Origin: Paracyclopina nana
Taxonomy: Eukaryota; Arthropoda; Copepoda; Cyclopoida; Cyclopettidae
NCBI GenBank assembly: GCA_019096065.1
Contig: JAGUCH010000002.1
Location: 2,244,501 to 2,308,500, forward strand
Direction: 5' to 3'
DNA length: 64,000 nt
A model generated the notes under the pieces. It was not told the origin of the DNA. It searched no databases and saw nothing but the letters and a program-made list of their open reading frames with translations. Shown in pieces: positions 1 through 64,000 of the stretch. Position 1 is the stretch's first letter, and the number at the start of each line of letters is the position of its first letter. A program made the translations under genes and the position numbers.

Positions 1-86
1 AACCCTTCTAGCGTCTAGACTTCATGGCGCCGTTGGTAAAGAACTCAGCGTCAGCCTGGCGCCGTGTTAACTATATTTTTTCTTAG

Positions 87-553
87 ATATGGGGTGGTTC
101 AAGAGGCACACCGCAAATTCATCACACCCCACTGTGGTAGTCACTGAGGGCTCATCAGGCACAGTCAATTTCAAACGCACTTGTGGCATCAAAACGATAG
201 AGCAGACCATAAGTTTGGGTGAAGAGCACTCGGAAACTCTTCCAAATGGGGAAATTGCTCAGGTAAATAATGATAGCGTTTCACTGATGGCTTTTAGCAT
301 GTCCTTTTTGCAATGCAGGGAATAACTGTGAGGGAAGGTGATTCGAATTTAATAACTCGGCTGGAATCTGCCAAATTGGGCAAAATGGAGATGATTCGGG
401 AGTTTTCAAAAGAAGGCATGATTCTGGTGAGAGTTTTCTCTTTTCTCCAATTCGATGCAAAATTAACATTACACTTCTGTATGTCATTATTTCCAGTACA
501 TCAAGCTACTTGATCGAGACTTTGAAGCCATCAGGCACTTTAAAAGATCTTGA
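87..553 (+). CDS. Fatty-acid-binding protein (FABP/CRABP family), 5'-truncated by window
   Basis: Cytosolic lipid-carrier of the FABP fold, binding fatty acids or retinoids in a beta-barrel. Three exons are visible: 87-262, 319-426 and 497-553, each with clean AG/GT borders and matching phases. The translation shows the family landmarks: an HPTVVV stretch, then KTIEQTISLGEEHSETLPNG, REGDSNLIT, and the C-terminal EAIRHFKRS, which resembles the usual R-x-(Y/F)-(K/E)-R ending. Exon sizes (176, 108 and 57 bp) match exons 2-4 of the classical four-exon FABP gene, whose introns fall near residues 24, 82 and 116. The first exon, about 24 codons, must therefore lie upstream of base 1. The ATG at 89 is internal, not the start. 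The gene is convergent with renalase, with 116 bp between stop codons and no canonical AATAAA seen. The ligand cannot be deduced. Confidence 0.85.
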
Positions 554-669
554 AAAACTTACCCATCAATTGACTCTATTCAATCTGACAAAAATTCAAT
601 ATTGTGAAAATCAGTATTTTTGCTATCTCTCATCATGTCAAAAGTTGTAACTAAATACAAGAAAGTAGT

Positions 670-1888
670 TCACAGTTTTGCAGCTAGAATTTGAACCATT
701 TTCTCAGCGGAGTCCAGACATCCATCAAAGTTTGATTTGGCCGCAAATCCATCCCCACCAGCAATCAAAAGTGGATCTTCACATAAAACCACAGCATTAG
801 GACAATCTGCAAATGGCGATGCCACTTGAGAGTAGCGCCATCTTTGACATTTCACTGACTTGGGCTCAGGCCAATCCGGATATTTTGCTTTGTAATGATT
901 CACCAGGATGTCTTGCACTTGCTCCACAGGAGTGTCCACGTGCTTTTCGCCCCATATAGTATTGGTATGAAAAATCACAGAAGTGGGCTCATTTTGGGCC
1001 AAATTGCTTTTCAGGCCTGAGAGGGCCGCGTAGCAAAAAATGGGATCATCCTTGATGTAATCAGCAGCCACAGGATGATCCTGGCCAGTTAGTTGTATGC
1101 TTGGCTCAAAATTGTCATAAAAGAGAGCCAAGCCATATCGTGACGTGTACTTGACTTGGCCAAGCTGACTGTTCATGGATTCTTGCAAAATCTGGTCCAT
1201 GCCACCGAGTTGCAAAATTTGAGGCACTGGCATGGTCAAAAGAGCCACATCAAAGACTTCTTGTTCACCACTCTACATCGAGTTAATTTAATTTTTGAAA
1301 ATGAAGTCCAAGCAAATATAGCACATTAGATGATTACCTGAGTGGAAATTTGAAGTTTTTTGTCCTCAGTCAGCTTGATGTTATTGATATGCCTACCAAA
1401 GCACACTGGGCTTGCAGATTTGCCAAAAAAGTGCTTCACCAGTGAAGAAGTTCCTTTGGGAGCCACAAAATCCTGCTTTGGCCCAGACACCTTGAAATTC
1501 TCAATTTTTGAGCTCATTTTGGCTAAAATTCCCTTTTGCACAAGCTCATCATAAACCTGTCTGAAAGCATAATTTTTAAGGTAATTATTCATAAAAAATT
1601 AGTTTTATTTTACTTGTGCTTGGTTTCATAGCCTGGAGTCATGGTGATGTACTGTGCTCCCAAATCAGCAATGCAATTGGGGTTATTAGGGCTTCTTGAG
1701 GTTGACATTCTCCCACCAGCTCCTCTAGCCTTGTCCCATATAGAAAGTTGAACATTTTTGCTGCTGCACAACTTTTCAGCCATAAATGCAGAGGTGGCAG
1801 CACTGGTTAAACCACCCCCTACCACTAAAACCAACATTCATTTGAAATTAATTGAATTTATAAATTACTTACGCAATATTTTGGTCAT
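670..1888 (-). CDS. Renalase (FAD-dependent oxidoreductase)
   Basis: A renalase-like flavoprotein; in animals renalase oxidises anomeric dihydro-NAD(P) isomers. Four exons: 1888-1873, 1824-1614, 1560-1338 and 1272-670, giving 350 aa, close to the roughly 340 aa usual for the family. The start is the ATG at 1888: the 16-nt first exon (MTKIL) splices onto LVGGGLTSAAT, giving the N-terminal dinucleotide-binding glycine motif. A second ATG at 1837 lies in the intron and would disrupt this motif. Other landmarks are GAGGRMSTSR, GAQYIT, NFKVSG..DFVAPKG, LTMPVPQIL, KCQRWRYSQV and the C-terminal AGGDGF..SNFDGC, all typical of renalase. Introns are 48-65 bp. No signal peptide is obvious. Tail to tail with the FABP gene. 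Confidence 0.93.
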
Positions 1889-2002
1889 TTTATCTAGATT
1901 TGTTTTTGTTGTTTTGAAACTTGAAAGGTGACAGGGCTGGCAGAGTTACCAGACACCGCCAAATACTTTGAGAAACAGCCACACACAATACTCTGTGGTA
2001 TC

Positions 2003-2008
2003 TTTATT
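2003..2008 (-). promoter_or_regulatory. Poly(A) signal of the tipE-type gene
   Basis: AATAAA on the minus strand, about 230 bp downstream of the tipE stop codon at 2236. It is the nearest canonical signal I see. Confidence 0.45.
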
Positions 2009-2235
2009 CCCTTTTTTAAACTGTATTTTGAAAGGCTTTATAGCATAATCTTGATATCTATGTATGTATGGACATATTTTGTGATGTCTGGACTTGATGT
2101 TGTATTTGATAATGTAGCTAAATGCTGATATAATGGCTAGAACCTTTTCTGAGGAGTCCCACACTCAATTGCAATTGGCCTAAAAATAAAGTTTTTCATT
2201 TCTTTGATAAAGAAGAAATAATGTTTTTTTTAAAA

Positions 2236-3422
2236 TTACAATTGCTCTTTTTCCTCTTGGTCCACTTGGTCCTCATACTTTTTGCACCTGGCTTGGCAGT
2301 AAGGGCAATACCAATAGAGCAGAATGATGAGAGACACCACAAAAATCACATTTGGTATGAGAATTGAAGCCACAATTGAGCCCATGGTTTCCTTGTAGTC
2401 ATACGTTTGCAGCACAATCCAAGGATTCTCTTGGCTGTAGTAGCATGGAAAAGTCAAGTCAGCCTCGAAAATCTCATTGTAATGGTTGGCAAAGGCTGGA
2501 CAGGAAATTTCAGGGGGATACCCACAACCCTTGATATTGACCAAAAGTGGCACATCTCTTCGAGTCTGTGCAAAAAAGCATTAATACAAGTTGCACACTG
2601 ATCGTCCCTCAATCTTCGGAGAATTGAAAAGATTACAGATGAACCGAGCCAACAATTTTTAGGCACATTATTTAGCAGTGCAAATGCATGAAAGTTATAT
2701 TTACTCCGAATACAGTGGGACGTTCTGTAGCTGAAAATCTCACTTCATTTTCCAAGGCATCGAATCTTGACAGGTTTTTCCACTCGCGCAGTTCGTCCAC
2801 GTGCGTGTTGTTTTTGTACGCAATGTCTGCGTACTGAACTCGCACTTGGTAGCATTGATACATGTCAGAAGTGCAGCCTTCGCGACAAGAGCTCCATAGG
2901 CAGTGACTTTTGCCTTGCTTCACCGATACATTTGTCACCTTACAGGACACTGGACTATTGACAAACCTGCATTTAAAAAAAATAACAAACCTCATAATTA
3001 ACCCAAGTGAGCCACTAAAGTCTAAATATTGACCTATGGCGTAGAGTTGAAATTGCTGGATCGAGGACAAATGGGACGAGGAACAGAAATGCAAATACAT
3101 TGACAATACACAGCGTCCCAAGGAAAAGGGAGGTGTAATACTTGAGGTTCTCCAAGCTGGTCATTCCTGAGGCTTCTTTCTGCAGCAGTCGTTCAGCTTC
3201 TTCCGCCTCAGCGGCAGCTGTTGCAGCAGCTGCTGCAGCTGCTATAACAACCGGGTCAGTCGGGTCAGGCGGCCGCCGCTCGCGCTTCCTTTTCCGCTTG
3301 GGAGGCTCAGGCTGGTCAACCAAATCTTCTTCCTCCTCCTCAAAATCCTCAGCCTCGTCGGTGTCCTCGATGGGCTCCTTGACCTCAAAAGTTGAGGGCT
3401 GAGGAGAATTTCGGTCGTCCAT
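2236..3422 (-). CDS. tipE: TipE-like sodium channel auxiliary subunit
   Basis: Membrane protein of the TipE family, auxiliary subunits of the insect voltage-gated sodium channel (para). Exons 3422-3034, 2966-2705 and 2565-2236 give 326 aa. There are two membrane segments, about residues 95-119 and 279-302, with a cysteine-rich extracellular loop between them, the family topology. Recognition rests on FAFLFLVPFVLDPA at the end of TM1, the CLWSSCREGC motif, and KGCGYPPEISC followed by FPCYYS before TM2; these match TipE itself better than the Teh paralogues. The N-terminal cytoplasmic part is unusual: an acidic run (about 20-36), a basic KRKRKRERR patch (42-50) and an alanine-rich tract (about 61-72). 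The first intron has a GTCAAT donor. The paralogue lies about 1 kb upstream in the same orientation. Confidence 0.9.
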
Positions 3423-4489
3423 TTTGCTAGAAAATTTGTTTATGTCAAATTACAACGGAATGTTGCAAGTGAAATTCACGCAACCTTGACCGCTTTACAT
3501 TCATTGTTGTGCACTCTTTTAAAAAACCTAGAGAGCATTAGTTTTTTTTAAAGCTTAAATTGTTTTGATTTTTTCAATAGTTTTGGTTTTATGACCAAGC
3601 AATTTTAAAGAGCCTTTTAGAGCCATGATTTTTCTTGTTTGAGTTTTATGTACATTGAAAGCTTTTAATTCATCAAAGTTCTTTAAATAAAAAAATCTGT
3701 GTTAAAAGCCCTTTTTTTAAAAAAAACGAAGATTGTTTAGGTTTCATGCAGCATACAAAAACACATTGATTTAGTCGGTACATACCCATTTTGTGTGTGC
3801 GTGATTTCCGCAATAATCAGCAGCCAAGGAAATCCATGGTTGAGCAACAAACAAGTCATTTTTGTTTGTTTACAACAAAATACAGAAGAGTAATCAAGAT
3901 AGAAAAAGAGAAGAGAGAGGACAATATTTTAGTATGCGAGATATAAAAGAGAAGGGGACAAATAAAAAGCTACCGCGAGCCAAAAGTGGCCCACTGTGCT
4001 TTTATAAAAATCCTGACCTGTAAAGTGACTGAATTCTAAAATGTATATAATTACTTGAAAAATTCATGCTCGAACTGCGAGATGTGTCCTAGTATGGAAA
4101 AATCGGTTCTGACAGCTTTGAGTGAGCACCAAGGACTGAATTTAGGCATCAGCTGACCACATCCAGTTTCACATCATACCTGTGCAACTCCCATTAAAGA
4201 CCACTGAATTATTTAATATGAAGCCAAAAAATAGTATAATTAAGCTGAGTCTTTCAGTACGTTGCTGCAAAACTGAGGAAAAATTGAAAATGTAAAACAT
4301 GAGTTCAGCTTCAATTTTTGCTCAAGTATGAAGGGCCATAATTTGGAATATCTTGATTTATTTCTGAGGTGCAAAATACAATGTTCATTAGAGCTTCCCT
4401 AAAATATATAATGTAGCAGTTTCAATAGAGTGAGGTCTGGTTTCTTGTTGTTGGTGACTTTGGCTGGGCAGAAAATAAATAGTATTCTT
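3423..4489. other. Intergenic: 3' UTR of the second TipE-family gene and promoter region of tipE
   Basis: About 1.07 kb between the two TipE-family genes. It must contain the 3' end of the upstream gene (minus-strand AATAAA at 4357-4362) and the control region of tipE. I see no TATA box and no further exon. A copy of the dispersed 11-mer CACGCAACCTT lies at about 3477. Confidence 0.5.
4357..4362 (-). promoter_or_regulatory. Poly(A) signal of the second TipE-family gene
   Basis: AATAAA on the minus strand, about 130 bp after the stop codon at 4490. Confidence 0.5.
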
Positions 4490-6230
4490 TCACAAATTGT
4501 CAGCATCATGGTCAATGCGGAATTGCAAATTACTACTGAGTTCATCGGTGTGTCCTCCATTCGAGCAGCAATCCAAGCTCATGTGTCCGGAATTGTCCAC
4601 ATTCAGCACTCTGGAGCAGGTAAACAAAAAGCCGCAACTCAGGACCAACAGAGTGGCTGGCACGATGAAAAAGACCATAAACAACCATCTGGTATGCCTC
4701 AAATCATATCTGGCCACGACAAATTCGGAGCTATCAGGCGTGTAGTAGCAAGGGTATCTGGAGGGAGCCGAGTGATTTCTGCCATCATTGCCATGGACTT
4801 CATAGAACTTAGCGCATTCCTCTTGAAGAGTGTTGACGCAGCCTTCCACATTGATCATCAGCCTTGACTGGTTAAATATCATGATGTCATCCTCGAACGG
4901 AAATCTGACGGCAGTAGGATCATATTTGTTCTCGTGACCTATCGTAAACAAAGAGTATATAGCAGTAGCTTTCAGTGCGCGGGGCGCGGACGGGCACGCT
5001 TGCCCTGCGTAGCCTGAGCACGCGCGCACGCTAGCGCGCTCTCGTCAGCGTAAACATTAAACAAATGTACCTTTTTCAAAGACGGTTTGGAGTGTAGTTA
5101 AATTGGTGGGCGCTTTGCCCAGGACTTGTTCTGGCAATACAGTCCCATTGATGCAATCTAAAGCCCTGAAATAGTCTGTCCCATTGAAACCTACGGAAGT
5201 GCAGGAAGTCAACAAAGTTGACCCTGGCTGCTCGTCAGCATCCCAAATTGTTTCTCCGGAATGGATGGCAACGGCTCTACGACAGTTGCCCAGCATGATG
5301 TTTTCGCCTGCGAAGAAGGGAGTGGAGATCTAATCAAGGTCACTGAGAAGAAGTAATTGTTCATTACCTGACATGATAATGACATTTTTCCCAGGAGTGT
5401 CAATGTCTGCGCATCTCCTTTCACACTTCCAATCGTGGATCCTGCCGCAGGTTCCTCGCTGGCAATCGTACATTCCCTCCAGGTCGATGCAGTTCCTCTT
5501 TTTCACGCAGTTCAAGTCGGGCTCTTTGCTGCCCCAAGTGCAACTGTAGACATCTGTGATATTCCAGCATTTGCCATCCTCACATTTGAATGTCTGATCC
5601 AACTGAGTGCATTCATGGTCTTTCTTGCAGTTCTTCTTCATCAAATGGTATCTGTCCAACGAGGGGCAGTTTTTGTGCACAATATCCGTACATTCTTCAA
5701 ACTCAACATTGGATCCATTGTTCCTCACGCTGCAACAAGGCTCTAATTATTGGAACTGCCAAGTTAATAAGGTGATACAAGGTTGCTTTCAAAGCTAAGT
5801 TAATGAAGGCATCTTGCATTGACTTGTTGATCAATGAGAAATTAGCCTAATTGGCTTACGTACTTCAAGATATCAGCGCCAGCAGTGACCTAGTTCGAGT
5901 CCGGCTTTCATCCTTGTTTCAGAGTACGCGCAGCGCCCCTAGAGGCCAAAATTGGCATTACCTAACATAGAGGTGAGTGCAGGCGCCTCCCCCTTTGGAT
6001 AAGCACCACTCGGAACAGGAGCTCCATCTGCAGGCTAAAATATCATCCTTTATCGTTTTCCGCTCAGTGGTGGTACACATAACTGGTATTTCGTTGATAC
6101 CACTGTTCATTTCGCGTTGCGTTGGCAAGTAAATGATGACCGTGAGGTAAACCAAAGCAACTGCACTCATTACAGCCACAGCCAAGCATAAGCAAAGGCT
6201 TCCACAAACGGCCCTTTCTCGTTTCTCCAT
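4490..6230 (-). CDS. TipE homologue (Teh-type) sodium channel auxiliary subunit
   Basis: Second member of the TipE/Teh family, 438 aa. Exons 6230-5962, 5729-5368, 5307-5071 and 4938-4490 are all phase-consistent. TM1 is about residues 11-35 and TM2 about 374-397, enclosing a long cysteine-rich ectodomain. The family motif CRWSSCSEWC follows TM1, and YPCYYTPDSS precedes TM2. The middle exon adds many extra cysteines (CKKDHECTQL, CEDGKCWN, CQRGTCGR), an EGF-like expansion absent from the neighbouring tipE; which Drosophila Teh it corresponds to is uncertain. The start at 6230 is the first in-frame ATG after a stop and has G at -3 and +4. An acceptor at about 6263 implies an upstream non-coding exon. 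The last intron carries a GC-rich insert (about 4975-5050). Confidence 0.85.
5840..5915 (+). repeat. tRNA-derived SINE-like fragment in a TipE-family intron
   Basis: Within the first coding intron, the plus strand carries an A-box-like TAGCCTAATTGG and, about 40 bp on, a near-perfect B-box AGTTCGAGTCC: the spacing of an RNA polymerase III internal promoter. The arms do not fold into a convincing tRNA, so a SINE relic is more likely than a tRNA gene. Confidence 0.4.
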
Positions 6231-9200
6231 TTCCACAGATGTCTACAACCATTGAACGCCTAAAAACTAATTAGATTATCAAGCTTGAAGTCAATTTGCA
6301 ATATCGGTTTTGTTTTTTGTTTTTTTGGGCTTGGAAGGAAACGTTTGGAAAAATGAATTATGGATGCTGCTCACGTTTATTTTCAGCAGAGCTGTTGATG
6401 ATGCCAATTGGCAGTCGAGTCCAGTGAGTCGAGATCTTTGTTTTGGACTCTTTAGTGCTTTGTGTGGCTGCTGCTGCTGCTGTTTCTTAGACTGTTCCAC
6501 TACTACTGTTGGTTTGTAGGATGTTGGGAGAAAGCACAGATCAATACTGGCCTCTAAATAGGCCTCACCGTCGTCGTCCTCTACAGCCTCTTTTGTCCGC
6601 ACAAGGGGGGAATTTCTCGCAAAATCCCCTGCATCGTTAGGCTAATATTCTTCAAGCTTGACTAAAAAATTATTGCAAATGAAAGCATGTGCTTTCATAC
6701 CTAAACTTTTCTTAAGAGCTCTGAGAGCTTTTGATTAATCTTACATTCACCTTTCTGCTCCTACAAAGGAAGTTTAATAGCAAAATCCACTTACCTTTAG
6801 TAAAGATGGGACCTTTCTTCATAAAGAGTCCATTTATGATCTTCCATGGGATTTTGCAAGTTTTTTTATGGGGAATCACGCAACCTTGCAAAATGTATTT
6901 TCCGCGAATTGGAATTAAATGATGTCTTTTTAAAAAAACCAAGTCAGCTGATTGAATTTCCAGGAAATTAATATTTCCCTCGAATGACAAACATGCACAA
7001 GTGCGTTTTAGCCTACTATTGCTACCCTAATAGAATTATACAAGTCGAACATCGAAGTATCGATTTTCTTCAAGTTGGCAATTCTCAAAGAAGTTCTGAG
7101 GCTTTCCAACGAATTATTTAGCTCCTCTTACTAGCATCACTTGGTCTATTTTTAGTGTAACTAGTGGTTATTCTAAAGAATTATGGGAGAAAAAAATCGG
7201 AACTTTAAGACTGAAATATTTTGCCATTTTCACGCAACCTTTCCATGTAGATAAGCTTTTATCTAATTTTTCCAGGCCCAATCTGATGATCAATAAGGCC
7301 AAATTAGTTGTGTGTTTGCTTGGTCTAATCAAATTATTCCGTACTGCACAACCTAGATGCATCCAGATACATTCAGAGAATAAGCTACTATTATAGGGCA
7401 AGTTTAGGCTTTGAGCCGAGCCTTACTGTAATGGTAAACTAGAAAGCCAGTCACTCAGCGAGTTCATAGCTCATTGAACAACCACTTTAAAGTCGGTTGA
7501 GTCATCAAATTCGCCAAAGTCGAGCTTTTTTGAAAGCTCTTCAGGAAGGCTCCGCACAGTGGATTATTTTTCTGTTCTGAGCTCCATAAAAAGAAATCAG
7601 AGCCAGAAATACATATGAATGTATTTTTGATCATTGCTGATATTTCTGACAATATATTGTACTGTGAACAGTTATGGATAACAAAAAGGGAAAAAATTAG
7701 CCGACAAAAATTATATTTAGATATAAGGCTTTCATCTTATTTTGTCAGTTTTTTAGTATAGCCTCTCTCGCTTTTGGCCCAGGGCAAATTCCTCGGATTT
7801 TTGATGATATTTTGCGGAATGCTTTTTTATAGGGAAAGCAAAGGATTTTCTTTACACTTCTACAAGAGACAACAAAGGACCAAAAGGAATCTTGGCGCTC
7901 GTGTTTGTTTGCACAACTTCCCTAATTTCATTAGGTTCCTTTTTTGAAGTGTAAGCAAATACAGCGAGAGTTGAAAAAATCATGGTATCTTTCCTTTATA
8001 AAAAATTCCAGCTTTGTTTACCAAATGTAACTTTTGGTATATACAGGATCGATGTCATCCACGGATCGCAATGTAGTATACTGCATAGCTATGCGTGACA
8101 TACACTAATTCATGCATGATCTTCCGGGCTGCATATTCATTACAGCTAGCAGACTATGGCATTATTAGTTGTTTTTTCAAGAGAAAAGAAGCATAGAAAG
8201 CCTTTTTTCACGTCAAAACAGTTTCGAGGTCAATTTTTGCCGACGTCCTGCAGTCAATGTATCGATATTCTCCACTAGTTTGTATGTATTCATGTATTCA
8301 AGTGTACTAGCTACGATTTGGCAGATTTCCTCTCCTCACTCAAAGCTGCCCAGCCTAATGAAATTCATAGTCATGCATAATCGAGTAGACAGGAATATCT
8401 GAGAATATTGTATATGTATGCATATATAAAAAGGAGAGCCTGCATGGAATAGTAAAAACTACTGAGAATACATAATATGTAAAAAAGATGCTTTCTCGCT
8501 GCTCGTTCGTTGGCATAGAAAATTGCTTTAGGTTGCTTACCTTGCGAAAAGCTGTGATTCTCACTTGTGAACGTGATCGGTGTTGAGAGTCAAGTGAAGT
8601 AAGCTGCTGTTCTTCTTCTCGCTCTTCTTTCCTAACAGCAGCAAACGTGCAATAGATTCACGACGACGAGAACAAAAGGCAACCGCGCGTCCGGAACAGA
8701 CGTCAGGAGAAAAAGGCCTTTTCCCTGGCTACTTCATAAACTTATTAAAAGTTTATTAAACAGCTACTTTTCCCCCAAAATACACAATTATCAATTTCCC
8801 GCCTAAGTTGTACATGAGCCATTGCTAATTAGGTGTCCGAGGCGTTCTTGGATAATTTGAGCGGGGATGTCTTGAAAATATATTTCTGCAGATTTTGTCT
8901 GCATCATAAGGCCGAAAATTGTTATTTTACACAATCAATTCCTCTTAAAAGAGGCTAGAGTAATAGATGACATTTTCTTGGTGCAAAAGCAGAAGCCGCT
9001 AAAAAACCTAAACAGTTTTTTTTCAAGTTCGCCGATATGCTCATTGTTTTGAAGGCTTAAATGCTTCATAAGCTTCTACTCGCAAAATATATCACAGGAT
9101 GAAGCAGTGATTTTGTTTAATGCTAAACATGAGCCTAATAAAAATTGCCTCGTTTCGCAAGACCGAAAAATGTCGTCAACAAAATTCCAACTTCTGATTG

Positions 9201-9553
9201 GACATCGCAAATTTGCACCTGATTTTGATTGGTCCATTGATGTCGTCATGCGCTCTTACATCATCCAGCGTCTTTAATTCCCCTCACTGAGAAACGCGCG
9301 TTGATTTCCCAAAAATGCTACGCTCAAATTATTGCGTTGCTCTATGAAAATGACCTTTGTAAAGGCCTTTGATGACTGTTCCGGACATGTGGGTAGCATC
9401 GTAAAACTTTCGTTCATATGGGACGAGGTCCGTGCGCGAGCGGAGCGCGCTTTCTCGTGAATCTGCTGTCACACACCGTCGAAGTCGACGAGAAGGCTTT
9501 CTCTTTCTTACTGCTATGCTAGCCTGCAACTGGCCAGAAAGATCCCGATACCA
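6231..9553. other. Upstream region of the TipE-family cluster, no coding exon seen
   Basis: About 3.3 kb without credible coding sequence. Noted here: a CTG run (about 6466-6482), two copies of CACGCAACCTT (about 6877 and 7231), and a segment at 8825-8870 that is similar to one at 43785-43845 (shared TAATTAGGTGTCCGAGGC). Several CCAAT-type boxes lie around 9195-9235. A possible 5' UTR exon is listed separately. Confidence 0.5.
8541..8700 (-). other. Possible non-coding 5' exon of the upstream TipE-family gene
   Basis: On the minus strand a strong donor, CGCAAG|GTAAGC, ends at 8541 and is preceded by a stretch without long ORFs and with higher GC. A CRE-like TGACGTCT lies near 8700. The next minus-strand acceptor that leads into coding sequence is at about 6263, so this is a candidate first exon with a 2.3-kb intron. 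Inference only. Confidence 0.3.
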
Positions 9554-9671
9554 TCATGCAAGGGCAAAGTCTGCAGAGCCAGCCTACAAATGCAACCAAA
9601 TCTTAGACAAATTCATTGAATAAGCAGGTTCCACATAGCCTACTTGTACCGATCAAGTAAGTATGTTTTCT

Positions 9672-12632
9672 GTGACCAGTGAGTTCACTGTGAACAGTGT
9701 GATCAGGGTGAACAGAGTGAACAAAGTGATCGGTGTGTTATCTGGGACCTGAGTGTTCAATGTGAACAGTGTGAACAGAGTGAACAAAGTGATCGGTGTG
9801 TTCATGTGTGACCAGTGTGTTCAATGTGAACAGTGTGATCAGAGTGAACAGAGTGAACAAAGTGATCGGTGTGTTCTTTTTGACCAGCGTGTTCACTGTG
9901 AAAAGTGCGAACATAGTGAACAAAGTGATTGGTGTGCTCTTTGTTAGCACTGTGTTCACTGTGAACAGTGTGATCAGAGTGAACAAAGTAATCAGTGTGT
10001 GACCAGTGTCTTCACTTTGAACAGTGTGAACATAGTGAACAGAGTGGACAAAGTGAACAGAGTGAACAAAGTTATCAGTGTGTTCATGTGTGACCAGTGT
10101 GTTCACTGTGAACAGTGTGAACAGAGTGAACAAAGTTAACAGAGTGTTCTCTCTGACTAGCCTGTTCACTGTGAACAGTGTGAACAGTGTGAACAGAGTG
10201 AATAAAGTAATCAGTGTGATCGTCTGTGACCAATTTGTTCACTGTGAACAGTGTGAACAAAGTGAACAGAGTGAACAAAGTGATCAGTGTGTTCTTTGTG
10301 AGCAGTGTGTTCACTGTGAACAGTGTGAACATTGGTAACAGAGTGAACAGAGTGATCGGTGTGTTATCTGTGACCAATTTGTTCACTGTGAACAGTGTGA
10401 ACAAAGTGATCAGTGTGTTCTTTGTGAGCAGTGTGTTCACTGTGAACAGTCTGAACAGAGTGAACAAAGTAGTCAGTGTGTTATCTGTGACCAGTGTGTT
10501 CACTGTGAACAGTGTGATTAGAGTGAACAGAGTGAACAAAGTGATCAGTGTGTTCGTGTGTGACCAATTTGTTCACTGTGAACAGTGTGAACAGAGTGAA
10601 CAAAGTGATCGGTGTGTTCTTTGTGAGCAGTGTGTTCACTGTGAACAGTGTGATCAGAGTGAACAAAGTAATCAGTGTGTTATCTGTGATCAACGTGTTC
10701 ACTGTGAACAGTGTGATCAGAGTGAACAAAGTTATCAGTGTGTTCGTGTGTGACCAGTGTCTTCACTTTGAACAGTGTGAACATAGTGAACAAAGTGATC
10801 AGTGTGTTCTTTGTGTGCAGTGTGTTAACTGTGAACAGTGTGAACATTGTGAAGAGAGTGAACAAAGTAATCAGTGTGTTCGTGTGTGACCAATTTGTTC
10901 ACTGTGAACAGTATGAACAGAGTGATCAGTGTGTTATCTGTGACCAATTTGTTCACTGTGAACAGTGTGAACAGAGTGATCGGTGTGTTATCTGTGACCA
11001 ATTTGTTCACTGTGAACAGTGTGAACAGAGTGAACAGAGTGATCGGTGTGTTATCTGTGACCAATTTGTTCACTGTGAACAGAGTGAACAAAGTGATCGA
11101 TGTGTTCTTTGTGAGCAGTGTGTTCATTGTGAACAGTGTGAACAGAGTGAGCAAATTAATCAGTGTGTTATCTGTGACCAATTTGTTCACTGTGAACAGA
11201 GTGAACAAAGTGATTGGTGTGTTCTTTGTGAGTAGTGTGTTCATTGTGAACAGTGTGAACAGAGTGAACAAAGTAGTCAGTAAGTTCGTGTGTGACCAAT
11301 TTGTTCACTGTGAACAGTGTGAACAGAGTGAACAAAGTAATCAGTGTGTTTGTGTGTGACCAATTTGTTCACTGTGAACAGTGTGAACAGAGTGAACAAA
11401 GTGATTGGTGTGTTCTTTGTGAGCAGTGTGTTCACTGTGAACAGAGTGAACAAAGTAATCAGTGTGTTATCTGTGACCAGTGTGTTCACTGTGAACAGTG
11501 CAAACAGAGTGAACAAAGTGATCAGTGTGTTCTTTGTGAGCAGTGTGTTCACTGTGAACAGTGTGAACATTGTGAAGAGAGTGAACAAAGTAATCAGTGT
11601 GTTCGTGTGTGACCAATTTGTTCACTGTGAACAGTATGAACAGAGTGATCAGTGTGTTATCTGTGACCAATTTGTTCACTGTGAACAGAGTGAACAGAGT
11701 GATCGGTGTGTTATCTGTGACCAATTTGTTCACTGTGAACAGAGTGAACAAAGTGATCGATGTGTTCTTTGTGAGCAGTGTGTTCATTGTGAACAGTGTG
11801 AACAGAGTGAGCAAATTAATCAGTGTGTTATCTGTGACCAATTTGTTCACTGTGAACAGTGTGAACAGAGTGATCGGTGTGTTATCTGTGACCAATTTGT
11901 TCACTGTGAACAGTGTGAACAGAGTGAACAAAGTTATCAGTGTGTTATCTGTGACCAGTGTGTTCACTGTGAACAGTGTGATCAGAGTGAACAGAGTGAA
12001 CAAAGTGATCAGTGTGTTCGTGTGTGACCAATTTGTTCACTGTGAACAGTGTGAACAGAGTGAACAAAGTGATCGGTGTGTTCTTTGTGAGCAGTGTGTT
12101 CACTGTGAACAGAGTGAACAAAGTAATCAGTGTGTTATCTGTGACCAGTGTGTTCACTGTGAACAGTGCGAACATAGTGAACAGAGGGAACAAAGTGATC
12201 AGTGTGTTCTTTGTGAGCAGTGTGTTCACTGTGAACAGTGTGAACATTGAGAACAGAGTGAACAAAGTAATCAGTGTGTTCGTGTGTGACCAATTTGTTC
12301 ACTGTGAACAGAGTGAACAGAGTGATCAGTGTGTTATCTGTGACCAATTTGTTCACTGTGAACAGTGTGAACAGAGTGATCGGTGTGTTATCTGTGACCA
12401 ATTTGTTCACTGTGAACAGTGTGAACAGAGTGAACAAAGTGATCGATGTGTTCTTTGTGAGCAGTGTGTTCATTGTGAACAGTGTGAACAGAGTGAACAA
12501 ATTAATCAGTGTGTTCGTGTGTGACCAATTTGTTCACTGTGAACAGTGTGAACAGAGTGATCGGTGTGTTATCTGTGACCAATTTGTTCACTGTGAACAG
12601 TGTGAACAGAGTGAACAAAGTTATCAGTGTGA
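9672..12632 (+). repeat. Left arm: hierarchical 9-bp minisatellite array
   Basis: Nearly 3 kb of 9-bp units of the form GTG-AAC-AGA with variants (GTGAACAAA, GTGATCAGT, GTGTTCACT, GTGTTCTTT, GTGACCAAT), punctuated by 6-bp insertions. Units group into blocks of about 60-75 bp, and these into a higher-order repeat of roughly 0.7 kb whose start (ATTGTGAAGAGAGTG and variant) recurs near 10848, 11571 and 12245. Because the unit is a multiple of three, several frames stay open on both strands; these are not genes. Confidence 0.9.
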
Positions 12633-15600
12633 TCTCTCTGACTATGACATGCAAACATGTAGAGGAGCTCAGCACAACTTCAGAACAGTGAATAGATTCT
12701 TCCTGAGACGCTCTGTTGCTGAGATATTGATCATCAAAGTTTATTACTGCTGAGCCCTCTGAAAAAGTTCACTTTTCATGAGCTCTCTGATTCAGCTGAG
12801 ACTAAGTACAAATGATCTACTAGATGCCATGACTCAGCACACCAAAGGATTTGGTGCTGTGCCGCTCAGCAGCGGACATATTTAGCCAGATATGCTCAGC
12901 ATAAAACCCTGCCCAGCAGAGACCTCACTCGCCTCATCAACCTCACTCACCTCACTGCACTCGCCTTGTAGTACATAACCCATTGCTTATAATACTCGGT
13001 AATGATGCCAAAATTCGAAAATTGCTCCGACTTTTGATCTTTTTACAGTTTTGGAATCTAGAGACCAAACTGAACACTTTTTATTACTAAGTAAACAAGA
13101 TATCTCAGCGCCTTGTCTCCGTAAATCTCAGCAGTCAGCAGTTAGGCTATGTTGTGGGTAGTACAGAAAGAAAGCTGCTGTTTCAAACTCGTATTTAGTG
13201 CTAAAATTCGAAAAATGCTCCAGTGTTTGATCTATTTACAAATTTGGAATCTATAGACCAAACTGAACACTTTCTATTTTTAAGTCATTTAAGCAACTCA
13301 GCTAGAAGTCTCCGTAAAACTCAGCAGTTTGGCTGCTGTTAATCACTAAACTTTGGCGCGCGATATCTCCGGTTCTAGACCAGCAATGGAGCGTCTCAGC
13401 ACACTTCAATTTAGTGTTTTGAAGTCAGGCTGAGCTCCTCTACAAGTTTAAACTTCATTGTCAAGTCCATAAAATGACTTGGGAAAAAGTCGAGTGGCCG
13501 ATTTTCCAAAGTGCTCGGATTGAGCTGAAACTTGGTACAATTGTTCTCCCTCACATTCTGAGCAGATAATCCCAAGTAAACATATGCCCAAAAACGCTAA
13601 GCAGCGGAGTTATTCAGCCTCCCATTTAACCCCATTTTCAGAACTTTGCTTAATAACTCAGCAGAATGATGAGATACGTATATGAAAAGTATTTACTGAT
13701 AAATGATATATACTTACTACTATGGATTATTTGTACCAAACTACAAACAACTGCACTTAAGCCCCTAGCCCCGCCCCCAGGGGCCTGGGGGCCCCGGGGC
13801 TGGTACCCCCGGGTTCCTTAGGGTCAGGGCTACACACTGCGTTGGAATTAGCCCTCTAACCCCATCGGGCTCCAAAAAGGGCAAGTGCCCGGAAAGCGGA
13901 GCAAACGGTTAGAGAGACTGGACTTAAACTTTTCACCCATTGGGGAATCGCTCAGCGATTCGCCCATATTACCCTACCGCGACCTACCGCGACCTACCGC
14001 AACCTACCGCAACACCCCAGATGCCCCCTGTGGGCCCTGGGACCCCAATTTTGACCCCGATTTGGGGCCCCGCCCCCACTATATAACCCGTTTCTTAACT
14101 ACTGAGCACATTACTGACCCACTATAAGTTGTTGCTAATAAATCAAAGATCATTTTGACTGAGTCTCAGCAAAGTAAGCAACCGACTCAGCAACACAAAA
14201 TGACAAGATACAGCAAAGTCATTGAAGCAAAAGTTGTTGCAAATAAATCAGACATCATTTTGACCGAGTCTCAGCAAAGTAAAAAACCGACTCAGCAACA
14301 CTAAACCTTGAGCTACAGAGCTGAAATTTAATATGCAAGTAGCCCTTGATGACACCATCATTTCTTATTTTATGCAATTTTCTGAGAGACCGCTCCTTCT
14401 GGGGCCCGATTTCCACACTTTGACCCCCAATATCTCAGCAACGGAGCGTCTCAGCACACTTCAATTTAATGTTTTGAAGTCAGGCTGAGCTCCTCTACAA
14501 GTTTAAACTTCATTTTCAAGTCCGTAAAATGACTTGGGAAAAAGTCGAGTGGCCGATTTGTCAAAGTGCTCGGATTGAGCTGAAACTTGGTACAATTGTT
14601 TTCCGTCACATTCTGAGCAGATAATCTCAAGTAAACATATGCCCAAAAACGCTCAGCAGCGGAGTTATTCAGGCTCCCATTTGACCCCATTTTCAGGTTT
14701 TTACTTAATAACTCAGCAGAATGATGAGATATATGAAAAGTCTTTACATATAAATGATCACTGTCTTAAGGGCTATTAGAAAGTGGCATTAGATTTTATC
14801 ACAACTCAGCGGTTCTCTGTTGAGCAGGGTTTTATGCTGAGCATATCTGGCTAAATAACTCCGCTGCTGAGCTGCTGAGCCCCAAATCCTTTGGTGTGCT
14901 GACTCATGGCATCTAGAAGATCATTTCTGCCAAGTCTCAGCCCAATCGGAGAACTCAGCGAAAAGTGCACTTTTTCTTGGGGCTCAGCAGTAGTAAACTT
15001 CGGCGCGCGATATCTCAGCAACGGAGCATCCCAGCTCGGATCAATTTACTGTTCTGAAGTCGTGTTGAGCTCCTCTACATCTTTGCATATCATAGTCAAG
15101 TCCACAAGTCCACTTCCAAGTCCGCTTGTTCCGTACTGCTCAGCGCTCAGTGCTATCTCAGCTCGTAGTTGTCCGATTTTAAAAATGCTTACATAAATGG
15201 AATCCAGAGACTCAGCAGAACAAAGTTTTATATCATAGTAAAGTTGATATCTCCACTTTTGCTGCCGCTAGTTCTTAACGAAAAGCCCTATGTACTACGT
15301 AGTACATAAGGCTGCGTTTCATCCGTCTAATCAATGCCAAAATTAGAAAAAAGCCATGATTTTTGAGCTCTTTACAGTTTTGGAATTGGGAGATCAAATG
15401 GAACACTTCTATTAGTAAATCATTCAAGCAACTCAGCTTGAAGTCTCCGCAAAACTCAGCAGTTAGGCTGCTAATAAGCGGTAAACTTTGGCGCGCGATA
15501 TCTCCGGTTCTAGACCAGATATCTGGCCCCAATTTGATACTATGAAGTCAGGGCAACCTTCTCTACAACCTTTATTAGTAGTCAAAGTCCGCATTTCAAC

Positions 15601-17138
15601 TTCAAATCGATCGCTCGAAATTTGACGCGAACCGTTTTTCGCGGAAAATTCCACTTTAGAAAGCTATAAAGTCTTCAAATTCTTGAAAAAGTCCAAGAAA
15701 ACAATAAAAGGAAGCCTTGGTAGCAAGAATTGCCCCATTTCGAGTAGTTTTAGGCCCCAAAACAGGCCAAATTTGGGCCCAAAATGCAAAAGTAAACAAA
15801 CTCTATATAGTAAACTTTGACGATCGATATCTCAGCAACGGAGCGTCTCAAGATGGATCCATTTACGGTTCTGAAGTTGTGCTGAGCTCCTCTACAACTT
15901 TGCATATCATAGTCAAGTAAATGTCCACTTCCAAGTCTGCTTGCTTGTACTGCTGAGCGCTCAGCGCTATCTCAGCTTCTAGACGTTTGATTTTAAAACT
16001 GTTTACAGCTACGGAATTCAGAGACTCAGCAGAACAAAGTTTCATATCATAGTAAAGTTGATATTTTGACTTCTACACCCGCTAGTTGTTAACGAAAAAG
16101 CCCAATGTAGTACTTACTAAGGCTGCGTTTCATCCATCTATTCAACGCCAAAATTCAAAAAATGCCCCGATTTTGAAACTATTTACAGTTTTGGAAATGG
16201 GAGATTAAACTGAACACTTTTTATTACATAGTAAACAAGATAGCTTAGCTAGAAGTCTCCGTAAAACTCAGCAGGTAGGCTGCTATTAAGCGGTAAACTT
16301 TGGCGCGCGATATCTCCGGTTCAAGAACAGATTTCTGGCTCCAATTTGAACCTGTGAAGTCAGGGCAACCTCCTCTACAAGGTTTATTACATGTCCAAGT
16401 CCGAGTTTGATGAGGTGAGTGAGGTTGATGAGGTGGGTGAGGTTTATATGGTGGGTGAGGATTGTGAGGTTGATGAGGTGGGTGAGGATTGTGAGGTTGA
16501 TGAGGTGGGTGAGGTTTATATGGTGGGTGAGGATTGTGAGGTTGATGAGGTGGGTGAGGATTGTGAGGTTGATGAGGTGGGTGAGGTTGATGAGGTTGAT
16601 GAGGTGGGTGAGGTTGATGAGGTGAGTGAGGTTGATGAGGTGGGTGAGGATAGTGAGGTGAGTGAGGTTGATGAGGTTGATGAGGTGGGTGAGGTTGATG
16701 AGGTGAGTGAGGTTGATGAGGTGGGTGAGGATAGTGAGGTGAGTGAGGTTGATGAGGTGAGTGAGGCTGATGAGGTGGGTGAGGATTGTGAGGTGAGTGA
16801 GGTGATCTCTGTGTGTTCTTATGGCTGATGAGGCTGTTATGTGCTATGTGTGATTTCGGGATTTCTATGCACTGGTTATCTGGCCACTGCCACTTTTCGT
16901 AAAACTCGGTAAGCATGCTAAAATTCGAAAAATGCTCCGATTTTTGATTTATTTGCAGTTTTGGAATCTAGAGACAAAAATGAAAAACTTTGCCTACTCT
17001 GATCAGCCAATCAAATTGCTGCATGTGGTCACGTGACAAGTTTCGCGCGCAACAGTTTTTCCAAATATACTTGCCCAAAAAGCGCCATTTAGCGAACAAG
17101 TTTGTCGCTCCAATGGCATATTATTCACGTTACTTATG
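12633..17138. repeat. Interior of the foldback element
   Basis: Non-coding repeats rich in CTCAGC. Direct pairs: 13381-13675 with 14436-14732, highly similar; 14994-15585 with 15808-16390, more diverged, period about 814 bp; and two units of about 75 bp at 14128-14303. Inverted pair: 12739-12925 with 14810-14998. The phrase GGCGCGCGATATCTC recurs near 13357, 15001, 15490 and 16302. A GC-rich patch with a short tandem of GACCTACCGC lies at about 13765-14080. No coding sequence is credible. Confidence 0.75.
16399..16806 (+). repeat. Second 9-bp minisatellite
   Basis: About 400 bp of units GAGGTTGAT, GAGGTGGGT, GAGGATTGT and GAGGTGAGT. A short stretch of the same unit in reverse orientation lies at about 12926-12965 (CCTCATCAACCTCACTCACC), so it too is present in inverted copies inside the element. 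Confidence 0.85.
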
Positions 17139-17236
17139 TTCACTCTGTTCACAGTGAACACACTGCTCACAAAGAACACACCAATGTTCACTCTGTTCAC
17201 ACTGTTCACAGTGAACAAATTGGTCACACACAAACA
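17139..17236 (-). repeat. Right arm, inner fragment of the 9-bp array
   Basis: Inverted copies of the left-arm units (TTCACTCTG, TTCACAGTG and the like), cut off from the rest of the right arm by the insertion at 17241-18142. Confidence 0.85.
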
Positions 17237-17240
17237 CACA

Positions 17241-18142
17241 TATTCGTGCGCACTGTAGCACTGATAGGACGAGTGGTTAAAGGAAGACTTGTATGACTTA
17301 AGCTAAGATTCAAAAAGCAATGCTTTAAGTAATTTAGTCCACAAAAACATATTCGGCTAAGCTTTCTTGAGTTGCTAAGAACTGGACATGACTTTTCCTA
17401 GCTAAGTTTTTGTGGACTACTACTTTACTTAAAGCATTGCTTTTTGAGTCCTAGCTTAAGTCATACAAGTCTTTGTTAAGACTAGACTTAGCCTTGTGAG
17501 CCAAAGTCTCGTCAAGGAGTGGTCTTTTTTCGCTCAAGCTTGGAAATCTGTCTGGCTAGGAAAAAATCTTATTAAAAGTTCCATCAAGGAGTGGTCATTA
17601 GCAAAAGTCAAGTCCAGTTCTTAGTAACTCAAGAAAGCTAAGCCTAATAAGTTTTTGTGGACTAATTTTCTTAAAGCATTGCTTTTTGAGTCCTAGCTTA
17701 AGTCATACAAGTCTTTCTTATGACTAGACTTAGCCTTGGGAGCCAAAGTCTCATCAAGGAGTGGTCATTTCTTCACTCAAGCTTGGAAATCTGTCTGGCT
17801 AGGAAAAAATCTTATTAAAAGTCCCATCAAGGAGTGGTCATTAGCAAAAGTCAAGTCCAGTTCTTAGTAACTCAAGAAAGCTAAGCCAAATAAGTTTTTG
17901 TGGACTAAATTACTTAAAGCATTGCTTTTTGAGTCCTAGCTTAAGTCATACAAGTCTTTCTTATGACTAGACTTAGCCTTGTGAGCCAAAGTCTCGTCAA
18001 GGAGTGGTCTTTTTTCGCTCAAGCTTGGAAATCTGTCTGGCTAGGAATAGGTCTTATTAAAAAGCAAAAAAAAGACCACTCCTTGATGAGACTTTGGCTC
18101 CCAAGGCCAAGTCTAGTCATAAAATAGACTTGCATGAGTTAA
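17241..18142. mobile_element. Nested foldback-like insertion with 242-bp tandem units
   Basis: Interrupts the right-arm array. The core holds three direct copies of a unit of about 242 bp, with AAAGCATTGC at 17431, 17673 and 17916. The left end (17284-17345) is the inverse of 17405-17475, and the right end (about 18065-18140) is the inverse of the segment with GACTAGACTTAGCC in the core. The transcript could fold on itself at both ends. No ORF. Confidence 0.7.
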
Positions 18143-19793
18143 GTGAACAAATTGATCACACACAAACACACTGATTACTTTGTTCACTCTGTTCACACTG
18201 TTCACAGTGAACAAATTGGTCACACACAAACACTCTGATTACTTTGTTCACTCTGTTCACAGTGAACACACTGCTCACAAAGAACACACCAATCACTCTG
18301 TTCACTCTGTTCACACTGTTCACAGTGAACAAATTGGTCACACACGAACACACTGATTACTTTGTTCACTGTGTTCACTATGTTCACACTGTTCACAGTG
18401 AACACACTGGTCCCAGATAACACACTGATTACTTTGTTCACTCTGTGCACAATGAACACACTGCTCACAAACAACACACTGATCACTTTGTTCACTCTGT
18501 TCACACTGTTCATAGTGAACAAATTGGTCACACACGAACACACTGACTACTTTGTTCACTCTGTTCACACTGTTCACAATGAACACACTGCTCACAAAGA
18601 ACACACCGATCACTTTGTTCAATCTGTTCACTATGTTCACTCTGTTCACAGTGAACACACTAGTCACACACGAACACAATGATCACTTTGTTCACTCTGT
18701 CCACTATGTTCACACTGTTCACAGTGAACACACTGCTCACAAAGAACACACCAATCACTCTGTTCACTCTGTTCACACTGTTCACAGTGAACAAATTGGT
18801 CACACACGAACGCACTGATTACTTTGTTCACTCTGTTCACTACGTTCACTCTGTTCACAGTGAACACACTGGTCACACACAAACACAATGATCACTTTGT
18901 TCACTCTGTCCACTATGTTCACACTGGTCACAGATAACACACTGATTACTTTGTTCACTCTGTGCACAGTGAACACACTGCTCACAAACAACACACTGAT
19001 CACTTTGTTCACTATGTTCACTCTGTTCACAGTGAACGCACTGGTCACACACGAACACAATGTTCACTTTGTTCACTCTGTCCACTTTGTCGACACTGTT
19101 CACAGTGAACACACAGGTCACAGATAACACACTGATTTCTTTGTTCACTCTGCTCACTATGTTCACACTGTTCACAGTGAACACTCTGGTCACAGATAAC
19201 ACACCGATCACTTTGTTCACTCTGTTCACTCTGATCACACTTTTCACAGTGAACACACTGGTCACACATGAACACACTGATAATTTTGTTCACTCTGTTC
19301 ACTCTAATCACTCTGTTCACTCTGATCACTCTGTTCACAGTGAACGCACAGGTCACAGATAGCACACTGATTACTTTGTTCACTCTGTTCACTATGTTCA
19401 CTCTGTTCACTATGTTCACTCTGTTCACAATGAACACACTGGTCACACACGAACACAATGTTCACTTTGTTCACTCTGCTCACTGTGTTCACACTGTTCA
19501 CAGTGAACACTCTGGTTACAGATAACACACCGATCACTTTGTTCACTCTGTTCACTCTGATCACTATGTTCACAATGAACACACTGGTCACAGGTAACAC
19601 ACTGATCACTTTTTTCACTCTGTTCACTCTGATCACACTGTTCACAGTGAACACACTGGTTACGCATGAACACACTGATCACTATGTTCACTCTGATCAC
19701 ACTGTTCACAGTGAACACACTGGTCACAGAGAACACACCGATCACTCTGTTCACTCTGGTCATGCTGTTCACAGTGAATACACCGGTCACCGA
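18143..19793 (-). repeat. Right arm: 9-bp minisatellite array, inverted
   Basis: About 1.65 kb of the same 9-bp units as the left arm but in reverse orientation, followed by the inverted outer end at 19794-19901. Shorter than the left arm. Confidence 0.9.
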
Positions 19794-20559
19794 AAAAACA
19801 CATACTTGATCCATACGAGTAGACTATGTGCTTATTCAATGAATTTGTCTAAGTTTTGGTTGCATTTGTAGGCTGGCTCTGCAGACTTTGCCCATGCAGG
19901 AGGACGCCAACTAAGAACGCGCGGCCTCGGCGCCAACGCTAACAAAACGACCTCTAAAGCGGGATGCCACAATGATGTCGATGCAATAAGCAGCATTTAC
20001 ACCTAATAAAAACACTTAACCGGCTCTGAAAATGTAAAGTATTTAAGTAAGATTCCCACTTATTTTCAGCCAATGGGTATTAATTGTAAATATTCGCATA
20101 TTATGCCTAGTCTATCTTTTTTATATGTGAATTGCAAGCAGGTTTAGTAGTGATTTGAGCTGGGGTTGTTTTTGGGGCGGATTACCCCGCTGTGCAGAGC
20201 TAGCTCCTTTAATAGGCTCTTATTATATGTAAGGAGCAAGAAAAGCAATCAAACTGCAATCTCCTTCGAGATTAGGGGGCAATCTGAACATATGAACATA
20301 TTCTCAATGCAGCAGATAGAAGAGCCCAGGCCAATTTGAATTTCCCGCCATTGTGGACGTTACGCAAAGTTGGCTATCTCAGTGTATTACGTATTACTAT
20401 TAGCTGAGACGGCTGAGCAGTACATAAGCTCCGACCATATAATTTCCATGATTTTTCATTGTTGTTTGATGTAGAGGAGGATAATGAACATTATGCATCT
20501 ACAAGTGGATAATGATCATTATGCCTCACTTGATCCTTGCGCCATCTATCATAGAAAAA

Positions 20560-20640
20560 AAGGAAGGTGGCAGTAAGAATGGAACCACAGTCACTCGGGT
20601 AGCAGGCCGACGCTCTACCTCTGAGCCATCAATTTGATTA
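20560..20640 (-). repeat. Degenerate tRNA-like / SINE fragment
   Basis: On the minus strand TGGCTCAGAGGTAGAGC is a good A-box and D-arm, and GGTTCCATTC resembles a B-box. The anticodon stem does not pair properly, so I read it as a SINE relic or tRNA pseudogene rather than a working tRNA. Confidence 0.4.
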
Positions 20641-20958
20641 TGAAGAATGCTTATGAACAAGCGCTTAAAAAAGATGGCCAGACGGGCCGGCGCGGCATGG
20701 CCGCAAGACGCAACGGCAACAAGCGCTTGGTGAAGGCTAGACTGCTGGGTCAGCTTTGATGAGCTCATGCTCCCTCTGGGTGCAGCAGGCACTAGCTAGC
20801 GCGGCCGGTGCAAGCTAGACCGCTGGGTCAACTTTGATGAGCTGTCTGCAATAAAGCGAACCCCAAAATTTAAGGCATATCTTGCAAAAAATGAGCAAGA
20901 AGAGCACTTCTTAATTGACTTTCAGGCATTGCTTGAAATGTTGGGGTAGCTAATAGTA

Positions 20959-21110
20959 ATAGGATTATACACCTCTAGGCTGGAGGATAACACTCATTAT
21001 TTTTTAGTGTCGCGTGCCAATCACTCGTTCGCTCCGCTCACTCGTGATCTGTCACTTGACACTAAAAAATAATTCGTGTTATCCTCCAGCCTAGAGGTGT
21101 ATAATCCTAT
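20959..21110. repeat. Inverted repeat with 53-bp arms upstream of the SOUL gene
   Basis: Arms 20959-21011 and 21058-21110 are reverse complements with two mismatches, around a 46-bp loop. The loop contains further short palindromes (TCACTCGT... and ACTCGTGA). It ends 66 bp before the start codon of the next gene. Confidence 0.9.
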
Positions 21111-21176
21111 AATTTTTCCAAACACTACCTGTGGCACAGTACTGCTTGTAGGCAGCAGCAAAACAACGCCCTGAAA

Positions 21177-22202
21177 ATGGCAGAAAAAGAGGCTGCAGCA
21201 GAGGAATATTCCGAGCCCAAATCTGTGGGACCAGTAAGTGCTCAAATTAGCCTCTATTTACTGGCTGTCAACGGAAAGGCTCAATTTTCACTGCAAATTT
21301 TCCCATATTTGTACTAATTAGGTTGCTTACGTCAGTGGGATCATCACTGAGCTTACGGGAGGTGGATATGAGTATCCTCCGTACACAGTGGTCAACACCT
21401 TTGAAGTTGAGGGAGGCAAAAAGGTATTTTTTCCTTTTTTAACTATGTAGATATTTTTTTAACTTTTTTGGTCAGTTTGAGGAGCGGAAATACGAGGGTG
21501 GCAAAAAGTGGGTGTTTGTCCAGAAGACATTCAAGGATGACAACGAGGCCAAGAAAATGGACAATTCCATGTTCATGTCACTGTTCAACTACATCACTGG
21601 CAAAAACGAGACGGGTATATACTATAAATTCAGTAATTATTGACTATTTGCTTATGTCATCTGAGTAGAGTACTTTTTCTATCGGAAAATGAAAAAAACC
21701 CACCGGTTTTAACCCAATTTACCTTAAAAATTGCAAATTGTTAGATTGGCAAACATCAATCCTTTTTTCATGCTTTTTAGGAGCCAAAATACCCATGACT
21801 GTGCCAGTGAGCATGCTCAATAAAATGGCCCCAGATGGGGAAATGCGCGAGCGTCAAATGGCTTTTTATATTGACAAGAATCACCAAGAAAATCCGCCAA
21901 AGCCCAATAATCCGGATGTTGACATTTTGACTCGTCCGGAGATCACAGTGTACACAAGGTGACATAAATTCGCATTTTCACTCTCAGCAACTGTATAAGA
22001 TTTTTGTTGCATTTCTAGAACTGTTGGAGGGTTCATGAGTGAGTCCAAGTGGAAGAAGGAGTTGGAGGAGTTGGATGCCATGATTGAGGCCAAAGGCCTC
22101 AAAGTGGACAAATCCCACTATTACACGAATGGCTATGATGCCCCATTCAAGCTTTGGAACCGGAGAAACGAAGTCTGGAGAGTCAAAATGGAGGAGCAAT
22201 GA
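21177..22202 (+). CDS. SOUL-family heme-binding protein
   Basis: Cytosolic protein of the SOUL/HBP (heme-binding protein 1/2) family, which bind tetrapyrroles. Five exons: 21177-21233, 21322-21423, 21476-21614, 21781-21958 and 22019-22202, phases consistent, 219 aa, the usual length. Family features seen: an early YTVVNTFEVEGGKKFEERKY strand pair, the KIPMTVPVSM motif, MAFYIDKNHQENPPKPNN followed by EITVYTR, then GGFMSE and a C-terminal YYTNGYDAPFKLWNRRNEVW typical of SOUL proteins. No signal peptide. The start is the ATG at 21177, the only in-frame one before the first donor. An AATAAA lies 148 bp past the stop. Convergent with the next gene. Only 66 bp separate the start from the inverted repeat, so that hairpin may lie in the promoter or 5' UTR. 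Confidence 0.9.
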
Positions 22203-22350
22203 GATGGGCTTTTTTCCTCCTGCTGCCACTGCAATTTTCGATACTCCAATACCTCTCATGCGAGTAATTGGCCTCTCTATCAAGTACCTTGTTCTTTTTG
22301 TACAAATTGCTTTATTGCTTCTAAGCTTTCCAATTATGCCTCCTTTATGG

Positions 22351-22356
22351 AATAAA
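22351..22356 (+). promoter_or_regulatory. Poly(A) signal of the SOUL gene
   Basis: AATAAA, 148 bp after the stop codon at 22202. Confidence 0.6.
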
Positions 22357-22446
22357 TGTGAATTTAAGTAATGAATGTCATCATTTTTTAGTATGGATGA
22401 TGTGAATTGAGTATGAGAGTTATTGGCAATTTTTCCATAGTTTTTC

Positions 22447-24455
22447 TTAGGCTAAGCCATTGAAGTGATGAACCGTAGTTCTGCCATCTATGGTAGACAC
22501 CTCAACTTTGGTCCTTATTTTCTGAGCCGCAAATTGTCCATTGTTTCGTCTGGTGATCTGGATGATATCGACAGGATTCTTCGACACAAAATGGTTCATT
22601 TTGGTGCCATGCACAAATTCAGATCCAGCATAGTCGAGATTTTGGAGGACATTGTCAATGTCACTGGCCTTCATCAGTGTGTTCTTGAAAGCCCCATCAC
22701 TAGATCAAAAAAGGGTCAATTATGGACATTTCCAAAAGATGTGAAAAAAGGCCTTACTTTCGTATCATTCCGAGGTTCTGAACATCAGCAGGATTGTTCA
22801 AGTTGACGCCATCAAAGAAGTCATCGTTAACAACATGCTTTGATTTGAAGTTGTATGTTGGCCTGTCTGGCCAAACACCTTCAAATCTAGGTGCTGCACC
22901 TGCAATGTCATCAGCTGCACCTGCAATGTCATCAGCCGCACCTGCGATGTCATCAGCCGCACCTGCAATGTCATCAGCCGCACCTGCAATGTCATCGGCC
23001 GCACCTGCAATGTCATCAACCAAGCCACCAGGTGGGCACCTTTTGACCCGGATTTTCACCTCTTCTTGGCTGAGCGTGTACACAAAATCATCAACTTTGG
23101 CCAGCTCCCGATCCAAAAGCTGCTTGCATTTGGCAAACTCTCGCTTTGACTTGTCCCCAGCAAATATGCAGACATTCGTGACCAAATTGTTGGTCATTGT
23201 CGAGTTTTCAGTCAGCTTTTTCGCCTCGAACACAAGGGAATCCAGCAACTCGTTGACAAACTGGCCCTCATCCGGATCGTCCATTATTATTTCATCGTTG
23301 TACTTGTTCAAGCTGACCAAAAGCTGGTACTCACATTCCGCCAAATCCTCACTAGGGTAAATGGAGGTGCAAATGTCCCTGAAATAGGGCCTTGATTTTG
23401 GGTGGCCTGCAATCATCATCTTCATGACCAAGACAATGCTCACCACGCTGTTCACCAAAGTGAGAGAACTCAGCGCTGCCTCATTGGCAACCTCCAGGTC
23501 CTACATATACATGAAAGTTAGTTATATTTTGCAATTCTTGCCATAACTATGATGACTGACGTGTAGCGAGCCTGGCAAATAACCTGCCAAATTGGCAGGA
23601 ACTGGGGGCAAATCCTGGTGGAAAATCAGCTCGTTGCCAGCTGATCTTTTGCAGATTTTCTTGGGGGTCGCGGCGCCTACTTTTCCTTTTCCGCTGATGA
23701 AATTGGAGGCGGAAACTGCTGAGGCAGCCCCGCCCACAGCAGTCAGAGTTTGACCTGCAGCCAGGTCAAAGCCTTCACCAATATCCATATTTCCACTGAT
23801 GGCATTGTCAATCTTTTTTTAAGAAAAAAACATGATGATTATTATGATCATTATATAAATGATCGGAGCATAACTTTCGCACCTGCTTCACCATTCCGCG
23901 ATGTTCTCCGGCAATTGCTGATTCGGACACATCCCAAAGTGCATTTGCTTCCAGGGCAAAAGTTCCCCCGCAAACTGCAGCAGCTGGCCCACAAGCCGCT
24001 CCAGCAATCCCTGCTGCAGCCACCACAGTGCTCTTGGTTGCACCTGAAATTCGACAATTATTCGCGGATCAAAAAACGGAGGATGACATACCCAAGGCCA
24101 CAGATTCGGCCTTTTTCAAGTCTCCGGTCGCAGCATAAACGCCAGCGGTGACATGGCCCACAACTGGCAAATTTTCAGCCATAGTCAGCAAAGAATTTCC
24201 GCCCTCCTCAGCTATCTTCTTGGCCTCTTTGGCATCACCCTATTAATTGCGGTTTGGGCATAGTATATAACTTAAATATGGATTTTAAAATATGAATACT
24301 TTAATGACATGCGCCAAGCTGTTGACTTGAGAGACAATTGGGGCTGTTCGCGAAAATTCCACTTGGGTTCTCTTGGCACCTTCGGCATCTCCTCCAATCA
24401 CTTGAACCAGACTCTTGACTTGAGACACGACAGGGATCGAGTTGATGCTGCCCAT
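22447..24455 (-). CDS. Unrecognised 567-aa arthropod protein with DDIAGAA repeats
   Basis: I cannot assign a function. Six phase-consistent exons: 24455-24309, 24239-24092, 24043-23883, 23812-23561, 23500-22758 and 22699-22447. The N-terminal half has paired segments of the type VVSQVKSL..GGDAEGAKR and IVSQVNSL..GDAKEAKK, then NLPVVGHVTAGVYAATGD and a glycine/alanine-rich hydrophobic stretch (VAAAGIAGAACGPAAAVCGG). This recalls a poorly characterised arthropod family, possibly DUF4781; low confidence. The fifth exon encodes a cysteine-containing helical region and six tandem copies of DDIAGAA (22904-23029, 21-bp DNA repeat). The C-terminal part is basic. No signal peptide. The start is the first ATG after a TATA-Inr promoter. 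Two donors are GTCATT and GTCAGT. Confidence 0.75.
22904..23029 (-). repeat. 21-bp tandem repeat inside a coding exon (6 copies)
   Basis: Six in-frame copies of a 21-bp unit encoding DDIAGAA, nearly identical at the DNA level, which suggests recent expansion and likely length polymorphism. Confidence 0.9.
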
Positions 24456-24486
24456 GCTTTCGTGCGCAAAGCTGCTTCAACCCTAC

Positions 24487-24519
24487 TGAAATGAGCCAGT
24501 ATATTCTACTGTATATATA
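24487..24519 (-). promoter_or_regulatory. TATA-Inr core promoter of the 567-aa protein gene
   Basis: On the minus strand TATATATA (24519-24512) is followed by TTCAGTAG, an arthropod-type initiator with its A at 24487, 32 bp from the first T of the TATA box. The predicted 5' UTR is only about 32 nt before the ATG at 24455. Confidence 0.6.
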
Positions 24520-26999
24520 GGCATGAATTGGGTTTTTACGCTCTATTAGCTCAAAAAACGAGTTTAACTTCAAATTGACTTCAGAGTACATAAAATGCAA
24601 CGGAGGAGCAATACCGTGTAACCTTACAGATTGAGTCATTTTTGTCATGTTTTTGGACTATGGCTCTTAACTTCAAAGACTCATTGCTGATGAAAACAAA
24701 ACTAGCTCTAAATATGGCCATTACCCATGAAACTCCCATTGTATTGACTGCAAATTTTCACATCGACAGTTTATTGTAGTTCACTTACCAAATGGATTTT
24801 TTAAAGTCAAAAAACTCAAGAGATTACTGATCAATAATAGACAGATATTCGTGTCCGTGTTGCCGTTAAGGATGTCGCTACAAAACTGGTGCAAGCTATT
24901 CGCTTATTAGCGTTATATTTTTGGCGACGCGACGTACGCGTCTTAATTTGCACCAAGGTGACAAACTGATAGAAACCACATTTAGTTCAATAATGATTTT
25001 TGCTATGATTATTTGATGAACTCAGTAAACAATATTTTTCAAGCCAAATGCCAACTCAGCATTGAGTTAAGGTTCAATTTTTTTAAGTGGTTTAAGTTTA
25101 ATTAATGGCATATTTTGTATCAGAAAATGAAAAATGGATTTTTCCCCATTTTAGCGAATGTTTCAAAATTGATTCACGCAACCTTTTACAGAATTGATCG
25201 CAATGAAAAATCGGAAACTAGCTATTCTGCTTTTAACCAAGCTGAATAGAAGCACATAGAATAGACGAAAGAAAAAACCCGGCTATTTTCCAATTCAAGT
25301 CCACTGTTAGCGTTGACAATTCCCCACCGGCCGACGACCAAATGAACTTGGTTCCGAAAATGCCTGATTTTCGGCGATTTTGGTTACAAGCAACATTTTA
25401 AAAAGGGCGGTTATCTTGTAGAATGGCAACTTCGACGTACAAAATCATTATTTTTGGGCATAAAAGTTCAAAGTTCATGGCGCCAAACTCAATTAAGGTA
25501 ATGAATGATGAAGTTGAATATAAGAGGAATTCTTGGCATACGTGCATACGCGTTGTTCGGTGGGGCATTTGAGTAGTTCATAAATGGAAGAAGGTAAAGT
25601 AGCTTTGTCATGGTGAAACAGCTTCTGTTGGCTTAATGGTTTCCAAGACCATTGTTAACGCTTTTTTCCCTCCACCAATCTCCTGCTCTTTTGACGCCAA
25701 AAAACAAAAACACTTGAACTGATGATTTTACGAGCCCTGAAATGGAGCTGCGCTTCATTGATGAACTCCCTCGATGATTTATGAGCCATATGCACGCATG
25801 CCATCAAGTTTGTTAAAATTCGCTGTATTCTCACCCTTTTTAAATCAAGCTTTTAAAAACCGCGCGCATTCATTATCATCACGCTGAGAAGGGGAAATGA
25901 CAGCTTTAACGGGTTAAGCCTACGAAAACGACATTTTTATTTTCAATTTTTCTCAATGTCGTTTGTCATGTGTCAGCTTTTCCGGTTGGTCCGTAGGAGC
26001 CACTTCCTTTTTTTTTGGTGGGGCATCATTACTACCTTAGCCTAAAGATTCATTAGAAAATTCACGGGACAGAAACTCATTTGAAGCGGAGGCAAATGGT
26101 TTCAATCATGGAACTGCAATCATTCATTTCTCGCTGGTTGGTGGGGATGGTTGGACCTCCAACAGCTTAAAACTAAAACGTTTTAACGACTTTTTTTCTT
26201 GTTCATTTTCCTTCAGATTTCATAGGGTGGCTCTAGTTGTGAAACAGGCTCAAAACTTTAAGGGCAAAACGAGCCTGAAACATTCATTTGTCAACACGTT
26301 GATTATTTTCTGGTCTCAGCCACTTATAAAACGTGAACATGATTGACAATGCCTACATATTTATAAGGTTGGCAACAAAACTGTGAATGAGGTTTCTTTA
26401 AGGCTAGTCTAAGTAAGTGCTTTCTCGTGTCAAGCGAGGAGTTTGACCAAACTTCATGCGCGCTTTTACTTTCCCCAAATAATGGGGGAATCATTCCCTC
26501 ACTGAAAAAAACTAAAGCCCTTTGTTTTTATCAAGAAAAAGCTCGATATTTTTTTTTGCTGAAAACGCAAGGGGGAACCCCGGGACGATAAGAAAACCTT
26601 TTAGGATCAATGAGACCTTCTTTTTTTGCCTCGCCGTGACTCGTTTGTTTTTCTCGGAACAAAAGGCAATTTATTTGAGAAAAAAGGAGTCATGCACGGC
26701 CATCTTGAATCGGGAGCAGCGGCGGTCAAAAAGCCGATTTTATCAATTGACTTTAAAAATAGCCGCCTCACTTTATGGCCCTCAATCGATCGATCGAAAA
26801 AGAAACTCGCGTCTTTGGCTGGGAAACAAAAAATAAATAAGGCCTCGAGCCAAAAAATCTGCATTAAAACAGCTTCCGTTGCTCACGCGTCACAAAAACT
26901 CACATGTCAGCCGATTATTCAAGTTTCAAAACATTCGGCGCAAAATTCGTCAAATGACAACTCGCCCGTGGGCCTCAGCTGTTGACCCCGTCCATTTGA

Positions 27000-27311
27000 C
27001 GGAAGAAACTTCACCGGCTTTTCATGGCACGCGCGCGCGCTTTTTCAAGCCACAAACTCAACGAGAGGAAACACGCGCGCGCGCGCGCATTACTCGCTGC
27101 TTGCGCGGTTTTGTTGCTCCTTCGCTGAGTCCCCACGTGCTCAGTTCAGCTTGCGTAGTCGCTAGTCGAAGTCAGTTGCGAAGAGAACGCCAAGCCGGTT
27201 AATCCACAAATAGCTAGTGCATCGCTGTCGTAATTTCTGCCAACTTCTTGGACTTAATTGCCGTTGACCGTACATGGACTGATGACTTTGGTCTAACTTC
27301 CAATTCACTTT
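27000..27311 (+). promoter_or_regulatory. Candidate promoter and non-coding first exon of the Ig-domain gene
   Basis: CpG-rich segment standing out from AT-rich surroundings, with alternating purine-pyrimidine GC tracts (about 27026-27036 and 27071-27088), an initiator-like CTCAGTTC at about 27138, and a plus-strand donor TTTGG|GTGAGTGG at 27311/27312. The first coding exon of the Ig gene begins with an acceptor at 43424, so a non-coding exon must exist upstream. This is the best candidate, with a 16-kb intron. Inference. Confidence 0.35.
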
Positions 27312-30300
27312 GGGTGAGTGGCCATTTATTTTCAATTGACTCTTTTCCGCCAAACGTTTGTTTACATTCGATTTGCGCCACGTGCGAGCGGTGCGCGAAA
27401 AACAATTACTTTTTTTCCGCGAAGCTTTTGTTTACATTTTTGGCTAGGTAAAAAAGGAAGCATCGTTAGCGCGCGAAACTTCCATGTTTTTTTGTTTTGT
27501 TTTTTGTTTTGCGTGGATCAAGTTGAATGGGAGAGGCGCGAAATTCAAACGTGATGAAAGTTTATGGCGCTTTTTTGGTTATCCGCTAAAAAGGTAGCCA
27601 AGCTTGGAAATCAAGCTAGCATAAAAACGGGCTCCATTTCCGCTCCTAAATGTTCCAAACGGCAGCAGCGAACTTCAAAATGACTCATTATTTCTGATTC
27701 ATTGGATTTCACATGAAGCGAAATTACTGCACACATAGCTACTTTGACTGGACTCGGCTTTTTAATGAACTCATTCATCATCCCGAAAAATGCCACACAC
27801 AAGTGTGAGTATGTGCTTATTTTGTAAATAGCGAAACACTCGTCCACAAGTGTCTTTTTTTGGATCTGCCCATTTTCAACACACACAGCAATCATGTGGA
27901 AATGCATGAAACAGTGTGGGAAAAATCGGCAACCTGGCGGAAAATGCCCATAAATTATATCCCAAATCATCATGGCTTCGTTTTAATTCGAGTCTAGCTT
28001 GTGGGAGAACAGCATGATTGGAAGATATCAATGTTCAGTTGTTTTTTCTAGCCAAGCAAAAGTAGTTTTTGCTTCTGCTGCCATAAAACTGCCATTAATT
28101 CCGTGTCCCAATTAGAGAATTGATGCAGTGCGAATGTATTGCTAATTGAGGAAATGATCATTAGGGAAACTTGAGACTTCTTGTTAGAAGGCTTGAAAAG
28201 GTCATTTGAATTGTTTTCTTCCACCGTTGTTGCCTTAATTAAGAGTGAAATTAGGCCATCAGATTTTAGCATAAAGCTGTTGGCAGTATATTGTGTTGGC
28301 AAAAAATGAAGCAAAATTCAGAATTTGCAAGCCTTCGTCAATTGAGAGAGGAAAAATCGCGCTTTAATTTTTATCTTCCTTCTCAAATTATTTTAGGAAG
28401 GCTGCAATTAATGCAATTTCAATTATGTCATGTTTTGACGAGTTTTCTCTCCTTGCTTGGATGCCTCTGTTTACTGAGGCCAATTATGAAAAATCAAGCT
28501 TTACCTCAGTAATCTCATGTTGCATTCTCTATTTTTGGAGTGCTCTCAGCGTGTTTTTGTGGCAATGTGATCTAATTCAGGGATAAATATAAGGTGTACT
28601 CACACACATATATCCATTTGAAGGAGATTACTTTCCATTATAAGAGATCTCTTGTTGTATAAGCAAGGAAAGCTGCAATACAATAGCAAATATGATTATC
28701 TTGAGAGGAAACGTAAAATTGCAATAATTGCTCGCGTTCGTTTCTCATGATTTTTCTTTAAGCAAATTTCTCATTTTGATACCAAGTTTGACTTTTTTTT
28801 GGCTGCCATGGCTGGATATGTCAGTCAGACTTTAGAACATCTGCCATGCTCAACACTGATGTCAATGCAATTACCCAAATGTTCAATGTGATGCTAATGT
28901 GGCTTTCACATTTTCCAATTTCCATATTTAAGCTGATACCGTATATATACCAGCCCCTCTTAATTCGCAGTTTGTTTTACACAGCAAAAAAGGGGGAGGA
29001 ATTTGCTGTGCCAAGGTATTTTTTTTTTTTTTTGGTGGGGATGCTGGCTGAAAATCAGACTAGAACAAATATTGATTGAATTAGATTAACAGGATTAAGG
29101 GCGTGCAAAAATTGGTGCAGCATCATGAAATCCGGTTGACACAATTTGGCTTTTTGGAATTTCTAAACTACTTTGTGCACAGTGGATAATTTTGCGTAAT
29201 TTTTGGTCACCTTTGAAAAATATTTCCTCTTGCCGACCAAAATTGTATTTTAAAAATGCTGCGTTTCAATGCGCGCAAAACCGGCCGAATAATCCACTGT
29301 GGCATAAACAGTGGTAATTACAGACTGACTGTCAAAAATTCGATATGTTTTGTTCGCCTTCTTTTTGTTCCCCTCTGCTCATCGGTATACTTATATGGTA
29401 TTAAAAGCATCTTATCTCTTGAGGATAAAAGAGGAGGAATTTATAGAAAACGACACTGAGACCCCTCCCAACTTTTTTATTCCATATGCCAAATAAAAGA
29501 AGTTGGACTTTGAAGTCTCAATTTGGCGCTCTCAAGTTTCTTTTGGAGCAAGAAAAAAAACTTGATTAATGGCTTCTGGTTGCCTTTGATCAATTTAAAA
29601 ATCTTCCTTCGCCGATCGCCCACTCTTACTCGTATATTGGATTATTTTCTCAATTTCTCGTCTATTTGTAGACACGTTTTGACGTCTACTAATGGGACTC
29701 ACGCCCACTGTACAGTATGGCATTTGCAGCATAAAATTGAGCGTGTAATTTGACGAGAATTTCATAGCCCTTCCCAATTGGCATCATCTTCGTTTTGTGC
29801 AGTGCAATATTTTGAAAATGACCATTTGACGGAAAAAGGGCAATTTGTGCAAGCTGACAAAAATAGGATAACTCGGATAAGATTACCAAAGCTGCTTACA
29901 CTTTGCTTTTTTTCGACTTTGTTGCACTTTGTCATGACTGACAGTGACGTACGCACAGTGGGGCGCAGGTATTTTTTGACTTTTGCCTACTGTGCTTTTT
30001 TCCATATGGAACGTGACGCTACTGCTGTAGTTGGCGAAAAAAGAAAGAAAATTGTCGCACAATGAGGACTAATCGGATTAGGACTAGCTTACGAACACAT
30101 GTTTTTTACCGTGGCCATATTATTCCGTCTAGACTAATCTACTTTTGATATTATTTCTCGTATGTATTGATGTTTCGCGAAAAATCAATCGGCAGGAATT
30201 ATTTACTAAATTCGCCATCTTTTCAGGTAAGGAAATGCTATCCATTTCTACGAGTTTTGGCATATGAAATGATACCAAATATGGTGAGATTATTGCCAAT

Positions 30301-32999
30301 TTTCAATTTTGCTCCAAGGCCGAAAAGGTCCGAAAATCGTTTGTTTTTATCATCAAAATGCAAGACGAGCAGCAGCTGCTGGTGCTTTTAGCTTGTCACA
30401 AGCAATAATTTGCCAGTCGTAATTGGAAAATGTCGTTTTACATCTGTCCATTTTACGGCACTTTTTGCCTTAATTTCCTCCCCGTACAAAAAAGAGGAAA
30501 AAATGCATCATTTTGGCATAAAAAAGGCCTTTGGGCTACTAGAGTCGTCAATATTATTGCTGATAATCAAGCTTTTCTTGGTTTGAGAAAGCGTCTGTTT
30601 ACACGGTTTTTTAGTGGCCAATGCCCTCATTGTGCAGCGAGCAGAAAATTGAATGATTATCGATTTTTTCGCATTTTCGTTTCCACTGTGACTTGCAATA
30701 AAGCATGACACGTCTGGTTTGGCAGCAAAAAATAATAAGACTATCAGTGCATAAATAATCTTGATCTTCATGATAATTAAGTAGTTTTTTTAATGGTGCC
30801 CATTGTGAAACACGAATAAGCTTTGATGCATTTTGGTGAATTTTTGACAAGTCACGTGACACATACTGTGTCATTTTCCACTTTGGATTTTGCACATAGA
30901 ATTATTATAGCTGCAACTTCACTCATACTTTAAAATTCAAGAAGAGGTCTTTTAAGATGAACAGAGTGCCATTTTAGCCTCATTTCCAAGGACGCACAAT
31001 TGCAACTTGCAACGTTGCCACAGTGGGAAAAACGGCCTGAAAACCGTATTTATCCTGAAAGAAAAGTTATCATCGCCAATTTGGGCTGGAAGTTTTTAGT
31101 AGTGGAAATGTGCTAGTGAATTGCTTCATTTGTTAATTTCTGCCGCTGTGTGCAAAATGGGGCATTTTGGGAGTAGACGTCAACTTTTCACGAAAAATTG
31201 GGAATGCGTGACACTTCTTCACCGCCGAGCGGGAGGAAATTATAGCCTTTCGTTTCCGACAAAATATTTGCAAAACTTGGTCTCTAAAGATGATTTTGCC
31301 AAAATTGCCGATATCCCAGCAAAAAAAAAAAATCTTGCTCTCTACATACAGTGTGAGCCAGCAAATTTCCCAAGCATTTTGCTGACTCACAAAGGAAAAA
31401 GGAGAATTGTCAGCGCATCGGTTTCATTCAAGATTTTGACAAGATTTACGTGTTTCTTGTCAAATTCGTGACCCTTTTCAATTTTTCCTCTTCACGCGAC
31501 GACAGCAGCGGCAAACAATTTTTCCCGAAATTAACGCTCGAGCTTTATTAAGTTAATTTCACGTATCAGAGATTCCCCTTTTAATGCTTGACAAACTTCC
31601 AAGTCTGGAGAAGATGATTTAATTTTGCCGTGACAGCCGTGCTAACATGTACTGCCCGTTTTCGCCGCTAGGTGGCGCCTCCCATTAGAGTTACAAGTAG
31701 TGGTCCTTTTTGTATCTATGTACAAATTATGCTAAAAGCCAGTATTTGTAGGCTAAGGCGAAAAACTCATCAGGAGCCTGGATTAAGTCACGAAAACTTG
31801 TTTTTTCCTTCATAAAAGCTCTCTTTGCACTTGTTACAGAAAAAAAGCTGAAAAAGAACCTCGGCCAGATTTGTTGCATTTTTAATGTCGGCTTTTCCCC
31901 TTTTTAGTGCGGCAAAGCGCAATCTAATTTTTAGTTTTGCACCTCTGAGGAAAATTGATATTTTTTGTAGTTGAATTATTTTATTGAAAATTGCTGGAAT
32001 TTGGCTCAAGTCCAAGAGGCAACAAAAACCACTTGGTATATACCGAGTAAGAATATCTTTAATTACGGTTTTACCAGGAAACCACGAGCGTACTTTTTTT
32101 CGAATTCCATTTATCATTTCTCCGACTCCTTTTTTCGACACCTGTCCATGATGATGTCCACTGTGCGTTACACTTTTAATAAACTTCTGCAAATATTCCA
32201 CTTTTTTTGTGTGTGTGTTTTTTAAATACCAAGAATTCCAATTTGTCGTAAGTAAATTGTGAATGCAAAAGAAATGATTGGTAATTACTTGAAACACGAG
32301 ACATTTTGCAATTGCCTCGTTTTTCCCACCAGAGGAAATGGAAGGATTTTGGTCAGATAATATATTTTCATTGCCTTATGCAACGTTCATGTTGGCAGTT
32401 CTTGTCATACAAATGCATCAGGGGCTAAGTAGAGCTTGGTAATTAAGGCTGCTGTCAATAAATATAGTGCCAGAGTGAGCTGTTTTTGACAAGAAATTGC
32501 AATTTGGCGCCTTCATGTTGCTACTACAACAATCAACACAAAGTGGGATTTTCACGCAAAAATTATTTAGAGCAAGATTACCTTAATTATTTAAACTAGG
32601 TAAAGGCGTCCATAAATGGACAGCGGAGGGCGGGCCTACGGAAATATTTGAAAGTATAGCCCTTTATTTTAATAAAAAAAAATGGAAAGCATGCTTCATA
32701 TCACAAAGCTTTTTCATTCAGCAACCTTCACTTTTAAATGGAGCTGAGTCACATGTGTAGTTAATAGTTCAACTTTATTATATGACAGAGCGGCAATCAT
32801 CCAACGCACATTGCTGAGCAGATTGCAAAGGTTGAAGTCATAGGTGGTGCAATTTTAAGGAAATCTGTCACTCCACTTCACCAAGTAAATAAGTTTGACC
32901 TTGGCAAATTTTGGCGGGCTCAGCTTGCCAAGATTGCCACTCTCTCTGATGTACAGTTGAACTAGTAGTTGCACTCAGGTTCAAATATGCTAATATTAA

Positions 33000-34620
33000 G
33001 AAGACCTGTGTCCTATGCATGGATCAACTGAGACAAACTCAGACCAGGACCAACTGTTTGCTAGAGCCAGGACCAACTATCGGGCAGCTGTGCTTGGATC
33101 AACTAAGACATACTGTACTTGGAATACTCCAACGGATTGCCCTTGGATAGACATAACTCATAGTCCCTGGATTAACTTTGAAGACAAACTGTCCTTGGAT
33201 CAATGAAATGGATAGTCCTTGGATCGACTACTCTGACTTAGCAGGACTAGGGTCAAGTATTTCAAACTGTGACTGGATAGCCTGACAAATCTGATTGTCC
33301 CTGCACCAAAAAACGGATCAAACTTGGATTGAAAGCTAGAAAAGCATGCGGCTCCAAAACTGTACTCAAGAAGCTGGAATAGGACCTACCAGAACATACT
33401 GTGCTAGAAACTAATGTGACGGTAATGGAATAGAGTCTACTCCATGACAGAGCTAGAATAGGAACTACTGTGACGATACCGGAATAGAATCTACTCCATA
33501 ACAGAGCAGGAATAGGATCTAATGTGACAGTACAGGAATAGAAACTACTGTGACAGACCAGGAACAGCATCTTTACCAGACTTGGGATTTAAACAATTGC
33601 TAATGCATGCCATAATAGAATTTAGGCTGACCTAATACTCTGAATTTGTTGAAACCAAAGCTGAAATGCAATTTACTTTACAACCTAGCTGATACTTCAG
33701 GACTTGGCCAAAACATTCAAGATTTGGACTTCAGGACTTGGCCACTACATTCAAGATTTGGACTTTAGGACTTGGCTGAACCTTAAGGACTTGCCTCTCA
33801 CTTCAAGACTTGCTTTTAACTTCAGGATTTACCTTAACTTCAGAACTTGGCCAATACTTCAGGACTTGTCTCTAGCTTCAAGACTTAGCCAATACTTAGG
33901 ACTTAGTTGAAACTTCAGGACTTACCAAAATTTCAGGACTTGGCCAATACTTCAGGATTTGGCCAAAACTTAAGGGCTTGCCTATAACTCCAAGACTTGC
34001 CTATAAGTTCAAGACTTGTGTTTTACTTATTAGACTATGACTTTTTATGCCAAAGTTCTTCCTGACTGAAATACATGGCCAAGACTTCTAGGACTTGTTG
34101 CATACTTCAATATATCTTATTTGTCATGACCTTAATCACTTAGCTGATTTATCTACCTGATGTATTACTAACTTTGCTGGCCTAGTTTTTGTTCTAGTGG
34201 ATTCTATTCCTTTTCTGTCTTTGTAGTAGATGTAAGTACAGGTCTGTATATGCTATTCCTGTTATGTTACACAGTAGATCCTATTCCAGTTCTGTCACAG
34301 TAGTTTCTATTCCTGGTACGTTGTGGCAGTAGATTCAATTCCGGGTCCAGTGTAGATGCTAGTCCAGGTGCATCACAGTAGTTTCTAGTCCAGGTCCATA
34401 GTAGATCCTAGGATAGGAGCCCCTACACACAGTGGGCTGCTCAGAAGTAGTAAAGAAACTGGCCGAATTGGCTGTTGCACAATTGCATTTTTGGCGCTGC
34501 ACCCTGTACATTGTTAGAATGCAGCAACAAACTGTCCCTGTATTGACAAAAACATTCTGTTCCTTGGATAGACTGGCAGAACAGACTATCCTTGGATAGA
34601 CTGGCAAAAGAGACTACCAT
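33000..34620. repeat. Cluster of three degenerate minisatellites
   Basis: Successive low-complexity families: CTTGGATCAACT-type units (33020-33240, again about 34560-34600 and 35815-35910), GGAATAGAATCTACT-type units (33380-33550 and, in reverse sense, 34190-34400), and ACTTCAGGACTTGGCC-type units (33690-34020). All are imperfect; none is coding. Confidence 0.65.
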
Positions 34621-35330
34621 GGCTGGAGAAAGTGCTCAGCAACTGAATTTTGACTCTTGCAGCAAAAGTATAGCTACATTTGAGACAGTATTTCAAAATC
34701 TTTTTCTTATAGCCATAAGCTAAAAACAGTCTATCATATCTCCTCATTCCATAAATTTCCAGGCCCAATTTCAATTGATTATCCTGAAATGGTGTCTTGG
34801 TTATTTTTTTGTCACAATATCTTGATTGCCTCAAAATGGCCAAACTGTTCTTCTTTTTCTCCAAAAATGGACTATATCCAAGAAAAATTTATTTTTAAGG
34901 CAAAATTTCATCTTATTTGTCAATATCTACTACTTTGGGCACTTTTGATAGCCAAGAAGTCATTCAAAAATAAGATGCTGAAAATTGGTCTTGAAATGAG
35001 AATTTGGCCAATTGGTGGAATTTCTAGAGATTGCGGAAATGGCTTTTTATGTGAGTTGGTATTTCTTGTCGAACCCAATATATGTCTGTCCTGGTCTATC
35101 TACGGCCTGTGTGTTCTGATTGTCGATCCAATGATGATCCATGGATTATCTGTAAAAGTAATTGATCCAAGAACGATTTATTTTGTCCATGAGAGGCCAA
35201 TTTGTCGTAGTCTATCCATGGACGATCCATTGTGAATCCAAGGGAAGGAGTCCCAACTGTTCTAATAGATTTTAGTCAGTTCTTGGACCTGGCTGCCCAA
35301 AATTTACCTATGTCATGGTAAATCTAAGTC

Positions 35331-35375
35331 AGCAATGGATTACTTGGATAACCATTATCCAAGTAATCCATTGCT
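35331..35375. repeat. Perfect 21-bp hairpin
   Basis: Arms 35331-35351 and 35355-35375 are exact reverse complements, separated by 3 nt. Confidence 0.85.
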
Positions 35376-35935
35376 CCTCAATTCAGCTATGGTTTCCAAA
35401 GTTAGAAATGGTGACTCAAGTCACTCCTTAAGTGGCTGCACAAGGTGAAGCTTAATAAGGCTTGGCTACCCAAGTCATTCCTAAGTAGTTTGTGTTTAAC
35501 CAAGTCAGCCCAAGCTAGTTAAGTCACAAGTCAGTTAGGTTACACAAATGAGCCCCAACTTAGTATGTTAGAATAATAGAATAGTAGTTGGTCCCTGTCA
35601 TGCTATGTTCTGGGTCAGTCATACCAGTAGGCCATGTTCCTGAAATGTTTTGTTGGTCATGATCTGGGTCCTTCTTTTGGAAGTCAGACTGAAGGCCTAC
35701 CCTTGACATTTTGCTGAAATTGCACAAGAGGCTGTAGGCCTCTGTGCTGAATGTGGTAGTGTTTCTTTTTCCAAAGAGGGGATTTGAAACTTATCCCAAA
35801 AACTCAAAACTGCAATATACATCCTACTTGGATCAACTACTTGTACAGTCCTTGGATCAACAAGAGGGATACTACTTGGATCGATTGTTAGAACACACAC
35901 TCCTTGGATAGACAGGACAGAGATGCATTGGGAAG

Positions 35936-37345
35936 GGAGAGGGGCAGGCCTTTTGCCCACTCTCAATAATATGCTTCAATAACTTTGTTGATAGCAGTTT
36001 GAGTTATGAGGGCCCAGCCTCCCAAAAATAATTAGAGTGGGCGGGTTTTTGATCCGCTCCAACTAATATTTCCTGCCTATTGCTCTTCTTAAAATTTTGT
36101 ATTTTCAAAAAGCACTTAATATCAAACTAGAAACATCACATATACAAAGGAATCATGGTGCCTGATTGGTTTTTGTACAGCTTCTTGTTTCAAACAGGGG
36201 AGCAACACAAGTCACAGTGAAATGTGGAGGGCAGGCCTTTTGCCCACTCCCAATAATGTGCTTCAATCAATTTGTTGATAGTATTGCAGTTTGAGTTATG
36301 AGAGCCCTCCCTCCCAAAAATAATGAGAATGGGCGGGCCTTTGGCCCGCTCTCACTTACACTGCCCGAATATTGCTCTTCTTAAAATGTCCTTGTTGCAA
36401 AAAGCATATAATATCAGAGAAGAAGCATACAAAGGAATCATGGTGGGTCATTGGTTTTTGTTGTTTCCATTTTCAAACAGGGGAGCAATATATGTCACAG
36501 TGAAATGTGGAGGGCGGGTCTTCTTCTGCCCGCTCCCACAAATATTGCCCGAATATTACTGAATAATTTGTTTGGTGTAGGGGCAAACCAAAACATTTGT
36601 TCAACTTTTGCTATGAATGATACTGCAAAGAGTTGGGAAAATTGTGTGATGTTCTGATGGCTCAGTGACAGAGTGTTAGATTGCAATGCAGTCCAATCCA
36701 GGTTCAAATCCCGGTATAGGCAAACATTTTTTGTCTTTTTCTGAATAACAGTTTACTTCCTGGTCGATATCCTGGTGCAGTTTCCTGGCTAAAAACTGGG
36801 GAGTGACATAGGTCACAGGGAAATATGGAGGGCGGGCCTACGGCCCGCCCTCATAAAAAATTGAGTAGGGGCGGGCCTTTTGCCCGCTCCCAATAATATG
36901 CATCAATCAAATTGTATATAGCATTGCTGTTTGTGTTTAATGGGATGAAGGTTTAAATCCCATCTTTGGAAAAACAGTAACTGCCATATTCTGCCCAGAG
37001 GCCTACGGCCACTGGGCAGAATGCGGCCAACATACAAAATTTGCTTGGGGTACAGGCAATCCTAAAAATTTGCTCAACTTCAACTTTTTCATTGATAATG
37101 CTGATCAGAGAAGTAAATTTTATGTGATGCTTTGGTGGCTCAGTGACAGAGTGTCTGATTGCAATGCAGTCAGACCCAGGTTCAAATCCCACAACAGGCA
37201 GTTATTTTTCTGGTTTTTTCTGGATTGCAATTTACTTCCTGGTCGATATCCTGGTTTGGTTTCCTGGTGCAGTTTCCTGGCTAAAAACTGGGGAGTGACA
37301 TAGGTCACAGCGAAATGTGGAGGGCGGGCCTTCGGCCCGCCCTCC
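35936..37345 (+). repeat. Tandem repeat with tRNA-derived SINE-like units and GC palindromes
   Basis: Two tandem units of about 287 bp start near 35936 and 36223. Two longer units contain tRNA-like heads at about 36655-36720 and 37130-37200, with A-box-like GATGGCTCAGTGACAGAGTG and B-box AGGTTCAAATCCC. Both heads are followed by the same body (TTCCTGGTCGATATCCTGG, CTAAAAACTGGGGAGTGACA) and a terminal palindrome of type GGGCGGGCCTTCGGCCCGCC. Diverged palindromes also occur near 36325, 36510 and 36865. The structure is that of a tRNA-derived SINE caught in local duplication. Confidence 0.65.
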
Positions 37346-38175
37346 AATTATTTAAGAGCGCATTTTTCATGCTGATTTTCAAAGTTGCTAAGACTTTTGA
37401 AAATTAAACAATCTGGCTGTTTTTGCTCAAATTTGGCCCCCTTGTGTACGTCCAAGGTGCAGAAGCAGCAGCAGCGGCAGGGTAAGCAGCCAACCATGGA
37501 AATCCCATGACAGATGGACACACCAGTGCCAAAATATAAATTATGAATTGCTTTCTTGAGATATATGGGTAGGGCATCAGTGCCAAATCGTTGCTTTTTG
37601 CCATTCTGACAGATTCTCGGCATGCAATTTTGCAAAAATCAATCAAGTTGCGAAATAGTAGTATAGTAGTTTGCCTACTGCTGCCTTTGTTGACACAGTA
37701 GCCAAAAAAGCCAAAATTGGACGGTCATCTAGCCAATATTTGCTTTTTGAGAGCTTCAATGCAAATCCTGGTGTTTGTTTGGAATTTCAACACTAGCTCG
37801 TTTTTCCCACAGCAATTTTTAAAACGTTGTAATACAATATTAATTATTGACTCGAAAATATGTCTTCCACCAGATCCTATTTCACCTAAGCTCTATGCAC
37901 ATGCTGGCCGCTGTAAAAGGTTCAAAAGTGCCCCCCTTTTATTGCTTTTCCCACTGTGTGGCAAAATTAGTGCACTTTTGCTACTCTGGCAATATACAAA
38001 GTAACTTGACTCTTCCATTTCCCTAATTTCCGCGCGTTTTATTGACCCATTTTCAGTGCTGTAACATGTGCATTATTAGTACATATGCTTTTGAACTTTG
38101 CATTTACGGATCAGCTGTCAATTTCAAGCTTTGATTTGTTTTTGACATCCAGAGCTCGTTGTATTCTATACTCAA

Positions 38176-38322
38176 TGGCTTAGTCTCTTCTGGAGATTTC
38201 ATAGTGACCAAGCCACGGTCATTATCGATTCTTATGTAGTTCCATCGCAACCTACTCAGTACATAAGAAACGATAATGACCGTGGCTTGGTCACTATGAA
38301 ATCTCCAGAAGAGACTAAGCCA
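38176..38322. repeat. Near-perfect inverted repeat, 63-bp arms
   Basis: Arms 38176-38238 and 38260-38322 are reverse complements with a single mismatch, around a 21-nt loop. No tandem structure or ORF. Confidence 0.95.
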
Positions 38323-39671
38323 ATATGTTAGCATCTGGACACAGTGTGGGAAAACCCGGAAAAATCACTCTTTTCCATCTCCTAAACTTACTTATAATAA
38401 CCACATGTTTTTAGTAGTAAATTTGTGTTATTTTTAAGAGGAAATATTTTTTCGAGGGGCTTTCACGTACCAGAAGCCCCACTGTGTTGTTTAGTGATGA
38501 TCGGTGGGGATCAACTCTTTGATCAATGTCCGGGTGCAAAGGATTGAGCATCAGCGACAATTGCCCCAATCAATCAATTGTATTGAGGACACAATTGGCT
38601 CCGATTCCCTATATTGTATCTCTCACTGTTGAGAAAAACACACTGGGCCAACTGTAATTATGCCCGAAGTTTCAGCTTTTCCTCTTTCCCCCACCAATAC
38701 ATAGTTTTTCTTTCACATTTGAAAATTACAGTTTGGCTGTTTGACACTCAATCAATCGCCTCTTTGTGCATTTTGTTGCAACTGATGCCCAAATTATTCA
38801 TTGAGCTGGAAAAGTCAACCAATTTCACTCTTCACTTGGTAATGTTCCATATTCGTGCCAAATGTCAAAGGCCGTGAAAATTGGTTAATTTTCCTCGGAG
38901 CCCCAACCAAATCGAGAAAAAATTGTAGCGTACCAGCACAGCGTGGAAATTCATGCAAATGAAATGCAAAGTCGACTATAATTACACGAAAAATGTCGGT
39001 TTCAAGCCTCAGCTATTGTAGGTCTAGAAAACGTCTTAATAACTGATATAGTTTCTTTTGACAGAAAACCGACAATTTCAAATATGCTCTCTGCAGGGGA
39101 TAATTTCTGGCCCTTAGAATCAAATAAAAAAAAATACATTGGGCCATCTGAATATTTTTATTACATTTATGTAAAGTTATCCACTGTGCATGTATGAGCT
39201 CTGTTGTATACCAGTTTGTGGGAAAAGTGACATATTTTTATTATCATATTCAAAAATCTCGACCACTCTGCCAGCTTGAGATAAGGTGTTGTCAAAACAA
39301 CAACTCCTCAAAAATACTACTCAATTTAGCTATTGAAAAAACTTCTACTCATTTAAGCTTATTTGAACAGGGGACACAAACATCTTGAGAGATTCTTTAA
39401 AATCATGGAGCACAAACAAAGAATCTGAGAAGGCCCAGCACAAATCCATTTCCTATAGAACTGCTGCTGATAATACAACATTCATTTTTTTTTTTGGAAC
39501 ATTGCAGCTCAATTTAACTATTAGAAACAAAATCGATTTTTCACTTCTACTGATACACCTATGTGCCACGCCCAGCCAAAAAAGATCTGTTTTTGGAAAC
39601 AAATGAGGCTTGTGGATAATTTGGAAAATTTAAAAAAATTGAGCGGCTTAAATTCAAGCCTCTTTTGTTAA

Positions 39672-39749
39672 CGTCAGCTGACGCCCGTGCGAGCTAGCAC
39701 GGCGTGACGGCCCGTGACACGTGCGTTTTGTTGGTAAACAAACGCACGT
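39672..39749. repeat. Cluster of three palindromes
   Basis: CGTCAGCTGACG (39672-39683), a CCGTGC...GCACGG stem (39685-39702) and an ACGTGCG...CGCACGT stem (39719-39749) within 80 bp. GC-rich against an AT-rich background. Confidence 0.6.
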
Positions 39750-42700
39750 CTTGCTTTACTAATAAGCATGGGAAAAACACTCATAGCTTCATTCTTGATG
39801 CTAGCATATTTGAATCTGCCTGAAAAGATGCTAATCTGTGTATTTGGGGTTAAAACGTGGAAATTCCTCCCTTCTTTTTTCTTGGTGTGTTCATTAACAA
39901 CAATGCGGCTCTTCTTCATTTGCGCTGCATCATTAAGCAACTCGTGACGAATAACAAGATCTCATTGCTCTAGAACTCACTGTGGCGCACTATGTTCTCA
40001 AATTAAGGGTTTTAACTGCCATGAAGCCCCATTGTGCTCCACATTTTAAGGGGCATGTCTAATTCTCCATTTTATGTTTGTGTGGGAAGATTGACCTAAA
40101 ATTGGCCAAAGATCAATTTTAATGTAGATTCCATGTATTGATAGCAGCATTTTTTCACTTTTTCACCCCTAGTTGTTCTTTGTGGGAATTTTTCCCCCAC
40201 CCATTATAGTAAAGTGTTTTTTCTCTCACGATCGATTCCAGGATGCTTTTTATTGTCAGATCAATCACGAGTCTCTCATATTTCGGGGAGAACCTACATG
40301 GAAATAATTTTCTTTTGGGTGAGCTCACTTTTTGTCTGTCAGTTTTGGGTGATTCATGAGATCATTACACTCATTATGCTGAATGGCTTTGGGTGTCCAT
40401 TTTGTACTTGTAGGCCTGAAACTAAATTAACTCAAAGTGCTGCCTTTTTCAGGTCATCTGCTTTTTGCCTTCTTGTGTGAATATTCTCAAGCTTTTTTTA
40501 GCTCACATTTTTTAAAGCAATCATAATAAAAAATTATCATCAATTGTGCACTTTGTGTCGGTTCATTGGATTTCCTCAAAAGGGGTTTTCAATAAACTAG
40601 CATTATATTGCTTTGTTTGAATTTCCCGCCTCTTTATTCCCTAATAAGCATGCTGAAAATTTCCCTTTTTTTCGGTGTTTGGTCTCGTGAGTTTTATTGC
40701 TTCCTACGTTCATGACATGATAATTATGAGGTAGTCGTGTAAATGCGCAATAAAAATCAGAAAAGTGCGGATTTTTCTTTGTTTAGCCTCATATAAAAAA
40801 GAGAGCCCCAAATGTGTTTGCCGGAAATAGCAGAGTAGTAGGGGAATTGCTTTGTTTTTTCTAGTTTCAGCCCTTGTCACTATGTGCACAGTGGTTAGTT
40901 TTGCATTTTTTGCTCGCATCACCAAAAATTCTGAAGCATTTAAAAAAAATACTTTTGGTTCAAATTCGTTATAATTCACAATATTTTGCTCATATGCGCG
41001 TCTTGAAGGTGAAACGGTCCACTGTGCAGCAGGGGAAATCATTGTTGGTCTCCACAAAATAATTAGAGGGTTGATTGCTCACAACCAAAATAGTAAAAAG
41101 TGTCTTTATGAAATTGCCATTGTCGAACTCTCACATCAATCTTTAAATGTAGTACTGACAAACCCAATTTACTAAATAAATTATCGGCGTCCAAAATCTC
41201 ATCGTAGGCGGTTATTTTTCGAAGCTATGTATGAAATTGAGAAGCATGCCAAGCTTTTATTATTATTGTGTATCGATCAATTTTTGATAACAATAGAAAT
41301 TGTCAAAGGACCAATGCAATATGAGGGACAAAGAAAAATTCGATTCAGGAAAAAAAAGTCGTGAAAATGTGTTTGGTCAATATATAGTGAAACAAATCCT
41401 TCTTGCACTACTGTAGCTTTCATCAATAATGCATTATTCATGTTGCTACTGCTGACATAATTATGGAATAATTTCACCTGTCAGAGCATAGGTATAATTT
41501 GATTATAGTTTATACATTTTGCAAATAGCTTCAGGCCAAAGTACCACATTTTTGGGACATTCTATATGAATATTTGATGGGAAAAGTTTTTGGGGTCAAA
41601 CCATGTAAAAGTTTTGCCTTTTCCAATAACAGCAAATAAAAAGGCAAATATTTAGCTGAAAAGTTGTCTAGAGGAGTTTTTAAAAAGCTTTGGTATTATT
41701 GGCTAGATATTGATTTTGGAAAAGGAAGTTGGCTTGTCTATTTTTGAACCCTGGAGTCACTAATTAAAATCATTAGCTATGGTAAATCTATATAAAGTTG
41801 GCCTACTTTTTTTTCACTGCAAGTCAAAGGCCATTTCATTCATGATCTTTTCTTTTGAGCCATAAATAAGCAGTGTGTAATTTTTGCCATGGCAGGAAAA
41901 AAGAAATGGCTTTGATCTCTGATAGCAGCACAATGTGCACACTGGAGTGGTTTGCATAAATAATGGAGAAATCACGCGAAATCATAATGGTCGTTTTAGG
42001 TGGAAATGCAAGTTGTGTCGAAAACCTTTGTTGCATTTTTACTACCCATTGTTCATCCTGAGGAGAGAGAGTATCTTCTTTTTGAATAGTGGGAGTCTCC
42101 CAAGAAAAGCAGCCTTATAAGGCAAACTGTGATCAAAGGAAGAATTGGCAACATACTTTGCTTTCATAGCATAGAAATGCACATTTGTGCCTTTGAACAT
42201 TCCTCATCAATTTCTTGCAACAATAGGTTTATGGCTCAAAATTATTTTTGCACTGCAAAGCTTGGAATAAGAAGAAAAGCTTGCTTGCAAGCAGGTATTA
42301 GCATGATTTTGTATAATTTGACATGACTAATCCCTGTTGGGTCTTGTGGCATGCCAAAAGAATGTTTACCATGTGAAAAACATGAGCTGCGCTCAATGTG
42401 CCATTCATTTATGCATTTGTCGTCCAAAAACCCCCCTTGGCAACCTGTCAATTGTCCCACCTACCAGAGGGGTGCACACTTTTGCCTGCTTATCTGATCA
42501 CATGTACCATTAATGCCTGCTTGCAGCAGTTAACTTTCATCATTTGTTTTAATGATCAAGTGAACAACAGCCAGCCCATCATGCTATATGCCAAGCATCA
42601 TTAAAAGTCATGAATTCCATGTTTGTGAGACATCAAAAAACTTCCAAATAGTTTTCAAGTTGGCAGAATAGAAGAAGGTCCCCTTTAGAGACTCTTCTCT

Positions 42701-43459
42701 CAATCTCAAACTTGTTTCTTCTTTTGATAGTTCCACTTCAGCTTGATAGATTAGCCAGCATAGATAAAATTCCCCCTTCTTTGTCAGAGAAAATGAGTGT
42801 GTTGTGCTTGGTGTACCTTGCTCAGTTGCCAGAAATGCAAGTAATCAAGAGAGGACACACATTTCTGCCTGTAAATAGTCTGATTAAGCTAATTATCCTT
42901 GCAGAAGCAATTACTGAGCAAAATGGGCGCCGTGATGTCTAGACGCTTCCCAACGGTTTTTCCTTTTGGCGCCATGCTTTCAAAACAAGCTCTTTTTGAC
43001 CAAATCTCATTATAATAATGTGTAATGAGATGTCTCTTTTTTCAATGGTAACCATGACTCATTTTTATCTCCCTCCCCAACATTTTCATTTTTGGTTGTC
43101 TGGCGCAATTTTTCAATCAAATTATTGCTCCTAATAATGAAGTGACATGCCAAGCACAAGATGGTATGGGGAGAGAGGTCTTAATTCACTGCCATGGGGA
43201 ATTTTCATCCTCCCCTTCTGTCTAAAAGTTTACAACTTGTGCAATTAACTGATCCTCTTACATTTTGAACATCTTCGCTGGTTGTTGACCCTTTCAAGCC
43301 ATCTTCCCACCGAGTTCCATTTTTTTCATCCCACCCTCTATTGGCGTGGCGTGGCAAGAGGAATTTATTCCTTGCGTTGTTATGGGAAAAATATTTGAAA
43401 GGGGCTTTCTCTTTTGCATTCCAGGTATTGTTGTTGTACCTCAAGTTTTCCACTCGAAG

Positions 43460-46400
43460 ATGGCGCCACCTTTGCGGCTGTCGTTGTGCTTGGCAATCAC
43501 ACTCAGTGCTATTTGTGTGTCTGGCCAAATTGAGCGCATTAAGGGAGCTCATCCCCCTGTGATTAGCAAATTCGGTGGCCAAGTGGGGAAACAGCATCAC
43601 ATCCCTCTGGCTGAAGGTCCGACTAACCGGTTCTCCATTGAGTGCCACGTGAAGGGAAATCCCGCGCCTACCGTGACATGGTACAAAAATGATGACGTCA
43701 TCGATGAGTCATCGCTCGAGGGAATCTCCATGCCTCGGCCTGAAGTCCTGGAATTCTCGAGTAAGTCTTAACTGTTTTTCGCCCTAATTAGGTGTCCGAG
43801 GCTGGGAGCTGTGCAATGCCGTCTCGGATTACTTGAGCGGGCGCGTAAAATTGGTTTTTCTCGCATTTTTCAATTATGGTGCAATACTTGATTGCTTGCA
43901 CTGCGCCAATTTAGTTGTCGAAGCCGCCACAGATGGCGTTAGATGCCTGGCGCTCTTAAAACCACTTGATTACGTAATGATCTAACCTAAATCTAAATTG
44001 CAATTTTGAGCTTTTTCTGAATCGAATTCCAGAAAATATTGTATCACAGCAAGAAATTTGCCAAAAGGGAAAAAATAACTTCTTTAAGATATTGGTAATG
44101 GCTAAATAATTGTCTATCTGCATTTATGTGAGTGGAATGACACCCTTTTTGCATGGTAAATTGACCACATTTTTTGGATTTTTTGCTTTTTTCGGGTCTG
44201 ACCTACTTCAGTGGTGCTGGAAAGATTGAAATGTAACCATTTATTACTCTGACTATTCACGAAAGAATCAAGAAAAAGCGGAGACTTCTATGAACCCGCT
44301 TCGTACGCCAATATTTGGTGTTCGAGTTTTAGCAGCGCCCCCTCGCGACGCTACTGGGCTTATAACAAAGCTTACTCCAAGCAATCAAGTATTGTTTGTG
44401 CGTCTTTTTGACTTTTAGCCTAACAAAAGACGATTTTGTTGATTAAAGCTAAGACCTTTGCAAAAAATAATGCTATTATGATTTCAGGTCCTGTTATCAG
44501 CGTCCATGAAGGCTACTACCATTGCCAAGCCAATAACACAATGGGCCTCGCCAAGTCCGAAGTGATCTTGGTCAGTCCTCGGAATGTCACCCATGAATCC
44601 TGGATGAGCCCACCCGAATTGAAGGAGCAGCCCGAGGTGGAAATTGTCGAGGTGGAGAATCCGGGCAAAATCACGTGTGTGGCTGATGGAGTGCCAAGGC
44701 CCAAAATTGAGTGGACCTTCAACGGAGACATCCTTGAGGATTTCACTGACAAGGAGACTTTGTCCATCCGCAGCGTCAATCCGAGCCACATTGGCACGTA
44801 CGCTTGCAATGCCTCAAATGTTGCAGGATATGACTACAAAATGGTCTACTTGAACATCCTGACCCAGCCTCCGTTTTTCATTGAGAAGCCCAGGTAAAGT
44901 TTGCTAATTTGCCAATCCTCGCAATTCTTAGATGAAATCCTTTTATTGAAAAGCCCAGAAAAATCCAAAATCTTCCAAGCTAAGAAAACCAGAATTCTTA
45001 GGCTTTGATTAAAAATCTTTATTTTTTAAGGGATCGGACCGTTTCGTTGGGCCAAGAAACGATTTTGAGGTGCGGAGTGAAGGGCTATCCCAAGCCCGAA
45101 ATCCAGTGGTTTTTCGAAGGCTCTCAAATCACCAACGACTCGGACAACTTCCACATTTCCTCCTCTGGAGATTTGACCATTGAGAAAATTTTGGCCTCGT
45201 ACGAGGGCAGCTTCGAGTGTCGCGCCATCAACATTTACGGGCAAAACAGCGCCAACGCCAGCCTCAAAGTGGTCAATACGACCACCATCGATAATGGCCC
45301 CGTGACAAGCGAGGCTCAGGTCAAATCCACCATTAGGATGAATTGCACGGTCCTTTGGGATCCCACCTTTGAGTTGACTGTGCTGTGGAAAAAGGACAAT
45401 GAAGATCTGCGCGTAGATGGGAAACGCATCACAATTGACGCAAATGAACACTACCTCACTCTACACGATTTGACGTTCGCTGACTCTGGTGAGATTTTTT
45501 CGTTTTCAAAGCCATTCTCAGAGCAGTAGATTTTGATGAGTAGAACGTTCAGTTCCCTAAGGCCTGGTTCACCTACGATATTATGTTGATATTTACAAAT
45601 ATCTGGTACTTTCAAAATCATTCTTTAAATTTTTTCTTCGAATTCGGTCTTTTGGCACCAAAAGCCATCCTGCAGCAGTTTCTAAATTATCAGTTTTTCA
45701 GTATTTCGCTCCGATATTTTGACAAAATATCAGATATTATAAGCAGGTGAACCAGGCCTATAACCGCCTAAAGGCCTACGGTTGCGCGAGATCTGCCCAT
45801 TTTTGTTCCACCGTTTATTACATTATATTATTTTTTTATTTGGTAATTTTACCGAGAAACAATGAACACCTCAAGTTTTCGTTCCGATCGGAGCTGGAGT
45901 TTTAGCTGCACCTTTGTAAATTTTTCCCCTAAAAAGTTCAGCTGTTGTTGAGAACGAGATACTCTAGCCAAAATCTACTGCTCTGGCCGTAATTAGCCTT
46001 GCGCTTTAAATACCAACCACGTGGGTGCGCGAACAGCTGATGCATCAAGATTGTTTTCGTTGCGTTTGTTTTTATTAAAAATCATCGCGTGACAGCGTCA
46101 ATTTTGCGGTTTCCTTTGGATTCTATGGAGTCGTTGCCAGTGGGCAAACTAAGTAATTATTCGGGACACTTCAAAAGGGGTCGCTTATATTTTGATTATT
46201 TCCCTAATGCTCCTGAAATTGTGGTATTGATTTTTATTAGTGATATGCCACATATGCTGTTGCGTGTTAAGGCTAAGTTTCATGTACAATTTGCGGCCAA
46301 CTTTCAATTACAAATTCTGAATATTACATTTGGCATTTAAGCTATGCAGCACTACTCTAATTTTAACCTTTGGTATTAATATACAGACTATCTTTGTATC

Positions 46401-49400
46401 TTGTCCAATTTTTGCGTGGGTTTGGAAATTTTTATTTTTTTGCAAGCCAGCATATAAAACACAATAGTTTGATATTGGAATTCATATCGTAAATCCCCCC
46501 GACTTTTTCGCGCACAGAAGCTGCTTTATTGTGCTACAACTTTTATGGCCAGATCGTAAAACTCACGTGGAGCTAAGTAAATCAGCCTAATCATCATTTG
46601 ATACCATGGTGGAGGGAAAATGTTCACATAGCATTTTAGCAGACAAGTATCTGGCAAATGGAGTGGAAAAAGTTATCACAGCATTCCATCGAAAGCCAAT
46701 TTGAAGTCCTAGTATCAAAAGGGGGAACTAGGGAATGATATGGGGTGGTTCCACCACAATAACCTGGCTAATGAACAGCTCTGGACATTGGCCAATTTCT
46801 AATATATACCAGAAAATCACTCTGTCCAATTCCTGCTGAAAACACACCCAAATTCATATGGAAATCCTCACGTAATCCACTTTTTGGCATTTTTCTGCAT
46901 ATTTCCATAGGTTGACAACAACATATGAGAAAGTGGATTAAGTGAGGATTTTTGCATGTTTCCTGGGCTAATCTTGCTGTGGAAATGCAATCGATGATTG
47001 AGTTGTCACGTGTCCAGCAGTCGAGTCGAGTTTTATAGGGCTTATTATCGAGGGTGGCTCATTAATGCTGCAAACTCGTACGAGTATGGTTCCCCCGGGA
47101 ACTTACATTCCCTTTTATACACAACAATGCACGTGTTATTTTCAGCACCTCCAAGCTTCAGCTGGAAACAAAATAGAAATTTGATATTGGAATCTTATCG
47201 CGATTTTGCTCTTTGGCTTTTTGGCTTGTTTTGACAGCAGCAGCATTCTTATCTGGAATTCTTTGGAGGAGCACAATAGAGCTTTAAAGCAAGAATTGGA
47301 GAGTGATGGGGGCAAAATCAAAACCCTTTTCTCACAGCGTGAGTGCCAAGCTCAATTTCCTCGAGTTCTGCCATCAAAACTTGATTAACTTTCAGGTCAC
47401 TCCTTTCAGTTAGTCATTTCGTGGTTTCCCACATATGTACTAGTATAGATGGAAACTAGCTTGAATTTCTGGTGGCATGAAAGACGATTTATTATATTGA
47501 TATGTTTTTGCCTTCTGCAGAAATTTTCTGGTTTTTAGCCACCCCCCTCTGTTATACTGTGTGAAAATAAATGTCTCTATCGATTTGTGATGATCATTGC
47601 ATTACAAGTGGAGGAAAAAGAGATCTGTTGTTTCCTGGGTACTAATACCCCCCTTCTTCTTCTTACCACTCATTTTGTCATCTGGCATCAAAATAATGGG
47701 GTGGGTTTTCCAATCATCAAGAACACTCAGGGGTCTTAACCTCTAGGATCTTGATGTTTAGATCATACACTGAAGCCAGCTTGCATTTTATCAAGCAAAA
47801 TTCTGCCTAGATTTTCACTAGAGCTGTGTTGCTTTTTTAGGCTGCCATTTTGGTAGGTGCAATTATGGCTAAATATAGAAATCTTGGCTGAAATTGTGTG
47901 TGGTCATAATTGCTCCATAATTGCGCCTGTTTTCTCTCAATCTAGATATAGATAGGCAAGAGGCATTTTTATCAATTGTTTGGGGCGCTCGCAGGTTTTG
48001 CCATCAATAATTGCATGTGATTTCATGATGGATGGGCTCCATTTTTCTCCAAATGTGGGAGGTCTTTGCTGAAAACAAAACCAACCACAAAATTGGGGGT
48101 GGTGATGATGATGATGTTTAGCTGATCATTGTTACACTTTCTAAATGGTTAATCAAGCATGAATAGCCATCAAGTATATGCAAAACAACATTGCAGCATT
48201 CCTGTCCCCTTTGGGACTTTGCTCGATTTGCATTAAAAACAAGTGTCTAAATGAGATCAACTCGACTTCCCCTGGATTAGCATAATTGCGCCATTATTCA
48301 GCCAAAACAGCCAAAAATTTTCTCAATAGAAACAATTTTAATGGCAGAATGGGGCAATTTAGAGAGTGCAACTGTCTTGTAGCAGCTTAACACGCAGTAT
48401 GATATTGACACAGAATATGAATTGGTGACTTTTGCATGAATAATGTATGAGACTGAGTGTGGCCTACTTTTTGCTGCAAAAGTCTGCTCCTATTAAACTA
48501 TTTAGCTTTAGGGTCAAACCGTTTAAATGAAAGAGGCATCTGATTAATTTTCAGGAGCCTACACGTGCGTTGCCATGACTCAAGTGGGCACAGCCACAGA
48601 AAGTGGAACTTTGACAGTTGTGGGAATCCCACCCAATCTCATAACTGGCCCAAGTCAAGTGACTGTGAAAGAAGGCTCTGACATTTCTGTCCTTTGCACT
48701 GTCTATGGACTTCCCTTACCCAGACACACCTGGTACAAAGTGAGTCATTTTCTTAAATTATCACATTTTTCTTCCTAATTTTAAAATTTCATCAGTATTT
48801 GATATTTTCTTTAGTAGCTTCATGCATTTGAAATTTCTTAATGAATTATATTCAATTTTTGTCATTTCAGAATGTGGACAGAATTTTGTTTGAGAAAGAA
48901 AGTCGGTTTGAAATGAACGCAGAAACTGGCACTTTGCTTATAAAAAATGCCATTCCGGAGGACAGTGCCAAGTACATTTGCAACGCAGAAAATGGCTACG
49001 GCGAACCGGTCAGAGCCTCGGCCTTTATTGACGTGCGGAAAGGCTCCAAGATCGTGCAGCCACCTGAACACGCTCTCCTAACTGTAATTGAAAAAATATA
49101 ATAATTGCAATTTCTGTGAGTGAAAAAAAACCGGATTTTTTCAGGTGGGCCAAGATGTCCGATTTGACTGCTTGGTCGACGTGGATCCTCGGTTAAAAGA
49201 CAGCCTCAAAGTGGACTGGTTCAAGAACCAGCAAAAACTCGACTTGACAATGCTCCCGAGTAGCAATGACACGTTTGCCACCGAACTTGTGGAAGAAGAG
49301 GTGGATTTGCCACCAGCCAGATTGGTCCTGATGCCCAATGCTTCCTTGCAAATCCGATCTCCCACTGAGGAGGATTTGGGCACTTACAAGTGCCAAATCA

Positions 49401-49884
49401 CCACTGGCATCGATGAGGTCATTCTGGAGGCCATGCTGTACGAGGAGACCTATGATTGGTTGTACATAATTATCATCATCATCATTTGTGTCTTTGCGAT
49501 GCTCATCATCATCCTCTGCATTGTCTGCGTGAGGAAAAGGTCCAAAAGGAAAGGCAGATATGGAGTCAAAGATGTGGCTGATGGCAAAAGGAGAAACAGG
49601 TACTTTTTTGACTTTTCAACAATATTTAACTTTTTAATATTTTTTTATCTTTTAGGTCTGATATCCAGTATAGCATTGACGATGACACTGAGAGCCTGCA
49701 CAAGGAGCTTGATCCGGAATTGGCCACCAACCGAACTCCAATCATCAAATCCAGCAAGAAAAGCCTGCTTGACAACAATGACTTGAAAGGCTCTGAAAAT
49801 TCACTGCTCACAGATGAGGATTTGTGGCTACGCAAGGGAATGGACGAGGATGGCAGCTTCAGACAAGTGTACATCAAGGAGTGA
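43460..49884 (+). CDS. Six-Ig-domain transmembrane cell-adhesion protein, L1/neuroglian-like without FNIII repeats
   Basis: Type I membrane protein, 748 aa, seven coding exons: 43460-43760, 44488-44893, 45031-45488, 48555-48739, 48871-49083, 49145-49599 and 49656-49884. Signal peptide about residues 1-22. Six Ig-like domains each show the C...W...D.G/A.Y.C pattern (WYKNDD, WTFNGD, WFFEGS, LWKKDN, WYKNVD, WFKNQQ). The second has TYACNASNVAGYDY then VYLNIL, which strongly recalls neuroglian and hemolin. One membrane segment is at about 626-648. The cytoplasmic tail begins KRKGRYGVKD, like the juxtamembrane region of L1-family proteins, and ends EDGSFRQVYIKE, resembling the ankyrin-binding EDGSFIGQY motif. 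The five fibronectin III domains of L1 proteins are absent: the last Ig domain runs straight into the membrane segment, and the intron before that exon is only 61 bp. Likely role: neuronal or epithelial adhesion. Confidence 0.85.
43785..43845. repeat. Dispersed repeat fragment in intron 1 of the Ig gene
   Basis: Shares TAATTAGGTGTCCGAGGC and a following CGGAT-A-TTGAGCGGG phrase with 8825-8870. Confidence 0.5.
45489..48554 (+). other. 3.07-kb intron of the Ig gene
   Basis: Between the third and fourth coding exons. It contains the 200-bp MITE-like element at 45560-45759. No alternative Ig or fibronectin exon was found in any frame. Confidence 0.55.
45560..45759. mobile_element. MITE-like element, 200 bp
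   Basis: Terminal inverted repeats begin AGGCCTGGTTCACCT at both ends (15 bp exact) and continue imperfectly for about 30 bp more. No ORF. Flanks (CCTA left, ATAACC right) give no convincing target-site duplication. Confidence 0.7.
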
Positions 49885-50187
49885 AAACTTGTTGTTGACA
49901 AAATGGAAATTGCAACCAAAGAAGTAATGGCAGAATTGCCAATTACTAAAGTCAACAAAAAGGCTGTGATGTCAACTCTTACTATGAATAATGTGCTTTA
50001 GTTATCATGTCCCTTTTTCTTCTGTCGCCCAGAAATGTGTAAACCTGCTGCTTCTGTAAGCACAAGCTTTTTCTGTTGGTCCCAATTCATGTAAAATGTT
50101 GCCCTTTTTCCCCTTGTGAAGATCCAGATTCTTCACACAACTCACCAACTTGTTCCTTACTGATAATGTATTAAGGAAAAACCAAGA

Positions 50188-50193
50188 AATAAA
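50188..50193 (+). promoter_or_regulatory. Poly(A) signal of the Ig-domain gene
   Basis: AATAAA about 300 bp after the stop at 49884, and only 40 bp from the converging gene's stop codon. Confidence 0.6.
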
Positions 50194-50233
50194 CCTCAAC
50201 CTTGCTTACTACTTACAAATAATTAAATGCTGC

Positions 50234-50239
50234 TTTATT
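50234..50239 (-). promoter_or_regulatory. Poly(A) signal of the PEBP-DOMON gene, overlapping its stop codon
   Basis: Minus-strand AATAAA in which the TAA stop codon (50237-50235) is embedded, implying a 3' UTR of a few tens of bases. Confidence 0.6.
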
Positions 50240-53200
50240 CAGTGCATTTCTGTATGGGCTGGATGCAGTTGGAAAAGCAAGGATAATCAGAGATGTGGAC
50301 ACAGCATTGTAATACATTCCAAAATACAGAATTGGGAGGGCATTTTCGAATCAGTCTCTTGCCAAAGGAAGAGCATTCTTGATAGTGGTTGAATTTCTCG
50401 TTTACAGTCCATTTTCGAGTTGAACCTTTTTTGGCTTTGCAATTCAGCTCATGGGAAGGCTTTGAGGATATTTTGCCCAGTTCATCACCACAATACAGTT
50501 CCTTGTATTTGGCTTTTTCTACAAACTCAACTGGCAGCTTTACATAACCATCTTTGAATTCTTCATGCTCATCCAGGAAAGTGTCCAAATCTTGGAATAT
50601 TTCTGGGTGATTCTTCTTATGCTGCTCCAATAACTCTGCATAGTAATTCTGTGAGCTCGTATCATACTTTGCCTCTTCCTAAATTAATTTAAGCCCATTT
50701 AGTGTAATATCATACTTTGAGTAAAAATACTCACTTTTTCCTTAGAGGTTTTTTTACCATAGGATTCCTCATTTCTTCCAACAGAAGAGTCCAATTGTTG
50801 CTCTCCATTACCATATGATTCTGTTTCAAAATCTAGAATAGAAATGCTCGTTAAATTGATTGCTTTAATTGGGCTCTTAAGCTAAAAAAAGGCTCACCTT
50901 TGTTTGAAGAGGCGTACAATTTGGTCGGATCATGTGTTGTACTAACAGTTTCAGATATTTTACCATTTTCTGAAAGCTGCTTTTGATGGTCGATATTTTC
51001 AAGGTTTTCCTGGGTATTCTTTTCGGCGATATTTCCATCTTCCCAAGACTTGTCTTTCCTGCTTTCTACTTGACTTTCAAAGTCTTCCTCATCTTCACTA
51101 ACGTTTTTTATTTCCTCAGTTGCACTTTGACCTGTTTTTTCATTGTCTTCTAAATATTTTCCATAATTGTCAGTAATTGATTGGGATTCAAACTCCTCCT
51201 CCTGGTTGGGCTCTGTGCTTAAGTCAGTAGTTCCATGATCATCACCTTCCTCATTAGTAAGTGATTCCTTCTCATTGTCGCCATACATTTCAGAATCATC
51301 ATAAACACTTGTATCTGTAGTTGCATAGGGATGAGAAGTTTTGGCATACAAGTTATCAGAAGAATCAATTTCATCTTCATCTAATGTTTCTTGATTTTCT
51401 GAGTCATGTGAGTTTGTATCATTCTTCATTTGGGACTTTTTGTGATTGTCTTTCACTTTTTTTCCATTGTTGGCGTTATCATTTCCACTTTGAACATCCA
51501 ATTTGTCAGATGAATCATGTTGCAGATCATCATAACTGTCTAAAGACTCTTCATCATATTGATCATCCTTGGATGTAGATGATTCATTTGAATACTGAAC
51601 ATTCTTATCCTGATCATCCAACTCTGCTTTGCTGTAAATATCATCTTGCTCATCCTTGTAATGAATTTCAGTCAAATCATTATTAAGTTCATCATTTCTA
51701 TCCACCTCTAAGGTAGAATACTCAGTATTCAAGCTTATCGAGTCATCTTCAGTTGCCTCAACTTGATCTCTTGTGTAAAGGCTGCCGTCATCATTATTCA
51801 ATGTTTCTTCATTATGCAATGTGTTTGAATCATTGTCTTTTTGATGCTTTTTAGTATTACCTTTGGTAGATTTATCATTCTTGCTAGTTCCATTGCTGCT
51901 TTCATCATTAAAGCTATCAGAGGAGTCATGTCTTGTATCATCTATATTGCTTTCAGACTCATTTCCACTCATGGAGTCATTTTGTGGTGCTGATGATTTG
52001 TTCGAGGTTTGAACATCCTCATATACATCATCCAACTCAGTTCTGCTGTAAGCATCCTCTTGCTCATCTTTGTCATAAGTTTCAGTAAGCTCATTGATTA
52101 ACTGATCATTTCTGCCCATGTCATTCCCTGAAACTTCAGTATTTACACTTATGGAGTCGTCTTCGCCAGGCTGAAAAGGCAGATCCTGACCTTCTTCACC
52201 TTCATCGATCATATTCCTTTGGCTACTTTTGCCATCTTCATCATAAAAATTATCATTTTTATCCCCATAAGTACTTCCATTATCAGATGAGTCATGCTGC
52301 TTGCCATCATCTCTGTTCTCTGGCTCATGATTGCCTTTGTTAGCCTGATGAGTTGATGATTTATTTGAGGATTGAACATCCTCATATACATCATCCAACT
52401 CAGTTCTGCTGTAAGCATCATCTTGCTCATCTTTGTCATATGTATCAGTCAGCTCATTGATTAGCTGATCATTTCTTTCCACATCAAACCCTGAAGTTTC
52501 AGTATTCACATTTATGGTGTCATCTTCACCAGGCTCAAATGGCAGGACTTTGTCATCATAGTTAATTTGTTTGATTTTTTTATCGCTGTAAACACTTCCA
52601 TAACTGCTTTCATCATCAGTGTTATCAGTTGATTCATGAAGAGCATCATTTTGATTGTGTTCAGACTCATTGATTTCCTTGGTATCATCCTGATGGGTAG
52701 ATGATTTATTTGAGAATTGAATGTCCTCAACTTGATCATCTAGTTCAGTTTTGCTGGAAATGTCTTCTTGCTCATTTGTATCAGACAACTCATTTTTAAG
52801 CTCATCATTTCTTTCAAATTCAATGTCTTTTTTCATACCCTTAGAGTCACCATCATCATTGATTGAAATTTCAATAGTTGTGCTTTCACTTTCATCACCA
52901 TACAAATTTTTTGGATCTCCCACCTCATCATTGACTACTATTTGGTTCTCCTCATCAATGTTGGTTTCATCATTTGCCTCTTCAAAGAAAGTTTGATTCT
53001 CATCTATGGTCTGCTTGTCATATTCATCAATATTTTCAGATTCATCTAAGGTGGAAATGTTGTACTCCTTTCTTTTGCTTGAAATGTCATTGCCAATCTC
53101 AGTAGTTACACTTATTAGACCATCTTGATTGTAGCCTCTTCCATATGAAATGATATCACCGTTTTCAAGGAATTGTTTACTTTCTTTACTTTGCTTGGTG

Positions 53201-56200
53201 TCTGAGTCATCCAAATATTTGTTGATCACTATTTCATCAGTGTGCTCTTCAATGGTTTCATAATACACAGATGAATTAGTGGAGTTGCCAACTTCATATT
53301 GATTAATTTGTTCAACTTCACCAAGTTTTAACGGATTGATGTCTCCATTTGATTTGCTACCGCCGAGAATATAAACTGAACTTAATTTATCCAAATCAAT
53401 GTCATGATCCTCATCATTTGTGGAAATGTCTCGTCGGAATGATGCCTTCAAATTTAAGCCTGAATTGTCATCAAATTGCTCATTCTCAATATTTTGCACT
53501 AAGTCAGGTTTGACTTCATTGCTGAAATTTAAAAAAAATAGTTATTACAAAAATTAAAATATTACTTTCTTTGCATTACTTTTCCAAGTATCCGTCAATC
53601 ACAGATCCATTCTTAAAAATAGAGATGATATCATCACCATCACTTAGCTGCAAGAAATTATGTTTGAGGTGGTGCAATTTTAGGCAAGAAATTGTTGAAG
53701 GTACTTGGCTATTATCTTTGGAGAGACCAATTTGCAAGTGAGAGCTATTTTTGGCAAAAATGTAAAATTCTTCTTTGCCATTCTCTCCTGGTGACCATTT
53801 CACTTCATATGAGCATTCATTTCCAAGGCATTTTCTTGGATACTTAAATTGGCCTGATAATTTGTCTTTAGAAATGGACGTAATTTTTAATTAGCTGGCA
53901 ACAATGTGTAACCATTATTTGAGAATACCCTTAAAATATGAGCTCTGATGGGAGTTATCTGGCAATTTTTGGGGATCAGATAACTTATGGTTTGACACTT
54001 TCCAAAACTCTTGAGAGTCAGTCTTGGTTATGATGTATGCAGATGCATCTTCAATTTTGATTTTGAAAGTGAGTTTGACTTTATTGTCACCAATCTGTTC
54101 CACCGCTGCATCATGCATTCTTTTAGCTCGAGCTTCTTTTAGCAATCCCCTATGAGGAAAAGTAGGTAATTTCCAAAAAAGGCCTTTTTTTTAACTTGGT
54201 TACTTACACTCCGAGAAGTTCTTCAAAAACTGAACCATTTGGGAAAAATGTCAGTATGTTTGCATTGACAGCCTGAAATTAGGTAAAGTCATAATCCTCA
54301 AATACTATATGAGAAAAAGAAAATTAGAATACATCATCTGCTGCTGTTAGACCTATTTGGCCGTATTTATTATCCCTATCCATAATTGCCTCGATTTCTA
54401 TTGAGTCTCTGCGTCTTCTGGGTCTCCATGTGATTTTCTTGGGACTTTCAGCTTAGGAAAGATATGGTTTTGATTAAAGCGCTTTAAAAAAATGTGCTTT
54501 ACTTGTAGCTTGTGGCAGTTCAGTTTGTCTGATTACTTCATTTTCTTCAGCTGCCAATTCTTCATCAGTCAAAATATATATTTCTACCACTTCTTTGAGT
54601 ATTTTGTCTTCTGGATCATTGGTATCGATTTTTCGTTTGAATTTCACCTCGTGCACTTCGCTGTCATTTCTCACTATTTGCAAATCATACACATCATTAT
54701 GGTCATCCTCAACAATATTGTGCCTACGAATTTTATAATTAATGATCAATAATGAGTAAAAAAAGGAGAGTAATTTTTACCCATTCAGATGAGCATCAGT
54801 AATGTTTCCAGAGCTGTCTATTCTGATGGCATCTGCATTTTCGTACTTGAAAGTTTCAAATCATTTTATGACAGACATGGTTTTTTTTAAATTGCGTACT
54901 TGGTTCATGACATCTGTGAGGCCAATCTGTATTTGCTTGCTCCCTCTGAATAATAGATGAAATTCCACTACATTATCGTCCACTTCCACCATTTTAAGCC
55001 AATAATCACAATTGAGAAAAGTACAGTTTTGTGGATACTTGTAATGCTTCATGTATTCTGAAATTACGTTCAAAATACGTGATCTGCAACTATTTTTCTG
55101 CATTGATCATCAGCATACTTTTCTCTTTTTTGGGCTCTTCAAGTGGCAAAATCTCCTTGTAGTACACATATTTTCCTCGTTGTACAAATACAAAAAATGA
55201 ATTTGATGCGAAATCGAACTTATCACTCGTGACATTTGTCATCAGACTAAACCACCTCTTGCTATTATCAATTCCTGTTTGGAATTGAATAGGCTCTTTT
55301 TTGCTTTTCCTTTTAGTTATTTTTCCACTATGAACAAAATACATCATGAGTACACCTACAAAGACGCACAAAATGTACATGAAATCGTTTACTTTTTCAC
55401 AACTCCTTCTGTAATGGAGCCATTTTTGAGCAAAGTGTATCCAGTTCCATTTTTGAGGTCTGCTGTATCTGAAAATCCAATGCTCACATCTTGATCAGAA
55501 GTAGTATTGATTTGCAGTATTCCATCATTGGTACTTTCCCAATGTATTTTTACTTGACAACTGTCTGCTTGGCAGTCATTTGGTATTTCAAAGGTACCCT
55601 TGATCTTTTTGGGCTTTTCCAACGATTTTCCAGCTCCAAATAGAGTGCACTGATTTTGAATACAGTTAAACTGCTGCTTACAGTCACTCGATGTATTGCA
55701 AGCTGTATTCACTCCACCTTGGTCCAAATTACTCCGATCATGGAAAGCATCCAAATAAAAGTAATTTCCAGCCACTGGACTGCCCAGTCCATATTCATTA
55801 GAGACAGTTCTAACATGTAAATCTCCCCTGGTGTCGTCTGGGGATTTGCGAAATGTATTCGAGTCGAAAATTTCCAAATCAGATGTATCGATTTTTTCGT
55901 CCTGCTTGTACACCAAGGCCACAATTCGCTTGATTCCAGATGAATTATCATGTGTGTATTCTGGAGAATACGCAACAATGGTTTCTCCTTGATCCACATT
56001 TCCACCTTTGATAAAAAAGTATCTTTTGCATCATTTTTTAAATGGATACATTTCACTTCCACTTACCTGGAATGTTATGTATTGTCCAATGCTGCCATTC
56101 TGCTTCCATAGGAATATTTCGACTGGGTACATCTGGATTCACGAAATACAGTGTGTACAGCGCATTTTTGTCAACATTGCTCCATTTCACTGATGGAGTT

Positions 56201-56614
56201 TCCTTCACTTCTTCCAGCATCAAAGTGGACCCAGGAATGACTGGGTCGAATCCTGGATAAGTTATTTCGAGTAGCCCTTTTGGAGACATTGCTATCACAT
56301 CAGGGACTATTTTCCCTTCATGAAACACAGTTTTCAGCACCTGGGGATCAATTGTGTGAATCCTAGCGTTTTTCAAATCTGGAACATCCTTTGTAAACGC
56401 ATTTTCAAGTGAAGCAATAAAAAAATGTACCTTGCGCTTCAACTCCGTTTTGATTTGCCCTTCAAAAAAATGTGTTCGTCAATTTTTATTTGAATGATCC
56501 AGTATTTTATTACTTAAAGGCCGTTTGAGGGGTACCATAATTATTTTGTCCCGAAATGAGGCTAATGAATAGAGGAAGCAGAATAACACAGCAATAAATT
56601 AAGCAAGTTGTCAT
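50235..56614 (-). CDS. Secreted PEBP-DOMON-acidic repeat-chitin-binding protein, about 1835 aa
   Basis: Sixteen exons: 56614-56514, 56459-56431, 56378-56067, 56005-55393, 55327-55119, 55057-54900, 54845-54781, 54723-54503, 54451-54333, 54272-54208, 54149-53929, 53865-53705, 53647-53580, 53521-50898, 50832-50735 and 50678-50235. Order of parts: signal peptide (about 1-23); PEBP fold (about 45-232; VPDVIAMSPKGLLEITYPG, LYFVNPDVPSR, EWQHWTIHNIPG, YGLGSPVAGNYF); a four-cysteine spacer (about 250-267); four DOMON-like modules (about 284-420, 421-570, 571-704, 705-781), each with an IGLT/IGFS strand and an NGS-I motif, the second continuing as VYDLQ..VKFKRKIDTNDPEDK, typical of DOMON; an 875-residue Asp/Glu/Ser/Asn-rich region with four repeats; and a six-plus-cysteine C-terminus (1768-1825) like a divergent peritrophin-A/CBM14. 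Probably an extracellular matrix or cuticle protein. The junction 54900/54845 is one base off canonical GT-AG. Confidence 0.8.
51300..53000 (-). repeat. Acidic protein-level repeats within the big exon
   Basis: Four diverged repeats of about 115-135 residues, each with an RNDEL/RNDQL-N-L core, KDEQDD, the phrase Y-S-R-TELDDVYEDVQ, SNKSST and HDSSD. Two central copies are most alike, consistent with intragenic duplication. The exon has no introns across 2.6 kb, unlike the rest of the gene. Confidence 0.8.
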
Positions 56615-56685
56615 ATTAAATGTAGTTATGTGTCAAGCATGATTGATGACATTTTGGCAAAAGCAAACGTGATGCTGCTCACATG

Positions 56686-56695
56686 TTTTATAAAA
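56686..56695. promoter_or_regulatory. Palindromic TATA box shared by divergent genes
   Basis: TTTTATAAAA reads as TATAAAA on both strands. It lies 72 bp upstream of the PEBP-DOMON start (minus) and 100-124 bp upstream of the thioredoxin-fold gene start (plus). The divergent starts are only 181-205 bp apart, so the promoters must overlap. Confidence 0.5.
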
Positions 56696-56818
56696 GGTGT
56701 GTAGTAAGCATTGCCAAGTTTCCTTATTATAGTACGACTTAAAATGTGAAGCTTTCTGCTTTCTTCTATCCTTTGAGCAAAATGATGGGCTAAAATGCAT
56801 TATTTTTCTGCTGTTGTG

Positions 56819-59666
56819 ATGGAGCTGAAAGCTTACTCAGTCACTTTGCTTCTACTATATTTTTCTGACTTTTTAACAGGATCTCTTACAAGTGATTACA
56901 CAGCAATACCAAGCATTCAACAGGACAGTGATGGAATTCCGCTGGCCCACATGATGGCAAAGCACACTTTCAGTAAAAGGACAAGGCAAGCCTTGTTAGA
57001 AGTCAACAGTTTGGCAGAGTTGAATGAATTGGTGGAGAAATATCCATATGTTGCAATTTTGATTCAAGATGAAAGCAAGGTGAGCATTTCACATGAGCAA
57101 ATATTCCTTATTTTCATATTTGCATTACAGGCTTGCTTGAAAACATTACACGATTTGGAACTCATCAAGGCAGATGCTCACTTATTTCAAATAACCTGGA
57201 GGAGAATTAATGCGACCAATTTCATTGAGAATGGTGATTTAGGAGTCTTAAGCTCAAATTGCTCAGTGGTATTTTACAAGAATGCTCAGCCTGCAAAATA
57301 CCCAGGAAAAGCTGACAGGCAAACAGCTGTTTTGAAATGGCTCATCAAGGAAATCCACTGTCACACAGATGAGCCATTGGATGTGAATGTGCATCAGTTT
57401 GAAGTGCTCATTCGCTCATTCAGGAATTTCATCTTGGTATTGTCTTCTTCGAGAATCAAATCATCCAGGCAGCTGGTACATCAATTCAGGAGGTATAACA
57501 ATTGGTGCTCTAAAACCAACAGGATCCTCATAGCCTCCACAGACAGCTCAGAGATCATCAAAAAGCTGGAGCTGCCACACAGACCCCCACTTATACTGCA
57601 CATTGTTCATGGGCTGTACATTATCTTCGATGGGAATATAGCCGACATGAATTCTGTGCTAGAATGGATTACCATCGAAGTACCAACAAACTTAAAGTAA
57701 GCGTAAGCACTTCTTCAACGCCTTCTCATGTTCCTGCACCCACAGTTTTCGAGTCACACAACCTCTGGTGTGCGCTAGTTAGCACTAAACAGTCGCTGCA
57801 TCAGACGCTCAGCATTTGTCCGCTTGGTCTGCGCAAAGCTCAGCAATAAACTGAATCTTCTAAATCCGCGCGCACCTCAAAGCCCACCCACCGCCAAATC
57901 CGCAAACAACTAGTCCGCACATTAAATCTACGCACAGCTTAGTCCGTGCACCACTAATTCCACCAAGTCCGCGCACCACCTACCACTGAGTCCATGCGCC
58001 CCCTAGACCACAAGACAATGCTTAGTCCCCGCAACCTTGTATCCCCGCACAGCTTAGTCCGCTCGCACCGCCAAGTCGGCGCACCGCTTAGTCCGCGCAC
58101 CGCTTAGTCCACTTACCGCTTAGTCGGTGGAGCGCTTGGTCCGCGCACCACCCACTCCGGGCTCAGCATAGTCCGCACACAGCTTTTTACGCACACTGCA
58201 AAGTCCCCGCAATCTTGTATCCGCTCACAGCTTAGTCCGCGCACCGCTTAGTCCGCGCACCGCTTAGTCCGCGCATCGCTTAGTTCTCGCACCGCTTAGT
58301 CCGCCTACCGCTTAGTCCGCGCACCGCTTAGTCCACGCACCGCTTAGCCGGTGGAGCGCTTGGTCCGCGCACCACCCACTCCGGGCTCAGCATAGTCCGC
58401 AAACAGCTTTTTACGCACACTGCAAAGTCCCCGCAACCTTGTATCCCCGCACAGCTTAGTCCGCGCACCGCTTAGTCCACGCACCACTTAGTTCGCGCAC
58501 CGCTTAGTCCGCGCACCGCTTAGTTCGCGCACCGCTTAGTCCGCGCACCGCGTTTTTATCCACGCACCGCTAAGTACGAATTCCGAGAAGTTCGTTCATC
58601 GTGCTCCGTGAAGACCGGGAGCACAGCAATCACTCCGCGCACCGCTTAGTTCGCGCACCGCTTAGTCCGCGCACCGCGTTTTTATCCACGCACCGCTAAG
58701 TCTATGCGCCGCTAAGTACGAATTCCGAGAAGTTCGTGCATCGTGCTCAGTGAAGACCGGGAGCGCAGCAATTACTCCGCGCACTCTAAGTCTGTGTCCA
58801 ACGCTTTGTCCGCGCTCCACTAAAACCGTGCGATTTTTTGATTAAGGGTTGTTGGGCAGTCGCATTTGGACCGGATTTTTGCACGGGAAGAAGTTGTTTT
58901 GGTCTTTTTTATTGATGAGTCTACTCCGCTGCTGAATGCAGCCCTCAAAAAAGCTGGAAGGGATCTGGAGCTTACGTTTGGCCTGGCAGTGGTTGATGTC
59001 ACTGATATGGAGGTGGCAGCCTCATTCAACATTACAACATTTCCCTCAGTTGCCTTGTTTGAGGAAGGCAATCTGAAAATGTACCAGAAAGATTTGATTG
59101 GGGAGAAGAATGTGAAAAAATCCGCTGAGAGGATGCGCCAATGGATCATCCAAAGGTTGGAAGCCAATGACCGAATCATTGTGAAGACAATAGCTTCGGA
59201 GGACTTTAAGAGCAGTCCGGATGACTTCAAGCATGTTTTGCTGAAAGAGCACAAGGACTCCATCAAAAAGCTCTCCTTGGAATATGTCAAGCTGCAGAGG
59301 GAGAATGTGGAGCTGAGAAAAATCATCGCAGCTGCCAAAGAAGCTCTTGGACTCATTGAAATTGTCACCATGTCCGAAATTCAAGCAGATGCCTTGGACG
59401 AAGCTGCATCTGAGAATTTCGGTCTCACTGAGGAATGCAAGGACTGCTTGTCCAGCTTTGGCATGGCAGTCTGGAATTGTGGCACTTTTGAGATGGACTG
59501 CATCAAGGGAGCCATTGAATTGGGCTCTGAGTGTCATCCATGCATTTGTGAAATCATGGATTATTGGTGGCCAGATGATGCTCCCAATTGCTTCCAGAAG
59601 GAAATCCAGAAAATCACCAAGCCGGAGTCAGAGCAAAGCAAACCCATTGAGAAAGTAGAATTGTAG
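56819..59666 (+). CDS. Secreted/ER protein with three thioredoxin-like domains lacking the CxxC active site
   Basis: 548 aa from exons 56819-57079, 57131-57696 and 58847-59666. The ATG at 56819 gives a clean signal peptide (MELKAYSVTLLLLYF); an in-frame ATG at 56795 would add eight residues. The first region (VAILIQ..., NCSVVFYKNAQPAKYPGK) and second (FILVLSSSR..., RPPLILHIVHGLYIIFDG) look like degenerate thioredoxin folds. The third (VVLVFFIDES, LAVVDVTDMEVAASFNITTFPSVALFEEG) is clear, with the cis-proline region TFPS. None has CxxC at the active-site position, so a PDI-type redox role is unlikely and chaperone or structural binding more so. A helical segment follows, then a cysteine-rich C-terminus (CKDC, CHPC, twelve cysteines or so). 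The acceptor at 58846 was chosen because it alone keeps the frame. Ends 114 bp before the kelch gene. Confidence 0.75.
57697..58846 (+). repeat. GC-rich 16-bp minisatellite filling an intron
   Basis: Intron 2 of the thioredoxin-fold gene consists largely of units GCGCACCGCTTAGTCC and variants. There are higher-order copies: a block with GCTCAGCATAGTCCGC at about 58150 and 58385, and one with TACGAATTCCGAGAAG near 58575 and 58718. It contrasts sharply with the AT-rich exons and the 51-bp first intron. Confidence 0.85.
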
Positions 59667-59675
59667 TACATATAC

Positions 59676-59681
59676 AATAAA
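59676..59681 (+). promoter_or_regulatory. Poly(A) signal of the thioredoxin-fold gene
   Basis: AATAAA nine bases after the stop codon at 59666. Confidence 0.6.
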
Positions 59682-59779
59682 GTTCAGGACAATTGTGGTT
59701 GTAGTCATGTAATTACCAAATCAATACAGATTATAGCATGTACTATCATAGCAGATTCTCTTATTTGGCTTGGTAAAAA

Positions 59780-61174
59780 ATGTCAGCAAGGAGAATAAAG
59801 AAACCTGTTGTAGTCATAGAGAATGAGATTGAAGAGTACATTGGGAAAAAAGTAATTCAGTGCTTGGTTCTGTTGGCTGTTTTGTTGCTAGTTTGCGTAA
59901 TCACATTAAGCATCTACCTGATTACCATTCAAGGCCAAATAAGTAAGCTTCAATTTTTTTAATCATTTTTTCTTTGCTCATATTACTTTTAGCTGCAAGT
60001 GAAAACGATGCCAAAAATAGCCCACATGAGAACAAGTCAGAGGATAATATAAGGTTGCCCCAAATGTCCATTCCTCACATTTTCATGGTGGCAGAGAACA
60101 ATGAGGCCACTGATGTGAGTCTTTATGAGGACATTTCACCCAGCTTAGGGTCATGGAGCTTGGGGCTTGGAGTGGACACATTTCATGGATTCCATCATGA
60201 CAGGAAATTTTTCCTTGTCCTCAATTCTTACAGCCCATTAAAAACTGTAGATGTGACTGGAGAGGATAAGCAACCACTCAGCTTTAGGCCCAATAAAAGT
60301 ACCACATTTTTCCTACATGATCACTTTGGTGCGAGTGTTCAAGTAGGATCCAGATTCTGGATCATGGGAGGATTTGAGCCATCACTCTATGATTATTATG
60401 ACGATGAAATCTTCTTCAGACAAACTGGTAATTTCAATTTATATACATTTTTTGTGTGCTTTTCATAGTCTCCTCTTGTCATTTTAGAAATGCTTGATGT
60501 CACTCATGTTTGGTCAATTGAAAATAGCTCTTGGTCAGTCGGTCCAACGTTGCCTCCAGATGCTGGAAGATTGGGCATTTGTGCCACTCCGCTGGATCGA
60601 AACAGAGCCATTTTGATTGGAGGCATCCATGTTGGCTTCCAAGATTATGAAGGTCCGCCTGGATTTGCCATCTCTGTATACATTTATGATTTCGCTAATG
60701 ATTCTTGGGAGTTAGCTACCAATGTTCCGGATTACGGAGGAGTTTTTCAATCTCTTTGTTCAGTCTTATTTGACAAAAATTCGCCAAGGTGACTTCAATT
60801 TCTGCCCAGAAACTTCCAAAAATTGCATTTATTTTAGATATTTGGTTTTAACCGGAGGATTTAGTGGATGGGAGGATAAAACTGGGAAAACGCTTATCCT
60901 GGACTTGACTCAGGATGAGTTCAAATGGACTCTTGGCCCAGACTTCCCATTAAATTCTTTCCCATTTAGAGGTAATTTCAATCAGGGCCTTACAAACGCA
61001 CGAAATCATTTACTGCTTTCAGGCAAAATGCTGCAAATTCAAGGCTCACTGTATGCCATCATCCAGAATGAACAAAGTTCAGTTTTCCAGCTCAGAAATG
61101 ACACATGGAGCCAACAGGAGACCAACTCCAGTAGCACGCTTAAAAAACTAATGGCATTTGTGTATTACAATTGA
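59780..61174 (+). CDS. Type II membrane protein with kelch-like repeats
   Basis: 411 aa from exons 59780-59942, 59993-60427, 60488-60788 and 60838-61174. A short basic cytoplasmic N-terminus (SARRIKKP) precedes one membrane segment (about 27-50), predicting an extracellular or lumenal C-terminal part. That part has kelch-like strands: FWIMGGFEPS, WSIENSSWSVGPTLPPDAGR, RAILIGGIHVG, VYIYDFANDSWELATNVP, YLVLTGGFSGWEDKTGKTLILDL and FKWTLGPDFPL, i.e. the GG...Y/W...W spacing of kelch blades, diverged. N-glycosylation sequons (NSS, NDS, NDT) fit a lumenal location. The start is 98 bp after the preceding gene's poly(A) signal, so the promoter is tiny or lies inside the upstream gene. Function unknown. 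Confidence 0.8.
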
Positions 61175-61179
61175 TTCGG

Positions 61180-61185
61180 AATAAA
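61180..61185 (+). promoter_or_regulatory. Poly(A) signal of the kelch gene
   Basis: AATAAA six bases past the stop codon at 61174. The converging RNase T2 stop is at 61217. Confidence 0.6.
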
Positions 61186-61216
61186 AAAAATCATTATGCA
61201 GATCATTGTGATGTAA

Positions 61217-62194
61217 TTAAAGCTCTTCATAGCCACGATTCCTGGACCTTTGCTTACATTGGCCTTTAATGACATAAATGATGACGCCCAACATGATTCC
61301 TCCGCCTATGACGAGACCCCAAATAATGCCCTTTCTCCCCTTCTGGCCTTTTTTCTCAGTCTTGGGATACTCCACCTCTCCAAATTGGGGACATCTTCCA
61401 AAAACGCCTCCATGAGCTTCATCGCAACCAATAAGATTGAGTTGTTTGTCAAAGCAGAGGCTGATTTGAGTCAAAACGGGGTTGACAAATCCCTCCAAGT
61501 GTTCACATTCCAGAGCAGGATTAAAGTCCCCAATGCTGGCCTTGATGGCCTTGACAATGTCCTGAGAAGTGTACACTCCTCCTGGCCTAATGCTGTAGTT
61601 GGACAAGTAGGAGCTGATTGGGTACTTGTCATTCCATTCCAGCCCTGGAAATGAAATAATTGCAGACTCTTCATGAAAAATAAATGCCAAGTGGTTTCTT
61701 TTTCAACCTTTGGAGAAATATTTCAGCTCAGAGTCGAGAGGTTCCAATTGGACAGCGCAAGATCCATGCTTGGTCCATTCATGCAGCCAAAAGGAGTCTT
61801 CCTTGGAATTGGCGTGAACGTTGGTCCACCTCAGCCTCAGTTGGTCCAGGATTGGCTTAATTTGCTCAAAGTCAAAGTGAATGCTCCTGTTGCAATTGAG
61901 GGGACCAATTTCCTTGTTTTTAGTTGGCCAAATCCCATGCACGCTCCAATCTTCACGATCTGCAAAAGACGATTTTTCAATTGTGATAACTTTGATCTTT
62001 TATCTAGACTCACTTGGTAAAGAGCAAGAGTTGTTGTCATTCCTATCTTGCCAATCTATGCAGTCAGAAATGGGCCAAATTTGAGCAAAGAGCAAAAAGT
62101 CAAATTCTTTGTCCTTGGCAACTTGTTGACATTGAGAGAGTGAAATTAATATGGCAAATGTGGTGTAAAAAATCAAGTGTTTTGAACAGTTCAT
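61217..62194 (-). CDS. Ribonuclease T2 with C-terminal transmembrane anchor
   Basis: 286 aa, exons 62194-62014, 61959-61708 and 61644-61217. Endoribonuclease of the RNase T2 family, acid RNases of lysosomes and secretions. Signal peptide about 1-21. Both catalytic segments are intact: WSVHGIWPT (CAS I, His68) and FWLHEWTKHGSC (CAS II; His120, Glu121, Lys124, His125). Paired cysteines follow (LECEHL, SLCFD, IGCDEAHGG, GRCPQ). After the catalytic domain comes a basic linker (KTEKKGQKGRKG), one hydrophobic segment (about 250-270) and a 16-residue tail ending GYEEL at the C-terminus. Usual RNASET2 proteins have no anchor. Splice phases keep the frame throughout, so the anchor is not an artefact of a missed stop. 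Confidence 0.92.
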
Positions 62195-63035
62195 TATTAT
62201 TATTATGGCTAAAAGTTGAAATTGGAGTGAACTTGATAAGTTGACAAAGAAGGATTTTTTTGAAGTGATGAAGTCTGCTGTTGTTTGTGAGGCTAGCGGG
62301 CCAAAGAAGCCATATATTGTTTACGAGAAAGCAAAAAGAAAGGAATATGCGCACTAGCCGAGTTTGTAAACAAAACTTGACGGAAAATTAAATTGCCAGT
62401 TCTATTTCTTGTTCTTCAATAATTGAGCTTAGTGATATTAGCGAAAAAAGAATTAGTTTGTAATTCATGCCAATTTTTAGTCTCGTATTATTCTTTGGTG
62501 AATTGAAAGTGAGCTCCTAGCTTTATTTACAATTAAAGAAATTGTATTAATCAATTCGGTTTTTTCAAAGTTTCCTCGTATCACAAAAGTGACTCAGTCT
62601 TGTCTACATATCACCTCATAGATATTCAGAGCACGAAAAGTTGCTGCCAACTTCTAGATTAAAATCTGCATCAATAACCAAGATTAGCAAAGATTACGAA
62701 ATGGCAAAGTTCAATAATCTTGCTGTTGTCAATTCGCGAAAAAATTATTTAATTTAAAAAGAACTCCAAAAATTAATGAATTTCCCATCTTTAGGAAGCT
62801 TCATGGGCCCATGCCGTCAGCTGTTATTCGGCACAAATTCAAATCGTTATTTCTTTGCGCATTTTCCTAAGAGAAACGGCCGAATTTGGCGTTTTCTAGA
62901 GCGCAACGCTCTGATAAAAATCGGAACACCTGGCGTTATTTTCAGTTCAGCAAATTTCTTTGACAGCAATTGAGGACTCCTACTTAAAGGCCTGCATCGT
63001 TAGAATTTTGGCCGAATTTTGCCCAATTGTGAAGG
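62195..63035. other. Divergent intergenic region
   Basis: About 840 bp between the RNase T2 start (-) and the next start (+). AT-rich. I see no exon, no clear TATA box and no repeat. Confidence 0.5.
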
Positions 63036-63163
63036 ATGGATTCCACAGTGGACATTTCTGAGCCTCAAGACATTTTCAGTGAAGTGAGCCAAAACTCTTC
63101 CACTCCCGCCATTTTGACTCGTTCCAATACTCAAGAAACAGATGATGGAAGTTTGGACAAAAG
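63036..63163 (+). CDS. First coding exon of an unidentified gene running out of the window
   Basis: ATG at 63036 opens a 128-nt frame (starting MDSTVDISEPQDIFSEVSQ, ending TDDGSLDK) that reaches a strong donor, AAAAG|GTGAGG, at 63163/63164. It is rich in Ser, Thr, Asp and Glu, polar, with no signal peptide: it looks like a disordered N-terminus of a cytosolic or nuclear protein. Frame openness, donor quality and position opposite the RNase T2 promoter support it; no homology was recognised. The remaining 840 bp to the window end show no second exon. Confidence 0.5.
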
Positions 63164-64000
63164 GTGAGGCACTTTGATTGATCAATAATTAATAATGATA
63201 AAATCCCAGCTACTTTCCCAGTCTTTTTTTTCTTACAAAAAATGCCAAAAATCGCTACTGAACTTCTGAAAATTAATTGTTCGCATTTCCAAAATCTGGT
63301 TTTGTCAGCTGACTCCAATTAGTGATGAAAGTTGGCAATCACGTATTATCTTTGAAATATTTAAAATTTGAGTTTGCATTCATTTTTTGCTTTGTATCCA
63401 ATGACCTGATTTTTTAGAGCTTGCAATTGCTTCAGTGTCTTGCATGTTGCGTATGTGTTGGCTTGTAATGTTGCACTGCTCCAAATTAATTTTATTTCAC
63501 TAGCCAAGTTTTCCCTCATTTTCAGCCTTTCGAAGCTCCAAGTTAATTCCATGTTTAAAGGAATATATATTAAAACTAACTCACTCTTTTAACATCATTC
63601 TTGAGATTAATAAAATGAAGAAATTTGCAAATTATTCCGCCAAATGAGGAAGTTGTCTTCACTTTGTTCATGGGTATCTTAAAATTCAATTTATGCCTTG
63701 CTTATAATTATGAGCTGTATTTTTAAAGCTTGCACTTTTATGCCAAAAAATGAAGGTTAAAAAAATTGAATTCAGTCTGTAGAAAGTGCTTAAGAAATGT
63801 TAGGGTAATTTTGTGTTTGAAGAAAGTAGTTTAATAAATAGTAGGTCAAATGTGTAGGTCAAAAAGCAGTAGCTGAAAGTAGTGGCACCCCTTGATTTCC
63901 ATCAAGCTTTATAGAGGGAAAGCTTAGCAGCATACCAATGAGGCCAACAACAGCATGTTACTACTAGATATACATTTGCTCCTAATCATGATTGGAAATC

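Follow-up and report, generated by a model that had tools for sequence, protein, structure and literature searches.

A predicted gene joining a PEBP domain, DOMON-type modules, a long acidic region and a CBM_14-like end in Paracyclopina nana

In the window, i.e. the whole 64-kb stretch of DNA that was analysed (C2:2244501-2308500), the minus strand between 56614 and 50235 can be read as 15 exons joined in frame into 1841 residues without internal stop, which combine a signal-like start, a PEBP domain, four DOMON-type modules, a long acidic region and a CBM_14-like C-terminal end. We consider it reasonably probable that this is one gene for a secreted, chitin-associated protein of the extracellular matrix, which would have arisen by exon shuffling and cassette duplication, its DOMON modules binding glycans or proteins and its acidic region acting as a spacer. 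The gene model is a prediction, spliced by hand from the genomic sequence alone rather than from transcripts; all 14 introns are of the GT-AG type and 51-76 bases long. A preliminary description of this DNA had likewise proposed one gene with an unusual domain combination, and both proposals gain support from the gene model, from Pfam and from a second gene of the same genome which repeats the acidic part, the DOMON-type cassette and the same end. The start (56614), the stop (50235) and the junctions 53580/53521 and 50898/50832 given there are the same in our model; the multi-exon structure was also recovered, with 15 instead of 16 exons. Searches of the open-licence literature retrieved no report of PEBP, DOMON and chitin-binding domains in one protein, and, among the matches listed, titles and opening lines of abstracts indicated no protein joining PEBP and DOMON.

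Two of the joins between unlike parts are independent of the predicted splicing because each lies within a single exon: exon 3 encodes PEBP together with the beginning of DOMON 1, and exon 13 runs from the last portion of DOMON 4 into the acidic region. At the other end of the gene, exons 14 and 15 contain no methionine and their frames are not open upstream to any ATG, so that the C-terminal domain could not start a separate protein there. Introns 3-12 follow the phases 2,1,0,2,1,0,2,1,0,2, a cycle of 2-1-0 over ten consecutive introns, and the last seven phases would match the first three by chance in about 1 in 2000 cases if the three phases are taken as equally likely. This cycling indicates that a three-exon DOMON cassette was duplicated. 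The model appears less firm at its beginning, where the donor of exon 1 (GTACCC) is weak and the beginning of exon 2 includes a stretch for which, as judged by eye, other splicing is possible. Exon 1 itself (56536..56614; this and all further features of the gene lie on the minus strand) contains the start codon and a signal-like peptide (MTTCLIYCCVILLPLFISLISGQNNYG) whose best 11-residue Kyte-Doolittle mean is 3.03, in agreement with the signal peptide proposed earlier, and we infer from it that the product is probably secreted. The stop codon TAA (50237-50235) is located inside a poly(A)-type AATAAA starting at 50239 (50235..50239), which is weak evidence for the gene end because seven other AATAAA and two ATTAAA are found in or just around the gene.

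Several further observations were made in the window. Intron 11 (53704-53648) has 57 bases, a multiple of three, and contains no stop; if retained, it would lengthen DOMON 4 by 19 in-frame residues. A divergent neighbour is suggested on the plus strand by open frames at 56786-57700 and 58842-59666, of which the first starts about 170 bases from the start codon of the PEBP/DOMON gene and has no match, and the second shows a weak thioredoxin match (18.2 bits vs a cut-off of 23.5). Three kinds of coding-like stretches made of short repeats (HCEQSEQSDRCV-like, HPPHQPHSPHQ and ADDIAGA) are located at 11341-12250, 16245-16967 and 22754-23500, and an Rfam search of the 64-kb window gave no match.

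The PEBP domain comprises residues 72-241 (55755..56325) and was placed by Pfam PBP and by phmmer searches against PDB; it covers the end of exon 2 and the start of exon 3, with the intron 56066-56006 inside. The PBP profile (PF01161) matches with 26.3 bits, above its curated cut-off of 24, and the PDB relatives include Tm16 (5tvd, E 2.7e-28) and CG7054 (2jyz, E 2.8e-21). By sequence this is the same domain as in these insect-type proteins, whereas here it is fused to other domains. DPDAPSR of Tm16 corresponds to NPDVPSR and GLHRY to GIKRI, and in the alignment to the PDB relatives the conserved anion pocket, whose residues we take to be Asp70, His86 and His118 (human numbering), is incomplete: His86 is kept (EWQHW), Asp70 is replaced by Asn and His118 by Lys. 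The Asn may be ordinary in this genome, since NPDVPS recurs in an open frame close to a further PEBP match (L041 5542-6102). The view that PEBP proteins are normally small and single-domain needs qualification, as it overlooks the mitochondrial ribosomal protein mL38, which is present among the PDB relatives of the domain. In the genome as a whole, PBP scores highest at L040 4298-5422 (46.2 bits), a place that looks like this ribosomal protein. Between PEBP and DOMON 1, the sequence contains a Cys hairpin (CNTSSDCKQQFNCIQNQC; 55647..55700), which matches DUF7107 with 16.5 bits, under the cut-off of 24.6.

Over the N-terminal 865 residues, Pfam detects DOMON (PF03351) in three stretches with an E-value of 5.4e-20 and 72.3 bits (cut-off 32.7). 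Searched alone, module 2 (54503..55057; exons 5-7, intron phases 1-0-2-1) reaches 37.4 bits (E 3.5e-9) and module 4 (53365..53853; exons 11-12 and the start of exon 13, the Pfam stretch ending at 53365) 38.9 bits (E 1.2e-9), both above the cut-off. Module 1 (55119..55598), whose A and B parts are encoded in exon 3 and whose C part in exon 4, with intron 55392-55328 inside, reaches 13.8 bits alone and stays below it; the degenerate module 3 (53929..54451; exons 8-10) gives no Pfam match alone. The introns of module 1 have phases 2 then 1, fitting the other modules, while module 3 has an exon B of 65 nt, an exon C of 221 nt and the phases of module 2. We accepted both as DOMON-type because of the repeated intron phases and gene structure together with the alignment; the four DOMON-like modules described previously are thus recognized by Pfam alone in two cases, and in the two others they are placed by phases and alignment. 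In the alignment, module 1 has its B|C boundary in the columns that also hold it in modules 2-4 and the second gene, and the phase pattern 1-0-2-1 occurs four times in the PEBP gene (one of them without the phase-0 intron) and once in the second gene. Compared with PDB, modules 2-4 retrieved only dopamine beta-hydroxylase (E 1.6), which is a hint at best.

The Asp/Glu/Ser/Asn-rich acidic region, defined by composition (50735..53295), consists of the rest of exon 13 and exon 14, with the intron 50897-50833 inside. Its length had been put at 875 residues, which is about the length encoded by exon 13, but because at least the first 53 of these residues complete DOMON 4, the acidic portion is only about 800 residues long. 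Residues 861-1735 contain 27.9% Asp plus Glu, and the pI of the acidic part is 4.05. An open frame of 895 codons would arise by chance with p of about 1e-32 at the base composition of the stretch. Four repeat units were set by eye (R1 52818-52696, R2 52524-52351, R3 52161-51988, R4 51747-51574), and pairwise pN/pS over 58 codons each is 0.32 (R2-R3), 0.39 (R2-R4) and 0.37 (R3-R4); the shorter R1 gives a weaker signal, 0.78-0.88 across its three pairs. The low values among R2, R3 and R4 suggest that the acidic region is probably translated and in part conserved. In a self-BLAST, the acidic repeats produced no off-diagonal matches.

The C-terminal domain in exon 15 (50678-50235) was recognized by its CBM_14 (peritrophin) match and by its identity to the domain of the second gene (50277..50390). 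Its match has 16.5 bits (E 0.0097) and is below the cut-off of 22.1, whereas the homologous domain of the second gene reaches 22.7 bits; the chitin-binding-type end of the preliminary description is supported to this extent. Canonical CBM_14 (peritrophin-A) domains have a six-Cys pattern. As judged by eye from the alignment, the ends of both genes retain five of the six Cys places, the second Cys being Phe, and an extra Cys creates a CC pair. Because of this replacement and the score of exon 15, chitin binding may have been lost or changed. A hydrophobic C-terminal tail is absent (best 15-residue mean 0.82), so that no GPI anchor is expected; a structure prediction of exon 15 alone had a mean pLDDT of 39.2 and was discarded.

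A search of the genome (92 Mb, 10 contigs) with the exon 15 protein retrieved, besides exon 15 itself, a single further place, C2:2612921-2613115, 318 kb away (35% identical, E 7.4e-8), and with cut-offs of E 0.1 and 1 the C-terminal domains of both genes found only each other. Hand splicing at this place gave a gene of 8 exons and 893 amino acids on the minus strand (L045 7883-4790, within C2:2608000-2617900), one donor of which (GTTGAT) is unusual. Its product shows a signal-like start, Cys hairpins, an acidic region with 36% Asp plus Glu, a DOMON-type cassette whose intron phases are 1-0-2-1, and the C-terminal domain. It shares with the PEBP gene the Cys hairpins, the acidic region, the cassette with its phases, and a CBM_14-type end that is 35-36% identical (E 7.4e-8 and 1.4e-8) and has the same Phe-for-Cys and CC pattern. 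It differs in that no PEBP domain was seen, in having one DOMON-type module instead of four, and in the position of this module after rather than before the acidic region. The module gives no Pfam DOMON match alone and is 19% identical to module 2 in a low-identity alignment. Using the first 850 residues of the PEBP gene as query, the genome search did not find the second gene; conversely, the Cys and DOMON part of the second gene matched its own exons and, weakly, a single further place (E 0.257), and the PEBP gene was not among the matches. The cassette of the second gene has diverged too far for pairwise searches to connect it with the PEBP gene, and the kinship of the DOMON parts is proposed from layout, phases and low-identity alignment.

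Where the DOMON cassette may have come from is suggested by other genes of the genome. Within a small set of loci, a profile of the five modules matched, outside both genes, L007 (E 5.3e-6), L010 (E 8.8e-6) and L013 (E 3.6e-4), the first two belonging to the same gene region as L046 (C4:4640000-4649900) and the third to that of L050 (C2:4160500-4170400). In both regions, as in the PEBP gene, DOMON with a K(Y/H)PxxC...C start is found along with acidic low-complexity stretches, and, as judged by eye, a phase-0 intron directly follows GFSx..M. Since this start, the acidic repeats and the phase-0 intron are common to all, the cassette probably derives from an L046/L050-like gene. In contrast to the PEBP gene, EGF domains are present (in L046 by Pfam, in L050 by eye only), and the DOMON of L046 shows no degeneration, a piece of it joined by eye reaching 109.8 bits. 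The three pieces of L046 covered by the Pfam scan showed no match to PEBP or CBM_14. Long acidic repeats of the AESEAE type are located between DOMON parts at L046 5926-8062 and L050 5762-7099, and a short open frame at L050 277-528, perhaps from a mobile element, contains GDVELNPGP, which we take to be a 2A-like motif. With the 850-residue N-terminal query only three PEBP-type places were found outside the gene itself. None of four PBP places detected by exon-by-exon family searches is within 10 kb of any of 19 DOMON matches, although these searches can miss intron-split PEBP-DOMON genes, as they did not list the PEBP gene itself. Four DOMON matches were observed in one 803-residue open frame at L044 4632-7648 (C4:390631-393647), and the following open frame looks, by eye, like a cytochrome-b561-type membrane part; among insect hits, a passage in PMC10691727 gives only 19 of 888 with two DOMONs. 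In locus L051 (C10:1-9900), at the beginning of a 268-kb contig, open frames made almost purely of short repeats (VFAVFARVCC-like) overlap in large numbers, resembling a satellite array.

A different reading of the locus, which we regard as quite unlikely, assumes two transcription units or an alternative start: if the donor of exon 3 is read through, the first protein would end at a TAA right after this exon, and a second protein comprising exons 4-15 without PEBP would start at ATG 55380 with a signal-like peptide of its own. Unspliced intron 3 (55328..55392) indeed contains, in frame with exon 4, a start codon and the hydrophobic stretch MYILCVFVGVLMMYFVHSG, whose best 11-residue mean of 3.04 is as high as that of exon 1 (3.03). 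When the intron was shuffled 5000 times, no more than 45 copies had a mean of 2.5 or above, a rate that would amount, were all 14 introns alike, to at most about 1 in 8 for the gene; intron 3 is the only one of the 14 to show an ATG with such a stretch. On the other hand, hydrophobic residues arise from T-rich introns by composition, and the junction of exons 3 and 4 agrees in phase (2) and in its place in the alignment with the B|C introns of modules 2-4 and of the second gene. We assign a low probability to this start because each product would be left with half a DOMON. With a single chitin-associated secreted protein, its place may still differ from the outer cuticle or eggshell. Pfam describes CBM_14 as the peritrophin-A domain, and a location in the peritrophic matrix or some other inner lining is conceivable, though unlikely. 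Evidence against a single chitin-bound protein is the score of exon 15 under its cut-off, the Phe in place of its second Cys, the failure of modules 1 and 3 and of the second gene's module in Pfam alone, the lack of a link between both genes in pairwise searches, and the start codon with its hydrophobic stretch in intron 3.

The preliminary description had also suggested that the acidic part binds calcium and steers mineral deposition, as it might in a calcified cuticle or eggshell. Enriched S-x-E motifs are a mark of Fam20C-type secreted phosphoproteins of mineralised tissue. In 799 residues of exon 13 they are depleted (4 vs 12.0 expected from 500 shuffles, sd 3.2), which speaks against a protein of this type; DxDxD does not occur in the acidic region (2.8 expected from shuffles, sd 1.8), the longest run of Asp and Glu is 5, and acidic kinase-type sites (41 vs 43.4 expected) and sequons (16 vs 15.2 expected) are close to expectation. 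Acidic stretches are moreover found in two other DOMON genes of the genome. The low pI and the 28% Asp plus Glu in the same chain as a chitin-binding-type domain would fit mineral steering, and an excerpt of PMC4444123 offers a precedent, a chitin-binding protein of the apatite-covered crayfish tooth. We see no specific support for this role, have rejected it as the lead reading and regard it as improbable. Even less credible is a redox protein whose DOMON modules bind heme for electron transfer, like those of cytochrome b561-DOMON proteins. The DOMON family match itself would be compatible with it, and heme-binding DOMONs, with axial Met and His ligands, are described in part of PMC10691727. 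The controls were four modules from b561-type DOMON genes of the same genome (one from L047 and three of the four in L044). The Met column is filled in all four controls, and His occupies a single column in three of them and is shifted by one position in the fourth. The ligands are in neither column in the four modules of the PEBP gene and the module of the second gene, some of which are gapped at the His column, in an alignment that is not firm because only 11-18% of positions are identical to the first control; in module 2 a Met is located five columns ahead of that of the ligand. A heme redox role was rejected on this basis.

We therefore return to the secreted, chitin-associated matrix protein. 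The CBM_14-like end would most likely anchor the chain to chitin, and the DOMON beta-sandwiches, in which heme ligands were not found, would most likely have carbohydrate or other matrix proteins as ligands. The acidic region may form a long disordered polyanion which separates the two ends, holds water and cations and might also bind cationic cuticle proteins, and the PEBP domain, with its altered anion pocket, could represent a derived head for docking of ligands or proteins. The cuticle or eggshell matrix protein proposed earlier is a fair suggestion of what this protein may be. The genome is arthropod-like, with at least 80 Chitin_bind_4 and at least 99 CBM_14 matches; Chitin_bind_4 typically occurs in arthropod cuticle. 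A role in the chitin matrix is plausible because in insects the DOMON protein Knickkopf associates with chitin and protects it, as stated in excerpts of PMC4140639. Knickkopf and its insect paralogues thus resemble the protein described here in being DOMON proteins associated with chitin, yet the same excerpts give them two DM13 domains, one DOMON and a membrane anchor. The N-terminal 865 residues show no DM13 match at E up to 10, and with the two DM13 before DOMON and a hydrophobic tail both absent, membership in the Knickkopf family was rejected. Elsewhere in the genome DM13 and DOMON matches do adjoin, e.g. at C2:3725779-3726962.

More tentatively, the two genes may represent a lineage-specific family of chitin-anchored polyanionic matrix proteins, assembled from a three-exon DOMON cassette, acidic repeats and a modified chitin-binding domain, one member of which captured PEBP as a scaffold head. 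If expressed as modelled, the gene would show PEBP in an extracellular, matrix-attached role and would be a clear example of domain shuffling guided by intron phase, with the order of parts changed in the second gene. A chitin-associated role for heme-less DOMON modules, besides that of Knickkopf, thereby becomes testable.
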